54,167 bases of DNA from Bacillota bacterium (GTDB lineage Bacteria; Bacillota; Sulfobacillia; Sulfobacillales; Sulfobacillaceae). The stretch covers positions 1 to 54,167 of the forward strand of contig JAKBWA010000061.1 of NCBI GenBank assembly GCA_021841025.1. The letters run 5' to 3'. Under the pieces are notes generated by a model. It saw only the letters and a program-made list of their open reading frames with translations, made no database searches and was not told the origin of the DNA. Numbering within the stretch: the stretch's first letter is position 1; every line of letters begins with the position of its first letter. The position numbers were made by a program, and so were the translations under genes. Positions 1 to 54,167 of the stretch are shown one piece after another.

Positions 1-11
1 AGGTGAAGTGA

Positions 12-413
12 ATGCTCATGCGATGGGATCCCGAGGATATTCAGCATTTCCGCAACGACATGTCTCGTGTGTGGAGCCGAATGCGAGAGGACTGGAATCT
101 TGACGACACCAAGCCGCACACCCATTTGCATCAAATTGAAAATGGCTATCTCGCGGAATTCGAACTGCCTGGGGTTAATCCCGACGAGGTCAATATTGAA
201 GTCGGAGAGGACTCCATTACCGTCAAAGGCACATTCCCTGCATCCAATTTGGAAAAAGATCCCCGTCAGGGTGAAGAATTTCAAGCCGTAGTAGGGTTTC
301 CGACGGAAATCGATCCCGAGACCGCAACAGCGGACTACAAATTTGGATTGCTCCGCATCACGGTCTACAAATCCATGGCACGGCGGAAAAGAATCAGCAT
401 CAATGCCCACTAA
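12..413 (+). CDS. Hsp20/alpha-crystallin small heat shock protein
   Basis: A 133-residue small heat shock protein, an ATP-independent holdase that binds unfolding proteins in the cytoplasm. The alpha-crystallin domain spans roughly residues 38-130: it opens with a beta-strand rich stretch (HLHQIENGYLAEFELPGV), contains the typical NPDEVNIEV segment and ends with GLLRITV, which replaces the usual GVL motif. The very short N-terminal arm is helical with WSRMREDW. A purine-rich AGGTGAAG lies at positions 1-8, three bases before the first ATG at 12; a second ATG at 18 is better spaced and may be the true start. The gene is followed at once by a bidirectional-looking hairpin at 422-437. Nothing upstream is visible, so its promoter and any HrcA/CtsR site fall outside the window. 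Confidence 0.9.
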   Translation: MLMRWDPEDIQHFRNDMSRVWSRMREDWNLDDTKPHTHLHQIENGYLAEFELPGVNPDEVNIEVGEDSITVKGTFPASNLEKDPRQGEEFQAVVGFPTEIDPETATADYKFGLLRITVYKSMARRKRISINAH

Positions 414-421
414 ACCAAAAA

Positions 422-445
422 GGGGCCTCTTGGCCCCTACTCCTT
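422..445 (+). terminator. Hairpin terminator after the hsp20 gene
   Basis: A 6-bp GC stem GGGGCC (422-427) / GGCCCC (432-437) with a TCTT loop is followed by CTACTCCTTTTT. A run of A before it (417-421) means it can also serve the converging minus-strand gene that ends at 437, whose stop codon lies inside the structure. Confidence 0.75.
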
Positions 446-706
446 TTTATCCGGAGGATCCGGCTTTTTGCCCGAAAAGAATCCTGCCATGACTCCAATG
501 AATAATCCGCCAATCAAAGGCTGCCATCCTTGCGGCGGAGGGCCAACCCACAAAATGGAAGCCGTCTCCGCAACCAACGCACCGACAGCGGCCACGATCA
601 TTGTCCATACCACATGAACCGAGCCCTGGGGCCGGCGGGATCGGCCCAAAATCGCTCCAATGATGGCCGAGCTGCAAGCAATAGCTAACGCCAGGACGGT
701 CTTCAA
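437..706 (-). CDS. Small membrane protein of unknown function
   Basis: An 89-residue protein I do not recognise. Two to three hydrophobic segments are visible, at about residues 3-20 (a possible signal anchor ending at GAILGRSRR), 31-52 and 63-80, with a basic/acidic hydrophilic tail (KKPDPPDKKE). It begins with TTG, whose TTGA overlaps the leuS stop by 4 bases, so it is probably translated by coupling as the last gene of the leuS transcript. No strong Shine-Dalgarno site precedes the TTG, consistent with coupling. It could be a short holin-like or envelope protein, but nothing in the sequence decides this. Confidence 0.6.
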   Translation of the reverse strand: MKTVLALAIACSSAIIGAILGRSRRPQGSVHVVWTMIVAAVGALVAETASILWVGPPPQGWQPLIGGLFIGVMAGFFSGKKPDPPDKKE

Positions 707-3165
707 CGGACAACCACGTTGACGAGACTCCCGGGAACGGAAATTACCTTAAGTATTGTCCGTCCCTGAGTCAGGACTTGGATTTTTTCCTCGGCCAGTG
801 TTAATTCCCGCAATTGATCCGGACGAATATCCTTAGGCACAGTAAGGCGGCTTCGCACTTTTCCATTGATTTGCAAAGCTATCGTCACTTCATCATCTTC
901 CAGCCATTTCTCTTCATACTGAGGCCATTCGGCTGTGTGCACACTTTCCTCGTGGCCCAGCTGGTGCCACAACTCTTCCGCCAAATGCGGAGCGAAGGGA
1001 GCCAAGAGGCGAGTAAGCACTCCCAAAATTTGCGTTTGTTCCTCTTTGTTGATAGCATCAATGTCTTGATATAAGGCATTGGTGAGTTCCATCAAAGCGC
1101 TGATGGCGGTGTTAAAAGCCCGCCGTTCACGGATATCTTCCGTCACTTTCCTGGTTGCGCGGTGAACCGCTTTATAAATGCGTACGCGGGCATCCTCTGA
1201 TAAAGGTCCCGAATGGGGCTTAACGACCAGCCGGTACACGCGTTGCAAAAACCGGTAAGCTCCCTCAACACCTTCCTGGGACCATTCAAAATCTTTGTCT
1301 GGCGGGGCGGCAAATAGCATAAACACGCGCATCGCATCCGCCCCCCGCTCTTTCATGATGTTTTCGGGGCTTAAGGTATTGCCTTTGGATTTTGACATTT
1401 TCTGTCCATGGTACACGACCATTCCTTGTGCCAACAGCCGTTTAAACGGTTCGTCAACAGGAGTGAGTTTCGCATCATAGAGCACTTTGGTGAAAAATCG
1501 TGAATAGAGCAGGTGCAAAACGGCGTGTTCTTTTCCTCCCACATATTCATCTACGGGCATCCAATAATCTACATCTGTTTTAACGAAGGGCTCATCCGCA
1601 TGAGGAGAGGTAAAGCGGTAATAGTACCAGGAAGAATCCACAAATGTGTCCATCGTATCGGTTTCCCGGTAAGCCGGGTGATGGCACTGAGGACATGAGG
1701 TTTCCAGCCAGTCCTTGGCTCCGGCTAAAGGAGAAGCCCCTTGTCCGGTAAATTCCACGTTCTCAGGTAACAACACGGGCAATTGATCCTTGGGAACAGG
1801 AACAGCCCCGCAATGGGGACAATGAATAATGGGAATCGGAGCCCCCCAATAGCGCTGTCTCGAAATCAGCCAATCACGCATCCGGTAGCTGATGCGGGGC
1901 CCGCCCTTGCCTTCCGCCTGCAATGCCTTAGCAATAGCCTCTTTGGCCGTTTCGTTGTCCATTCCTGTAAAGGGGCCCGATTCTATCAAAAATCCGGGGC
2001 CCGTGTATGCGCTGTGGCCAAAATCCGCATCCGGATTTTCGGGGCTCACCACAATTTTAATCGGCAACTGATATTTGTGGGCATAGGAAAAGTCACGAAG
2101 ATCGTGAGCCGGCACCCCCATTACCGCTCCCGTTCCATAATCAACCAAGACATAATTGGCAATCCAAATGGGAAGGCGCTCTTTCGTCAAAGGATGCACA
2201 GCATAACTCCCAGTGAAAATGCCCCGTTTCTCAGTGTTTTCTGCCGTGCGTTCAATATCGCTATGCACCCGTTCAGCAGCGATAAACCGACGCACCTCAT
2301 CCCTATGAACATAGGACGCAATAAGGGGCTCAACCAGAGGATGTTCCGGAGCCAGGACGATATAACTCGCTCCATAGAGGGTATCGGGACGGGTGGTAAA
2401 GACCGAGATGCGCTGATCAATCTGCGGCACGTCAAAAATGATTTCTGCGCCCACGCTCTTCCCAATCCAATTAAATTGCTGGGTCTTGATCTCTTGGGGC
2501 CAGTCCAGGGAGTCCAGGGAAGACAGTAATCTTTCCGCGTAGTCGGTAATCCGCAAATACCACTGGGTTAAATCCTTTTTGACCACCACGGAATCACACC
2601 GCCAACACAATCCGTCCTCCACTTGCTCATTGGCCAACACTGTCTCACAGCTAGGGCACCAGTTGACCGCTCCTTCTTTCCGGTAGGCTAATTGGCGATC
2701 ATAAAACAGCAGAAACAGTTCCTGGGTAAACCGGTAGTATTCTGGCTCCGATGTCGTCACCTCGCGAGACCAGTCAAAGGACAATCCCATTTGCTTCATT
2801 TGCGTCTTCATATAATCGATATTGGCCATTGTAGATGTACGCGGCGGAATGCCGCTTTTGATGGCAGCATTTTCGGCGGGCATGCCGAAGGCATCCCAGC
2901 CCATGGGATGCAAAACATTGTATCCTGCCATCCGCCTATACCTAGCAATCACATCTCCCAGCGTATACACCCGCACATGTCCCATGTGCAAGTGCCCCGA
3001 TGGATACGGGAATTGCTCCAGGCAATAAAATTTCTTGCGAGAAGCGGCGTGCGCTTCATATAACCGCTCTTCATTCCACACTGTTTGCCATTTCTTTTCG
3101 ACCGCCTGAACATTGTAGCGATCTAACGAAGACATCGTGGAAGACTGTTCTTCCTTGATCGTCAT
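703..3165 (-). CDS. leuS: Leucyl-tRNA synthetase
   Basis: Class Ia synthetase charging tRNA-Leu with leucine, 820 residues, the usual bacterial length. Visible landmarks: the HIGH-type motif HMGH at residues 60-63; a zinc-knuckle-like Cys pair arrangement (CPSC...CWRC) near residues 170-190; the CP1 editing domain with TTRPDTLYGASY and GTGAVMGVPAHD; the KMSKS loop (GQKMSKSKGNT) near residue 590; an anticodon-binding domain and the C-terminal ALQINGKVR segment. GGAGGGAAGACC precedes the ATG at 3165 with good spacing. The upstream leader (3181-3408) carries a T-box, so expression should rise when uncharged tRNA-Leu accumulates. The downstream small membrane gene overlaps its stop. Confidence 0.97.
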   Translation of the reverse strand: MTIKEEQSSTMSSLDRYNVQAVEKKWQTVWNEERLYEAHAASRKKFYCLEQFPYPSGHLHMGHVRVYTLGDVIARYRRMAGYNVLHPMGWDAFGMPAENAAIKSGIPPRTSTMANIDYMKTQMKQMGLSFDWSREVTTSEPEYYRFTQELFLLFYDRQLAYRKEGAVNWCPSCETVLANEQVEDGLCWRCDSVVVKKDLTQWYLRITDYAERLLSSLDSLDWPQEIKTQQFNWIGKSVGAEIIFDVPQIDQRISVFTTRPDTLYGASYIVLAPEHPLVEPLIASYVHRDEVRRFIAAERVHSDIERTAENTEKRGIFTGSYAVHPLTKERLPIWIANYVLVDYGTGAVMGVPAHDLRDFSYAHKYQLPIKIVVSPENPDADFGHSAYTGPGFLIESGPFTGMDNETAKEAIAKALQAEGKGGPRISYRMRDWLISRQRYWGAPIPIIHCPHCGAVPVPKDQLPVLLPENVEFTGQGASPLAGAKDWLETSCPQCHHPAYRETDTMDTFVDSSWYYYRFTSPHADEPFVKTDVDYWMPVDEYVGGKEHAVLHLLYSRFFTKVLYDAKLTPVDEPFKRLLAQGMVVYHGQKMSKSKGNTLSPENIMKERGADAMRVFMLFAAPPDKDFEWSQEGVEGAYRFLQRVYRLVVKPHSGPLSEDARVRIYKAVHRATRKVTEDIRERRAFNTAISALMELTNALYQDIDAINKEEQTQILGVLTRLLAPFAPHLAEELWHQLGHEESVHTAEWPQYEEKWLEDDEVTIALQINGKVRSRLTVPKDIRPDQLRELTLAEEKIQVLTQGRTILKVISVPGSLVNVVVR

Positions 3166-3180
3166 GGTCTTCCCTCCAAT

Positions 3181-3408
3181 AAAAAAAGTCCCGGTCTTGC
3201 CAACAGGGACGAGTCAAAACCCGCGGTACCAACCAGTTTAGTGCCGAACGGCACCTATTGCTCCAGCGATAACGGGCCGACCCGCACTCTCACGCGGCGA
3301 GTGGGGAAATCTCCCAGTCTAAGATCACAGGCCGCTATCCTAAAGTAACCCGAAATTCCCCTAAAACCGCGATCCTTAAGCTTCCTCAATAGGATTGGAA
3401 TTTACATA
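3181..3408 (-). promoter_or_regulatory. T-box leader of leuS
   Basis: The minus-strand leader contains the T-box core TTGGTACCGCGG (complement of 3221-3232), in which the TGGT bulge would pair with an ACCA tRNA end. It is followed by an intrinsic terminator: a GTCCC/GGGAC stem (complement of 3188-3210) and seven T residues (3181-3187). Upstream lies a long structured region with GAGAGTG and a GTGCCGTTCGGCAC hairpin, as in stem II/III regions of T-boxes. Established knowledge: uncharged tRNA stabilises the antiterminator. I did not assign the Leu specifier codon with certainty. Confidence 0.9.
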
Positions 3409-3414
3409 CTTTCG

Positions 3415-3444
3415 ATTTTACCCCGAAATTCTCATGAAATGCAA
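3415..3444 (-). promoter_or_regulatory. Candidate promoter of the leuS leader
   Basis: On the minus strand TTGCAT (3439-3444) and TAAAAT (3415-3420) are separated by 18 bases, placing transcription start a few bases before the T-box leader. The -35 box matches four of six consensus bases. Confidence 0.4.
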
Positions 3445-3573
3445 ATAGGAATAGCCCTCAAGCCATATCTCCCTATACACGTCATAATTTTCTTCGTTGC
3501 CGATAAAGGATTTTGCCAATTCATGACGAATTGCCATAACAGTAGAATGTCGAGCGTGCTGGAGGCGTCGAAT

Positions 3574-6500
3574 ATGAGTTCCATGGCAAAATTTCGCCAC
3601 GATGATTTGTGGCCCAATTGGCGTCATAACAATATGTTAGAAGCCGCTTTTCAACCCATCGTCTCCTTGCGAGACGGCTCTGTCCTGGCTTACGAAGGGC
3701 TAAGCCGGCCTCAATTACCGGGAGGAAAACCGGTTCCGGTATTGGACCTCATGGCCTCGGCTGAGCAGCATAACAGCTTGTTAACATTTGATCAACTCGC
3801 CTTTATGCGTATAATTAGGGCATTTTGCGCAAGCCCTGTTCGAGACACCTCCGAGCTTTTCATTAATATTCTCCCCAATAGCCTGTTGACACCCGCACCT
3901 TTTTTGCAAGCCTTGCAAGAATCGGGGCTCAAGCCAGAGCAAATCGTTCTGGAGATCTCGGAGAGGGAAACCATTCCTGAAGGCGACCAAAAGCTTCGGC
4001 AATATCTTGCCCCCTTTCGCAACATGGGTATCCGCATTGCCTTGGACGACATGGGATCAGGCTATTCGGGTCTCACCCGTCTCATTGAGTTGCAACCAGA
4101 TTTTGCCAAGATTGATCTGAGCTTGGTCCGCGACATTGACAAGAACTCGATAAAATTTGCGCTATTGGAAAGCACGGCCCGCTTCGCCAAAAAGACGGCT
4201 GCAACCTCCTTAATTGCAGAAGGCATTGAAACCTTTGGTGAATTGTACACGCTCAAAGAAATCGGGGTCGAATTTGGACAAGGCTATCTCTTGGGCAAAC
4301 CCAACCAAGAATTTCGTGCGACTTTAACGGCTCAAGATTTCAAGAAGGTTCCCTCGCCCAAACCTCCTGTCAGCTACCAACTTGACACGTTATTAACTAC
4401 AACGCGCCAAATGGTGCGCGGACTCGCCCAAGGAGAAGGCGCATACACGTCCTTAACCTCTCTGGCTAAGAAAATCACTGGGGCCGACATGGCGGCTTTA
4501 TTCAAACTGGAGAACACACATTTTCGGTACGTCGGATCGACTGAACGGCTCTCTTCCTCAGAGTGCCAAATGTTCGAAGCCGCTGTGATTGATCAGGCCG
4601 ATGCGTTGTATAACGCGATTGTGATGCGGCAGCCTACCATTTTCCAACAGAAATCGGCACAATCCCACCCCTGGGCAGAGCATTTCCATCTACAATCCGC
4701 TATTGTCACCCCTATCTGCGACAACTTAGGATGCTGGGGATTTTTGCATGTAGGCTACCAAGAACCCAATCAGATTCGTCCCGACACCATTCACCTGGTC
4801 CAGAGTATTGCCGCCTTGTTTACCCTGGCTCTTGGATACTCCCAAAGACAAGAGGCCATCAGCGAACAGGACATGCTGGGGGAGCCTTTGTTCGAAGCCA
4901 TCTCCAGTTTAGCCGAAAGTGCCAGTTTGGAGCATCTGCTGGCCAAAACAACCGCAGCAGCACTTGCGGTAACCGGAGGGCACGAGGGGTGGATTGGCCT
5001 TCTTGATGAGCAGGTCTTGCACTGCGTGCGTCATGATGGCGGATCATTTGATGTATCCCGGCAGGATTTGTTTGATCTTTCCACAGACGACGGACAAGGG
5101 CCAGTGGGACAAGTGTTGCAAACCCGCTCAGCCCGCATTATTCCCAATATTATGACCGAACCTTCCCTAGCTCCCTGGCTAAAAAACTTAACAGAAGCAG
5201 GAATCCAATCCGCGGTGGGTATTCCTTTGATCTCGGGCAGCCGTCTGCTCGGAATTCTCAAGGTCTATCACAGCCGAATTGGGGGATTTACCCCAGGGCG
5301 CGTGCGCCGTCTTTATGCTCTGAGCAATCTGGCAACAGCCTTAATTGAGCGCTCTCTGACGTCTCTTGAGTCCAGTGAGCGGATTCGTCGTCAAAGCTTG
5401 CTGGCTCAGTCTCTGGCCCAAATGAATTACGCGAAATCCCGTCAAGAAATTTTATCCCTGCTGACAACCACCCTCACTCGTTATGGACCATTTCCGCTGG
5501 CTTTAGTCCTAAGCCGTGACGGGGGGGTGTTTGTCCCCGTGCTTCACACCGGGAACCTTGGCGACTCCTTGAGACTGTGCCTGCCTTACGGGGATGATCA
5601 TGCTGTCTTGATGGCCTTAAAGTCAGACCAAAGTCTTTATATCGACTCTCGTCACCACCGCAAGGATTCCTTAACCCAATTTGCCATCCAGCACAATTTT
5701 CCCTCCTATGCCGTCATTCCTTTGGGGCTGAGTGATACAGCCGTGGTGCTGTTTGCCTATGACACTGAGTCATTGAACACCGTGTTGCCGGAACTGGAGT
5801 CTTTTGCCCGGGCCATGGGACAAGCCTTGTCCAAAAATTATCTTCAAAACCGGATTTTTCAAGAGCAACAACAAATGGACATCATGCTCGGTGTCCTCAA
5901 AAATCTTGGCCAGGTGAAAACTCAGAAGGAGTTAATGCACCAGGTGACACAAGTGTTAACCGACCACATTGGGGCTTTGGGCGGATGGATGGTGGATTCG
6001 AAAAATCCTTTAGTTCCGCGCCGTGTCTTCGGACAGGTGCCCGATTATGTGTATTCCCTGCTGCGGCCCGCGCAAGAAGGGCATTCTCCCTTTACAATCA
6101 CAGGCGATGGACTTCCTTTGTCGCTGCGGGATGAAGGGATAAAAGGAGTAGTGGGTTTTCACTTCACCTTTCCGGAACTGGATCAGGATGGATTTCTCTT
6201 AATCGCTAGCCGGGAAAACGGCTTTTCGAAACATCAGCACCATCTCATGGAGATTTTTATGTCTTTCGTCGAGTCGGTCTATCGAAGGACTGAAATGGAC
6301 CGGCAACGCGAAGATATGGCGCATACCGACGTTCTCACCCATCTGCCTAATACGCTCGGTATGGAAGATCTCTACCGCAAGTTTCAATCTTCAAAAGGCG
6401 AACCACCCGCGGCCATCGGCTGTGTTCTGTTGGATGTTACGGGTCTCGCCCGCATCAATCAGGACAGGGGTGAAAACGTCGGTACGAGCCGATTAGTTCA

Positions 6501-6774
6501 ATTAGCACAATACCTCCAGGGGGCCGTGCGTTATGAAGGCATCGCAGGCCGAATCGGTGGCGATGAATTCCTGTTGATGTATCCAGGGGTTAAATCTCAG
6601 GCCCTGGAAGAAGAAGTCCACCGAATTGTGGACGGAGCGCCTCTGCCCTTAAAATGGGTTAGCGTCTATGTATCGAGTCCGGGTAACGTGTCTCTTCAAT
6701 CCGTTTTGAAGACCGCTTATCTCACGTTGCACCACAAAGGTTCAGGCCGCCTGGAATTTTTGGCCAAAGTTTAG
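3574..6774 (+). CDS. c-di-GMP signalling protein: EAL, GAF repeats, GGDEF
   Basis: A large (1066 residue) soluble regulator of cyclic di-GMP. The N-terminal EAL phosphodiesterase domain (about 15-265) keeps key elements: EGL at 41-43 in place of EAL, NILPNSL, EISERE, LDDMGSGYSGL, KIDLSLVR and AEGIET followed by GQGYLLGKP, so catalysis seems possible. Several GAF-like sensor modules fill about 290-900. The C-terminal cyclase domain has an intact RIGGDEF (GGDEF at 995-999). No transmembrane segment is apparent. The frame is open from 3439, but GGAGG (3561-3565) sits 8 bases before ATG 3574, which I prefer. The EAL-first, GGDEF-last order is the reverse of most bifunctional proteins. It is monocistronic and divergent from leuS. 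Confidence 0.9.
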   Translation: MSSMAKFRHDDLWPNWRHNNMLEAAFQPIVSLRDGSVLAYEGLSRPQLPGGKPVPVLDLMASAEQHNSLLTFDQLAFMRIIRAFCASPVRDTSELFINILPNSLLTPAPFLQALQESGLKPEQIVLEISERETIPEGDQKLRQYLAPFRNMGIRIALDDMGSGYSGLTRLIELQPDFAKIDLSLVRDIDKNSIKFALLESTARFAKKTAATSLIAEGIETFGELYTLKEIGVEFGQGYLLGKPNQEFRATLTAQDFKKVPSPKPPVSYQLDTLLTTTRQMVRGLAQGEGAYTSLTSLAKKITGADMAALFKLENTHFRYVGSTERLSSSECQMFEAAVIDQADALYNAIVMRQPTIFQQKSAQSHPWAEHFHLQSAIVTPICDNLGCWGFLHVGYQEPNQIRPDTIHLVQSIAALFTLALGYSQRQEAISEQDMLGEPLFEAISSLAESASLEHLLAKTTAAALAVTGGHEGWIGLLDEQVLHCVRHDGGSFDVSRQDLFDLSTDDGQGPVGQVLQTRSARIIPNIMTEPSLAPWLKNLTEAGIQSAVGIPLISGSRLLGILKVYHSRIGGFTPGRVRRLYALSNLATALIERSLTSLESSERIRRQSLLAQSLAQMNYAKSRQEILSLLTTTLTRYGPFPLALVLSRDGGVFVPVLHTGNLGDSLRLCLPYGDDHAVLMALKSDQSLYIDSRHHRKDSLTQFAIQHNFPSYAVIPLGLSDTAVVLFAYDTESLNTVLPELESFARAMGQALSKNYLQNRIFQEQQQMDIMLGVLKNLGQVKTQKELMHQVTQVLTDHIGALGGWMVDSKNPLVPRRVFGQVPDYVYSLLRPAQEGHSPFTITGDGLPLSLRDEGIKGVVGFHFTFPELDQDGFLLIASRENGFSKHQHHLMEIFMSFVESVYRRTEMDRQREDMAHTDVLTHLPNTLGMEDLYRKFQSSKGEPPAAIGCVLLDVTGLARINQDRGENVGTSRLVQLAQYLQGAVRYEGIAGRIGGDEFLLMYPGVKSQALEEEVHRIVDGAPLPLKWVSVYVSSPGNVSLQSVLKTAYLTLHHKGSGRLEFLAKV

Positions 6775-6837
6775 CCAAAGTCCCCGTGAAATTCACGCTG
6801 GGTATCACGAGGATCCGAATTGCCCAGTTGCAGGCTT

Positions 6838-6882
6838 GATCCCCCAAATTCATCGGAGTTTCCCGGCTTTTGATGGGGGATC
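6838..6882. terminator. Inverted repeat between converging genes
   Basis: GATCCCCCA (6838-6846) and TGGGGGATC (6874-6882) form a perfect 9-bp stem around a 27-base loop in the 206-base gap between the c-di-GMP gene and the ClC gene, whose 3' ends face each other. No clear T-run follows on either side, so a terminator role is inferred only from position. Confidence 0.35.
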
Positions 6883-6980
6883 ATCCCCAAAAGGCCGTCT
6901 TTCCCCTTTGAATCTTACAATTCCTTATCGTATGAGCCATGGCCGTGAACCATAACGGGCCTTTCATGAATCGGCAAAGT

Positions 6981-9011
6981 CTAAGGCTCCTTTTGATAAA
7001 AGGACACGATCTCACGGCCTCCCAGTTGCTCAATGACCTGGTCACGGTTAGCCGCCGGAGCCACGTAGGCCAACAACCGGTCTCGGCCCTGAATGACAAA
7101 ATTACCGTGGGGAATCACCCGGCCTTGGTTTCGTGTAACAGAGACAATCAACGCATCCGCGGATAGGTTCACATCCTTAAGTTGCCGGCCCACCAAAGGT
7201 GAATCATCGGGAATTTCCATTTCGACAAAGACACTGTCCAGTGTGCTGTGATGCAGTCTTTCCACCTGCTGCCGCATGTCAACGGCATGAACTGCGGAAG
7301 CATTGTACGCTCTTAAAATCCCAGAGCGGGTAATCAGTCCGACGACCTGATGGTTTTGAGCGTCTTGAACGGGCAGCATGTCCACATCATACAAAGACAG
7401 ATACCGGATGGCCTCATCCAAGGACTGATGAGTAAAAACGGGTTTCGGCAGGGGCCGGATGATGGAAGAGATTGTATCAATGTGCCTCTCGCTCCCATTT
7501 TGAAGGACACTGGCGATATCGCGCAACGTCACAATGCCGTCCAATCCTCCATGGGCGCGGATAACAGGAAGAAAACTCCGGTTGAGGTCCGTCATTTTTT
7601 GCCAGGCCACCCGAACAGGAGTGTCCGCGAACACCGTGTCTTGCAATGGCTGCAACGCGGATTGCACGGATATCACCTTCATAGGCCGAATATCATCGCC
7701 GCGCAAAATCTTTATGCCGCGGCGAACAAGCCTCACGGTATACATCGAATCCCGGGTAAAGAGATTGTAAGTCAAATAACTGATCGCCGCGCACGCCATG
7801 ACCGGAGCCGTTAAGTGATAATCCCCCGTAATCTCCAAAAGGATTGTAATAGCCACAAATGGCGCTTGCGCTGAAGCCGCAAACAAGGCCGCCATGCCGG
7901 CAATAGCGTAGATTGAGGGATGAGGCGCCAAGCTAGGCGAGATGTGGTAGAGGAAATTTCCAAATGCTCCGCCCACCATGCCTCCCAAAAACAACGACGG
8001 CGCAAAGACTCCGCCGGATCCGCCTGAGCCCATCGTAATCATCGTGGCAATATACTTCAAGATGAACAAGACAGCTAAAAATCCCCACATAATTTGATTC
8101 GTCAAGGCGAGATGCATAGTGGGATAGCCCACACCCAGAACCTGGGGCACAAATAGTCCAATGAGCCCTACGACAAATCCTCCGAGAGCAGCCTTAGCCC
8201 AAAACGGCAAAGAAACACGGTTGAAAAAATCTTCGGATGCCGTTAATCCTTTGGTGTACAATACTCCGACCAAGGCCATTAAAAACCCCAGTCCCATCAT
8301 AAATAGCATGGCAAAATGATTAATGACATGGTAAGGGGGCGTCGCCAATACGGCACGGCTGCCCATAATCGCATCAAAAACACTCGACCCCGTCGCTGCA
8401 GCCAAAAACACTGGGACGATGGCGCCAATTTGGTAACTGCCAAGGACAATTTCCAAACCAAAAAACCCTCCGGCAATCGGGGCATTGAAGGTGGCCGCAA
8501 TACCGGCAGCGGATCCTGCCGCCAACAACAATGACATGTATTTTTCGGGCAAGGCTAAAATCTGTCCCACTGTCGAACCAAACGCAGCACCAATCAGGGC
8601 AATGGGCCCCTCACGTCCCACAGAACCTCCGCTGCCAATGGTGATTGCCGGCGCAATAATTCCCAACACCCCGACACGCGGACGAATTTTCCCACCCCTC
8701 AAGGCCAGCGACTCCAGAATTTGCGGCACTCCATGCCCCTTTACCTCACGAGCTCCATAGCGCGTAATCAGACTGACCAGAACAAGACCCACGCAAGGTG
8801 CCGCTGCCAGCAAAAAATGCGGGCCATTTTGGAGGGTCTTCGCAATAAGGACGGTGTGTACGGCCCGAATCATCCAGCGAAACAATATGGCTCCGAGCCC
8901 TCCCACAACTCCCGTAATCATAGCAAGAGCCGCCACCGCCCACGGCTCCCATTTGGGGTGAAATAGATGAGGAATGCTGAGATGGGGACGGCTTTGTTCG
9001 ATATTTGTCAT
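6981..9011 (-). CDS. ClC-family chloride channel/transporter with CBS and RCK_C regions
   Basis: A 676-residue membrane protein of the ClC family, which carries Cl- or exchanges it for H+. Conserved ion-path motifs are GHGVP (92-96), GSGGSVGREGP with the gating Glu at 134, and GSGGSGGVFAPSLFLGG. The usual Ser of GSGIP is His93, and the residue aligned by eye with the internal proton glutamate of E. coli ClC (FIIEE) is Ile188, after Glu187. The hydrophobic core ends near residue 420; a CBS pair follows (about 440-580), then a TrkA/RCK_C-like tail (about 600-676) with LVGRQLKDVNL and VIQGRDRLLAYV. AAGGAG precedes the ATG by about 12 bases. It lies 53 bases after the SDR gene and is probably cotranscribed with it. 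In an acidophile it might serve acid resistance (inference). Confidence 0.9.
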   Translation of the reverse strand: MTNIEQSRPHLSIPHLFHPKWEPWAVAALAMITGVVGGLGAILFRWMIRAVHTVLIAKTLQNGPHFLLAAAPCVGLVLVSLITRYGAREVKGHGVPQILESLALRGGKIRPRVGVLGIIAPAITIGSGGSVGREGPIALIGAAFGSTVGQILALPEKYMSLLLAAGSAAGIAATFNAPIAGGFFGLEIVLGSYQIGAIVPVFLAAATGSSVFDAIMGSRAVLATPPYHVINHFAMLFMMGLGFLMALVGVLYTKGLTASEDFFNRVSLPFWAKAALGGFVVGLIGLFVPQVLGVGYPTMHLALTNQIMWGFLAVLFILKYIATMITMGSGGSGGVFAPSLFLGGMVGGAFGNFLYHISPSLAPHPSIYAIAGMAALFAASAQAPFVAITILLEITGDYHLTAPVMACAAISYLTYNLFTRDSMYTVRLVRRGIKILRGDDIRPMKVISVQSALQPLQDTVFADTPVRVAWQKMTDLNRSFLPVIRAHGGLDGIVTLRDIASVLQNGSERHIDTISSIIRPLPKPVFTHQSLDEAIRYLSLYDVDMLPVQDAQNHQVVGLITRSGILRAYNASAVHAVDMRQQVERLHHSTLDSVFVEMEIPDDSPLVGRQLKDVNLSADALIVSVTRNQGRVIPHGNFVIQGRDRLLAYVAPAANRDQVIEQLGGREIVSFYQKEP

Positions 9012-9064
9012 AGCTGCATATTCTCCTTAAAATGACTGGGTGAACTTTGGTGCCACAGCCGTTC

Positions 9065-9784
9065 TCAATACCTTAAGTTCACCCCCCCGTCCACTCTTAA
9101 CGTGTGAGCAGTAATGTAAGAGGACTTTTCGTTGTCCAAGAGGAAGTCGATTGCCGGAGCAATCTCTTGCGCTCGGCCCAAGCGCCCTAAAGTGATGTGC
9201 CGCTGCAACTCCTGTTCTCCCCGGGAGTCCCTGACACCCATGCCATCCGCTAGGGCCCCCACCATCACCGTATTCACACGCACCTGGTCTTTTCCCCATT
9301 CTGCTGCCAAATGCCTCATCAGTCCTTCCAAACCTGCTTTCGATGCGCCATACACGGCTGCAGGTCCCATAGCACTGGCCATAATGGCGTCAATACTGGA
9401 GACGAAGACAATGCTGGACGGAGCCAGAAGCCTAGGCTTAACGATCTTGACCAACTCAAATGCCGACCGGAGGTTCACATTCATCATTTGTTCCCACTCC
9501 GAGGAGGTCGAATTGATTACCATGTCGCTATAAACCACGCCCGCCAAATGCACAACACCCGTAATCTGTCGAATCTGGAGTTTGTCCAGTTCACTTAGCA
9601 CTTGCTCAGCCATACGCAAGGGTTCTCTCAAGTCCGCCTGGATCCATTCCACCGGGCCCTTGACATTGACGGCAGAGTGTCGAATTCCTATGATATGCCA
9701 TGATGGATGAATCAGATCGACCAAAGCTTGGCCTATCGCTCCGCTAAGGCCTGTCGCCAATAGAACACGCGAACGATCACTCAC
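9065..9784 (-). CDS. SDR-family oxidoreductase
   Basis: A 239-residue short-chain dehydrogenase/reductase with a Rossmann fold. The nucleotide motif TGLSGAIG lies near residues 12-19, HLAGV replaces the usual NNAG, and the catalytic set reads VFVSSIDA (Ser) and YGASKAG (Tyr-x3-Lys). The C-terminal end ITAHTLRVDGG is classic for SDRs. The absence of an Asp after beta-2 (GIRHS) hints at NADP(H), which is weak evidence. The start is GTG with GGAGG about 8 bases upstream. The substrate cannot be told. It is transcribed with, and just upstream of, the ClC gene and divergent from the DUF255 gene. Confidence 0.85.
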   Translation of the reverse strand: MSDRSRVLLATGLSGAIGQALVDLIHPSWHIIGIRHSAVNVKGPVEWIQADLREPLRMAEQVLSELDKLQIRQITGVVHLAGVVYSDMVINSTSSEWEQMMNVNLRSAFELVKIVKPRLLAPSSIVFVSSIDAIMASAMGPAAVYGASKAGLEGLMRHLAAEWGKDQVRVNTVMVGALADGMGVRDSRGEQELQRHITLGRLGRAQEIAPAIDFLLDNEKSSYITAHTLRVDGGVNLRY

Positions 9785-9876
9785 AACGTCTTCCTCCTCA
9801 GCATATTCTCGCCAATCCCGGGCAAAGATTGGTATGATAACCAGTGTGTTGTTGATATCGAGAAAGGATGAATATC

Positions 9877-11682
9877 ATGGCAGAACCTACTTTCCGTTTT
9901 AGTCCGCGCCCAAATCGGGCCCAGGAAATCCATTGGCACGAATGGACGCCCCAAACATTTCAAAAAGCCAAGGACGAAGACAAGCCAGTACTCTTGTCCA
10001 TCTCGGCAGTTTGGTGTCATTGGTGCCATGTTATGGATGAAACGACTTATTCCGATCCCCAAATCATTTCCCGCATTAATTCCGATTTTATTCCCGTTCG
10101 CATCGACAATGATCAAAGACCCGATGTAAATCAACGCTACAACATGGGTGGATGGCCTACCACGGCATTTTTAACTCCGGCGGGCGAAATTATCACCGGC
10201 GGCACATATATTGCCCCTGAGCAAATGACCCCTCTACTCGACCAGGTTCTGGATTATTGGCGCGAACATAAAACTGAAATGGGGGACACCCTCAATCCTC
10301 CTGAATCTCCAAAGATTAATTCCGGTCTTGACAGACCCTCGCCCGAGTCGGTCACCAAAATCATGGAAGCCATACGGGACCAATTTGATCGAGCTTACGG
10401 AGGGCTCGGCGTAGCCCCCAAATTCCCCCAGCCCGAAGTCTGGGACTTATGTCTAATCTATTTTACCACAAGTGCCGACGGATGGGCGGCAGGAATGGCG
10501 GCACGCACACTGGACGCCATGGCCGGTTCGAACCTATTTGATGGCATTGACGGAGGCTTTTTCCGCTATTCGACTACGAGAGAATGGACCGTTCCTCACT
10601 TTGAAAAGGTGTTGGACGACAATGCACAACTTGTCAAACTGTATCTTCATGCCTATCAGGTGCTGGGGGACGAGACTTATCGTCAAATAGCCGATGCCGT
10701 ATTAACCTGGGCTAATAAAAATCTATTGAATCTTAATGGTCTGTGGGGGGGATCACAAGACGCCGACGAGGAATATTACGGATTATCTCAAGAAGACCGC
10801 GAAAAAAGGGAAGCGCCATTCGTGGATCCCATCATATACACCCACGCCAATGCCGAAATGATTTCGGCACATCTGTTGGCCGCCTCTCTGATCAATCCCG
10901 CGGGTTATTCCCCCATTGCCCTCACCGCTTTAGAGGCGATATGGGACCGGATGTGGGATGAGGACGCCGGGTTATTCCACTACGACGACGAGGGTGAACA
11001 AGGAGTCCCAGGACAGCTCATTGACGTCTGTCACCTCACCAATACGCTGATTGACGGGTATGAATTCACCGGCGACCCCTTATACCTGGAACGCTCACAA
11101 ACCCTTATCAGTTATGCCGATCAGGTATTAAAAGCAGACAACGGTGCCTTTTATGACCACCCTGAAACCCCGCAAGCCCCCGGCCGTCTCAAACACCGAC
11201 AGCAACCCCTTAATGAGAACGCTCTCATGGCCCGGGCCTTTCTCAGGCTGGGCGCAATTCTTGACGACGATTCTTGGAACCTTCGTGCTCAGAAACTCGT
11301 GGGTCAGTTTTCCCCTATGGCTGAAGAGCAAGGGGTGTTTGGGGCTTTGTGGGCCCAAATCGCAGACCGTGTGGAGGCACCTCTTTTGACCACCACTGTC
11401 GTTCAGTCGCAGCATCGTCCAGGCAGCCAATTGCGCCAGGCTATTTATGGCCTTTTTGACCGCAACCGAATCGTGCGTACGTGGCCCGTTGGCAGTCCCG
11501 AGTTTTCTCAGAGCGGATATCCGGAAATCCCCGTTCCGGCCCTATATATCTGCCAAGGGCAAACCTGTTCGGCCCCCGTTACCGACCCCGAGGGAATTCT
11601 GCCCGCTCTGCAACAGCTGCAGCAACAAAGTGCGACGGAATTGACCAGTCCTTCTGATCCGGACGGAGCGTCCCCGTCTTAA
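9877..11682 (+). CDS. DUF255 thioredoxin-fold / spermatogenesis-associated 20-like protein
   Basis: A 601-residue cytoplasmic protein of the YyaL/SPATA20 family (PF03190). The N-terminal thioredoxin fold carries WCHWCHVM (46-53), a CxxC-type site with histidines, then RIDNDQRPDVN and the cis-Pro region GGWPTTAFLTPAG. The rest is an alpha/alpha-toroid glycan-enzyme-like domain with GGFFRYSTTREWTVPHFEK and DNAQLVKLYL. Family members are typically somewhat longer (about 600-700 residues) and their reaction is not firmly known. The frame opens at ATG 9868, but AGAAAGG (9861-9867) abuts that codon and is well spaced from ATG 9877. A strong terminator follows at 11727-11762. Confidence 0.88.
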   Translation: MAEPTFRFSPRPNRAQEIHWHEWTPQTFQKAKDEDKPVLLSISAVWCHWCHVMDETTYSDPQIISRINSDFIPVRIDNDQRPDVNQRYNMGGWPTTAFLTPAGEIITGGTYIAPEQMTPLLDQVLDYWREHKTEMGDTLNPPESPKINSGLDRPSPESVTKIMEAIRDQFDRAYGGLGVAPKFPQPEVWDLCLIYFTTSADGWAAGMAARTLDAMAGSNLFDGIDGGFFRYSTTREWTVPHFEKVLDDNAQLVKLYLHAYQVLGDETYRQIADAVLTWANKNLLNLNGLWGGSQDADEEYYGLSQEDREKREAPFVDPIIYTHANAEMISAHLLAASLINPAGYSPIALTALEAIWDRMWDEDAGLFHYDDEGEQGVPGQLIDVCHLTNTLIDGYEFTGDPLYLERSQTLISYADQVLKADNGAFYDHPETPQAPGRLKHRQQPLNENALMARAFLRLGAILDDDSWNLRAQKLVGQFSPMAEEQGVFGALWAQIADRVEAPLLTTTVVQSQHRPGSQLRQAIYGLFDRNRIVRTWPVGSPEFSQSGYPEIPVPALYICQGQTCSAPVTDPEGILPALQQLQQQSATELTSPSDPDGASPS

Positions 11683-11726
11683 AGAGGACAGAATCTCAAT
11701 TGTCCCCTTTTGTGCCCCCATAAAGA

Positions 11727-11764
11727 AAAGGCACCGTCGAAAAGATTACTGGCGGTGCCTTTCT
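11727..11764 (+). terminator. Intrinsic terminator after the DUF255 gene
   Basis: AAAGGCACCG (11727-11736) pairs perfectly with CGGTGCCTTT (11753-11762); the loop is 16 bases. The TTT ending and preceding A-run make it usable in both directions. It insulates the following Pho-box promoter region. Confidence 0.85.
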
Positions 11765-11797
11765 ATGTTCTATGCGTTATGGCTAGGCTACACCTTC

Positions 11798-11870
11798 TTA
11801 ATCTTTTCATAACAAAACATTAACGTCTCGTTAATCTGATCTTTACCGCCTCTTAAAACCCATCTGTCAC
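11798..11870 (+). promoter_or_regulatory. Array of phased Pho-box elements (PhoP/PhoB operator)
   Basis: Hexamers resembling TTAACA recur at exact 11-base steps: TTAATC 11798, ATAACA 11809, TTAACG 11820, TTAATC 11831, TTTACC 11842, TTAAAA 11853 and CTGTCA 11864. Established knowledge: PhoP of Bacillus binds TT(A/T/C)ACA-type repeats about 11 bases apart, and E. coli Pho boxes begin CTGTCAT. Here they stand directly before a phosphate-type MFS gene. A TAAGAT at 11879-11884 could be the -10 box. The regulator itself is not in the window. Confidence 0.7.
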
Positions 11871-11910
11871 AATAGCTCTTAAGATCAACAATCCACACAG
11901 GAGGATGAGT

Positions 11911-13302
11911 ATGGACACCGATAAATCCGGCCTAATCGATACACTTAATGAGGCACCTTTAAGTCTCTTTCACTTTCGGGCTGTTGTCACCGCAGGAATG
12001 GGCTTCTTTACGGATGCTTACGATCTTTTTATCATTGGTGCCGCCTTGGTGCTGATCAAAGCCCAATTTGGTCCCAGTAAGGAAATGCTCGGCTTACTCG
12101 GATCCACGGCCTTGATTGCCGCGTTTGTTGGAGCTTTTGTGTTTGGCCGTTTGGCGGATACGCTGGGACGAAAAAAGATTTATGGACTGGAAGCAGCCAT
12201 AATGGGTGTGGGAGCATTAGCCTCGGCATTCTCTCCCAATATGATATGGCTTGTGGTATTCCGCTTCATCATGGGCTTAGGCATCGGCGGTGACTATCCT
12301 GTCAGTGCAGTGATTATGAGTGAATATGCCAACAAGAAGGATCGAGGCAAGCTGGTAGGATTGGTGTTTTCGATGCAGGCTTTGGGTTTGGTGGCAGGCC
12401 CTATTGTTGCCCTTACGCTCTTGGCTTCAGGTATTCCTCACAACATTGCGTGGCGGCTTATGCTGGGGCTAGGTGCTATTCCTGCTTTGGCTGTCGTGCT
12501 CCTTCGGCGCCGCATGCCAGAATCTCCGCGCTACACAGCATTGGTACGCGGTAACGCTCTTGAAGCCCACGACAACCTATCCCGTTTTAGCGGATCCCGA
12601 GTCGGTCTGACGGCCCAAGATCAACAGGTTAAGCGACTAGGATTCTTGGAATTCATCACCAACCGCAAGTACCTGTTGACCTTAATCGGTACCGCTGGCA
12701 CCTGGTTCGTCTTTGACTATGCTTATTACGGCAATTCCATTTCTATGCCTTTAGTCTTAAAGGCAGTGGCTCCTCATGCGTCCGACATCACCAGCATGGC
12801 TTGGTCTCTGATCGTTTTTGTCGTGGCGGCTGTTCCCGGATACTTTTTGGCCGTCAGCAAAATGGATAAAATCGGACACAAGAAATTGCAATTAATTGGA
12901 TTTCTGTTTATGGGTTTGGCCTTCGGAGCTATTGGGCTGATTCCTCACCTTACTCACCTGGTTATCCCGTTCTTACTAGTATTCGGAGCCAGTTACTTCT
13001 TCGCCGAATTCGGGCCAAACACCACCACCTTTGTGCTATCATCGGAACTCTACCCTGTGAGCATGAGAACGACAGGACACGGAATATCAGCAGGCATTGC
13101 CAAGTTCGGAGCATTTCTCGGGGTGTTTGTATTCCCCACATTGACAGCCGCGTTTGGACTCAAAGGAACTTTGTTAATCACTTTCGTCTTTTCCGTAGCC
13201 GGATTCCTTTTGACACTGCTTTTGCCGGAACCCAAAGGACGCAGTTTGGAATCCATTTCGGACGACACTATTCCTTTCACATCACGGGCTGTGAATTCTT
13301 AA
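11911..13302 (+). CDS. MFS transporter, phosphate:H+ symporter type
   Basis: A 463-residue twelve-helix major facilitator. It carries the loop 2-3 motif GRLADTLGRKKIYG and the PHS (Pho84/Pht1-like) signatures GMGFFTDAYDLF in helix 1 and GLGIGGDYPVSAVIMSEYANKKDRG in helix 4, and ends helix 6 with PESPRY. These suggest inorganic phosphate import driven by protons, rather than sugar or aromatic acid transport; the Pho-box array just upstream supports this independently. GGAGG (11900-11904) touches the first ATG at 11905 and is 6 bases before ATG 11911, which I choose. It is monocistronic and ends at a strong terminator. Confidence 0.88.
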   Translation: MDTDKSGLIDTLNEAPLSLFHFRAVVTAGMGFFTDAYDLFIIGAALVLIKAQFGPSKEMLGLLGSTALIAAFVGAFVFGRLADTLGRKKIYGLEAAIMGVGALASAFSPNMIWLVVFRFIMGLGIGGDYPVSAVIMSEYANKKDRGKLVGLVFSMQALGLVAGPIVALTLLASGIPHNIAWRLMLGLGAIPALAVVLLRRRMPESPRYTALVRGNALEAHDNLSRFSGSRVGLTAQDQQVKRLGFLEFITNRKYLLTLIGTAGTWFVFDYAYYGNSISMPLVLKAVAPHASDITSMAWSLIVFVVAAVPGYFLAVSKMDKIGHKKLQLIGFLFMGLAFGAIGLIPHLTHLVIPFLLVFGASYFFAEFGPNTTTFVLSSELYPVSMRTTGHGISAGIAKFGAFLGVFVFPTLTAAFGLKGTLLITFVFSVAGFLLTLLLPEPKGRSLESISDDTIPFTSRAVNS

Positions 13303-13339
13303 CCCTCTTGAGAATCCAAATGGCCCCTCGTGAAATACC

Positions 13340-13379
13340 GCAGCGAAAGAGCCTCTTGTGCTTTCGCTGCTTCTTTTTT
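13340..13379 (+). terminator. Intrinsic terminator after the MFS gene
   Basis: A perfect 10-bp stem GCAGCGAAAG (13340-13349) / CTTTCGCTGC (13361-13370) with an 11-base loop is followed by TTCTTTTTT. Confidence 0.92.
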
Positions 13380-14812
13380 ATTTCGTCCCATAAGACCTAC
13401 TGGATAATCCCCCGCTTAAAAATGCTACGACAAGAAATCGAGAAATGGGCCTAATCACCATGTTTCCCGATTTTTTTGCGCCCCGGTCCCACAGGGAATA
13501 TCACTCAAAATCCCTGACTAGGGCAGAAAAGAATAAGCGAAGCTCTCAATCTCAAGCACCACTGACCAAAAACTTCCCCTTCGAGAGCTAATCTTTACTC
13601 ATAATTTTTCGTGCAGCTTCCGAGCCACTGCCGCTTTGCTCCAGGTGAGGGCCCGATGTTTGGACGTCTGAGCCAAGGCGTAAATGGCCTTTGCGCTGTG
13701 CTTTGGGCTCACTATGGGACCTGGTGAGGACACCAAGGAGATTCGCATGGTCGTCGTTCGAACTATTCGGCCATGCCATGGTATCCGTGATGGAAATGGT
13801 CGGCATGGCCACGGGATTACCGCTAGCCATTGACGGACGAGGAAATTCCCCCGTCCCGCTCTTGATGCCGGTGTCATAGACGGTAATGGTCATATCTCTG
13901 GTTGTTGCAGAATGCGGTTGACTTAACCGACTCTACAGCCAAACCGGTTAGTGTAAACTTCGGCGTCTTCGCATACGCTGGAGCTGTCGCAAGCAGACTG
14001 ACGGACAGCGCCGCCCCCGATCGCCAGCCTGCTGAGGTCTCCGCATCCAGCTTCTGGTAGACTTTGCGCACTTCTGGCGGACGCGAATTTCCACCGATTT
14101 GAGAGTGAGAGTGCATCCTGCAGCACCGCGCTTGGACAATCGCACTCGATGATCAGCTTCAATTGAGCATTTTGGACTGGGTAGTGGTTGACAGGGATCA
14201 AATTCCACCTTCCTTCAGGACTGCCACATAGCCCGGGGCCGGTATTTATCCTCAAAATAAAACTGTTGATGACTTCCATGACATCTTTGCAACAGAGGCT
14301 GCCGGAACAAAAAACATTTTCCATGAAACTCTTTGTTCGTATGAAAATCAACGAATTACAGAGTGCTCCATTTCGTTCAAAGATGCGGGTAATAAATGGC
14401 CTTGAGAGGCCAGATGGAATCGAAGGAGGGCAGCGGATCCCTAAGTGATGCTAAAAACCAGCAAAGCATCGGGATCCGCGGAAGTGGCTATGCCGGAGCC
14501 AGCCTGTGGTGGCGCAAGACAGGAGCGCCGCAATAGAAAATACCTAAGGGATTTACGCTATGAATTCACCATGAACATCTCTATGAGTTTTTTCTCTGTA
14601 TGGAACAAAATTTTAGAATAACAGCATGATAACAAGATTTTTCCCGCTCCTAACGGATGGGAATGACGTCAGTCAAGGAGAATTTCCGTCATAATGTGAT
14701 TTCTCATTAAGATGTCACACTTCGCGACCGCAATCTATCCTACTCGTATCCTTTTACCATTCGCCAGCGAAAACATCGTTGTTTCTGGGGAAGATCGCTT
14801 CCCCCTTGTCTG
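13380..14812. other. 1.4-kb stretch without an intact gene, probably decayed
   Basis: No reading frame here has both convincing composition and a good ribosome site. On the minus strand between about 14351 and 13588 three overlapping frames (14351-13923, 14116-13874, 13893-13588) each carry protein-like patches, including a signal-peptide-like run SVSLLATAPAYAKTPKF near 14000, as though one gene had been broken by frameshifts. I recognise no family. From 14480 to 14812 the DNA is richer in A+T and shows no coding pattern. A strong inverted repeat sits at 14433-14479. Confidence 0.4.
14433..14479. repeat. Two-part inverted repeat, strong hairpin
   Basis: GCGGATCCC (14433-14441) pairs with GGGATCCGC (14471-14479), and inside it GATGCT (14447-14452) pairs with AGCATC (14465-14470); only a five-base bulge interrupts the 15-bp stem. 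There is no T-run. It could be an element end, a stable RNA hairpin or a remnant of a mobile element. Confidence 0.6.
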
Positions 14813-15169
14813 TCACTCACTATCCAAAGCTATTAAGTCGGCGTCTCCCCATAACCTCTCCAAGTCATAATACTGACGCTCTTCTTCGGTAAAGATGTGG
14901 ACTACGACGGCCCCATAATCCAAAAGGATCCAGTGAGATTTGTCTCCCCCTACGCGCTGGAGCAAAGGAACGCCGGCTGTCTTAAAAGCCTTTTCAATAT
15001 GATCCGCCAAAGCCGCGACCTGGATGACAGTGTGGCCGGAAACAATCACAAAATAATCTGCCACTAATGTCACCTGACGCATATCCAATAATACGACGTT
15101 TTTGCCCTGACGTTCCTGGGCCGTTTTTCCGGCCAATTCTGCCCAACTCCGCGTTTCTTCGAAAATCAT
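14813..15169 (-). CDS. rsfS: Ribosomal silencing factor RsfS
   Basis: RsfS (Iojap/DUF143) binds ribosomal protein L14 and blocks subunit joining when nutrients are scarce. The 118-residue product has the family pattern: KNVVLLDMRQVTLVADYFVIVSG, DHIEKAF, then GDKSHWILLDYGAVVVHIFTEEERQYYDLERLWGDA. The frame stays open up to 15217, where an ATG overlaps the yqeK stop, but AAGGGGGAATTA lies immediately before ATG 15169, giving the normal family length. It is cotranscribed with yqeK as in Bacillus. Confidence 0.92.
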   Translation of the reverse strand: MIFEETRSWAELAGKTAQERQGKNVVLLDMRQVTLVADYFVIVSGHTVIQVAALADHIEKAFKTAGVPLLQRVGGDKSHWILLDYGAVVVHIFTEEERQYYDLERLWGDADLIALDSE

Positions 15170-15213
15170 TAATTCCCCCTTCTTGGTCATTCGGGCGCCA
15201 TATAGAGCACCAA

Positions 15214-15771
15214 TCAAGGTGACTTTTTGAATACCCCAAGCGCCTCAAGCATCAATGGATGCGGCGTTAATCCCCGCGATTCAAGATATTTTACACTCTC
15301 TTTCAGCATCAGTGCATACGCCTCGTCCAAGGATTTTTCCTTAGCCACTTTCTCCAGCCAGGCGCGGGCTTCAAATTGTCTTCCGGGTTCAATCCCATCC
15401 GCAATGAATAATGCTTTGGCCAAGGGCGACAATCCCGGTGCCCCGGTCGTATGATAGCGTATGGCTTCCCATACGTCTGGATCACCGATATTCTCCTGTT
15501 GAAGCCAGGCAGATGCGACCGGACCATGCAGGAGCACAGGTTCATTCATTTCGGGACCAGAAATTTCGAGTCCCAAATGCTCTGCCTCACGGATTAACGC
15601 ATCGCGGGACATCTCTCTAGCCAAATCGTGCCCCATCCCAGCCAGATACGCGCTCTGGGGCGGCAAACCATGGATCAAAGCCAGTTCTTCCATCATCTTC
15701 GCCACACGTAAAATGTGCTGTTGCCGATGCCTGGATAATTGCTCAAAACGCTCTTCTATCATTCCCAACAT
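15214..15771 (-). CDS. yqeK: HD-domain hydrolase YqeK
   Basis: YqeK-type HD phosphohydrolases split diadenosine tetraphosphate symmetrically into two ADP (family knowledge). The 185-residue product shows His19 (RQQHILRV), the HD pair His48-Asp49 (GMGHDLA), LLHGPVASAWL, YHTTGAPGLSPLAKALFIADGIEPGR and a terminal TPHPLMLEALG. AGGTG stands just upstream of ATG 15771; ATG 15762 is an alternative and the frame is open to 15801. It sits between nadD and rsfS on the minus strand, the usual nadD-yqeK-rsfS order, though here an RRM gene is inserted between nadD and yqeK. Confidence 0.92.
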   Translation of the reverse strand: MLGMIEERFEQLSRHRQQHILRVAKMMEELALIHGLPPQSAYLAGMGHDLAREMSRDALIREAEHLGLEISGPEMNEPVLLHGPVASAWLQQENIGDPDVWEAIRYHTTGAPGLSPLAKALFIADGIEPGRQFEARAWLEKVAKEKSLDEAYALMLKESVKYLESRGLTPHPLMLEALGVFKKSP

Positions 15772-15841
15772 TATCACCTGCCCGCAATTTAACCCAAACA
15801 ATCAAACTGGCCCAAGAGATGTTTTGGAACAGAAACAGCAA

Positions 15842-15880
15842 AGCTGAAGACATGATCATTCTCTTCAGCTCTGCCGATTG
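15842..15880 (-). terminator. Hairpin after the RRM gene
   Basis: AGCTGAAGA (15842-15850) and TCTTCAGCT (15862-15870) form a 9-bp stem with an 11-base loop just past the RRM stop on the minus strand; the following minus-strand bases are TTTGCTGTTTCT, a broken T-run. Confidence 0.6.
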
Positions 15881-16138
15881 CTAGTAGCGGTTTTGCCGAG
15901 GGCGCGCTTCATTGACGATAATGTCACGCCCATTCAGTTGTGTGCCATGCATGGCTTCCACGGCACGATTCACGTCTTCGTCTGAAACCTCGACAAAGCC
16001 AAAGCCTCGGGAACGGCCGGTTTCACGGTCCACAATAATGCGCGCACTAACGACATGCGCATGCTGCGCGAATGCTTGGGCTAGCTCATCCTCGGTCGTC
16101 GCCCAAGGTAAATTGCCAACATATAACGTTTTTGACAT
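15881..16138 (-). CDS. RRM-type RNA-binding protein
   Basis: An 85-residue single RNA recognition motif. RNP2 is LYVGNL near the N-terminus and RNP1 is RGFGFVEV (about 45-52), with the helix AVEAMHGTQLNGRDIIVNEARPR after it and a short basic tail. Such cold-shock-like RRM proteins occur in cyanobacteria and some Bacillota; their targets are not known from sequence. The frame is open to 16324, but GGAGGAAGAACT directly precedes ATG 16138 and the RRM starts there. A hairpin follows, so it is probably a separate unit between nadD and yqeK. Confidence 0.9.
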   Translation of the reverse strand: MSKTLYVGNLPWATTEDELAQAFAQHAHVVSARIIVDRETGRSRGFGFVEVSDEDVNRAVEAMHGTQLNGRDIIVNEARPRQNRY

Positions 16139-16289
16139 AGTTCTTCCTCCCTGTATATCTACAAAGGTACCTGACCAGGGACCCAGGCACCCGGAATACC
16201 ACTTATGGAAATCCGACCCCGTGATGCTGGGAAGCCTCTGACGATCAAGTGCTATTATAAACCGCCCAGCCAAGAAACATGTGTTAAGC

Positions 16290-16913
16290 TTATGAACCTT
16301 GTTCGTACAGGCGATTTTTCTCAATGTAATGTTCTACGGCTTCCGGCACAAGATATTTTATCGACAGTCCCAACCGCAGTCGTTCACGGATTTGACTGGA
16401 TGAAATAGCAAGAGCCGGTACTTCTAGTTGATGGATGCGTTCCACTTTCTCCTCGCCGAGATCACGGGCCAAAGCCTGGATACGTGACAGAGAATATCCC
16501 GGCCGACTGGCGGCAATAAGATGGGCATAGCGAAAAATGTCCTCTGGATAGTGCCACGAGGCAATTTCGAGAATGGCATCGGCGCCGCTGATGAAATACC
16601 AATCAACATCAACATCTAGCCGGTGAAAATAGGCAAGAGTTTCACTGGTGTAAGACGGGCCTTGACGCTCAATTTCTACACGAGATAACTCAAAGTGCAT
16701 ATTCGGGGCAATCGCGAGAAATGTCATCAAGAACCGATGCTCCGCACTGGCCAAGACCGATGGCGGTTTATGTGGGGGCTGGCCGGAGGGGATAAAAATC
16801 ACCCGATCCAAATGGAAGGCATCCCGGGCCGCTTCCGCAGTAACCAGGTGTCCATAATGAATCGGGTTAAACGTTCCTCCCATAAGCCCTATGGCTCGTG
16901 TCTCTTTACCCAT
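16290..16913 (-). CDS. nadD: Nicotinate-nucleotide adenylyltransferase
   Basis: NadD joins ATP to nicotinate mononucleotide in NAD synthesis. The 207-residue nucleotidyltransferase has GLMGGTFNPIHYGHL (the GTFNPxHxGH motif), PSGQPPHKP, YTSETL, FISGADAILEIASWH and the closing ISSSQIRERL. The start ATG has only a weak GAAGA before it. It is flanked by obg upstream and the RRM gene downstream on the same strand. Confidence 0.95.
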   Translation of the reverse strand: MGKETRAIGLMGGTFNPIHYGHLVTAEAARDAFHLDRVIFIPSGQPPHKPPSVLASAEHRFLMTFLAIAPNMHFELSRVEIERQGPSYTSETLAYFHRLDVDVDWYFISGADAILEIASWHYPEDIFRYAHLIAASRPGYSLSRIQALARDLGEEKVERIHQLEVPALAISSSQIRERLRLGLSIKYLVPEAVEHYIEKNRLYEQGS

Positions 16914-16993
16914 TCTTCATATTGAATTCGCGATCCGCAGGCAAATTCCTGCTGATACCCTGCCAAACCACAAATTTCCTCCAACTAGTATTG

Positions 16994-18259
16994 TCATTCT
17001 AACACGAGTTCCCCTTCCCTCCAATATAATGTCCCTTCACCCACCAAAATCGGGGTCCCATCTGGCAGATTTTCTCTTCGCAACAAGTGTTCGATTCCCC
17101 GTCGGCGCAGATACTCCAGAAAATACGCTTCGGCGTGAGGGTTGCCCCACATCGTCATATCAGCCCGTTCTTCAACGTCTCCTTTAACCCGCACACCACC
17201 ACTGTCAGATTCGAGTGAAAATCCACGCACAGTGGGTCTAATTACCGGTTCCGGGTTCTCAACCTGCATGCTGGGCGTTTCGTTCAGCAGTTTTCTCACT
17301 TCCCACATGAGGTTATCAATACCCTGGCGCTGCAGTGAAGAAATCGGCCAGACAAATAAAGGCGCAACATATTCCCTGAGTCTGCGCAAGTTATCGGAAC
17401 TGCCCGGCATATCCATCTTCGTGGCCACAATAATGCGGGGACGTTTGCCCAAATCAGGCGAAAATGCCTCAATCTCGTGTTGTATGATCCGGTAATCATT
17501 AACCACATCACGCCCTGAGGTAGGATCCATCTCTACAAGATGCAAGAGTACGCGAGTGCGATTCAAGTGGCGCAAAAACGTATCCCCCAGCCCTGATCCT
17601 TCATGCGCCCCTTCGATCAGTCCTGGTACATCGGCAATGACAAAAGGATCCCCGTACTGGTTCACGACTCCTAAATGAGGGATGAGCGTCGTAAAGGGGT
17701 AATCGGCAATTTTGGGGCGAGCCTGGGAAACCACCGTGATCAGAGTGGACTTTCCGGCATTGGGAAATCCCAGCAATCCGACATCGGCCAGTAAGTTCAG
17801 TTCGAGGCTCACCCAAAATGTTTGGCCGGACTGACCGCGTTCGGCAATGCGCGGGGTTCGGTGCCTCGAAGAAGCAAAATGCGAATTGCCTTTGCCTCCC
17901 CGTCCTCCCTGGGCAATAACGACTCTGTCTCCGCCCTTGGTCAAATCCGCCAGCACTTCCCCTTGCTCCGTACGCACTATCGTCCCCGGTGGAACGCGGA
18001 TAACAATGTCTTCCCCGTTTTGTCCGAACATATTGTTCGGTCCGCCGGCCTCCCCGTCTTGCGCCCGGTAATGTTTTTGATGCCGCAAATCCATGAGAGT
18101 ACTGATTCCGGTATCCACCTCAAAAATCACACTTCCGCCTTTTCCTCCATCCCCGCCGGCAGGTCCGCCGTTAGGCACAAACTTTTCCCGCCGGAACGCT
18201 ACCGCCCCATTGCCACCTTTTCCGGCCTGAACGAAAATTTTCACTTCATCCACGAACAT
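16994..18259 (-). CDS. obgE: Obg/CgtA GTPase
   Basis: Obg is a ribosome-associated GTPase linked to 50S maturation and stringent and sporulation control. The 421-residue protein has the glycine-rich Obg fold (AGKGGNGAVAFRREKFVPNGGPAGGDGGKGG, about 11-40), the G domain with GFPNAGKST (G1), DVPGLIEGAHEGSGLG (G3) and ATKMD (G4), and a C-terminal OCT domain ending in REGELVLE. GGAGGGCAGACAC precedes ATG 18259; the frame is open to 18316. In Bacillus spo0B lies directly upstream; here a 0.5-kb gap with a broken small gene lies between. Confidence 0.96.
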   Translation of the reverse strand: MFVDEVKIFVQAGKGGNGAVAFRREKFVPNGGPAGGDGGKGGSVIFEVDTGISTLMDLRHQKHYRAQDGEAGGPNNMFGQNGEDIVIRVPPGTIVRTEQGEVLADLTKGGDRVVIAQGGRGGKGNSHFASSRHRTPRIAERGQSGQTFWVSLELNLLADVGLLGFPNAGKSTLITVVSQARPKIADYPFTTLIPHLGVVNQYGDPFVIADVPGLIEGAHEGSGLGDTFLRHLNRTRVLLHLVEMDPTSGRDVVNDYRIIQHEIEAFSPDLGKRPRIIVATKMDMPGSSDNLRRLREYVAPLFVWPISSLQRQGIDNLMWEVRKLLNETPSMQVENPEPVIRPTVRGFSLESDSGGVRVKGDVEERADMTMWGNPHAEAYFLEYLRRRGIEHLLRRENLPDGTPILVGEGTLYWREGELVLE

Positions 18260-18542
18260 GTGTCTGCCCTCCTTCACGATTCCCTTAGGAAAACTGAACC
18301 AAAACCCCGTCACCATGGGTCATTTTCCATTTATGGTTTTGCCAATCCCCAGCACAACTTGTCATGATTTATTGCCCTTCTCGAAGTCCGCCGTGCGCCA
18401 TATCATATCCCTCTGTAATGTTGCTGGAGCCTGTGGTTGCACGCGGTATTCAGCCTCTATTATTGCCCAAGGACCCCCAAGGATTGAACACGCCAGACCG
18501 GTTGTTTCCTGGGCGCCGAATAATGCGGTCGCATTTCTTTTT

Positions 18543-18764
18543 TTATTCCCCGAAACTTAGCACGGATGTCTTAGCCTGTTTGTTTCCAGCCGCTAACCTC
18601 TCTTGATCCTGGGTTCAGAGCGGTACATAACGTAGCGAAAAGCACGCTGTCCTAATCATCGCTTCTTCAAAATGACACCTAGTGCAGGTTGAAACTCGGA
18701 TGCGCTCCCATCTTTCCAAACGTCCCTGGGTGGCAGCATCAACATAAGCCTTGACTAACAGCAC
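18543..18764 (-). pseudogene. Possible RNase H-fold (RVT_3-like) remnant between spo0B and obg
   Basis: An AGGA and a GTG at 18764 start a 49-codon frame 7 bases after the spo0B stop. It opens VLLVKAYVDAATQG, like the first strand of RNase HI-type domains (YVDGATxG), passes CTRCHFEEAMIRTA and reaches a TGA at 18615-18617 just after FSLRYVPL. In the same frame the next codons read TQDQERLAAGNKQAKTSV, resembling the family end (VPRExNxxADxLAN). Taken together this fits a gene that lost its middle and acquired a stop at 18615. The match is by eye and short; a genuine 49-residue protein is an alternative. The rest of the gap (18260-18542) shows nothing I can name. Confidence 0.35.
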
Positions 18765-18771
18765 TGTGATC

Positions 18772-19413
18772 CTAGGTTACGGTCCTATTTCCCCATGAGC
18801 CCTGGAATATACCATTGCGATGCACCCATCTTACCCCTTTAATATGTTTCGGAGGAAACTGGTCCACTCCATTGTCATCGACCTCAACCACAAACCGCTT
18901 GGGTTCAAACCGAACTGTGATGGTGCCTATAGCCCAGGGGATCACCCGTCGCAATACGGATCGCATCTTCCACAACATCACATAGCTTCCAGTAATGTTC
19001 TCGGGATTCATCCACACAATCGCACGACCTAACGATTCAGCATACGCATCCAGACCAATCATTTGGTACGTCCAGCGCAAGGGCAGGCCCCGGAAGATCC
19101 CAGGGTTCACGCTGCTAAGGGCATGCTCCATTAAATATTGCTGGGCCCGTTCGGGCTCTTCGAGCTGCATCCATCCCAAAATAACTTGGAGATGATTGGC
19201 GTATCGATGACGATATCTTCTAACAATTTCCACCGATTGAGCCTGGGAAGAGAGTCTCACCGAGAGCATGATATAAAATCCAAACAGCAGTAGAAAAAGA
19301 ATGCGCCACAGAGAAGGGCCGGCAAATGCCCCTGCTCCTAGCGCTATGAGTATTGCACTGCGTATAAAACCATAGCCCATATTTCGTCGTTTCAGAAGGA
19401 CTTTATCCCTCAT
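18772..19413 (-). CDS. Spo0B-like sporulation phosphotransferase with membrane anchor
   Basis: A 213-residue protein in the position of spo0B (between rpmA and obg). The four-helix histidine element [20 protein letters not shown] (65-84) aligns with the Spo0B site (RHDWMNKLQLI) and places the phosphorylated His at residue 69. The C-terminal part, with [18 protein letters not shown], resembles a degenerate HATPase fold as in Spo0B. Unlike Bacillus Spo0B it begins with two hydrophobic segments (about 18-34 and 36-53), so it should be membrane bound. The expected role is passing phosphate from Spo0F to Spo0A. The start is uncertain: ATG 19413 overlaps rpmA by 11 bases, ATG 19380 is an alternative; neither has a good ribosome site. 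Confidence 0.75.
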
Positions 19414-19681
19414 TAACAGGGACGATACGAACCTCGCGCCGATCATGCCCCTTTTGAACAAAAGCTACAGTCCCATCAACTTTAGCGTACAGCGTAAAGT
19501 CGCGTCCCATTCCAACATTGGTTCCGGGATGAAATTTGGAGCCACGTTGACGTACAATGATGCTGCCAGCGGTTACCAACTGCCCTTGGTGGCTCTTGAC
19601 ACCCAACATTTTGGGCTTGGAGTCGCGTCCGTTACGTGAACTGCCGCCTCCTTTTTTGTGAGCAAAAAGCTGTAAACGCAT
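19403..19681 (-). CDS. rpmA: 50S ribosomal protein L27
   Basis: L27, 92 residues, reaches the peptidyl transferase centre with its N-terminus. It shows [30 protein letters not shown] and [18 protein letters not shown]. It begins [12 protein letters not shown]: residues 1-6 form a shortened version of the Firmicute extension normally ending in a Phe-Ala cut (LQFF-A in staphylococci), so Prp should cut between Phe6 and Ala7. The adjacent prp gene agrees with this. The ATG follows a CTCC-complement purine box (GAGGAGGAATTAGC) 5 bases or so upstream. Confidence 0.97.
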
Positions 19682-19682
19682 G

Positions 19683-20027
19683 CTAATTCCTCCTCTCTAA
19701 CTCGCGACCTGCTACCGATTCGCCATATTTCACAAATTTTGGCTCGCTATATGCAAGATCCTGCAACCCTAGGCAGAATGTTTCGAGCAAAGCTTGGGTT
19801 CTTTCCGAAGGATATTCTTGAAGAGTTATTGTTAGAATTCCCTCATTCAGATGATGTTCCATGGCTACCGGTGCCACCTGTGTCAATCCTATGACCAAGG
19901 TTTCCGCCAACGCCGACACGGCTGCACAAACAATATCATAACCATAGGGGCCCTGATTTGCATGCCCGCTCACGCTAATATCCTGAACTACGCCTCCAGG
20001 GCTCCGGATGATACGAACCTTAATCAT
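19683..20027 (-). CDS. prp: Ribosomal-processing cysteine protease Prp
   Basis: Prp (YsxB, DUF464) removes the N-terminal extension of L27 before ribosome assembly. The 114-residue protein has the catalytic pair at the family positions: His22 in [14 protein letters not shown] and Cys34 in [12 protein letters not shown]. It lies between rplU and rpmA in the standard order, with one base between its stop and the rpmA start. Confidence 0.94.
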
Positions 20028-20038
20028 GACCCCATTCT

Positions 20039-20359
20039 TTAAACAGCGGGGTCAATGCGGTCAATGCGAACACGCGTCAAGTATTGACGATGCCCTTGAT
20101 GGCGACGATAATTGCTTTTGGGCTTGTATTTAAACACGTGAATTTTCTTCGCCCGTTCCTGCCGTACGATAGTTCCGGTTGCTTTCGCCCCTTCTACATA
20201 AGGCGATCCGATCAGTGGTTGTCCGTTATCATCCACAACCAGCAATAAACGATCAAACGTATATTCGCTGCCTTCATCGAGGGGTAACTTTTCTATCAAA
20301 AGTTCTTGTCCCGGCACTACCCGGTATTGTTTTCCCCCTGTCTCAATTACGGCGTACAC
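20039..20359 (-). CDS. rplU: 50S ribosomal protein L21
   Basis: L21, 106 residues, binds 23S rRNA in the large subunit. It has MYAVIETGGKQYRVVPGQ at the start, DRLLLVVDD, GSPYVEGAKATGTIV and the basic HVFKYKPKSNYRRHQGHRQYLTRVRI near the end. The start is GTG with GGGGGA about 6 bases ahead. It is the first gene of rplU-prp-rpmA-spo0B-like, behind a good sigma-A promoter at 20407-20435. Confidence 0.97.
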   Translation of the reverse strand: MYAVIETGGKQYRVVPGQELLIEKLPLDEGSEYTFDRLLLVVDDNGQPLIGSPYVEGAKATGTIVRQERAKKIHVFKYKPKSNYRRHQGHRQYLTRVRIDRIDPAV

Positions 20360-20406
20360 TTTAAATCCCCCTAATCCACTAATTCACCGTGGCAGTAATC
20401 CTTTTT

Positions 20407-20435
20407 ATGTTAGCATAAAACGCAGGATCAGTCAA
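20407..20435 (-). promoter_or_regulatory. Sigma-A-type promoter of the rplU operon
   Basis: On the minus strand TTGACT (20430-20435) and TAACAT (20407-20412) are spaced by 17 bases. It overlaps the last codons of rng, so the ribosomal genes can be transcribed apart from rng. Confidence 0.65.
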
Positions 20436-22378
20436 ACGTCAGGCCCCGTGGCATCCGCTGGAGGCAGCATATGGGAGTAGTTCTCTTCGGTCGCCAAGGG
20501 CAAGGAATCTACCCTTAAGTCTTGATCCGCGTTTGGATCAGGCCCATTCCCTTTGTCTAGAATAATGCGGGCGGTAGCGAATGTCCGCAAGGCTCGTACC
20601 ACTTCAACCTGCACTACTTCCCCGACCCTATCCCCCCCTGCCTCGACATCCAACACGTAGCCTTCGAGCCGAGCAATCCCATCTTTGGCATTGCTGGCAT
20701 GGCGCTCCTGGACGAGAACTTCCAGCGTTTGTCCTTCGTGAACGGGAACTCCTAAGCGCTCCACTTCATCGCGGTTGCCAACTTTAATGAACCGGATGTC
20801 TTCCATGGCACATTCATCATTGCCGCGGACATAGACGGATCGGCCTGTGTTATGTTCCAATTCTTTCAGATTTACGCCTCCCGGTCCAATTAAATGGCTA
20901 GCTATCGCGGGATTGGCTTCCACCAGCAAGGCCTCCGCCCCGGATTCTTTAAGGCGTTCTATAATCCGTTGACGAAGACGACGGGCAATAACCTCCTCCG
21001 AAAGCAGGTGACCACGACCCTCACATTGCGGACATACCCGGGTCAATTGATTTAACAGAGATTCCCGGACCTTCTTTCTCGTCATTTCCAAAAGTCCCAG
21101 TTGGGTTAGTCCCAATACAGTGACACGGGTACGGTCATGGCGCAAGGCTTTTTGCAATGTTTTTAACACATCGGCTTGATCCGCTTCATTCTCCATGTCA
21201 ATGAAGTCGACAATGATGATCCCGCTTATATCTCTCAACCGCAACTGACGTGCAATTTCGATAGCAGCCTCTTTGTTCGTGGCCAAGACCGTATCGGATA
21301 AATCAGTAGACCCGACATTTTTTCCTGTGTTTACGTCGATGACAGTTAACGCTTCCGTTTCGTCAATGACCAAATAGCCGCCACATTTTAACCACACCCG
21401 CCTCCTGAGCGCACGATCAAGTTCCTGTTCAATGCCGCGCAATTCGAAGAGGGGAATCACCTCGTTATCCCATTCAATCCGGTTCTTGAGAGTGGGGGAA
21501 ATCGTTTCGGCAATTTCCTTAGCACGGTGATAGGCTTGCTCGTCGTCAATGACAAATCGGTCCACCGACTCGTCCAGGTGATCGCGAATGGTTCGGGCTA
21601 TGAGACTGGCCTCTCGGTGCAACAACGCGGGAGAACGCATAACCCGGGCTTTGTGCTTAATTCTCGTCCACATACGCCTCAGATAGGTTAGGTCCCGAAG
21701 AAGAGCCTTTTGCGATGATCCTTCCGCAACCGTCCGGACAATTAGTCCCATGCCTCTGGGGCGAATCTTTTCGGCAATGGATCTTAACCTTTCGCGTTCC
21801 CGCTCCGACTCAATTCGCCGTGACACCCCAATAGTTTCCGAATATGGTGTAAGCACTAGATACCTGCCAGGCAGGCTGATATTCGTTGTAACCCGAGCTC
21901 CTTTGTTGCCAATCGCCTCTTTGACGATTTGCACAACAACATCTTGGCCCACCTTCAGAACGTCTTGAATGGGCCGGGATTTCTTGTGGTCCCGCTCTTC
22001 GGCGTGCGCATCGTCGACATAAAGAAATCCATTTTTTTCTAGACCCAGATTGACAAATGCTGCACGCATGCCCGGCAAAACATTTTCCACTTTCCCTTTG
22101 TAAATATTCCCTGCCGACTGATCCTCATCATCATGTTCGATATAAAATTCAACCAATTGTCCGGCTTCCAAAATGGCTAAACGACTTTCATGAGGCTCAT
22201 AATTTACCAGCAATTCCTTAAAAACCTTTGGTTCCGGCGCCAGAGGAGCGCTATCATCCTGAATCAACGATGCGGCGGCCCCTGGGGATTCGACGCCAGC
22301 ATTCCTATTAGCCGCTCCCAGGGAGTCTAATGACTCCGCAGGAAGAATCCCCCAACGGCGACGCTTGCGCCGTGTCAT
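20432..22378 (-). CDS. rng: Ribonuclease G/E
   Basis: An RNase E/G endoribonuclease (648 residues) for rRNA and mRNA processing. After a variable basic N-terminus (TRRKRRRW) comes the S1-like part (ENVLPGMRAAFVNLGLEKNGFLYVDD), the DNase I-like catalytic core with VIDVNTGK and IIIVDFIDME (metal-binding Asp residues) and the zinc-link CPQCEGRGHL. A TRAM-like beta domain near the C-terminus (VPVHEGQTLEVLV... GEVVQVEVV) is an addition also seen in other Bacillota. AGGGG is 7 bases before ATG 22378; the frame is open to 22465. Placement next to rplU and after spoIVFAB matches Bacillota that retain rng. Confidence 0.95.
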   Translation of the reverse strand: MTRRKRRRWGILPAESLDSLGAANRNAGVESPGAAASLIQDDSAPLAPEPKVFKELLVNYEPHESRLAILEAGQLVEFYIEHDDEDQSAGNIYKGKVENVLPGMRAAFVNLGLEKNGFLYVDDAHAEERDHKKSRPIQDVLKVGQDVVVQIVKEAIGNKGARVTTNISLPGRYLVLTPYSETIGVSRRIESERERERLRSIAEKIRPRGMGLIVRTVAEGSSQKALLRDLTYLRRMWTRIKHKARVMRSPALLHREASLIARTIRDHLDESVDRFVIDDEQAYHRAKEIAETISPTLKNRIEWDNEVIPLFELRGIEQELDRALRRRVWLKCGGYLVIDETEALTVIDVNTGKNVGSTDLSDTVLATNKEAAIEIARQLRLRDISGIIIVDFIDMENEADQADVLKTLQKALRHDRTRVTVLGLTQLGLLEMTRKKVRESLLNQLTRVCPQCEGRGHLLSEEVIARRLRQRIIERLKESGAEALLVEANPAIASHLIGPGGVNLKELEHNTGRSVYVRGNDECAMEDIRFIKVGNRDEVERLGVPVHEGQTLEVLVQERHASNAKDGIARLEGYVLDVEAGGDRVGEVVQVEVVRALRTFATARIILDKGNGPDPNADQDLRVDSLPLATEENYSHMLPPADATGPDV

Positions 22379-22484
22379 GCATGGACCCCTTTCCACAGTG
22401 ACAAAAAAAACCAAAATCTTAGGCATCACATAATAGTTGGGCACTATATGCCTTATCTCTATCATACCATGACCTGGTAATGGA

Positions 22485-23351
22485 TCAACGATGCTGCAAC
22501 AATTCCCTGAGAGTTATCCCAGGTCCATAGTCTTTTAACGCTTCTAACAAATCCTCTTCATATATAATGCCCATTTTTTTCATCTCAGGTGAGAGCACTA
22601 CAACGCGGTGGTACTTCATGGGCCGCATCACGCGTAAAACCTCTCTCAATGCCGTATCACAATGCACCGCAAAGTCATCAAGGGCCCACACCGGTTTCTT
22701 TTGAAACCACGTGGACCTCAGGTGCAAGTCCCTTGCTATCAAGTAGGGAGAAGAATCATAAGCATTGAGAGCTCCCCAATACAGAAATACCGAAAAAACA
22801 GCCAAGCTCACCAGGGGTTTTGGGGTAAGAAAAGAAATAATTGTCACCACAAACAATCCTCGCGCAAACCACAAGCCGCCTTGTGTCACCCATTTGTGCG
22901 CTTTTTCGTATCCTAGTCGTCGCGCCAGAAATAGCCCTGCCAGCCGGCCGCCGTCCAAAGGCGCCACAGGCATCAAATTCAAAAGACCAATAGCTAAATT
23001 GGCGTAAACAAATTCATGAACCCAATGGGCTGTCAGGGGCAACCATGGCACGACGAGCCATGCCGCGGACGCCAGTATGAAATTTTGCAAAGGCCCTGCG
23101 ACCGCAATCATGGCCGCAACATAGGGTTCTTCATGATTTATGCCGGAGATTCGGGCAATGCCTCCAAACGGCCAGATTTCTATGCGTTCGACAGTTGTCC
23201 CGTAGCTTTCTGCCACAATGGCATGAGTCAATTCATGAAGGGTGAGCACAAAAAAATCCAAGGCTATTTTGATCCCTTGGCCCCCTAAAACATAGAACAG
23301 AAGAAGCACAGCAAATAGAGGATTCACGGATATTTTCCGGAACAGGACCAT
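22485..23351 (-). CDS. spoIVFB: SpoIVFB-like intramembrane metalloprotease
   Basis: A site-2 protease (M50) that in Bacillus releases pro-sigma-K in the mother cell. The 288-residue protein has the zinc motif HELTH at 39-43, the third ligand segment NLMPVAPLDGG (about 137-147) and about six hydrophobic segments, then a CBS-like cytoplasmic tail (DFAVHCDTALREVLRVM, YHRVVVLS, GIIYEEDLLEAL). GGGGAGGG lies 9 bases before ATG 23351; the frame is open to 23369. spoIVFA is 23 bases upstream, so the regulatory pair is preserved. Confidence 0.92.
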   Translation of the reverse strand: MVLFRKISVNPLFAVLLLFYVLGGQGIKIALDFFVLTLHELTHAIVAESYGTTVERIEIWPFGGIARISGINHEEPYVAAMIAVAGPLQNFILASAAWLVVPWLPLTAHWVHEFVYANLAIGLLNLMPVAPLDGGRLAGLFLARRLGYEKAHKWVTQGGLWFARGLFVVTIISFLTPKPLVSLAVFSVFLYWGALNAYDSSPYLIARDLHLRSTWFQKKPVWALDDFAVHCDTALREVLRVMRPMKYHRVVVLSPEMKKMGIIYEEDLLEALKDYGPGITLRELLQHR

Positions 23352-23374
23352 AAAGACAGCCCTCCCCACCCTTA

Positions 23375-23944
23375 TCAGTGCAAGCCGCCAGAACCAAAAT
23401 ATTGTGGAGCGAGGGGGTTAACGGGCAAATTGCCCCGCAAGACAATAATCGTCAAATGGCGGGACGTATGGCCCAGTATTTGATGGCGAATCAATTTCTG
23501 GCCGGAGTGCACGGAAAACTTGGACAGTCCTTGGAATTCGACTTGAATAGTTGATGACTTTACGCTCACCATATGCCGTGACACGCGGGACACCTGTCCC
23601 GGCACCGGCGTCATAACATTTTCCGGATACGGGACGTGAAGTTGGATACTGGGAGAAAAGACCATCGAACCTTGTTCCCGGTGCCATCCAAACGATTGAA
23701 TGACGCGACTTGGTCCCGTAAGAGGATTCGCCCAACTGGACTTAGGCGAGGACGCAGTCAAGGCCCGGCGAGCAGACGTTTTAGATGAAAGTTGCCGCTG
23801 AATCCAGTGAGGCAAATCCCGGACGGTATGAAACGGTAAATGCCCGGCAATATAGATGGCACCTAAAAAACCCAAGACTGCCAACCACCGCCATTTCTTC
23901 GGGCGAATCCTTAGGTTTGTTGGCATTAACGGTGCTTTTTGCAT
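23375..23944 (-). CDS. spoIVFA: SpoIVFA-like regulator (degenerate M23 domain)
   Basis: A 189-residue membrane protein: basic N-terminus (LRIRPKKWRW), one transmembrane segment (about 22-40), then an extracytoplasmic domain resembling lysostaphin-type M23 but lacking the zinc ligands. VMTPVPGQVSRV corresponds to the usual vxAaadGxV, and HLTIIVLRGNLPVNPLAPQYFG to the LHFEixxxgxpvNPL end. In Bacillus SpoIVFA holds SpoIVFB inactive until a signal from the forespore. AAGGAGTGACGAA precedes ATG 23944. Identification rests on the domain form plus the adjoining spoIVFB. Confidence 0.8.
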   Translation of the reverse strand: MQKAPLMPTNLRIRPKKWRWLAVLGFLGAIYIAGHLPFHTVRDLPHWIQRQLSSKTSARRALTASSPKSSWANPLTGPSRVIQSFGWHREQGSMVFSPSIQLHVPYPENVMTPVPGQVSRVSRHMVSVKSSTIQVEFQGLSKFSVHSGQKLIRHQILGHTSRHLTIIVLRGNLPVNPLAPQYFGSGGLH

Positions 23945-24086
23945 TTCGTCACTCCTTGTCCATCTCATTCATACATACATTCCTATGCGTCCTAGCACCA
24001 TTCATGCATCAATGTTCATCAAGAATTCCGACGCCCACACACCATGGCCGCGAACCCTCATGATCAAAACCTCAGGCAAGATCCAA

Positions 24087-24116
24087 TTGATTGTCTATTA
24101 ACGCAGGTGATATGAT
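24087..24116 (+). promoter_or_regulatory. Promoter of the 87-residue membrane protein gene
   Basis: TTGATT (24087-24092) and TATGAT (24111-24116) are separated by 18 bases, with the coding start 25 bases beyond. Confidence 0.5.
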
Positions 24117-24140
24117 GCAAAAGAGAAAGGGAAGATTCGT

Positions 24141-24404
24141 ATGGCGCCATGGTTGGCATTAACAATTGCATTAGCCTTTGTATTCGTAGGCACATATTTA
24201 CAAAAACGCGTGTTCCAGGTGTGGCAAATGCCGCGCTATCTCGAAAAAAGCTGGGCGCGTTACGGGTTAATGCTCGTGAGCATTATTCTGTTGGGATTTC
24301 CTTCAGTAGCTGGATATGGCTGGGTATCTCCGATATATGGGACTGTTATTGGTTTTCTTGGAGGTAGGCAGGCGGATTGGGAGAAAGCCTGCAAGGACGA
24401 CTAA
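24141..24404 (+). CDS. Small membrane protein of unknown function
   Basis: An 87-residue protein with hydrophobic segments at about 3-17, 42-55 and 60-75, separated by a basic stretch (QKRVFQVWQMPRYLEKSW) and ending in a charged tail (QADWEKACKDD). I do not recognise it. GAAAGGGAAG lies about 6 bases before the ATG and a plausible promoter stands at 24087-24116. It converges on the 56-residue membrane protein gene at 24427-24597. Confidence 0.6.
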   Translation: MAPWLALTIALAFVFVGTYLQKRVFQVWQMPRYLEKSWARYGLMLVSIILLGFPSVAGYGWVSPIYGTVIGFLGGRQADWEKACKDD

Positions 24405-24426
24405 CAGGAGAGCCTAGGCATATCAC

Positions 24427-24597
24427 TCACATGCGGGCGGATTTGGAAGAATCTTTGTTGCTGGCACGGCGCTTTGTTCCCCGTGCCTTCTTTCTTTCCA
24501 GGCGGGTTAAACGCTGTTCAATGCGGGCCAGCAGGGCAAATATCGCTAATAGAAATGCTCCATCTACGGCTAACAATACAATAATCCAGGTTAACAT
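24427..24597 (-). CDS. Very small membrane protein with basic coiled-coil tail
   Basis: A 56-residue reading frame: one N-terminal membrane span (LTWIIVLLAVDGAFLLAIFA, about 2-21), then a short amphipathic or coiled-coil stretch (LLARIEQRLTRLERKK) and a Lys/Arg/Ser-rich tail. AGAAGG sits 9 bases before the ATG, and an extended -10 promoter lies at 24747-24755. The design (one span, coiled coil, basic end) resembles small scaffold or phage-shock-like proteins but gives no function. It is short, so chance is not excluded. Confidence 0.5.
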   Translation of the reverse strand: MLTWIIVLLAVDGAFLLAIFALLARIEQRLTRLERKKARGTKRRASNKDSSKSARM

Positions 24598-24746
24598 GTA
24601 TCGAACCTTCTTTAAGTAATCACTATAGTCACATTACAGTTTTCGCTCTGATAATTTCTTGCCCGGGAATAGGCAAACAAACTTCTTCACAATCTGCACC
24701 AAAACCTCTAAAAAAGCGAACAAGGAGTTCTCTTTGTGCGGTACCG

Positions 24747-24755
24747 ATTATAGCA
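24747..24755 (-). promoter_or_regulatory. Extended -10 promoter element
   Basis: Minus-strand TGCTATAAT (complement of 24747-24755) is a full TGnTATAAT extended -10 element with no obvious -35. It would start an RNA with a leader of about 140 bases before the 56-residue gene. The rest of 24598-24964 shows no convincing gene. Confidence 0.4.
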
Positions 24756-24964
24756 CAATTTTGATAGCTCCCCGTTCGAATAAGCCTTGCGCCCCTCTGT
24801 CGCTCTGGGATAGCAGTCAAAAACCGTCTTTCCCTTCGGCTCCCACCCCTACGTTAATCATCTCATCCCCAAAAACGCCCATGTTATAATTTCATCAGCT
24901 GAAAGTCCTTTTTGATTGCTTATTCTCTGATATTTGGCACGACGACTTGAGACATTACTAAGCC

Positions 24965-26125
24965 TCATTGCATCACTTGAGTCACACTTGCCGTCCGTTG
25001 ATAAGGAGGCACACCCCGGCGCATGTAGACGTTGATGATAATTCCCACAGCTGCGGCGTCAGTAATAAATGCCGAACCGCCATAAGTCATGAACGGCAAA
25101 GGAATCCCCGCTACAGGCATGATACCGGAAACCATCCCTGCGCTTTCCACCACCTGAAATGCGAACATAGAGACGACTCCCATGACGAGCAACATGCCGT
25201 AACGATCCTTCGCACGGTTTGCAATATACAACCCCCGAGCCAATAACAAAAGATAGACTGCCAACAGAGCTATTGAGCCGACAAACCCCAATTCCTCGCC
25301 CACTACGGCATAAATAAAATCCGTGTATGACTCGGGCAAAAAGCTTAATTGATTGAAGTGAGCGGTGAAAATGCCTGTCCCGAAAAGCCCGCCACTGCCG
25401 ACCGCTATCCGCGACTGGATTTCATTAAAGCCCGCACTAAGGGGGGCACGCTGCGGGTTGATAAAGACCAATAAACGGTTCAACTGATATTGGTGCATGG
25501 GAATGGGAATATGAAACTGAAAATGAAGATAGACCCACAAGACCACTGAAAGAAATCCAATGGGGAAAATTAGAACCCACTTCCACCATGAAGACACCAT
25601 GAACAGCATTCCTGCCGTAATGGCAACAAAAACCAAAGTTGTTCCCAAATCTGGCTGTTTGAGAATCAAAAGCATGGGCAGCAGCACATGAAATCCGGGA
25701 GAAATGAAATCTCGCCACCGCGTAATCCGGCCTTTTTGGCTAAGGTGCGTCGCTAACGTGACAATGACCGCTACTTGTGCAAATTCCGAGGGTTGTAATT
25801 GAAAAGGACCCACGGTGATCCATCTTTGGGCACCTAATGCGGTGTGTCCTTTCACCAAAACAAAGGCCAGCAATAGAACGGAACCCCAATACAGGTAAGG
25901 AGAGAGAACACGAAATTTTTCATAAGGAATCCAACTCACGATACCAATGGTCAGCAAACCCAGAAAAATCCACGCGATTTGCCTGTGGACGAAATACAAC
26001 TGGGAGCCTTGAGGCAATAGCGGCTTGGTAGCACTGCCGATAATGAATAAACTCAATACCGACAATAAAAGCATAATCAAGATTGTGAGAATATCGATAT
26101 TTCGCCAGACGCTTCTTGCTCGCAT
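24965..26125 (-). CDS. rodA: RodA/FtsW-family peptidoglycan glycosyltransferase
   Basis: A SEDS protein, 386 residues with about ten membrane spans, polymerising lipid II for wall elongation with a class B PBP. Diagnostic segments are RWITVGPFQLQPSEFAQVA, LLILKQPDLGTTLVF with the conserved Asp, QSRIAVGSGGLFGTGIF, the LPESYTDFIYAVVGEELGF loop and MTYGGSAFITDAAAVGIIINV. Its place after minCDE and the mre genes points to RodA rather than FtsW or SpoVE. Upstream 26126-26503 is a gap with no visible gene; GAGG lies about 13 bases before the ATG. Confidence 0.92.
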   Translation of the reverse strand: MRARSVWRNIDILTILIMLLLSVLSLFIIGSATKPLLPQGSQLYFVHRQIAWIFLGLLTIGIVSWIPYEKFRVLSPYLYWGSVLLLAFVLVKGHTALGAQRWITVGPFQLQPSEFAQVAVIVTLATHLSQKGRITRWRDFISPGFHVLLPMLLILKQPDLGTTLVFVAITAGMLFMVSSWWKWVLIFPIGFLSVVLWVYLHFQFHIPIPMHQYQLNRLLVFINPQRAPLSAGFNEIQSRIAVGSGGLFGTGIFTAHFNQLSFLPESYTDFIYAVVGEELGFVGSIALLAVYLLLLARGLYIANRAKDRYGMLLVMGVVSMFAFQVVESAGMVSGIMPVAGIPLPFMTYGGSAFITDAAAVGIIINVYMRRGVPPYQRTASVTQVMQ

Positions 26126-26503
26126 AAAATCTCTAACCTCGCTATCAACCTATTAAACGTGTCTGTCAACCGTATAGATCAGGACCTTTGCACACCGTGG
26201 AAGCCCAGTCAATGAGAAGAGGCTGGTTACTGGCAGACTCTTTCTTCTGGCATTCTTTATCGTCGTCAGCATAAAAAAACTGATTGATTCTATAATGATA
26301 CCCTGTGCACAAAATGGCTTCAACCCAAAATCATGGGTTCATTAACCTTGGGGAATCCTGTTGTACATGCCCCCAAAAAGATCGCCAATCCTTAATTTGC
26401 CACAACATAATTACCAGCCATCCTCGGCACAAGTGCCAAAATCCCTACTTCCTGTCGTTGGCCAAGAGAACTCCAATTCTCAAATTCGGGCAAATCGACA
26501 CAA

Positions 26504-26538
26504 ACAACTGCAGTCCTCTTTGGTTGGATTGCAGTTGT
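26504..26538 (-). terminator. Hairpin after minE
   Basis: ACAACTGCA (26504-26512) pairs with TGCAGTTGT (26530-26538). On the minus strand the stem, 40 bases past the minE stop, is followed by TTGTGT, a poor T-run. It is the probable end of the min transcript, with rodA as a separate unit. Confidence 0.5.
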
Positions 26539-26577
26539 ATGGAAGACTCCCCCTAAATCCATTGAAGTGGGAAAGGT

Positions 26578-26844
26578 TCAGAGCGAATGGTTCTTTACCT
26601 TTCGTATCGGTATGTTTGCGACCAGTGCCATCGCATCATCGTGTCGTGAAAAGTCCACCCGAAACCCCTGGTCATCAATATCCATATATTCAGAAATGAC
26701 TTTAAGCAGATCGTTTTTAAGGTTCTCCAGGGTTTGGGGTGAGAGGCTCGCACGGTCATGCACTAAAACTAAACGCAGACGCTCTTTCGCCACATCTTTG
26801 CTCGCATCCTCACGTCCAAACACCCGTGCGATCAAATCAAACAT
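26578..26844 (-). CDS. minE: Cell division topological specificity factor MinE
   Basis: MinE (88 residues) stimulates MinD ATPase and confines the division inhibitor to the poles. It has a MFDLIARVF membrane-contact helix, then SKDVAKERLRLVLVHDRASLSPQTLENLKNDLLKVISEYMDID, the anti-MinCD region and dimer domain. GGGGAGGGCGGTCC precedes ATG 26844. It follows minD directly. MinE is absent from Bacillus, which uses DivIVA/MinJ; its presence fits a Clostridia-type Min system. Confidence 0.94.
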   Translation of the reverse strand: MFDLIARVFGREDASKDVAKERLRLVLVHDRASLSPQTLENLKNDLLKVISEYMDIDDQGFRVDFSRHDDAMALVANIPIRKVKNHSL

Positions 26845-26861
26845 GGACCGCCCTCCCCTAC

Positions 26862-27659
26862 TCATACCTTAAACCCCATCATCTTCCGCAATTTGTTGAA
26901 CAATCCCGTTCCATCATCGAGTTTCATGATAGGCACATTCTCCCCCCGGAGGCGCCGTGTAATATTGCGGTAAGCTTCTCCCGCCCTCGATTGCGAATTT
27001 AAGACCGCGGGTTCCCCGCGGTTGGTTGACACGACGATAGACTCATCATCAGGAACAACGCCCAGCAATTCAATCGCCAGAATTTCAATCATATCGTCAA
27101 TATCCATCATATCGCCTTTTTTAACCATGCTGGCACGAATTCGATTAATAATCAAGGAAGGTTTGTGTTTTTCTTGTGCTTCCAAGAGCCCTATAATGCG
27201 GTCGGCATCCCGAACGGAGGAGACTTCCGGCGTGGCTACCACTAAAGCCTTATCCGCTCCCGCCACAGCATTTTTGAACCCTTGCTCAATTCCGGCCGGG
27301 GAGTCGATCAACACATAATCAAAGTCTTCTTTCATCTGTGCGATCAAATCACGCATCTGTTCCGGTGACACTGCAGTCTTGTCCCGGGTTTGGGCTGCCG
27401 GAAGCAAATACAAGTTTTCAAAGCGCTTATCCTTAATTAAGGCATGCTTCAGTTTTGCAAATCCTTCGACCACATCCACCAAATCGTAAACAATTCGGTT
27501 TTCCAGGCCCATGACCACATCGAGATTGCGCAAACCGATATCGGCATCGATCAAGGCCACTCGCTCTCCTGCTTGAGCTAATCCGGCTCCTAAATTTGCC
27601 GTCGTAGTAGTTTTTCCCACACCCCCTTTCCCAGAGGTAATGACGATGGCTTCCCCCAT
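26862..27659 (-). CDS. minD: Septum site-determining ATPase MinD
   Basis: A ParA/MinD-type ATPase (265 residues) that cycles on the membrane and recruits MinC. The deviant Walker A GKGGVGKTT stands near residue 10; DADIGLRNLDVVMGLENRIVYDL, DYVLIDSPAGIEQGF and TPEVSSVRDADR follow; a C-terminal amphipathic membrane-targeting helix (GLFNKLRKMMGFK) ends the protein. GGGGGAGCC precedes ATG 27659. The frame is open to 27716, overlapping the minC end, but the Walker region fixes the start. Confidence 0.97.
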   Translation of the reverse strand: MGEAIVITSGKGGVGKTTTTANLGAGLAQAGERVALIDADIGLRNLDVVMGLENRIVYDLVDVVEGFAKLKHALIKDKRFENLYLLPAAQTRDKTAVSPEQMRDLIAQMKEDFDYVLIDSPAGIEQGFKNAVAGADKALVVATPEVSSVRDADRIIGLLEAQEKHKPSLIINRIRASMVKKGDMMDIDDMIEILAIELLGVVPDDESIVVSTNRGEPAVLNSQSRAGEAYRNITRRLRGENVPIMKLDDGTGLFNKLRKMMGFKV

Positions 27660-27687
27660 ATCTAAAGGCTCCCCCTTACTTGATGTC

Positions 27688-28113
27688 TCAAGGCGTGCTG
27701 TGCTGCCATTGATCAATAATCAATTGTCCATCTCGCACTTCGGCAATTTCCGGCACTTGCGGCAGTACATCGCTTTCCTTGTCCGGCGCGCGGCCGATAA
27801 AGTGGGCTATGCGAATTTGGGTAGGACTTAGACGAAACGCGGCAACAACAGCTTCCTGATTGCCTTCTGCGCCAGCATGCGCTAATCCCCTTAGCCAGCC
27901 CATCACCACAATATCTCCGCCTGCCTTAATTTCTGCCCCCGGATTCACATCTCCCAACACTACTACATTACCGTAAAAACGTACATGCTGGCCAGATCTC
28001 AGTGTTTTTCGTATCAATAACGTGGGCTGCCTGCGCGCCTCTTCTTCCCAGTCTCTAACATTACGCCGAATCACATAATGTTCGACGGACGACGTTTCCT
28101 GTCCATTTGGCAT
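27688..28113 (-). CDS. minC: Septum site-determining protein MinC, C-terminal domain only
   Basis: A 141-residue MinC that contains the C-terminal right-handed beta-helix domain, which dimerises and binds MinD: LIRKTLRSGQHVRFYGNVVVLGDVNPGAEIKAGGDIVVMGWLRGLAHAGAEGN. Usual MinC proteins have about 220-230 residues with an N-terminal FtsZ-inhibiting domain. Here only about 35 residues precede the core. The same frame upstream is closed by a stop about 70 bases before the ATG and no frame in the gap to mreD looks like the missing part. GGGGGCGG precedes the ATG, so the short form seems to be the native start. Confidence 0.88.
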   Translation of the reverse strand: MPNGQETSSVEHYVIRRNVRDWEEEARRQPTLLIRKTLRSGQHVRFYGNVVVLGDVNPGAEIKAGGDIVVMGWLRGLAHAGAEGNQEAVVAAFRLSPTQIRIAHFIGRAPDKESDVLPQVPEIAEVRDGQLIIDQWQHSTP

Positions 28114-28364
28114 ACTGCCGCCCCCTAATCCTATACCCCTGCTCGATTGGAATCGGGCGAAAATTTATTACGTTGCCGATCACTAGGATTGAACCCCAGA
28201 AGTTCATATAGCTCTCTATTTCTGTCAGAAGACACGAATCGAAACAATTCTTTATCACTCAGCATCTTACAGATTCTCTATTCATGTCTAAACTCCTGCC
28301 ATTCCTTCGACCACGGCGAGAAGATTTTTTCTGGGTATTCGGTCAAAAATCCAGGCAAAAGGAC

Positions 28365-28399
28365 AAAAACCGACGCTCACCATCTGCGTGGTCGTCGGT
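28365..28399 (-). terminator. Terminator of the mre operon
   Basis: On the minus strand ACCGACG...CGTCGG (arms 28370-28375 and 28393-28398) is followed by TTTTTG (28365-28369). It separates mreBCD from minCDE. The remaining part of the gap to minC (28114-28364) must hold the minC promoter; I see no clear -35/-10 pair. Confidence 0.75.
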
Positions 28400-28464
28400 C
28401 TATAGCCAATACTGTCGTGCACTTCCACTCTTGCGCCAAGGGCCTAACGCCATTCTTCAGGCCA

Positions 28465-28983
28465 TTACATGGGGAAGCTGCGATATCTCGTTCTCTTCCT
28501 GTTGCGTTTGGGGATAAATCCCACCATGCCTCCCAAGGCGGGTGTAAACAGCATGGAAAACAAGATCCATACCGGCAAAGGACGAGAGAAAACCAACCAC
28601 GAAAAATGATAGCCCGCAATATACAACAGAGCCCATTGAAAGGGCACCACCACAATCTGACTTAATCCGGCGATGAGGCCCGGAACAAAAATCGGGTCAC
28701 GCACAATTCTTTGCTGAACCCAGGCTACACCATATCCTAACAGCGCGAATGTCAGAGCATTAAGGCCGATCAATCGGCCCGCCCACAAATCCTGCATGAG
28801 TCCTCCTAATAATCCAGCCCACATACCGCGCTTCGGTGTTTCGTGCAAGGCAATGAGAACAGTCAGGGATAACATCGCATCAGGCACATACCCAATGGGA
28901 AAGATCTGGGGTAAAAGTCCCACCTGAATTAATAATACAAGCAGGTAAAGGAGGATCCATGTACCGATTCGCAGCCGATCCAT
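28465..28983 (-). CDS. mreD: Rod shape-determining protein MreD
   Basis: A 172-residue integral membrane protein of the elongasome with about five spans. FPIGYVPDAMLSLTVLIALHETPKRGMWAGLLGGLMQDLWAGRLIGLNALTFAL is the typical MreD core (PDLxL... GfxxGLlqDl... G). GGGGAAAATTAT precedes the ATG. Unusually it is separated from mreC by 531 bases containing a broken small reading frame. Confidence 0.9.
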   Translation of the reverse strand: MDRLRIGTWILLYLLVLLIQVGLLPQIFPIGYVPDAMLSLTVLIALHETPKRGMWAGLLGGLMQDLWAGRLIGLNALTFALLGYGVAWVQQRIVRDPIFVPGLIAGLSQIVVVPFQWALLYIAGYHFSWLVFSRPLPVWILFSMLFTPALGGMVGFIPKRNRKRTRYRSFPM

Positions 28984-29079
28984 ATAATTTTCCCCTGGTT
29001 CAAAAAACTTGATAAACGGTACTCAATATGCCTGTGTTGTTCATCAAGCGTCCTCCCCCTAACCAGGATTTTTCTCCTT

Positions 29080-29358
29080 TCAAAGCAGAATTTCTCCTTG
29101 CGGAGAGTGCAGCAAAAGAGGACTGGACTCGGGATTTCCACCTGGTTTCAGGCATCCCTTGGGAAAATCGTCCAAAGGGAGCAGCCCCTACGTCCTACGA
29201 GAGGGCCGGAGTGCGCATTGCCCGGCAAGCTCCGGCTTGTTTTCGGTGCCCTCGCTTCACCCAAAATGTTGGTCGGCAAGATTGTAAGAAACCGGTAAGG
29301 GCAGTTCCTCCACGGGAATTCCCTGACTCGAGGGATTCCCTTGACGAGCCCAATTCAT
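29080..29358 (-). pseudogene. Broken small reading frame between mreC and mreD
   Basis: GGGAGGGACT directly precedes an ATG at 29358 that opens MNWARQGNPSSQ. The frame meets TGA at 29257-29259 and TAG at 29188-29190, then continues to TGA at 29080-29082 with sense-like codons throughout (about 92 codons in one frame). The ATG overlaps, as ATGA, the stop of a 71-codon frame that runs out of the mreC 3' end. I know no family for it. It may be a decayed gene, or only the first 32-33 codons may be translated. The rest of 28984-29514 shows no gene. Confidence 0.3.
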
Positions 29359-29514
29359 AGTCCCTCCCAAAGAAAATCCCCCATTTTCCGTCGATCAAGG
29401 CCGGGGAGCCCCCAGCCCTCATTCTCCGACCTGTTATTGACAGGTTGCTCGCTCATGCGAGGAGCCAGCCACCACGTTAGCGTCCATGTTCCGTCATTCT
29501 GATCAACCAAGCCT

Positions 29515-30378
29515 TCAATTCCCTCCAAAAATCGGCGGAATGCTAGCCCCCGACGGATGCGACTGCACAACCATGACCGTTTCCAAACGATTAAAATCCA
29601 CAGCGGGCCGGATGGTTGCGGTTTCCGTCAAACCGTAGTGGTTGTGCTTGACAGAGATAATTTGACCGATTAGAAGCCCCTTGGGATAGTACTGACTGAG
29701 GCCCGACGTGGTCACAACATCCCCGGGCAAAATATTCGCTTTGCTGGAGAACAACTGAAATTTCAGCAATCCGGCTACCGGATTTTGGCCCAGCACCACA
29801 CCCGTGGATTGCGAGCGGACATCAAGAGCGCCAATGCCGCTCTTCGGGTCTAATATCAGCATTACTGTAGACGTGCTGGGCCCTGCCGATATGACACGGC
29901 CTACTACGCCTTGAGGCACAATCACAGCCATACCGCTATGCACACCGTTACGAGTGCCCTGATCAATCACCACCGTGCTAAACCAGCTGTCGGGATTTCG
30001 GGAGATAATACTGGCCGGGTCGAGTTTCCACTTGCCTAAAGCATGCTCCAGGCCCAACAGGCCGCGTAACCGCCCATTTTCGGCCAAAACCTGAGCCAGT
30101 TCCAGTTTCATGCTCTTATACTTCAGCAACTTTTGCTCGAGTGCCCGGTTTTGTTGCTGCAAGGTAAACACATCGCCCACCGTGCTAACCCCTATTCCCA
30201 CTTCATGACCTAAAAACGCCATGCTGGATTCCGCAGGCGACACCACGGTATTGATCAGGGTGCTCAACCCGATGACGTTGCCGCGAACGCGGGCGGTCAA
30301 GCTTAAACTCACCGTGACAACCATGATAACTAACACTGTGATGAACAACCGTCGCCAACGGGATATAAATCCGCCCAC
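29515..30378 (-). CDS. mreC: Rod shape-determining protein MreC
   Basis: A bitopic 287-residue protein of the elongasome scaffold: N-terminal span (about 10-29), coiled coil (FTLQQQNRALEQKLLKYKSMKLELAQVLAENGRLRGLLGL) and the two-barrel periplasmic-type domain with ISRNPDSWFSTVVIDQGTRNGVHSGMAVIVPQGVVGRVI and VVTTSGLSQYYPKGLLIGQI. It starts with GTG behind GGAGGAATTATCA and follows mreB by 15 bases. Confidence 0.94.
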   Translation of the reverse strand: MGGFISRWRRLFITVLVIMVVTVSLSLTARVRGNVIGLSTLINTVVSPAESSMAFLGHEVGIGVSTVGDVFTLQQQNRALEQKLLKYKSMKLELAQVLAENGRLRGLLGLEHALGKWKLDPASIISRNPDSWFSTVVIDQGTRNGVHSGMAVIVPQGVVGRVISAGPSTSTVMLILDPKSGIGALDVRSQSTGVVLGQNPVAGLLKFQLFSSKANILPGDVVTTSGLSQYYPKGLLIGQIISVKHNHYGLTETATIRPAVDFNRLETVMVVQSHPSGASIPPIFGGN

Positions 30379-30393
30379 TGATAATTCCTCCTC

Positions 30394-31428
30394 TTAGTGT
30401 CGACTACGGCGACGAAGAGCTTCGAGGTGGTGCTGGTCTTCCAAAACCATCCCGGTACCACGAACCACGGTAAGCAATGGTTCTTCCGCTTGATGTACCG
30501 GCATGCCGGTTTCAGAACTCACCAATTTATCAAAATTTCGCAGTAAAGAGCCTCCGCCGGTCATTACAATTCCCCGGTCCATAATGTCCGCTGCCAATTC
30601 CGGCGGCGATTTTTCCAAGGTGGCCTTGATCGCCTCCACAATCGTATTCACGGTTTCACTCAACGACCGTTGGATTTCGGTTGAATTAATTTTCAAAGTT
30701 TTGGGCAAGCCTGTAACCAAATCCCGACCGCGGACATCTAGAGTCTCTTCGTGGTCAGGAGGGTAAGCGGACCCGATATTAATCTTGATTTCCTCGGCAG
30801 TTCTCTCCCCAATCATCATATTGTATGTCCGTTTGATGTGATTGACGATCGCATCGTCCATCTCGTCTCCCGCTACGCGGATGGACTGGGCTGCTACAAT
30901 ACCGTCCAAGGAAATGATAGCCACTTCACAAGTTCCTCCACCGACATCCACAATCATATTGCCTGTCGGTTCGTTCACCGGCAATCCCGCACCTATAGCA
31001 GCAGCCATGGGTTCTTCAACCACCAGCGCCTCTTTGGCCCCCGCTTGCATGGCAGCATCTTTCACGGCCCGTTCTTCAACCCCTGTAACACCTGAGGGAA
31101 CCCCAATAACGACAGTAGGATGAATCACACGTGAGTTATTGGATGCTTTCTTCATAAAATATTTTAACATGGCCTGCGTTGTGTCAAAGTCCGCAATGAC
31201 CCCGTCCTTTAAAGGTCTTACCGCGCGAATGTTCCCCGGCGTTCGTCCGACCATTTGTTTGGCTTCTTGTCCGACCGCAATGATTTCCCCTGTGAGTGTG
31301 TCAATCGCCACAACTGAGGGCTCTTGCAGAACGATGCCTCGGCCCTTCACATAAACCACCGTATTTGCCGTTCCCAAGTCAATTCCCATGTCTTTCGCAA
31401 AAGACCCAAATAAACTCCTAATGGGCAC
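30394..31428 (-). CDS. mreB: Rod shape-determining actin homologue MreB
   Basis: MreB (344 residues) polymerises with ATP under the membrane and guides wall synthesis. It shows the actin-fold phosphate 1 motif [75 protein letters not shown] (phosphate 2) and [17 protein letters not shown] (adenosine motif). The start is GTG with GGAGGATTACTTC ahead. It is first of mreBCD and lies 31 bases after radC. Confidence 0.97.
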
Positions 31429-31459
31429 CGAAGTAATCCTCCCTTTGGTCCGTTGATTT

Positions 31460-32152
31460 CTATCCCGAAATTTGCACTGAATTACTGAGTTGTGTTAATC
31501 GGCCCTTATGAATGCTCACGTGGACTGTTCGGCCCACGACTACATGATCTAAGACGGGAATCCCCAAAAGGTCCCCCGCTTCTTCCAGCCGCACCGTTAA
31601 CAACCGATCGGCTTGAGATGGCTCGGGATCGCCACTGGGATGGTTATGTACCACAATAATGGATGCACTGGACCAACCAATAGCGCGATGAAAGATTTCT
31701 CTGGGAAACACCTCAACTTGGTCTAGGCCGCCCCGAAAAACCGTTTCCACAGCAAGCACCTGATTCTTGGTGTTTAAAAACAACACGCGAAATTCTTCTT
31801 GATTGAGCCGCATCATGTCTTCAACCAGCATAATCACATCGTCCGGGCCACCAATTTGATTCCTGAGTTCCTGACGCTTTACCCGGTTGCCAATCTCTAG
31901 TGCTGCTAATAAAAGAGCCACCTTCGCTTGTCCCAACCCTTTTATCTGCAGCAATTCTTGGGCCGGGCGGCGGCTTAAGGCCTGCCATCCATCTTTTAGC
32001 AAATAACGACTTAATTCTAAAACGTTTTGACCCGACGAACCTGTTCCTAAAATAACTGCTAGTAATTCCCTATCTCCGAGCACCGATGCTCCATGGCGCA
32101 CAAGCCGCTCACGAGGCCGTTCCTCTTGGGGCAGCGCTTTAACGCCCTTCAC
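31460..32152 (-). CDS. radC: RadC/JAB-family protein
   Basis: A 230-residue RadC-type protein. An N-terminal helix-hairpin-helix part ([29 protein letters not shown]) precedes a JAMM metal site [16 protein letters not shown], the HxHPSGDPxPSxxD motif. The historical DNA repair role is not supported for this family; a metalloprotease or nuclease-like activity is suspected. The GTG start shares one base with the maf stop (TAGTG), with GGGGAG 6 bases ahead. The maf-radC-mreBCD order is common in Bacillota. Confidence 0.93.
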
Positions 32153-32730
32153 TATGCTCTCCCCTTGTCCCAGTGTGATAACAAAGCTGTCAATACACGG
32201 GTGGGCAAACCAATCACGGTTTGAACGTCACCTCTAATATTTTTAACCCATCGTCTCGCATACCCCTGAATAGCATAAGCCCCCGCCTTGTCCCACGGCT
32301 CATCGGTATGCAAATATTTCTCGACTTCTTCCCTGCTAAAAGACACGAATTCGATGTCTGTCCGGTCAACTTGGACACGGCCCCCACCTTCACTGGGGTT
32401 CCATACCGCAACGGCCGTGAAAACCTGGTGATTCTGACCCGATAACTGGAATAACATCTCACGCGCATGTTCTGGCGATGTCGGCTTGCCAAAGATGTGT
32501 CCTTGATAGGAAACCACCGTATCTGCGCCAACAATAAGACATCGAGGATAACGTGTTCCCTTGACAACGGCTTTAGTGGTTGCCAGCCGTCTTACCAAAT
32601 CGTGAGGGGATTCTACTTGTCTAACGCTTTCATCGATGTTTGCAGGTTCTATGTGAAAGGATAATCCCATTTCCGCTAACAATTCCCGGCGCCTGGGAGA
32701 GCTTGAAGCCAACACAATGCACTTTGTCAT
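32152..32730 (-). CDS. maf: Maf-family nucleoside triphosphate pyrophosphatase
   Basis: A house-cleaning dTTP/UTP-type pyrophosphatase (192 residues), also reported to affect septum formation. It has CIVLASSSPRRRELLAEMGL, the SxRR substrate motif, IDESVRQVESPHDLVRRLATTKA, VGADTVVSYQGHIFGKP, and DKAGAYAIQGYARRWVKNIRGDVQTVIGLP. GAAGG precedes ATG 32730; the frame is open to 32760, overlapping the DUF4321 gene. It is coupled to radC by a one-base overlap. Confidence 0.95.
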   Translation of the reverse strand: MTKCIVLASSSPRRRELLAEMGLSFHIEPANIDESVRQVESPHDLVRRLATTKAVVKGTRYPRCLIVGADTVVSYQGHIFGKPTSPEHAREMLFQLSGQNHQVFTAVAVWNPSEGGGRVQVDRTDIEFVSFSREEVEKYLHTDEPWDKAGAYAIQGYARRWVKNIRGDVQTVIGLPTRVLTALLSHWDKGRA

Positions 32731-32732
32731 TC

Positions 32733-32996
32733 CTACGCCTTCCGTCGTTGAAACCACCATAGACCCACTACTAACCCGATAATACCCCCAAGGTTCAAGT
32801 CAAGCCAGACTCCGAGATCAAGGCCAAAGACACCTAGATTCAGTGTCCATGGCCCCGAGGGTGTGCCCAATTCAAAATAGGAATGACCCAAAGGGGGCCA
32901 TAAAGGCGCTACAAACCGTCCTATCAATGAGCCTACCAATCCCCCAACCAGGACGTAAAGCAATGCAATCCATCCCGATCCTTTTCGACCACGCAT
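32733..32996 (-). CDS. DUF4321 membrane protein
   Basis: An 87-residue membrane protein with two clear spans (about 8-28 and 63-83) around an extracytoplasmic loop, matching the DUF4321 pattern (GSLIGRFVAPLWPPL ... LNLGVFGLDLGVWLDLNLGGIIGLVVGL). Its function is unknown. It regularly precedes maf in Clostridia-type genomes, as here, where its stop lies 2 bases from the maf start. Confidence 0.75.
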   Translation of the reverse strand: MRGRKGSGWIALLYVLVGGLVGSLIGRFVAPLWPPLGHSYFELGTPSGPWTLNLGVFGLDLGVWLDLNLGGIIGLVVGLWWFQRRKA

Positions 32997-33139
32997 GACA
33001 AACTCCTCTGATTTCTCACATTTCGTGACGCCTCATCTGTCGGCTCGACAAAAACACACGACCTTGTTCAGCATAACATTGCTCAGATGCTCCTCGCAAT
33101 CATGGAAAAGATTCCTCGAATGGACAATTTCTCCTGCCG

Positions 33140-34393
33140 TTAATTCACTAAATTTTTCAGATGTTTTTGCCGCTGCTCCAAAATGTAACCTAAAAGGGCT
33201 AACGAACCGGTAGTCAAAATGGCGCCATTTTCACGCGTCTCTCCAAAGGCGTGTTGAACCGCTTGCCAAGGATCGTCAATAATTTGGGCGTGAGGAACCA
33301 CCGTTTGCAAAATATGCGGATCGACTCCCCGCTCCGTCGGAACATGCGTCAATATGACGTCATTGACGTGGGGCTCAAGCAATTTCAACATCTCGCCCGC
33401 CGGTTTGTCAGACAAAGAGCCGAATACCAAAGTCCATTGGTAATCTTGGTAGGCTTTCAATTTGAGAGTCTGGACCACGCCTTGGATCCCATGGGGATTA
33501 TGCGCTCCGTCAATGACCCACAAGGGGTGGCGATGAATAACTTGAAATCGTCCCGGCCACGAGAAGCGAGACCACGCGGCCAAGACCTGGTGCCAGTCAT
33601 GGATAAATCCCTGGCGTGCTAACTCCTCCAAGGCTGTATAGGCTGTAGCCACGTTGTCTTTTTGATACGCCCCCAGCAAAGGCACAGACAAAGGACCGAC
33701 AGGACTTTGACCCAAGACGCCGTCTTCATTCACTTGCGGAACCCACAGGGGTTCCAGCATCTTGACCCCGAGGCGCTGCGCCTGCTCTTGGATCACACTC
33801 CGAGCCTGGGAATAAGGTTGGCGCGCCACCACCAGAGAAGTGCCGTGCTTGACGATCCCGGCTTTTTCGCTCGCGATCGCTTCAATGGTATTTCCCAGAC
33901 GGTCCATATGATCAAACGCCACGGGAGTGATCACTGACAAACAAGGGGACTCAATCACATTGGTAGCGTCCAATCGTCCACCCAATCCCACTTCAACCAC
34001 TGCAATATCGACGTTCCAATGGCGGAAAGCCAGAAAAGCTAATGCCGTCACCGCTTCAAAAAACGTGGGCACATCGGGCAGCGTCTGTCCGGCTTGCTCG
34101 ACTAGCTCACCTAAATGATCCCATAACGCCTCGGAAATTGGCTGTCTATTCAGCATGACACGTTCGTTAATATGCCCCATGTCGGGTGATATGGTCAATC
34201 CCACTCGCAGGCCCTGAGATTGTAAGCCCTCTGCGATCAATGCCGCTGTCGACCCTTTGCCGTTGGTTCCCGCCACATGAACAATGGGATAACCTTGTTC
34301 CGGTTTTCCCAACTGGTCCAAAAGTTGACGGATTCTCTCCAGTCCGGGACGAATCCGCAAGCGTTCCAATCCTTCCCACCAATTTTCCTTCAC
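33140..34393 (-). CDS. folC: Folylpolyglutamate/dihydrofolate synthase
   Basis: A Mur-ligase-like ATP enzyme of 417 residues adding glutamate to folates (and possibly making dihydrofolate). It has the P-loop HVAGTNGKGSTAALIAEGL, TISPDMGHINERV, the FExxTALAFLAF segment, VVEVGLGGRLDATNVI with VITPVAFDHMDRLG, and WVIDGAHNPHG. The start is GTG, overlapping the valS stop (GTGA), with GGGAGG inside valS, so it is translated by coupling. valS-folC is a standard Bacillota pair. Confidence 0.95.
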   Translation of the reverse strand: MKENWWEGLERLRIRPGLERIRQLLDQLGKPEQGYPIVHVAGTNGKGSTAALIAEGLQSQGLRVGLTISPDMGHINERVMLNRQPISEALWDHLGELVEQAGQTLPDVPTFFEAVTALAFLAFRHWNVDIAVVEVGLGGRLDATNVIESPCLSVITPVAFDHMDRLGNTIEAIASEKAGIVKHGTSLVVARQPYSQARSVIQEQAQRLGVKMLEPLWVPQVNEDGVLGQSPVGPLSVPLLGAYQKDNVATAYTALEELARQGFIHDWHQVLAAWSRFSWPGRFQVIHRHPLWVIDGAHNPHGIQGVVQTLKLKAYQDYQWTLVFGSLSDKPAGEMLKLLEPHVNDVILTHVPTERGVDPHILQTVVPHAQIIDDPWQAVQHAFGETRENGAILTTGSLALLGYILEQRQKHLKNLVN

Positions 34394-37032
34394 TGCAAAT
34401 CCTCCCAGCGCTCCTGCAAGCGCATAACGCGGGAACTGAGCTCTTCACGCTGCGCCAGCGTCTTGGCCACAACACGCTCGGGTGCACGTTCCCTGAATTG
34501 GCTGTCCTTTAGCTGGCGTTCCACTCGTTCCAGTTCATTTTGTGCCTGATCCAATAATTTACGGACACGATTTGACTCTTTAGTCAAATCCACACTGCCT
34601 TCCAATAACAGCGACATGCTGCCTCCCAGGGACACCCCGGTCAAGGCATGTCGCGGCTTTGTCATTCCTTCCCCCTTTATATGCCAACGAATGGCTGAAG
34701 CTCGCACAAGTTCTGAAATTGCTGTCTCTTCCGTTCTCCAGTCTTCTCGAACCGGCACACTATCGGCTACCGCGACAAACTGAACACGTTGAGAAGGCGG
34801 CAGGTTAATTTCAGCCCGCAAGTTTCGTCCCGCCTTAATCAGGCTCTTCACACGGTCCATGACCTCCATTGCACGTTCCTGCCCCGTCACAGGGATAATC
34901 TGGGGCCATAAAGACACCATAATGCTCTCGCCTTCGTGGGGGAGGGACTGCCACAATTCTTCGGTGACAAACGGCATAAAGGGATGCAATAGTTTCAAAG
35001 ACTGTTCGGCCACATGGACTAACGTGCTCAAAACCCAGGGAATTTGGCTGGGATCTTCTCGCATCCGGATTTTGCTCAATTCAATATACCAGTCGCAATA
35101 ATCGTCCCATAGAAAGTCATATACCGCCCGGGCAGCCTGTCCGAATTCAAATTCCTCAAGCCAGTCGGTCATATTTTGCACCGTTTGATTCAGCCTGTGC
35201 AAAATCCACACATCTTCAACGTTGGCCCTCTTGTGATCCACACCCTTGGGCACAAAACCCTCAGGCAGATTCATTCGCACATAACGCACAGCGTTGTAAA
35301 TTTTATTGGCAAAATGGGCAGCCGCCTGCACGCGCTCCTGGCTATATCTTTGATCATTGCCAGGAGCTGAGCTCAACACCAATGCCATCCGTAACGCATC
35401 GGCCCCATATTTTGCAATAACCTCCATAGGGTCAACGCCGTTTCCTAAGGATTTACTCATCTTACGTCCCTGGCTGTCTCGGACCAATCCGTGCAAGAGC
35501 ACTGTCTCAAAGGGTTTCTCGCCAGTGAAATGAATGCCTTGCATAATCATTCGCGACACCCAGAAGAAGATAATATCATAAGCGGTGGATAGAACCGAAG
35601 TGGGGTAAAACGTCTGCAAATCCTGCGTTTTTTCGGGCCATCCCAGAGTCGAAAATGGCCACAACGCAGACGAAAACCATGTGTCCAGCACATCGTCGTC
35701 TTGGCGGATCTCACCTCCGCCGCATTGATCGCACACAGACGGACGGTTGCGGGAAACCATGACGGCGCCACAGTCTTTGCAATAATAGGCGGGAATCCGG
35801 TGGCCCCACCAAATTTGCCGGGAGATACACCAATCCCGGATATTTTCCATCCAATTTGTATAAATCTTTTCAAAACGCTCAGGAACAAAGCGGATTTCTC
35901 CGCGCTGAACCGCCGCCAAGGCTGGCTTGGCCAACGGTTCCATTTTGATGAACCACTGTAACGATAGGAGGGGTTCAATAGTGGTACCGCATTTTTCGCA
36001 ATGTCCCACCGAATGCATCAGTTCGTCATGTTTCTCCACAAGTCCAAAGTTCTCCAAATCACGGACCACGCGTTCACGTGCCGCACCGCGATCGAGACCT
36101 TGATATTGGCCCGCGAATTCGGTCATTCTTCCGTCTTCGCCAATCACCTGAATCTGTTGAAGATGGTGACGCTGACCCATTTGAAAATCGTTCGGATCAT
36201 GCGCAGGCGTAACTTTCACAGCGCCTGTGCCATATTCCGGATCCACATAGCTATCCGCTATAATCGGCACTATCCGGTCAATGAGAGGAACCCGAACCTT
36301 GTTGCCTATCATGTCCTTCCAGCGCGGGTCGTCCGGATGGACGGCTACCGCTGTGTCTCCTAACAGAGTTTCGGGTCTGGTCGTGGCCACGGTAATATAC
36401 CCAGGCCCCTCCACCATGGGATAACGGATAAAACTCATTCGGCCTGCTTCATCTTCATGTTCCACTTCGATATCCGACAAGGCTGTGCGACAGGACACAC
36501 ACCAATTGGTGATATAGTTGCCCCGGTAAATCAGCCCTTCTTCATAAAGGCGCACGAAAATTTCTGTGACCGCTTGGGACAATCCCTCGTCCATCGTAAA
36601 GCGCAATCGGTCCCAATCCACGGATGCTCCCAGTTTTTCCACCTGGTACAGAATCTCGTCCCCGTACTTCTCCTTCCACCGCCAGACCTCTTTCAGAAAG
36701 GCCTCACGTCCTATCTCGCGCCGATCAACATTTTGACTCCGCAACAACTCTTCAACCTTCATCTGGGTATGAATCCCCGCGTGATCGGTCCCCGGCAGCC
36801 ATAATGTGTTGTCTCCGCGCATTCGGTGAAAACGCACGAGAATATCTTGCCAGGTATTGTTTAATGCATGACCTACATGCAATATCCCCGTGACATTGGG
36901 GGGCGGCATGACTATGCTAAATGTTGGCGCGCCCTGGTTCATATTCGGTTTGAAGTACCCATGATCTTTCCAAAATGCATACCACTTTTGCTCGACTTCA
37001 TGAGGAGAATATTGGGCACTTAATTCACTCAC
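34390..37032 (-). CDS. valS: Valyl-tRNA synthetase
   Basis: A class Ia synthetase (880 residues) charging tRNA-Val. It has HVGH in NVTGILHVGHALNNT, an editing domain with ATTRPETLLGDTAVAVHPDD and TGAVKVTPAHDPND, the zinc-like CKDCGAVMVSRNRPSVCDQCGGG insert, KMSKS (GRKMSKSLGNGVDP) and a C-terminal coiled-coil arm from about residue 810. AAGGAGGAATCTTA leads to GTG 37032; an in-frame ATG at 37050 lies upstream of that ribosome site and is unlikely to be used. A T-box leader precedes it. Confidence 0.97.
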   Translation of the reverse strand: MSELSAQYSPHEVEQKWYAFWKDHGYFKPNMNQGAPTFSIVMPPPNVTGILHVGHALNNTWQDILVRFHRMRGDNTLWLPGTDHAGIHTQMKVEELLRSQNVDRREIGREAFLKEVWRWKEKYGDEILYQVEKLGASVDWDRLRFTMDEGLSQAVTEIFVRLYEEGLIYRGNYITNWCVSCRTALSDIEVEHEDEAGRMSFIRYPMVEGPGYITVATTRPETLLGDTAVAVHPDDPRWKDMIGNKVRVPLIDRIVPIIADSYVDPEYGTGAVKVTPAHDPNDFQMGQRHHLQQIQVIGEDGRMTEFAGQYQGLDRGAARERVVRDLENFGLVEKHDELMHSVGHCEKCGTTIEPLLSLQWFIKMEPLAKPALAAVQRGEIRFVPERFEKIYTNWMENIRDWCISRQIWWGHRIPAYYCKDCGAVMVSRNRPSVCDQCGGGEIRQDDDVLDTWFSSALWPFSTLGWPEKTQDLQTFYPTSVLSTAYDIIFFWVSRMIMQGIHFTGEKPFETVLLHGLVRDSQGRKMSKSLGNGVDPMEVIAKYGADALRMALVLSSAPGNDQRYSQERVQAAAHFANKIYNAVRYVRMNLPEGFVPKGVDHKRANVEDVWILHRLNQTVQNMTDWLEEFEFGQAARAVYDFLWDDYCDWYIELSKIRMREDPSQIPWVLSTLVHVAEQSLKLLHPFMPFVTEELWQSLPHEGESIMVSLWPQIIPVTGQERAMEVMDRVKSLIKAGRNLRAEINLPPSQRVQFVAVADSVPVREDWRTEETAISELVRASAIRWHIKGEGMTKPRHALTGVSLGGSMSLLLEGSVDLTKESNRVRKLLDQAQNELERVERQLKDSQFRERAPERVVAKTLAQREELSSRVMRLQERWEDLQ

Positions 37033-37057
37033 TAAGATTCCTCCTTCCACTTACCCA

Positions 37058-37305
37058 ATAAAAAGAGACCCTTCTCGCTAAGGGCGAAAAGAGTCTCTTT
37101 CGCGGTACCACCTTAATTCACCCTGAATCACATTAGGGCCTCATATTGCGATAACGGGCATACCCGCGCATGGATTACTTCAACGTAAAAGCTCTCCACA
37201 CCGCCTCAAGGTCCACCCACAGACCATCACCCGCGAAGTTCCCACCTCTTCATACTCCGCTCTCTTATGAGTGTGGGTTCTGCTTTTTCCCGTCATCAGC
37301 ATAAT
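37058..37305 (-). promoter_or_regulatory. T-box leader of valS
   Basis: Minus strand: T-box core GGTGGTACCGCG (TGGTACCGCG complement of 37101-37110), whose TGGT would read an ACCA tRNA end, then a long terminator stem AGAGAC.CTT.TCGC with its partner (37064-37077 and 37084-37098) and a TTTTTAT run (37058-37063). The region up to about 37305 is rich in paired segments as in stem I. Uncharged tRNA-Val should prevent termination. Confidence 0.9.
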
Positions 37306-37444
37306 ATATTTATCTAGTGTGTTCCCCATTTACAGGGAAAATATCCCATCTCAAATTCTTTTCGGGAAAACTGCAGACACAGTGCCCGGTCATCAGGAAT
37401 ACGCTGAATTCGTGCAATAATGAAACTCATTGATAAAGGTTATA

Positions 37445-37478
37445 AGCCCTTGCGGGCTAACAAAATGCCCGCCGGGCT
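37445..37478 (-). terminator. Nested inverted repeat after groES
   Basis: AGCCC (37445-37449) with GGGCT (37474-37478) enclose GCGGGC (37452-37457) and GCCCGC (37467-37472). It lies about 35 bases after the groES stop. The following T-run is poor (TTATAAC), so it is only a likely terminator. Confidence 0.45.
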
Positions 37479-37511
37479 AGAGATCGACCGGTAAATGTTC
37501 GAATGCGGTAG

Positions 37512-37778
37512 TTAATCTTCGACTACCGCGAGGATGTCGTCAGTGGACAAAATAAGGTGCTCTTCACTGCCGATCTTAATTTCGGTCCCGGCAAATTTGG
37601 CAAATAACACACGCTGCCCCTGTTTCACTTTGATGTCTTCGCCATCGCCGACTGCTACAATTAGCCCGGTCTGGGGTTTGTCTTTAGCAGTATCGGGTAT
37701 GTAAATCCCACTTTGAGTCCGTTCTTGTTCTTCTACCAGTTTTACCAGAACGCGGTCCCCTAACGGCTTGACCTGCAT
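37512..37778 (-). CDS. groES: Co-chaperonin GroES
   Basis: GroES (88 residues) caps the GroEL chamber. It has the family beginning VKPLGDRVLVKLVEEQERTQSGIYIPDTAKDKPQTG (mobile loop about 17-33), VAVGDG, GQRVLFAKFAGTEIKIGSEEHLILSTDDILAVVE. AAGGGGGAT precedes ATG 37778; the frame is open to 37832. No groEL follows: the next gene downstream is valS with its own T-box, so groEL must be elsewhere. A consensus promoter is at 37838-37865; no CIRCE repeat is present. Confidence 0.96.
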   Translation of the reverse strand: MQVKPLGDRVLVKLVEEQERTQSGIYIPDTAKDKPQTGLIVAVGDGEDIKVKQGQRVLFAKFAGTEIKIGSEEHLILSTDDILAVVED

Positions 37779-37837
37779 TGAAAATATCCCCCTTGGATGG
37801 TGTATCTGATATTCCCACAATAATCGTGGCAAATAAC

Positions 37838-37865
37838 ATTATATCGTACCTCTTACTCCTGTCAA
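37838..37865 (-). promoter_or_regulatory. Sigma-A promoter of groES with upstream inverted repeat
   Basis: TTGACA (37860-37865) and TATAAT (37838-37843) on the minus strand match consensus fully at 16-base spacing. About 20 bases upstream of the -35 box lies GAGGT-N6-ACCTC (37884-37899), a small palindrome that might be an operator for groES or for the divergent lipoprotein gene. Confidence 0.75.
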
Positions 37866-37948
37866 TGAATCAAGAGGCGACTTGAGGTCTTAAAACCTCG
37901 ACACAATCATACAGTGGAGGGGATAAAAACTCACGTGGAGGGACTCTG

Positions 37949-38860
37949 ATGATAAAGCTCGTCCGGCGCAGCACATGGGTTTTGGTGATAGGCCTGCTAG
38001 CGGTGTTCACAGGTTGCGGACAAATATCCCATAAGGCGGCCGAGTCATCTTTTCCTGTCGTTCGTTACGCTCTGAACACATCTTCCACCCTCGCTGCTCT
38101 ACCCCTTCAAGTCGCCCTTAAGCTCCATTTATTCCAAAACGAACGCATTCAACCCAAAATCTCTGCTCGTGCCAAGGCTAACCTCGTGGTGTCAGAGTCC
38201 AATCCTTCCTGGCCTTTAATCGGCTATCTTGGCAGCCGTCCCGATCTGCTCATTATCTCTCCAGGACCGGATCCACATTTCCGCTTAAGAGTATTAAATC
38301 ACTTGCCCGTCGTCTATGCCGCCAATCTCCGCCCGTATCTCGGCCTTATCCATGGAGTCATGAATCTTAACCGCACTGACCCGTCTTTTCATTCGGCTCC
38401 ATTTCGTCACCTTGAGACGTTATGGAAGGAACATCGTCTTCCTTGGGCCATGGTAAGTCTCAGTCAATATTTCGCCTTACGGCAAAAAGACCCGCATTCT
38501 GTGATCCTAAACTGGCTGGGCGCATCTACGGGCCCTATTCCAGTGATAACCATCTCCGGGCACAGCACTCATAGCGTGCAGTTTCTACGGGCCCTAAATT
38601 TGGCGCTATGGTATATTCATACCTCATCACCTGAGCAAATCGCCCACGTTGTTGGAGACAATCCCAGAGATCTTGTTCTCACACAAGCTATTCAAAAGGC
38701 TATGCATTTTGATTTGTGGCCCGAGACCACGCTCATATCCCCGCAAGAATATAACCGGGGCCGAGCTTTATATGGACTGGGCACCAGGGACATCTGGCCC
38801 CCCTATTTCGCCGGCGTCAACGCCAAACTGTCTCGTCAGGCTCTAACAGCCGCGTATTGA
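37949..38860 (+). CDS. Lipoprotein, NMT1/ABC substrate-binding-like
   Basis: A 303-residue exported lipoprotein: basic start, hydrophobic segment and a lipobox-like VFTGC with Cys at about 23. The mature part resembles periplasmic-binding folds of the NMT1/THI5 and nitrate/taurine type (VVRYALNTSSTLAALPLQVALKLHLF, DLLIISPGPDPHF, LRALNLALWYIHTSSPEQIAHVV), but sequence signals are weak. No permease or ATPase gene adjoins it, so it may be an orphan receptor or serve a remote transporter. TGGAGGGACTCTG precedes the ATG. Its end overlaps the converging acetyltransferase gene by 25 bases. Confidence 0.65.
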   Translation: MIKLVRRSTWVLVIGLLAVFTGCGQISHKAAESSFPVVRYALNTSSTLAALPLQVALKLHLFQNERIQPKISARAKANLVVSESNPSWPLIGYLGSRPDLLIISPGPDPHFRLRVLNHLPVVYAANLRPYLGLIHGVMNLNRTDPSFHSAPFRHLETLWKEHRLPWAMVSLSQYFALRQKDPHSVILNWLGASTGPIPVITISGHSTHSVQFLRALNLALWYIHTSSPEQIAHVVGDNPRDLVLTQAIQKAMHFDLWPETTLISPQEYNRGRALYGLGTRDIWPPYFAGVNAKLSRQALTAAY

Positions 38861-39372
38861 TGTGCTAACGATTCCATCAACACCAATTCCGGTTTCCCCT
38901 TTAAATGTCCGGTTGCACAGAGCATTCCAACCTTTTTAAACCCGGCCTTTTCATAGGCTCTAATCGCCCGGTAATTATCCTTTTTTACCCGTAAATAAAC
39001 CCGTTGAAGCCCAATGCGCTCGTAAGCGACATGCAAAAGCTCACGAATAGCCTCGGAGCCATATCCCTGATTCCAGTGAGCCTTCTCGCCAATCGAAATT
39101 CGCAGTTCGGCCTCACCATTGCGCCAAGCAATATGTTCTAACTCAGCATCTCCAATGAGGACCCCCGTCATCGTTTGAATGCCAAATCCGATGCGCAAGG
39201 GGTTGGTCACGAGATCGTGCCACCATGCCGCATTCGTCAGACCATTGCCTTCAAATTTCTTGCCACTCCAAAACGTCACTTCATCATCCTGATCCCACGA
39301 AACAATAAACGGCAAATCACTGTCCCTCAATTTGCGAATGTAGCGATAATGATTGCTGATATCCAAAAGCAT
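38836..39372 (-). CDS. GNAT-family N-acetyltransferase
   Basis: A 178-residue acetyltransferase of the RimJ/RimL type. It has an N-terminal YIRKLRDSDLPFIVSWDQDDEV, GVLIGDAELEHI, the acetyl-CoA motif A stretch ISIGEKAHWNQGYGSEAIRELLHVA (QGYGSEA for Q/RxxGxG/A) and VKKDNYRAIRAYEKAGFKKVG. The acceptor is unknown. AAGGTGG lies 8 bases before ATG 39372, an upstream GTG at 39384 is less likely. It converges on the lipoprotein gene. Confidence 0.85.
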   Translation of the reverse strand: MLLDISNHYRYIRKLRDSDLPFIVSWDQDDEVTFWSGKKFEGNGLTNAAWWHDLVTNPLRIGFGIQTMTGVLIGDAELEHIAWRNGEAELRISIGEKAHWNQGYGSEAIRELLHVAYERIGLQRVYLRVKKDNYRAIRAYEKAGFKKVGMLCATGHLKGKPELVLMESLAHQYAAVRA

Positions 39373-39903
39373 CGAGCTACCCACCTTGTCTTTATCTCAC
39401 CTTTCTAAATTCGACAGAAGCCGGCTCGTCTCCTGTTAACCTACCGGGAATTCTTCTGGTAAAACTAGAAATGTCACCCTGACGTTGATTCATTCTCATT
39501 GCTAGGATGTCTTCTGCTCGCGTGTTATGCGATGTCACTGTTAAAGCCTTCCCAATGCCTGATCCTTTCTCCAAGACCTTGGCCGCAAGCTCGTTCTGAA
39601 CACTAAACACCTAAGACTGGCCATAAGCAAGCCTTCCGTCCTCCTACGACAAAAGAATGTAATGCTCTCTAAGGGACCCCTTCACGGGCAGTTTATGCCG
39701 GGATCTGAGAGTCGGCGCCAGGTCGATGATTTTTATCTTTCGGGAATAACAGAATAATGGCCCCAGAAGAGTCTTGTTTTACGGTCTTCCCAAGTCAATT
39801 CGTGTAGTGTTGATAGCGTTCCTAACAATCCGTGTCAGTTCTTTTTTATGCCTTCTCCCCTCAAAGCCTTGACTGAGGGGATCCAATTCGCTAGTTTTTA
39901 TTC
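39373..39903. other. Intergenic 0.5 kb without a supported gene
   Basis: A minus-strand 72-codon frame at 39610-39392 has ordinary codon use but no ribosome site and no family resemblance. Nothing else stands out. The region must contain the promoters of the two divergent flanking genes. Confidence 0.5.
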
Positions 39904-40500
39904 ATGGACACTAGTGCAGTACGCGCATTTTGGGTTATGCGGCATGGTCGCCCTGACTTACCTCGTAACCCATTTTTCATGGATCACGACCAGTTTAACC
40001 GATATTTAGAAGCCTATGATCGGGCTGCTTTAGACGAAACAGAAGCAAAACGTTTAACCCTTTTATTCCAACAGTATCCGATTCCTGAATTGGTTATCTG
40101 CTCGGATTTGCCGAGGGCTAAAGCAACGGCCGAGTTATACGCCCGATCAGGGCCTATTCTTGTCGATCCCATATTTCGGGAAATTCCTGTATGGCTTCCT
40201 GAAGCCTCGAGCATATTCCTTAAAACAAAGTGGCCCGAGGAATTTTGGTGGAGTTATCTGCGTGTCAACTGGTTTCGCAATCAAGGTCCCGAAGGGAAGG
40301 TGCGTTCTCGTCAACGCGCCGAACTTGCTATCGCTCGTCTGAGCAGCTATTTTCAAGAGCATCAAAACATTGCCGTCGTGTCTCATGCCGGATTCTTGTC
40401 CTTACTAATCACGATGCTGCATCAACAGCATCGGATTAGAGGACCGTTGTTGCCGTCGATTCGCTTTGGCCGGCCGAAACGTTACATATGGTTCACATAA
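39904..40500 (+). CDS. Histidine phosphatase (phosphoglycerate mutase) family protein
   Basis: A 198-residue member of the histidine phosphatase superfamily: RHGRPDLP near residue 14 supplies the phosphorylated His (RHG), ICSDLPRAKATAELYA the second arginine segment, and NIAVVSHAGFLSLLI the second catalytic His. The substrate is unknown; cobalamin phosphatases, sugar phosphatases and general acid phosphatases share this fold. No clear Shine-Dalgarno site precedes the ATG. Its last 8 bases overlap the end of the converging ysxC gene. Confidence 0.85.
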   Translation: MDTSAVRAFWVMRHGRPDLPRNPFFMDHDQFNRYLEAYDRAALDETEAKRLTLLFQQYPIPELVICSDLPRAKATAELYARSGPILVDPIFREIPVWLPEASSIFLKTKWPEEFWWSYLRVNWFRNQGPEGKVRSRQRAELAIARLSSYFQEHQNIAVVSHAGFLSLLITMLHQQHRIRGPLLPSIRFGRPKRYIWFT

Positions 40501-41065
40501 TTAAGCCCAACCCTCTGATTGCATCTCTTAATTTGTCCACGCCTTCTTTGGTCCGGCTGGAAATCGGATAGATCTCCAAATGATAGGCATCTTGCAGCCT
40601 GTCTATCCGCATCTTTTGCTCATGTTTGTTGAGACGGTCCATCTTGGTTCCTGCGATCGCAATAAACAAATTGCGCTCATAAGCCCAACGAATCACTGTC
40701 AATTCCTCTTCTTGAGGGTCCCGGCGGATGTCCTGAACCAGAATTCCTCCAATCAGTGGCTGCCGGGACGTTAAATAATCTTCCACAGCCTGACCAAATT
40801 GCTCTCGAATGGATTTCGGTACCTTGGCATACCCGTATCCCGGCAAATCCACCAAGTACCAATTCTTCATTCGGTAAAAGTGTATCCGCTGCGTTTTCCC
40901 AGGGCTACTGCTCACGTGTGCCATTTTGACACCGGTTAAGGCATTGATTAAAGAAGATTTGCCCGCATTAGACCGTCCCAAAAAAGCCAGTTCGCTCATC
41001 TTGTCACTGGGCATTTCTTGAGACGTCAAAGCCGAGGCAACCAAACGGTCATTTTTGGGGGACAA
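40493..41065 (-). CDS. ysxC: Ribosome biogenesis GTPase YsxC/EngB
   Basis: A 190-residue Era-like GTPase needed for 50S assembly. G1 is [17 protein letters not shown]3 [14 protein letters not shown]4 TKMD ([11 protein letters not shown]) and G5 SSRTKEG. The start appears to be TTG at 41065, overlapping the lon 3' end by 17 bases in another frame; the 29 residues before G1 match the family length. lon-ysxC is a standard pair in Bacillus. Confidence 0.94.
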
Positions 41066-43385
41066 CTTTTACCCTCGCAATCGTTTCGCTTAGAGCAAAT
41101 TCCAACACACTATCTAAATGCTTGACAAAATGAATGGTCATCGATCGTTTCACATTACGCGGCAAATCGTCCAAATCGTTTTCGTTTGCTTGCGGCAGGA
41201 TCAGTTCACGAATTCCCGCCCGGTGAGCGGCTAAGGTTTTTTCTTTGATACCGCCAACAGGCAAAACATGTCCCCGCAGCGTGATTTCCCCACTCATGGC
41301 AATCTGTGCTTTAACAGAGACATTACTGAGTGCCGAAACCATAGCCGTTGCCATGGCAATGCCTGCAGAGGGACCGTCTTTGGGAATGGCTCCCTCCGGA
41401 ACATGCACGTGAAGGTCCAAAGTTTCGTGAAAAGAAGGGTCAATCCCAAATTCCCGTGCTCGGGAACGAATATAGCTGTAAGCAGCGCGGGCGCTCTCTT
41501 GCATCACATCGCCCAGTTGTCCCGTCAGATTGAGCTGGCCCTTGCCGGGCATCGTGGTGACTTCAATGGGCATAACATCCCCGCCCGCTTCGGTCACCGC
41601 CAGTCCCGTCACAATGCCGATTTCATCCTGGGATTCCTTGGCCGCATGGTGCACTTGATGACGGCCCAAATATTTTTCTAAGTTGGTCACGCTCACCCGG
41701 ATAGTACGAGGATTGCCCTTAACAATTTCCCTGGCAACTTTCCGGCAAACCGCTCCCAACTGGCGCTCTAACTGACGCACTCCTGCCTCCCGGGTATAGT
41801 GGCGGATAATATCGGAAATGGCGTGTTGGCTAATCTCCACCATGTCGGGCTTCAGTCCGTGGCTCTTCATTTGTTTGGGCCACAAAAACTTCCACGCAAT
41901 ATGCAGTTTCTCCTCTTCCGTATACCCCGGAAGGACGATAGTTTCCATACGATCCAGCAACGGTTTGGGAATGGTGTGCAAAACGTTGGCCGTGGTAATG
42001 AACATGACCTGAGAGAGATCGAAGGGCACCTCGATATAATGATCGGAAAAATGGGCATTTTGTTCCGGATCCAATACTTCGAGCAACGCCGCAGAAGGAT
42101 CTCCGCGGAAGTCCATGGCCATTTTATCCACTTCATCCAGAAGGAACAAAGGGTTCTTGGATCCCGCTTGTTTCATGCCTTGGATTATCCTTCCGGGCAA
42201 AGCTCCTACGTAGGTACGGCGATGTCCCCGAATTTCAGCTTCATCGCGCACGCCTCCTAAAGACACACGAACAAAGTTTCTTCCCGTCGCACGGGCAATT
42301 GAGCGGGCCAGAGAAGTTTTGCCGACGCCCGGTGGACCCACCAGACAAAGAATCGGGCCCTTTAGGCTTTGGGACAGTTGGCGGACCGCAAGATATTCCA
42401 AAATGCGGTCTTTCACTTTTTTGAGTCCATAATGATCTTCATTCAAAATACGTTCGGCCTCTTCGACGTCTACCCGTTCGTCGGTCTCAATACCCCAAGG
42501 CAGATTCAAGAGCCAGTCCACATAATTGCGAACCACAACGGCCTCCGCTGACATGGCCGGCATTTTGGCTAAGCGCTCGATTTCGCGGGAAATTTTTTCC
42601 CGAACATCGTCTGTCAAACCCTTCGTGTCCGCCAAGCGCTGTCGCAATTCTTGCACTTCGTCGGCATGTTCGTCACTTTCCCCAAGTTCGCGTTGAATGG
42701 CTTTTAACTGCTCGCGCAGATAGTATTCTTTTTGAGTCCGTTCCATTTGTTTGCGCACGCGGACATTTATCCGCTTTTCAATCTCTAAAAGCTCCATTTG
42801 GCGCGAGAGAATGTCTGACACTTTTTTCAACCGTTCGTGGGCCGAAAAAATCTCTAGTACTTCCTGCTTTTCAGCGGTTCGGATGTCCAGGTAGCTAATA
42901 ATCGTATCGGCTAGACGGCCAGGGTCGTCGACATTCATACTCACGGAAGCTTCTCCTGGCATTTTCTTGGAATTCTTGATATACATCTCAAACAAGTCAA
43001 CAACCGCATGCATCAATGCCTCAGTTTCATCGGAGATCTCATTGTCTTCGACGATTGCCTCGGCTTCGGCTTCAAAATATGTTCCCTCATCGGTAATCTT
43101 ATGTATGATAGCCCTCGAACGGCCCTCCACAACCACTTTCGCTCCGCCAGTCGGCATTTTCAGAAGCTGTTTGATCTCTCCAATAATACCCACCCGGTAG
43201 AGATCATCTTCTCGGGGATCATCCATCCGCGTATCTTTTTGGGCGACAAACAGAAGTTCCTGGGGACCCAGCATGGCCTTTTCCAAAGCGTTGAGACTGC
43301 GTTCCCTCCCAACCTCCAACGGCACAATCATATAAGGAAAAACCAAGACTCCCCTTAGCGCTAACAGCGGCAATTGTGTTTCCAT
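41049..43385 (-). CDS. lon: ATP-dependent protease Lon (LonA)
   Basis: A LonA of 778 residues that degrades misfolded and regulatory proteins. The LON substrate-binding domain (about 1-200, [26 protein letters not shown]), a coiled-coil segment, the AAA+ module ([22 protein letters not shown]) and the protease domain with the Ser-Lys dyad ([21 protein letters not shown], Ser in GPSAG; later [14 protein letters not shown], Lys) are all present. GGGAGGG lies before ATG 43385. A terminator stands upstream (43449-43481), so lon-ysxC is transcribed apart from lonB. Confidence 0.97.
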
Positions 43386-43448
43386 CGTCAACCCTCCCGT
43401 CCAATAGACCTATTCCCCTCTATCCTAACCATAATACTCAAATACATG

Positions 43449-43481
43449 AAAAGAGACGACCCCTTTCCTTGAGGGCCGTCT
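43449..43481 (-). terminator. Terminator between lonB and lon
   Basis: On the minus strand AGACGGCCCT pairs imperfectly with AGGGGTCGTCT (43472-43481 with 43454-43464), followed by TCTTTTCAT. It separates lonB from lon. Confidence 0.75.
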
Positions 43482-43509
43482 ACAAGAAATCGTCCTCAGG
43501 ACTCTTCTT

Positions 43510-45195
43510 TTATGGCATTTGGGCCGTAGGACTCGCTGTCAGCACATCAGTCGCTAAAACCGGCTTGGGCAATTTCGCCGGTTCCACCAACAAAGCCTGG
43601 TCAATGGCTTCCTGGAGATGATCAATAGCAATTATTTGAATGTCCTTTCTCTCGTTAAAGGACTGCTGCCAATTGTCTCGCGGGATCAGCACACGGGCAC
43701 AGCCTGCCTGAGCTGCCGCCTCAATTTTGGCCACAATGCCCCCGACTGGTTTCACCAAGCCCCGAATCGACAACTCGCCGGTCATGGCCACGCGGCCATC
43801 ACACGGCTTTCCCGTTACCGCAGAATATATCGCTACGGCTACGGCAATGCCAGCCGAAGGACCATCGAGCGGCACTCCCCCGGGAAAGTTGACGTGCAGA
43901 TCAAAATTATGCGATTGTACACTACACTGGTTACCTAACACCGTCAGCACATTTTCGATAGATCCGCGGGCCATAGATTTTCGCCGGATAGTGCGTCCAG
44001 AGGATCCCATCTCTTCTTCGTCCACGATACCCGTCACAAAGAGGCGCCCTGACCCCTCTACCACAGGCATGGCCACGGCCTCAATATCGATGACCGTTCC
44101 CAAATTCGGTCCATAGACAGCCAAACCATTGACGACGCCTATTTGTGGTTCATTGTTAACTTTTTTATCGGGCCTGGGATTATATTGACCGGAAGTCACG
44201 ACCCATTCCACATCATTTTGGGTCATCGTCCGTCTTCCTTCAGTTAAAGCCAAGCCGCAAGCTATTTGAATCAAATTCACGGCTTCCCGTCCGTTGCTAG
44301 CATACCGCTTTACGACTTCCACCGCACCCTTTTCTGCGTCCATACCCAGTTTATCCACGGCATTACGAGCTATTTCCTGAATTTCTGTGGGTAAAAGTCC
44401 GCGAAAAAACACTTCCACACAACGCGAACGAATGGCCGGCGGGATCTCTTGCGGTTGTCTGGTCGTCGCGCCTATCAGTCGAAAATCCGCTGGCAGCCCG
44501 TTTTCAAAAATGTCCTGAATGTGAGTGGGCACATTACTATCCTCGGAATTATAATAAGCCGATTCCAGCATGACCTTTCGGTCTTCCAGCACTTTGAGGA
44601 GCTTGTTTAATTGAATGGGATGGAGTTCCCCTATTTCATCGATAAAGAGAATGCCTCCGTGAGCTTTCGTTACAGCACCAGGTTTTGGTTGAGGGATTCC
44701 AGCCATGCCTAGTGGCCCCGCGCCCTGATAGATTGGATCATGTACTGACCCTATTAACGGATCGGCAATCCCACGTTCGTCGAACCGTGCGGTTGTAGCA
44801 TCAAGCTCAACGAATTTGGCATCACGTTGAAACGGTGTCCATGGCGCTTTTTTCGCTTCCTCCAAGACCAGCCGGGCAGCAGCAGTTTTACCCACTCCTG
44901 GCGGCCCATACACAATAATGTGCTGGGGATTGGGCCCACACAGGGCGGCTCTCAGAGCCCTAATGCCTTCTGATTGACCAATCACATCCTCGAAACGACT
45001 AGGACGCGTTTTCTCAGATAAGGGTTCACTGAGACGAATTGAGCGTAAGCGCCGCAACTTCTCCATTTCCTTTTTTGACTCTCGCTCGACAGCCACTTTG
45101 TTGCCTTGCTGGGATTTGAGGAGGTTCCAGAAGTATAATCCTATGACTATCGCAAAAAAGAATTGAATAAACGTGACAATGTTGGCAAGGTTCAC
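43510..45195 (-). CDS. lonB: LonB sporulation protease
   Basis: A membrane-anchored Lon paralogue (561 residues) lacking the LON N-domain. The first 25 residues form one membrane span (NIVTFIQFFFAIVIGLYFWNLL), then AAA+ with [48 protein letters not shown], and the protease domain with [19 protein letters not shown] (Ser) and GIVAKIEAAAQAG (Lys). Bacillus LonB acts under sigma-F in the forespore. AAGGAGGGGTACG precedes GTG 45195; the open frame to 45285 adds no conserved sequence. It follows clpX as in Bacillus. Confidence 0.93.
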   Translation of the reverse strand: MNLANIVTFIQFFFAIVIGLYFWNLLKSQQGNKVAVERESKKEMEKLRRLRSIRLSEPLSEKTRPSRFEDVIGQSEGIRALRAALCGPNPQHIIVYGPPGVGKTAAARLVLEEAKKAPWTPFQRDAKFVELDATTARFDERGIADPLIGSVHDPIYQGAGPLGMAGIPQPKPGAVTKAHGGILFIDEIGELHPIQLNKLLKVLEDRKVMLESAYYNSEDSNVPTHIQDIFENGLPADFRLIGATTRQPQEIPPAIRSRCVEVFFRGLLPTEIQEIARNAVDKLGMDAEKGAVEVVKRYASNGREAVNLIQIACGLALTEGRRTMTQNDVEWVVTSGQYNPRPDKKVNNEPQIGVVNGLAVYGPNLGTVIDIEAVAMPVVEGSGRLFVTGIVDEEEMGSSGRTIRRKSMARGSIENVLTVLGNQCSVQSHNFDLHVNFPGGVPLDGPSAGIAVAVAIYSAVTGKPCDGRVAMTGELSIRGLVKPVGGIVAKIEAAAQAGCARVLIPRDNWQQSFNERKDIQIIAIDHLQEAIDQALLVEPAKLPKPVLATDVLTASPTAQMP

Positions 45196-45346
45196 CGTAC
45201 CCCTCCTTCCGCACCTGGGCGAAAATTTTTTCGAGTCTCGCTCACAAGATAGAGTGATCGAAAACGGGGACGAGCAGACGGTCAATTCATGGACATCATG
45301 GATCTCTTCCCTATGGGAATTATGCCCAAGAGACCAAAGACTTATG

Positions 45347-45383
45347 CAAAAAACCTCTCGAGCTTTGCCCGAGAGGTTTTTCC
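45347..45383 (-). terminator. Terminator after clpX
   Basis: ACCTCTCG (45353-45360) and CGAGAGGT (45370-45377) form an 8-bp stem flanked by A and T runs on either side, giving a strong terminator in both directions. Confidence 0.9.
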
Positions 45384-45393
45384 CTTATACCAT

Positions 45394-46662
45394 TTATGCC
45401 GTTTCTTCCTTTTTCTTTCCGCGTTTAGCCCGGTCCTGGGTCACTAAGAGCGGATCATCATGCTTTTCTACCACATCTTGGGTGATAATGCATTTGGCGA
45501 TATCCGTTCGGCCCGGGATATCGTACATCACATCGAGCATGATGTCCTCAATTATCGCTCGGAGAGCTCTAGCTCCCGTGTTTCGGCGCATGGCTTCCCG
45601 TGCCACGGCTCGAACAGCTTCATCCTTAAACTCGAGCTCTACATTGTCTAAAGTCAACATTTTTTGATATTGCTTGACCAATGCATTCCGTGGCTCGGTT
45701 AAGATCTGAACCAACGCCGCCTCGTCGAGAGCATCCAATGTCACCAAAATCGGCAACCGTCCCACAAATTCGGGGATTAATCCAAATTTTAGCAAGTCTT
45801 CTGGCATGATTTTGGCCAGCACGTCGCCGATATTATTTTCCGGCATCTCAATCTCGGCATTGAATCCGAGCCCTTTTCGACCAATTCGCCGTTTAATGAT
45901 TTTATCTACTCCATCGAAGGCTCCTCCAACAATGAAGAGAATGTTGGTCGTATCGATCTGAATAAACTCTTGATGCGGATGTTTTCGACCCCCTTGAGGA
46001 GGAACTGAAGCAACCGTCCCTTCTAAAATTTTCAAGAGAGCTTGTTGCACACCTTCACCGGATACATCACGGGTAATAGACGGGTTCTCTGACTTGCGGG
46101 CAATCTTGTCGACCTCGTCAATGTAGACAATACCCTTCTCCGCTTTTTCCACGTCGTAGTCAGCTGCCTGGATAAGTTTGAGTAAAATATTCTCGACATC
46201 TTCTCCAACATATCCAGCTTCAGTCAAAGATGTGGCATCGGCAATCGCAAACGGGACATTTAAGATCTTTGCCAACGTCTGCGCGAGAAGTGTCTTTCCT
46301 GAACCGGTAGGGCCTAACATCAAGATATTGGACTTTTGCAGTTCAACGTCATCGACTTTACTCCCTAGATTTATCCGCTTGTAGTGGTTATATACCGCAA
46401 CCGAAAGAGTCTTTTTGGCACGGTCCTGCCCCACGACGTACTGATCTAGTATCGCTCTAATTTCCTGCGGCTTGGGAATGTCCTTCAGTTCGAATTCAAC
46501 ATCATCACTGAGCTCCTCTTCAATAATCTCGGAGCACAGCTCAACGCATTCGTCGCAAATGTATACTCCCCCAGGACCAGCTATCAGTCTTTTCACCTGG
46601 TCTTGATACTTACCGCAAAACGAGCACTTCAATTGGCCTTTTTCATCGGTGAACTTGAACAT
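45394..46662 (-). CDS. clpX: ATP-dependent Clp protease ATP-binding subunit ClpX
   Basis: ClpX (422 residues) unfolds substrates for ClpP. The N-terminal zinc-binding domain ([31 protein letters not shown]) holds four Cys; the AAA+ module shows [29 protein letters not shown], and the ClpP-contact loop region with IGRKGLGF (IGF-type). AGGGGGGCTTATA precedes the ATG. It lies 49 bases after clpP in the tig-clpP-clpX series. Confidence 0.97.
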
Positions 46663-46711
46663 TATAAGCCCCCCTCTTTGACACCCCTACAATCACCAAG
46701 CTAACCATAAG

Positions 46712-47338
46712 TTATTCCTCAGAGTTGGGTTCAGAACCCGTCTTGTTTCGTGGCGCTACAACCTCATCAATTAGATGATACGCCTTAGCTTCTTCAGATG
46801 TCATCCAGTAGTCTCGCTGCGTCTCTTCCAAAATCTGAGCCACCGAATGTTTTGAATGCTTGGCCAAGATCCCGGCTAACGTTTCGCGACTTCTTAGCAA
46901 CTCTTTCATCTGAATTTCTACATCTGTGGTTTTACCCCCGAGATTGTTGATCCACGGCTCATGAATCATGACCCGAGCATTCGGCAAAGCAAACCGCTTG
47001 CCTTCGGCTCCACCGGTGAGCAATAAAGCACCCATACTGGCCGCCATGCCCACACAAATTGTAGACACATCAGGCTTAATATATTGCATCGTATCATAAA
47101 TTCCCAACCCTGCACTAACAGACCCACCGGGAGAATTAACGTATAGATGAATATCGCGATCTGGGTCGTCGCTTTCCAAAAATAGCAACTGCGCCACTAC
47201 CAAATTCGCGACATCATCGTCAATAGCATTCCCCAGAAAAATTATTCGTTCCTTTAGCAGGCGCGAATAAATGTCATAGGAACGCTCGCCCCGGTTGGTT
47301 TGTTCGACGACCATAGGAACGAGATAACCAAAACTCAT
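46712..47338 (-). CDS. clpP: ATP-dependent Clp protease proteolytic subunit ClpP
   Basis: A 208-residue serine protease forming the tetradecameric chamber. The catalytic Ser lies in [11 protein letters not shown], the His in ARVMIHEP and the Asp in the [10 protein letters not shown] region. The stretch before [27 protein letters not shown] is a propeptide-like extension. The ATG overlaps the tig stop by 4 bases (ATGA) with AAGGGGAG upstream, so translation is coupled. Confidence 0.97.
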
Positions 47339-48666
47339 TCTGCGTTCTCCCCTTCATTGTCGAGTACGGTAGTTGCCAGATAATCTCTCACTTTGTATAC
47401 CACGGCATTTGCTCGCAATAAGTCAAATTCCCCAGAATTTCGGTAATAACGGATAAGATCATTTATGGGTTGCCGATAGGTATCCGCCAAGGCTTGGAGC
47501 GCCTGAACCACTTCTTCATCACTAACGCTGATACTTTCTTTCTCAGCGATCGCTTCTAAGATTAAGTCCTCTTTCACCTGTTCTTCCGCGCTAGGTCGAA
47601 ATTGATCATGTAACGCTTCTGGGGTTATTTTCTGGCTGTCCAGATACTCTTGTGTGCTGGCGCCAATTTGTGAAAGAGAGTATTCCAGTTCGCGCAACTG
47701 AGAGTGAATCGCTTCATTTACTAAACTCCCTGGAATATCTACAGACACCCGTTCCTTTAGTTTACCCATGATACGCTTTAAGCGTTCATTTTTGGCTTCT
47801 GTTTCCAACCTGGTTTTTGCATTCTCTGTCACCTGAGTGCGTAATTCCTGGAGTGATTCCAACCCTACTGCCTTGGCTAGCTCATCATTAATTTCCGGAA
47901 TATCGGGACGCTTATTCTCAAGCACAGTCACTTCGAAACGAACAGGTTTTCCTGCCAAATCTACCTCGGGATGATTCTCGGGATACGTAAGCCTAATCGT
48001 TTGCGGTTCGTTGACCCTAACGCCAATCAACTGATCCTCTAGCCCTTCCACGGCTGTACCTGAGCCAACTTCTAAAGTGTAAGAGTCATCCTCGACGAAC
48101 GGTTCAGCATCGGACGATTCTTCCTCTGACTCCTCGATTTCCAAATAACCCTTTAAGCTAAGAACAACCCGATTTCCTTTAGAAACCGGCTCGTCGTCCG
48201 CCGGAACCATTTGTGCCTGCTGCTTCGCCACTGCTGCCAATTCTTGCTCAATCTGCTCTTCTGTAGGCTCAGAGATCTCCAACGGTTCCCTCAACAAATC
48301 ATGGTACTCCGGCAACTCTAAATCAGGCTTAGACTCCACTTCAATATCGAATTCAAATGGCTCGCCAGCATCTAATTTTACAATATTTATCTTGGGTTCC
48401 GCCACTGGCTGAACTGATACTTCGTCCAATGCCTCACGATACCGATTCTGAACCAATTGTTGAGCCGCTTCCTGAAGAATCACTTCGGAGCCGACAAATC
48501 GTTCAAATATGGGCCGAGGAACCTTCCCACGGCGAAATCCGGGCACATTATACTTTCCTACGACACTTCGAAAAGCTTTATCCATCGCAACTGAAAGGTC
48601 GTTAGGATCAATAGTTACCGAAATCCTTGCGACTGAATTGGGCAACCTTTGTAAGGCCACTTGCAT
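47335..48666 (-). CDS. tig: Trigger factor chaperone/prolyl isomerase
   Basis: Trigger factor (443 residues) binds nascent chains at the ribosome exit. The N-terminal ribosome-binding domain has the signature [15 protein letters not shown] (about 43-57), then an FKBP-like domain ([15 protein letters not shown]... [16 protein letters not shown]) and a helical C-terminal domain. The FKBP domain holds an acidic insertion ([15 protein letters not shown]). GGAGG is about 12 bases before ATG 48666; the frame is open to 48687. A tRNA-cluster terminator lies upstream at 48741-48766. Confidence 0.95.
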
Positions 48667-48740
48667 TGTTATGTAATTCCTCCTCAATACCCGTTACAAA
48701 TGAAGTTATTATATCACACCTTAAAAAGGTGTCCAAGTCT

Positions 48741-48766
48741 AAAAACGAGGCGCTTATCGCGCCTCG
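48741..48766 (-). terminator. Terminator after the tRNA cluster
   Basis: A perfect 8-bp stem CGAGGCGC (48746-48753) / GCGCCTCG (48759-48766) with a 5-base loop is followed by TTTTT on the minus strand (48741-48745), directly after the tRNA-Gly gene. Confidence 0.95.
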
Positions 48767-48771
48767 ACAAA

Positions 48772-48846
48772 TGGAGCGGAAGACGGGACTTGAACCCGCG
48801 ACCCTCGCCTTGGCAAGGCGATGCTCTACCGCTGAGCTACTTCCGC
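48772..48846 (-). tRNA. tRNA-Gly (GCC)
   Basis: A full cloverleaf: acceptor GCGGAAG/CTTCCGC, D arm TAGCTCAGCGGTAGAGC, anticodon loop CTTGCCAAG reading GCC, T arm GGGTTCAAGTCCC. The 3' CCA is encoded. Last gene of the cluster. Confidence 0.97.
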
Positions 48847-48853
48847 AATTGAA

Positions 48854-48937
48854 TGGTGCGAGGGAAGGGATTTGAACCCTTACGCCTTTCGGCACGAGAT
48901 CCTAAGTCTCGCATGTCTGCCGTTCCATCACCCTCGC
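48854..48937 (-). tRNA. tRNA-Leu (TAG)
   Basis: A class II tRNA of 84 bases with a long variable arm (CTCGTGCCGAAAGGCG region). Acceptor GCGAGGG/CCCTCGC, anticodon loop CTTAGGA reading TAG, discriminator A and encoded CCA. Confidence 0.96.
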
Positions 48938-48938
48938 G

Positions 48939-49014
48939 TGGTGCGCCCGGTAGGATTCGAACCTACGACCTGCGGATTCGAAGTCCGTCACTCTATCCAC
49001 TGAGCTACGGGCGC
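48939..49014 (-). tRNA. tRNA-Arg (TCG)
   Basis: Acceptor GCGCCCG/CGGGCGC, anticodon stem CGGA/TCCG with loop CTTCGAA reading TCG, T arm TAGGTTCGAATCCTA, discriminator A and encoded CCA. Confidence 0.96.
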
Positions 49015-49051
49015 AAAAAATCCCGGTAGACCGGGGCAATCTAACAACATT

Positions 49052-49129
49052 TGGGGTGAATGAGGGGACTTGAACCCCCGACCCCCAGGGCCACAACCTG
49101 GTGCTCTAACCAACTGAGCTACATCCACC
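49052..49129 (-). tRNA. tRNA-His (GTG)
   Basis: Anticodon stem CCAGG/CCTGG with loop TTGTGGC reading GTG. The gene encodes the extra G at -1 (49129) opposite discriminator C73 (49055), the identity feature of tRNA-His, and the CCA end. Confidence 0.96.
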
Positions 49130-49141
49130 GTCTTTAATTCG

Positions 49142-49218
49142 TGGTGTCCCCGGCAGGACTTGAACCTGCGACGCCGGGATTAGAAGTCCCGCGCTCTATC
49201 CAACTGAGCTACGGGGAC
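49142..49218 (-). tRNA. tRNA-Arg (TCT)
   Basis: Acceptor GTCCCCG/CGGGGAC, anticodon stem CGGGA/TCCCG with loop CTTCTAA reading TCT, T arm CAGGTTCAAGTCCTG, discriminator A and encoded CCA. Confidence 0.96.
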
Positions 49219-49227
49219 GCCTTCGTC

Positions 49228-49304
49228 TGGTCGGGGCGACAGGATTTGAACCTGCGACCCCTTGCTCCCAAAGCAAGTGCGCTACCAAACTGCGCTACGC
49301 CCCG
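49228..49304 (-). tRNA. tRNA-Pro (TGG)
   Basis: Acceptor CGGGGCG/CGCCCCG, D arm TAGCGCAGTTTGGTAGCGC, anticodon stem CTTGC/GCAAG with loop TTTGGGA reading TGG, discriminator A and encoded CCA. First gene of the cluster. Confidence 0.97.
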
Positions 49305-49320
49305 AATCGAAGCATGTAAT

Positions 49321-49349
49321 AATATAGCATGCTTTCAACTCATCGTCAA
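49321..49349 (-). promoter_or_regulatory. Sigma-A promoter of the tRNA cluster
   Basis: TTGACG (49344-49349) and TATATT (49321-49326) on the minus strand at exactly 17 bases, with the tRNA-Pro 5' end 16 bases past the -10 box. Confidence 0.8.
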
Positions 49350-49587
49350 CGAATACGGCAAACACGCAAACAATCCTACGAACCGATGCTCGCGACATAT
49401 TAGGCAAGGCAGGATTCTCGAGACTCACTACTTAAGAAATGCCGGACCCAGCCTTAACGGCAGGCACACATAAAGCAGCAGGGTGCCGTGATGATTTATG
49501 TTCTCTGAAAGATCAAAAGGACCCAATACACGAGAAAAATTTGCATCTTCGCCCCTGAGTTTCCCAGAACCTATTTTGCCGCGATTG

Positions 49588-49791
49588 TCACTTTTTAATC
49601 TGGTACGCCCGCAATACGCTCCACATAATGGACGCCGCTATGAGCACAAACAAAACCAACCCTGCAGAGCGAGTCAATCCCATGTGGGAGAGTAGAAACA
49701 CAATCGCCAGCGTCACCATGCTCATTGCCGCTAAAGCTGGATCTTCCACGAACAGCCCATACACTTTTCTTATCCATTGTTTGAAGGTCAC
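49588..49791 (-). CDS. Small membrane protein paired with the COG4280-like gene
   Basis: A 67-residue protein with an amphipathic N-terminus (FKQWIRKVYGLFVEDP) and two spans (about 19-37 and 42-60), ending YQIKK. I do not recognise it. The GTG start overlaps the stop of the upstream membrane protein by 4 bases (GTGA), implying coupled translation and a joint role. Confidence 0.6.
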   Translation of the reverse strand: MTFKQWIRKVYGLFVEDPALAAMSMVTLAIVFLLSHMGLTRSAGLVLFVLIAASIMWSVLRAYQIKK

Positions 49792-50507
49792 GAAGCCCTA
49801 ACACCACCCTTTTTCAACATCCGCACCAAAAGTGCGCTGACCATGAGGTATCCCGCAATTAAAAGGAGTAATGTCGTATCCGACAGAGGCCACTTAATGC
49901 CCATGGATTGGCCCGCCCAATAGCTGCCAAAACTGGTCAGCATAACTCCTACCACAAATTTCAGGGTGTTTTCTGGCACTTTAGCCAAAGGCGCTCGCAG
50001 GGCAATGCCCAGAGCTAGCACTACCACAAGGCCGACAAATGCGCCCATAATAGCGCTGCCAAATGCGTGAGCTCCCGATCCCATGGTCAATACAATAACC
50101 ACGACTTCCAGTCCTTCCAGAAGTACACCGTTATAGGCTGTGGCTTGAGCCTCGAAACTTCCTTGGTTACTCGATCGAAGTCGGTTAATTTGCTTTTGGT
50201 AGGCCGCTTCCTCGTCATGTAGCGCTTTAAGCCCAGCATAACGCAAGATGGCTTTGCGAATCCATTTCAACCCAAAAAGCAATAGCAAAACTCCCACAAT
50301 TCCTTGCACGATGTGAAGCGGAACAACGCGTAAAACACCTTCCCCTAATACGCCAACCAACAACGCCAAGGTGACAACAGCATATAACACTCCGCGTAGA
50401 GCAGGACGAAATCCATAGACCACTCCCGCCGCCAAAACAATCGACAACGCCTCAATAAATTCAACCGATGAAGCGAGAAAAGATGCGACCAGGACATAAA
50501 AATTCAA
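49788..50507 (-). CDS. COG4280/FTR1-like polytopic membrane protein
   Basis: A membrane protein of about 239 residues with six to seven spans and two internal repeats. Repeat one has FLASSVEFIEALSIVLAAG and repeat two YNGVLLEGLEVVVIVLTMG, each with an ExxE pair (EFIE, EGLE) in a span; the arrangement resembles FTR1 iron permeases (REGLE) and the TMEM165-like families, so cation transport is a reasonable guess, not shown. A charged loop (RYAGLKALHDEEAAYQKQINRLRSS) separates the halves. AAAGGAG lies 7 bases before TTG 50507; ATG codons at 50513, 50528 and 50537 are alternatives. Confidence 0.65.
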   Translation of the reverse strand: MNFYVLVASFLASSVEFIEALSIVLAAGVVYGFRPALRGVLYAVVTLALLVGVLGEGVLRVVPLHIVQGIVGVLLLLFGLKWIRKAILRYAGLKALHDEEAAYQKQINRLRSSNQGSFEAQATAYNGVLLEGLEVVVIVLTMGSGAHAFGSAIMGAFVGLVVVLALGIALRAPLAKVPENTLKFVVGVMLTSFGSYWAGQSMGIKWPLSDTTLLLLIAGYLMVSALLVRMLKKGGVRAS

Positions 50508-50537
50508 CGTCATTCTCCTTTTCGCCATGTATTTCAT

Positions 50538-51171
50538 TAGTTAATAGACAAAAATTCGGCCGACTTGCTATCGCTTCAAACTAGTGCTACGGTATTGACC
50601 AATATCAAGCGGATACTGCCTTGTTGAAGATCATCCTAAGTCTGGGGAATATCCCTCGCTTATCACGATAGCAACCCGCGAGTCCCTTCATAGTCTAATG
50701 ATGCTTCAATGAAGCATCTGAATCAAGACATCGGGATACTGGGATAGCTAAAAGAACTCACCCTGTACCGAAGAACGGATTCTGTAGAGATCGGTATCCA
50801 TGCCAAAATATTCTTGGGCAGCATGGTGTGGGCTTCACTCTCATTTAGTCAGAGAAGAGCAGGCACTGGAAGCGTAAGTTCAGACGACTCAGATGACTCC
50901 CTGTACTCCAACACGCCATAAGATCTACTCGCTTTGGTTCAGAGCAATGCCTCCGGAGGCGGGCAATGGCGTGATGTCTTATATGGGTTACCACGGAATC
51001 GCCCCCCTTTCTTTGGCCAAAAGCCTGGCTGTTCTTTCGAATGCAAAGACGAGTGGTGGATTTGGGAAGACCCATGAAAACATCTTGGGAGCAGAAGATT
51101 TCAAGCCTTTTGCCCACTATCAGTGAATAGCCAGTCTACAGTGAATAGCTGATGAAGAAAGGAAGGGTTCC
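50538..51171. other. Intergenic 0.63 kb with repeats and no supported gene
   Basis: Overlapping short frames on both strands (such as 50893-51126 plus and 51117-50845 minus) lack ribosome sites and family features, so this may be decayed sequence. Two repeats are notable: a palindrome GATGCTTCA-A-TGAAGCATC at 50700-50718 and a direct repeat CAGTGAATAGC at 51121-51131 and 51139-51149, the latter 23 bases before the next start codon. Confidence 0.5.
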
Positions 51172-52155
51172 ATGGAACAAAAAATGATGAATGCCGCACT
51201 GATTCGTGAGATCCCAGGAGATGCCGTATTGGGCGAGATAGCCGCACCAATGCGAAAAGCTGGCCAGGTTTTAATTGAGGTACGGGCGGCGTCCCTCAAT
51301 CCACTCGACCTTCTCGTCGCTTCGGGCAAATTCTATCTGGGTCATCCCCCGGTGCCCTATGTACCGGGTTTAGAAGGGGCAGGGGCAGTTTTAGAAGGGA
51401 GCCATCTGCAGCCTGGGACCCGAGTGCGTTTTGAATGCAGCGTTCTTTCGCCTTATGGAAGTCTCGCTCCCTTGGCGGTGGTTGATGAGAATGCCGTCAT
51501 TCCCGTTCCCGAAAATGCGCCGGATGACTTGGTGGCAAGCTTAGGCATTGCGGGTATGGCAGGATGGCTGTCGGTGGCATGGCGGGCACGTCTTTCAAAA
51601 GGAGAGAGAGTGGCTGTGCTCGGCGCCACTGGGGTGGTTGGTCAAATTGCGGTCCAGGCTGCGCGATTACTGGGTGCTGGGCGGATCGTTGCAGTAGGGC
51701 GCAACCCCAGGACACTACGAAAAATACAGGATCTGGGAGCAGACGCAAGCGTGGAACTGGATCAAGGCAGCGATTCCAAACTGGGGGAAGCATTAAAGGA
51801 GGCAGCCGGTGGACCAATTGACGTGGTCATTGATACTTTATGGGGAAATCCCGTTTCGGGTGCCATCATGGCAATGGCCTCCGGAGGACGGCTGGTGAAC
51901 ATCGGCCAAAGTGCCGATCCCGTGTTGTCATTGCCTTCGTCTGCCCTAAGGGGCAAGATGCTGTCTCTGCTTGGCTACTCCAATCTTTTGGTCCCCTTGG
52001 AAGAACAGCACAATGGCTTTCACACAATTCTCGAACATGCTGTCAAAGGAAATTTAAAGGTAAACCGACAAGTGAGTCCTTTAACACAAGCCAGCCAGGT
52101 CTGGCGCTCACAAAGAAATTCGCCAAATCAAAAACTCGTGGTAATACCTTCCTGA
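51172..52155 (+). CDS. MDR-family zinc-independent (quinone-type) oxidoreductase
   Basis: A 327-residue medium-chain dehydrogenase/reductase. The N-terminal GroES-like domain has VLIEVRAASLNPLDLLVASGKF and PYVPGLEGAGAVLEG without the catalytic zinc ligands, and the Rossmann domain has VAVLGATGVVGQIAVQAARLLGAGRIVAVGRN. This matches NADPH:quinone reductase or 2-alkenal reductase types; the substrate is unknown. AAAGGAAGGG precedes the ATG. Just upstream lie two copies of an 11-base direct repeat that could bind a regulator. Confidence 0.88.
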   Translation: MEQKMMNAALIREIPGDAVLGEIAAPMRKAGQVLIEVRAASLNPLDLLVASGKFYLGHPPVPYVPGLEGAGAVLEGSHLQPGTRVRFECSVLSPYGSLAPLAVVDENAVIPVPENAPDDLVASLGIAGMAGWLSVAWRARLSKGERVAVLGATGVVGQIAVQAARLLGAGRIVAVGRNPRTLRKIQDLGADASVELDQGSDSKLGEALKEAAGGPIDVVIDTLWGNPVSGAIMAMASGGRLVNIGQSADPVLSLPSSALRGKMLSLLGYSNLLVPLEEQHNGFHTILEHAVKGNLKVNRQVSPLTQASQVWRSQRNSPNQKLVVIPS

Positions 52156-52502
52156 ACGGACAATGAGGGGGGTTGTCCCGGCTTGGTGGCTGCTGGCACG
52201 GGCGCACAATGGTTCTTGTGCAGTCAGATGCGCGATGATTAGACCCAAAAACAGTAGGCGTTTTGCTGCACGCGAAAGCCAAGCGAAACAGAGATTTCAG
52301 GATTTCGCGCGTATTATACAACATGTCACTGTTTAAGCCGATGAAACAACAGAGCGTAATTTGACCGTGTGATCTCTATCACACGGCCGACTTGACCTGG
52401 AACAAATGACCACAGGGATTTTGACAAACCATGGCGAGTCAATCACGTCAATGGGGTTGTCGTAAGAATCCCCCAGGCTTCTACCATGGGGGGGCGTCAA
52501 CC
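52156..52502. other. Intergenic 0.35 kb between converging genes
   Basis: It holds the CRP/FNR-type palindrome at 52365-52386 but no gene: short frames here have no ribosome sites and overlap the methyltransferase end. No clear terminator was seen. Confidence 0.5.
52365..52386. promoter_or_regulatory. CRP/FNR-type 22-base palindrome
   Basis: CCGTGTGAT-CTCT-ATCACACGG has perfect 9-base arms and contains TGTGA-N6-TCACA, the classic CRP consensus. It sits between two converging genes, 210 bases past the MDR stop, and no start codon follows it suitably. It may instead be an RNA hairpin. Confidence 0.5.
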
Positions 52503-53807
52503 TTATTGTTTACGCAATATAAAAATCTGTTCGCCATTCATGGTGGCGACTTTATCTCCGATTTGATTGGTGGGACTGTTTTCCTTAGGCATGCGCTTAT
52601 TCGGAATCACTCGCGTAAAACTTACAACGGGAATGACGCCATAGCGTTCTGAAAGTTCCGTAATAATACGATCTGTCAAGAGTTGCACCTTTTTAACCGT
52701 ACGGTTGCCGACAACCCAGCATTGATAACTGCCGGGGCGCATAACACGCGCGATTTCTTGCAGCGTCGTGTCAAGATCTTGGTAAAACGACAAAACTTCA
52801 CGAGCTCGTCTTTTGTCTTGGTCAGTGATTTTATTCAACGCCGTTGTCAAAGTTGGTGACGGCAAGGCGTGTTGAAGTTCTTTTGAGGACTTGCCGCCAA
52901 GCATGGCTTGATCCAATTTATGGGGCGCTGGCCCGTCGGCAGCGTCCGCCAAATTCAACCATTGCAGTGAGAGGCGAGAAAATTGACCATAAGCCACTGT
53001 AGTGTGGCTGTCTCCATAAGGCGGGGATGTGAGCATCAGATCAAATGTTTCCGCCGGGAGCACGGACAAATCCATGGCATTATGGGCATAGAGCTCAACA
53101 GATGGAAGAGGTTGTCGCTCCCAAAGACGCGCATTGCCTATTTGATTACGTTCTACGACCCTGCGAAATGTTGCGAGTACATCCGGATTCCATTGGGTGA
53201 GATGATCTTTATCCAAACGATACAACTTAAATTCCTGATTCCGGCTGTTTGATACCCATCGTACGGTATTCGAAAAGGCAACCCAAAAGAATGGCCGACT
53301 CGTTTCGGGAATCACCCTCTCAATACCTTGCTTCAGCCGCGTCAAATCGGCAATAACAACGGGCTTAAACCAAAATTCGACGTTGTCAAAATCGGGCCAA
53401 TCGGCTTCGGAAACTTGCACTCGGTTAACGTAATCTAGGAGTTTTTCCGTATGCCATTGCAAGAGCTGTGGGTCCCAGGCCGTGGTTTTAGCCAGCGTAA
53501 TCAAACGGGAAAGAGGATTTAAATCGGACCCTGCCGCATGAATCCCGGCCAAAATTCCTTCCACTAAACTGGTACCACTGCCCATAAAGGGATCCAATAG
53601 CGTGTGAATTCCGGGTTGATGTTGCTGAATAATCGCGATAAGGTTTCGAGCCACTTGTGGAATCATCATCGCGGGGTAACTGTGGTATCCGTGTGTCCAT
53701 TCCTTAGTATTGGCCGCTGCAAAGTCCCAAAACCCTTGGGGCAATTGTTGAATTGTTTGGCGAATAGCATCATCCGCCATTAGTGAAGAGGAAATCGGCA
53801 CAAACAC
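52503..53807 (-). CDS. Site-specific DNA methyltransferase (N4-cytosine/N6-adenine type)
   Basis: A 434-residue amino-methyltransferase. The AdoMet motif LLDPFMGSGTSLVEGILAG (DPFMGSGT at 72-79) comes before the catalytic SPPYGDSHTT (SPPY 261-264), with about 180 residues between that could hold target recognition. This is the alpha-like order. SPPY rather than DPPY favours N4-cytosine methylation. The start is GTG 53807 (second GTG at 53801) after AAAGGAAGC. No restriction endonuclease is adjacent within the window; a partner beyond 54.2 kb would have to lie past 360 bases of debris. Solitary methylase or an incomplete system. Confidence 0.88.
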   Translation of the reverse strand: MFVPISSSLMADDAIRQTIQQLPQGFWDFAAANTKEWTHGYHSYPAMMIPQVARNLIAIIQQHQPGIHTLLDPFMGSGTSLVEGILAGIHAAGSDLNPLSRLITLAKTTAWDPQLLQWHTEKLLDYVNRVQVSEADWPDFDNVEFWFKPVVIADLTRLKQGIERVIPETSRPFFWVAFSNTVRWVSNSRNQEFKLYRLDKDHLTQWNPDVLATFRRVVERNQIGNARLWERQPLPSVELYAHNAMDLSVLPAETFDLMLTSPPYGDSHTTVAYGQFSRLSLQWLNLADAADGPAPHKLDQAMLGGKSSKELQHALPSPTLTTALNKITDQDKRRAREVLSFYQDLDTTLQEIARVMRPGSYQCWVVGNRTVKKVQLLTDRIITELSERYGVIPVVSFTRVIPNKRMPKENSPTNQIGDKVATMNGEQIFILRKQ

Positions 53808-53859
53808 GCTTCCTTTACCCTGTTCCTTAACTTGATACCGTTAAGTGTAACATAGAGCA

Positions 53860-54102
53860 CTATTTTATGGATCGCACTGGCAGTATGCCAACAAATCGTC
53901 TGCGGTCCAGAGACAAGTCCCTTTTTTGGTGATGAATCCAGGGAAAGCATGCGATAGGTATCAAATACGTCCATCCCAGCACTGCAGATATGATGAACCG
54001 GTCGGGATTTACGACCCCAACCGAAAGGCCGGAGTGTCCCATCACGGGCCGAATATCTCCCCCGCATGCACTTCCGTCAGCTCCGGCAACAGTTTCGAGC
54101 AC
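53860..54102 (-). pseudogene. Possible remnant of an IS605-type TnpB C-terminus
   Basis: An 80-codon minus-strand frame includes VLETVAGADGSACGGDIRPV (54099-54040), which by eye resembles the tail of TnpB/OrfB proteins (for instance ACGEDVRP endings). The upstream codons contain a stop, and what follows is unlike TnpB. No ribosome site. This is a weak match; the frame may be meaningless. The remaining 53808-53859 and 54103-54167 show nothing. Confidence 0.2.
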
Positions 54103-54167
54103 CTGGCGAAGAGGTACCTCTCATTTGTTAAGGTAGTTGAGCCTGAGACGGTCTAATGCAGATCTAA

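Follow-up and report, generated by a model that had tools for sequence, protein, structure and literature searches.

A conserved array of six PHO-box-type half-sites precedes a predicted phosphate:H+ symporter gene in a member of the Sulfobacillaceae

At PhoB promoters, boxes can stand in for the -35 element, and the consensus of Bacillus PhoP is of the TTAACA type. PHO boxes consist of 11-nt direct-repeat units that are bound head-to-tail by an OmpR-family regulator, with a core of CTGTCAT in Escherichia coli and GTTCACC in Streptomyces (PMC4415409). Streptomyces coelicolor has four such units in glpQ1 and five in glpQ2 (PMC7866108). Clear members of the Pho regulon without conserved boxes exist, and RegX3 is counted among the phosphate two-component systems (PMC4415409). 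For Sulfobacillus, a phoB-phoR-pstSCAB-phoU cluster has been described as a putative Pho regulon (PMC6803676). Among phosphate:H+ symporters (PHS), the pocket of PiPT is formed by Y150, F174, Q177, W320, D324, Y328, N431, and K459, and its proton residues are D45, D48, E108, R139, and D149 (PMC6761603). PHO boxes, PHS symporters, the Sulfobacillus pho cluster, and Pho84-like proteins in acidophiles (PMC5328820) are thus already known.

The window analyzed here is a 54,167-nucleotide stretch of DNA that constitutes contig C61 of a 3.39-Mb genome in 118 contigs, assigned to the Sulfobacillaceae. The features discussed below are as follows.

11727..11762, no strand assigned: GC-rich inverted repeat, AAAGGCACCG (11727-11736) and CGGTGCCTTT (11753-11762), read from the sequence.
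11798..11858, + strand: array of six PHO-box half-sites, one every 11 bp, starting at 11798, 11809, 11820, 11831, 11842, and 11853 (sequence, matrix score, and shuffles; kept in relatives).
11868..11873, + strand: -10-like element CACAAT, nine bases past the sixth box and overlapping a seventh hexamer, CTGTCA.
11899..11904, + strand: ribosome-binding site AGGAGG, read from the sequence.
11911..13302, + strand: MFS phosphate:H+ symporter-like gene (profile, PDB-sequence, and residue comparison).

A preliminary description of this locus had reported seven Pho-box hexamers in 11-base phase and had proposed a matrix scan. The hexamers TTAATC, ATAACA, TTAACG, TTAATC, TTTACC, TTAAAA, and CTGTCA begin at 11798, 11809, 11820, 11831, 11842, 11853, and 11864, so the positions and the phase are exact, as are the direct repeats in 11-bp phase that characterize a PHO-box operator; it is the count that changes, to six. 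The half-site matrix (TTAAYA type) was built manually with the finding already in view, rather than trained on footprints; by this matrix, boxes 1 to 6 score 6.4, 5.3, 6.6, 6.4, 5.0, and 5.0 (a range of 5.0 to 6.6), and CTGTCA scores -1.1. The seven-box reading was dropped on that score and because relatives keep the -10 part of the seventh unit. We propose the six half-sites at 11798..11858 as the predicted landing site for three tandem PhoP dimers.

The six-box run is the top 11-bp array of the whole 54-kb window on either strand (score, 34.6). When periods of 6 to 21 were compared within 11701-11905, the four-box score was 24.6 at period 11, and the runner-up, period 13, reached 14.7. Dinucleotide shuffles of 11765-11905, with all periods from 8 to 14 permitted, matched the six-box score in 0 of 3,000 cases and the four-box score in 1 of 3,000.

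The seventh hexamer is the upstream portion of a unit whose conserved portion is the -10-like element. CTGTCA is conserved in close relatives and is replaced elsewhere by TCGGCA, TTGCGA, or CAAAGA while the -10 part persists, with counterparts such as CACAATA, GACAATG, CATAATC, and CACACTG. CACAAT sits 37 bases 5' of ATG 11911, which is likelier to be the start codon than ATG 11905 of the open reading frame list because the latter directly abuts AGGAGG. A sigma-70 scan of 11600-13500 returned two sites, both within the gene and no more than expected by chance; this outcome fits a promoter without a -35 element but proves nothing. The GC content of the upstream region is 46%, versus a window mean of about 50%. 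The inverted repeat at 11727-11762, between the upstream gene and the promoter, is a possible terminator of the upstream gene; its loop is 16 bases, and the terminator scan, which allowed loops of up to 8, listed a different candidate at 11686-11705, but its yield of 3 sites is near the chance level (shuffle mean, 2.4).

The hexamers are conserved in relatives, a point on which the preliminary description had let its proposal depend. We fetched 79 relatives, 78 of which had usable upstream sequence (L055, with almost none, was omitted); the unit-by-unit reading left out L005 and L008 and took L002 and L003 as L120 and L121. Among periods of 7 to 16, period 11 was the best fit in 68 of the 78 upstream regions, compared with 149 of 1,620 control windows from the same loci, and the best four-box score averaged 11.5 for period 11 and -1.1 to 0.3 for the other periods. 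Four-box scores of at least 14 occurred in 25 of 78 relatives versus 5 of 2,502 control windows away from the gene start, a cleaner background than an earlier one (61 of 1,819 windows) that includes the upstream regions themselves. The remaining 53 relatives scored below 14, and 10 of the 78 had another best period; relatives such as L034, L068, L082, L083, and L098 had no array upstream. Many of the relatives share ancestry, and these counts are accordingly not independent events. The upstream regions scoring at least 14 stem from Sulfobacillus, Alicyclobacillus, and MAGs labelled Actinomycetes, Bacteroidetes, and Dormiibacterota, and high scorers include four regions of 64 to 70% GC (L051, L041, L043, and L044). 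The array is present in the 91 to 92% identical orthologs (L154 to L156), and many relatives at a greater distance also have it, though its sequence varies; many actinobacterial loci have TTCACC as the unit.

Within the same family, 30 of 34 genomes contained a match to the transporter at an E value of up to 1e-100, for a total of 65 matches. We examined 64 upstream regions, belonging to 63 of these matches (the partial G012:C27 and G031:C56 were omitted) and to the genome's own 38% identical paralog on C29; they include the window's own region and several identical or near-identical ones. Period 11 was best in 54 of the 64, and 49, representing 44 distinct arrays, had a four-box score of at least 14. 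Fifteen regions scored below 14, and 10 had another best period (L172, L176, L187 to L191, L208, L213, and L214). Two same-genus genomes offer a side observation: the transporters at L171 and L172 are both 69% identical to that of the window, and their arrays score 30.3, the highest among the family regions, and 2.3, respectively, a difference that may reflect loss of the array or replacement of the promoter.

Pooling 140 upstream regions, collapsing identical arrays, and skipping L023 and L024 yielded 60 distinct arrays with scores of at least 14. Measured from the start of the fourth box, the motif [TC]ANNNT was found at +15 in 25 arrays, at +37 in 15, and at +26 in 8; 39 of the 60 have it at +15 and/or +37, and one has both. 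Counted with a tolerance of one weak unit, the boxes 5' of the -10-like unit number four in 25 arrays, six in 18, five in 6, and seven in 4, with 7 arrays having another number or none. The arrays are therefore mostly even-numbered, with four or six boxes, and end at a fixed distance from the -10 element.

The gene behind the array encodes a transporter whose best family model is TIGR00887 (phosphate:H+ symporter) at 324 bits, the next family, aromatic acid/H+ symporter, reaching 175. The curated equivalog cutoff of TIGR00887 is 610 bits, so we call the transporter PHS-like rather than an equivalog and read its substrate from the pocket residues. In the PDB, the sequences that match it best are 9kmq (inorganic phosphate transporter 1-11) and 7sp5, a protein entered as "Phosphate transporter", which we take to be the fungal PiPT because its residues fit the PiPT numbering at an offset of two. 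The phosphate-type MFS assignment of the preliminary description thus agrees with both comparisons, and the transporter scores best to a phosphate family. In a sequence comparison that rests on this offset numbering, the window's protein keeps 13 of 13 PiPT pocket and proton residues. Across 80 proteins, made up of the window's own and those of 79 relatives, 12 of the 13 never vary; the exception is the position of E108, a proposed proton residue, which is E in 60 of 80 and V or L in 20. For 11 of the 13 residues we also compared proteins of the same genome: two array-bearing paralogs (49% and 38% identical) keep 11 and 10 of the 11, versus 1 to 4 in five other MFS proteins. R139 is also retained by most other MFS proteins and is therefore little informative. 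No PiT homolog was found in this genome. We predict that the transporter is a proton-driven phosphate importer.

A genome-wide search with a four-box pattern, allowing up to 3 mismatches, gave 14 matches versus 7 for a reversed control pattern; the matches merged into seven places, namely, the window promoter, C92, C29, C52, C1, C35, and C75. The array at C92:94302 precedes the 49% identical PHS-like paralog and that at C29:19286 the 38% identical one. Two of the six nonseed places thus fall within 300 bp upstream of both paralogs on the right strand, for which a simple binomial gives a chance of about 1e-7. Three PHS-like genes therefore stand behind arrays, which would be an operator common to phosphate-related genes of the genome. 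A more degenerate search, for three boxes plus a -10 element, did not discriminate (174 matches, as against 113 with the pattern reversed), and none of the counts draws on it.

Two of the other places deserve separate description. C52 (L118) carries divergent PHO-type arrays, at 9541-9594 (- strand) and 9819-9872 (+ strand); downstream of both, a -10-like hexamer (AATAAT and TACACT) lies in the phase expected. The first precedes a VIT1-family, iron transporter-like gene, for which a link to phosphate would be unusual. The weaker array at 9819, which is outside the 14 matches, faces a UgpC-like ABC operon, whose ATPase matches UgpC best at 396 bits (cutoff, 432) and whose binding protein reaches 48 bits to UgpB (cutoff, 411). 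On C1, a four-box array (L119, G000:C1:7018-7056, - strand) lies upstream of a small gene with no -10 element at the expected phase; this array, C1:7056, may be a chance occurrence.

The genome also has a plausible source of the regulator. The preliminary description had made its proposal conditional on a PhoP regulon in the genome, and PhoP-, PhoR-, PstSCAB-, and PhoU-like genes do occur together on C19 (L117), where an OmpR-type regulator lies beside a PhoR-like kinase and pst-phoU genes. The regulator scores 270 bits to YycF (cutoff, 340) and 250 to PhoB TIGR02154 (cutoff, 296), below both, and its best-matching solved sequence in the PDB is RegX3. The kinase scores 387 bits to PnpS (cutoff, 400) and 330 to PhoR (cutoff, 334), again below both. 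PstB, at 361 bits, and both repeats of PhoU are above their cutoffs; the PstS-like protein is short, at 74 to 75 bits (cutoff, 207), and the cluster also includes two permeases. An ortholog of the regulator was found in 32 of 34 family genomes (E value of up to 1e-85), and phoP, phoR, pstSCAB, and phoU adjoin in the same order in all 11 genomes inspected (L117 and L245 to L254).

No array precedes the pst or phoPR operon, the classic target of PHO boxes. In scans that could miss weaker sites, none of 30 genomes (30 of the 32 regulator matches, one with 97 and one with 1,080 bases of upstream sequence; best score, 9.1) had a four-box array in the 1.5 kb before phoP, and the 11 pst clusters, over 11 to 12 kb, gave few array matches, which lay inside phoP, pstS, or phoU without a -10 element; two-box sites scoring 12 and accompanied by a -10 element were not found there. 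Given that box-less members of the Pho regulon exist, the absence of boxes at phoPR-pst does not exclude regulation.

We postulate that the region upstream of the transporter gene is a phosphate-starvation promoter at which phosphorylated PhoP, as three tandem dimers, would replace the -35 element and activate a proton-driven phosphate importer; we put the probability of this reading at about 0.87. At low phosphate, PhoR would phosphorylate PhoP, which would bind the 11-bp repeats head-to-tail as three dimers. The promoter-proximal box would take the place of the -35 element, with PhoP contacting RNA polymerase, and the resulting transcription would yield a transporter that couples phosphate uptake to proton influx, driven by the large inward gradient of protons in an acidophile. 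Phosphate-starvation control of a proton-driven phosphate importer was also the interpretation of the preliminary description, and it is supported by the conserved array, the Pho cluster, and the phosphate-type transporter, from which we infer the regulation itself.

Other readings of the locus differ in what they keep of this one. The array might be read by another OmpR-family regulator that uses 11-bp direct repeats, WalR/YycF- or MtrA-like, instead of the PhoP-like protein of the pst cluster. Sites of the WalR type are indeed 11-bp repeats, the genome encodes nine OmpR-type DNA-binding domains, and even for the C19 regulator the YycF model gives a slightly higher score (270) than the PhoB model (250), neither reaching its cutoff; however, such arrays precede three genes for phosphate-type transporters, the C19 kinase is best matched by PnpS and PhoR, and the regulator-kinase pair accompanies pst-phoU in 11 of 11 clusters, which leaves this reading very unlikely. 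If PhoP is the regulator, the transporter might still mainly carry metal-phosphate complexes or another anion, with the promoter serving metal tolerance. Pho84-like proteins of acidophiles have been discussed as metal-phosphate transporters (PMC5328820), and the second-best family model here is an aromatic acid/H+ symporter. We consider such a role unlikely, as all 80 proteins agree at 12 of the 13 phosphate-pocket and proton positions and control of the PHO type indicates import under scarcity.

To the idea that the 11-bp periodicity is mere chance in an AT-rich promoter we give almost no credence. The upstream region is AT-richer than its surroundings (46% GC versus about 50%), and degenerate patterns do yield many control matches (174 versus 113); yet 0 of 3,000 shuffles reached the six-box score, period 11 is best in 68 of 78 relatives, and high-scoring regions exist at 64 to 70% GC. 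The conservation of the array refutes a chance periodicity.

Control by PhoP may extend to a wider arrangement, which we advance tentatively, at slightly less than even odds: an inverted Pho regulon in this acidophile family. The array-less pst operon with its own phoP-phoR would act as a standing sensor and baseline importer, and import induced by starvation would fall to several MFS symporters of the Pht1/Pho84 type. Most of these genes have four or six boxes upstream, which would accommodate two or three PhoP dimers and might make the response a graded one. The pairing of array and importer, kept in many relatives, suggests that a Pht1/Pho84-type importer, and not the usual bacterial one, is induced at phosphate shortage. 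It would tie a textbook-type bacterial regulator to a family of importers described chiefly in fungi and plants. The hosts inhabit strong proton gradients, where a proton symporter would cost little to operate. Should the pst operon truly lie outside the inducible set, this would be a natural division of labor, with one transporter for phosphate sensing and different ones for inducible import. The mostly even-numbered arrays and the fixed-phase -10 element also provide a simple, testable rule of dimer-by-dimer activation by PhoP.

Among described systems, one of the closest is the Sulfobacillus Pho cluster, whose genes recur on C19 in the same order; the available part of that account mentions no PHO boxes or MFS phosphate genes as belonging to it (PMC6803676). 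Among the matches listed in a search of the open-access literature, which covered titles and the beginnings of abstracts, nothing evidently concerned a PHO-box-controlled bacterial Pho84-type gene. Nor did any of those matches evidently cover PHO arrays upstream of PHS-type importers in bacteria, the predominance of even box numbers in them, or the lack of such arrays at the pst operon. With the boxes of PhoB in E. coli and of PhoP in Bacillus and Streptomyces, the window's array has in common 11-nt direct repeats, several per operator; it differs from the E. coli and Streptomyces boxes in having six well-matched units with a TTAAY core, placed before an MFS gene. The TTCACC unit of the actinobacterial relatives resembles the Streptomyces core GTTCACC (PMC4415409). 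Compared with the PHS family (Pho84, PHT1, and PiPT), the window's protein is bacterial, has 463 to 465 amino acids, and scores 324 bits against a cutoff of 610, but it shares with that family the best model, the best PDB sequences, and the residues of the phosphate pocket and proton path.
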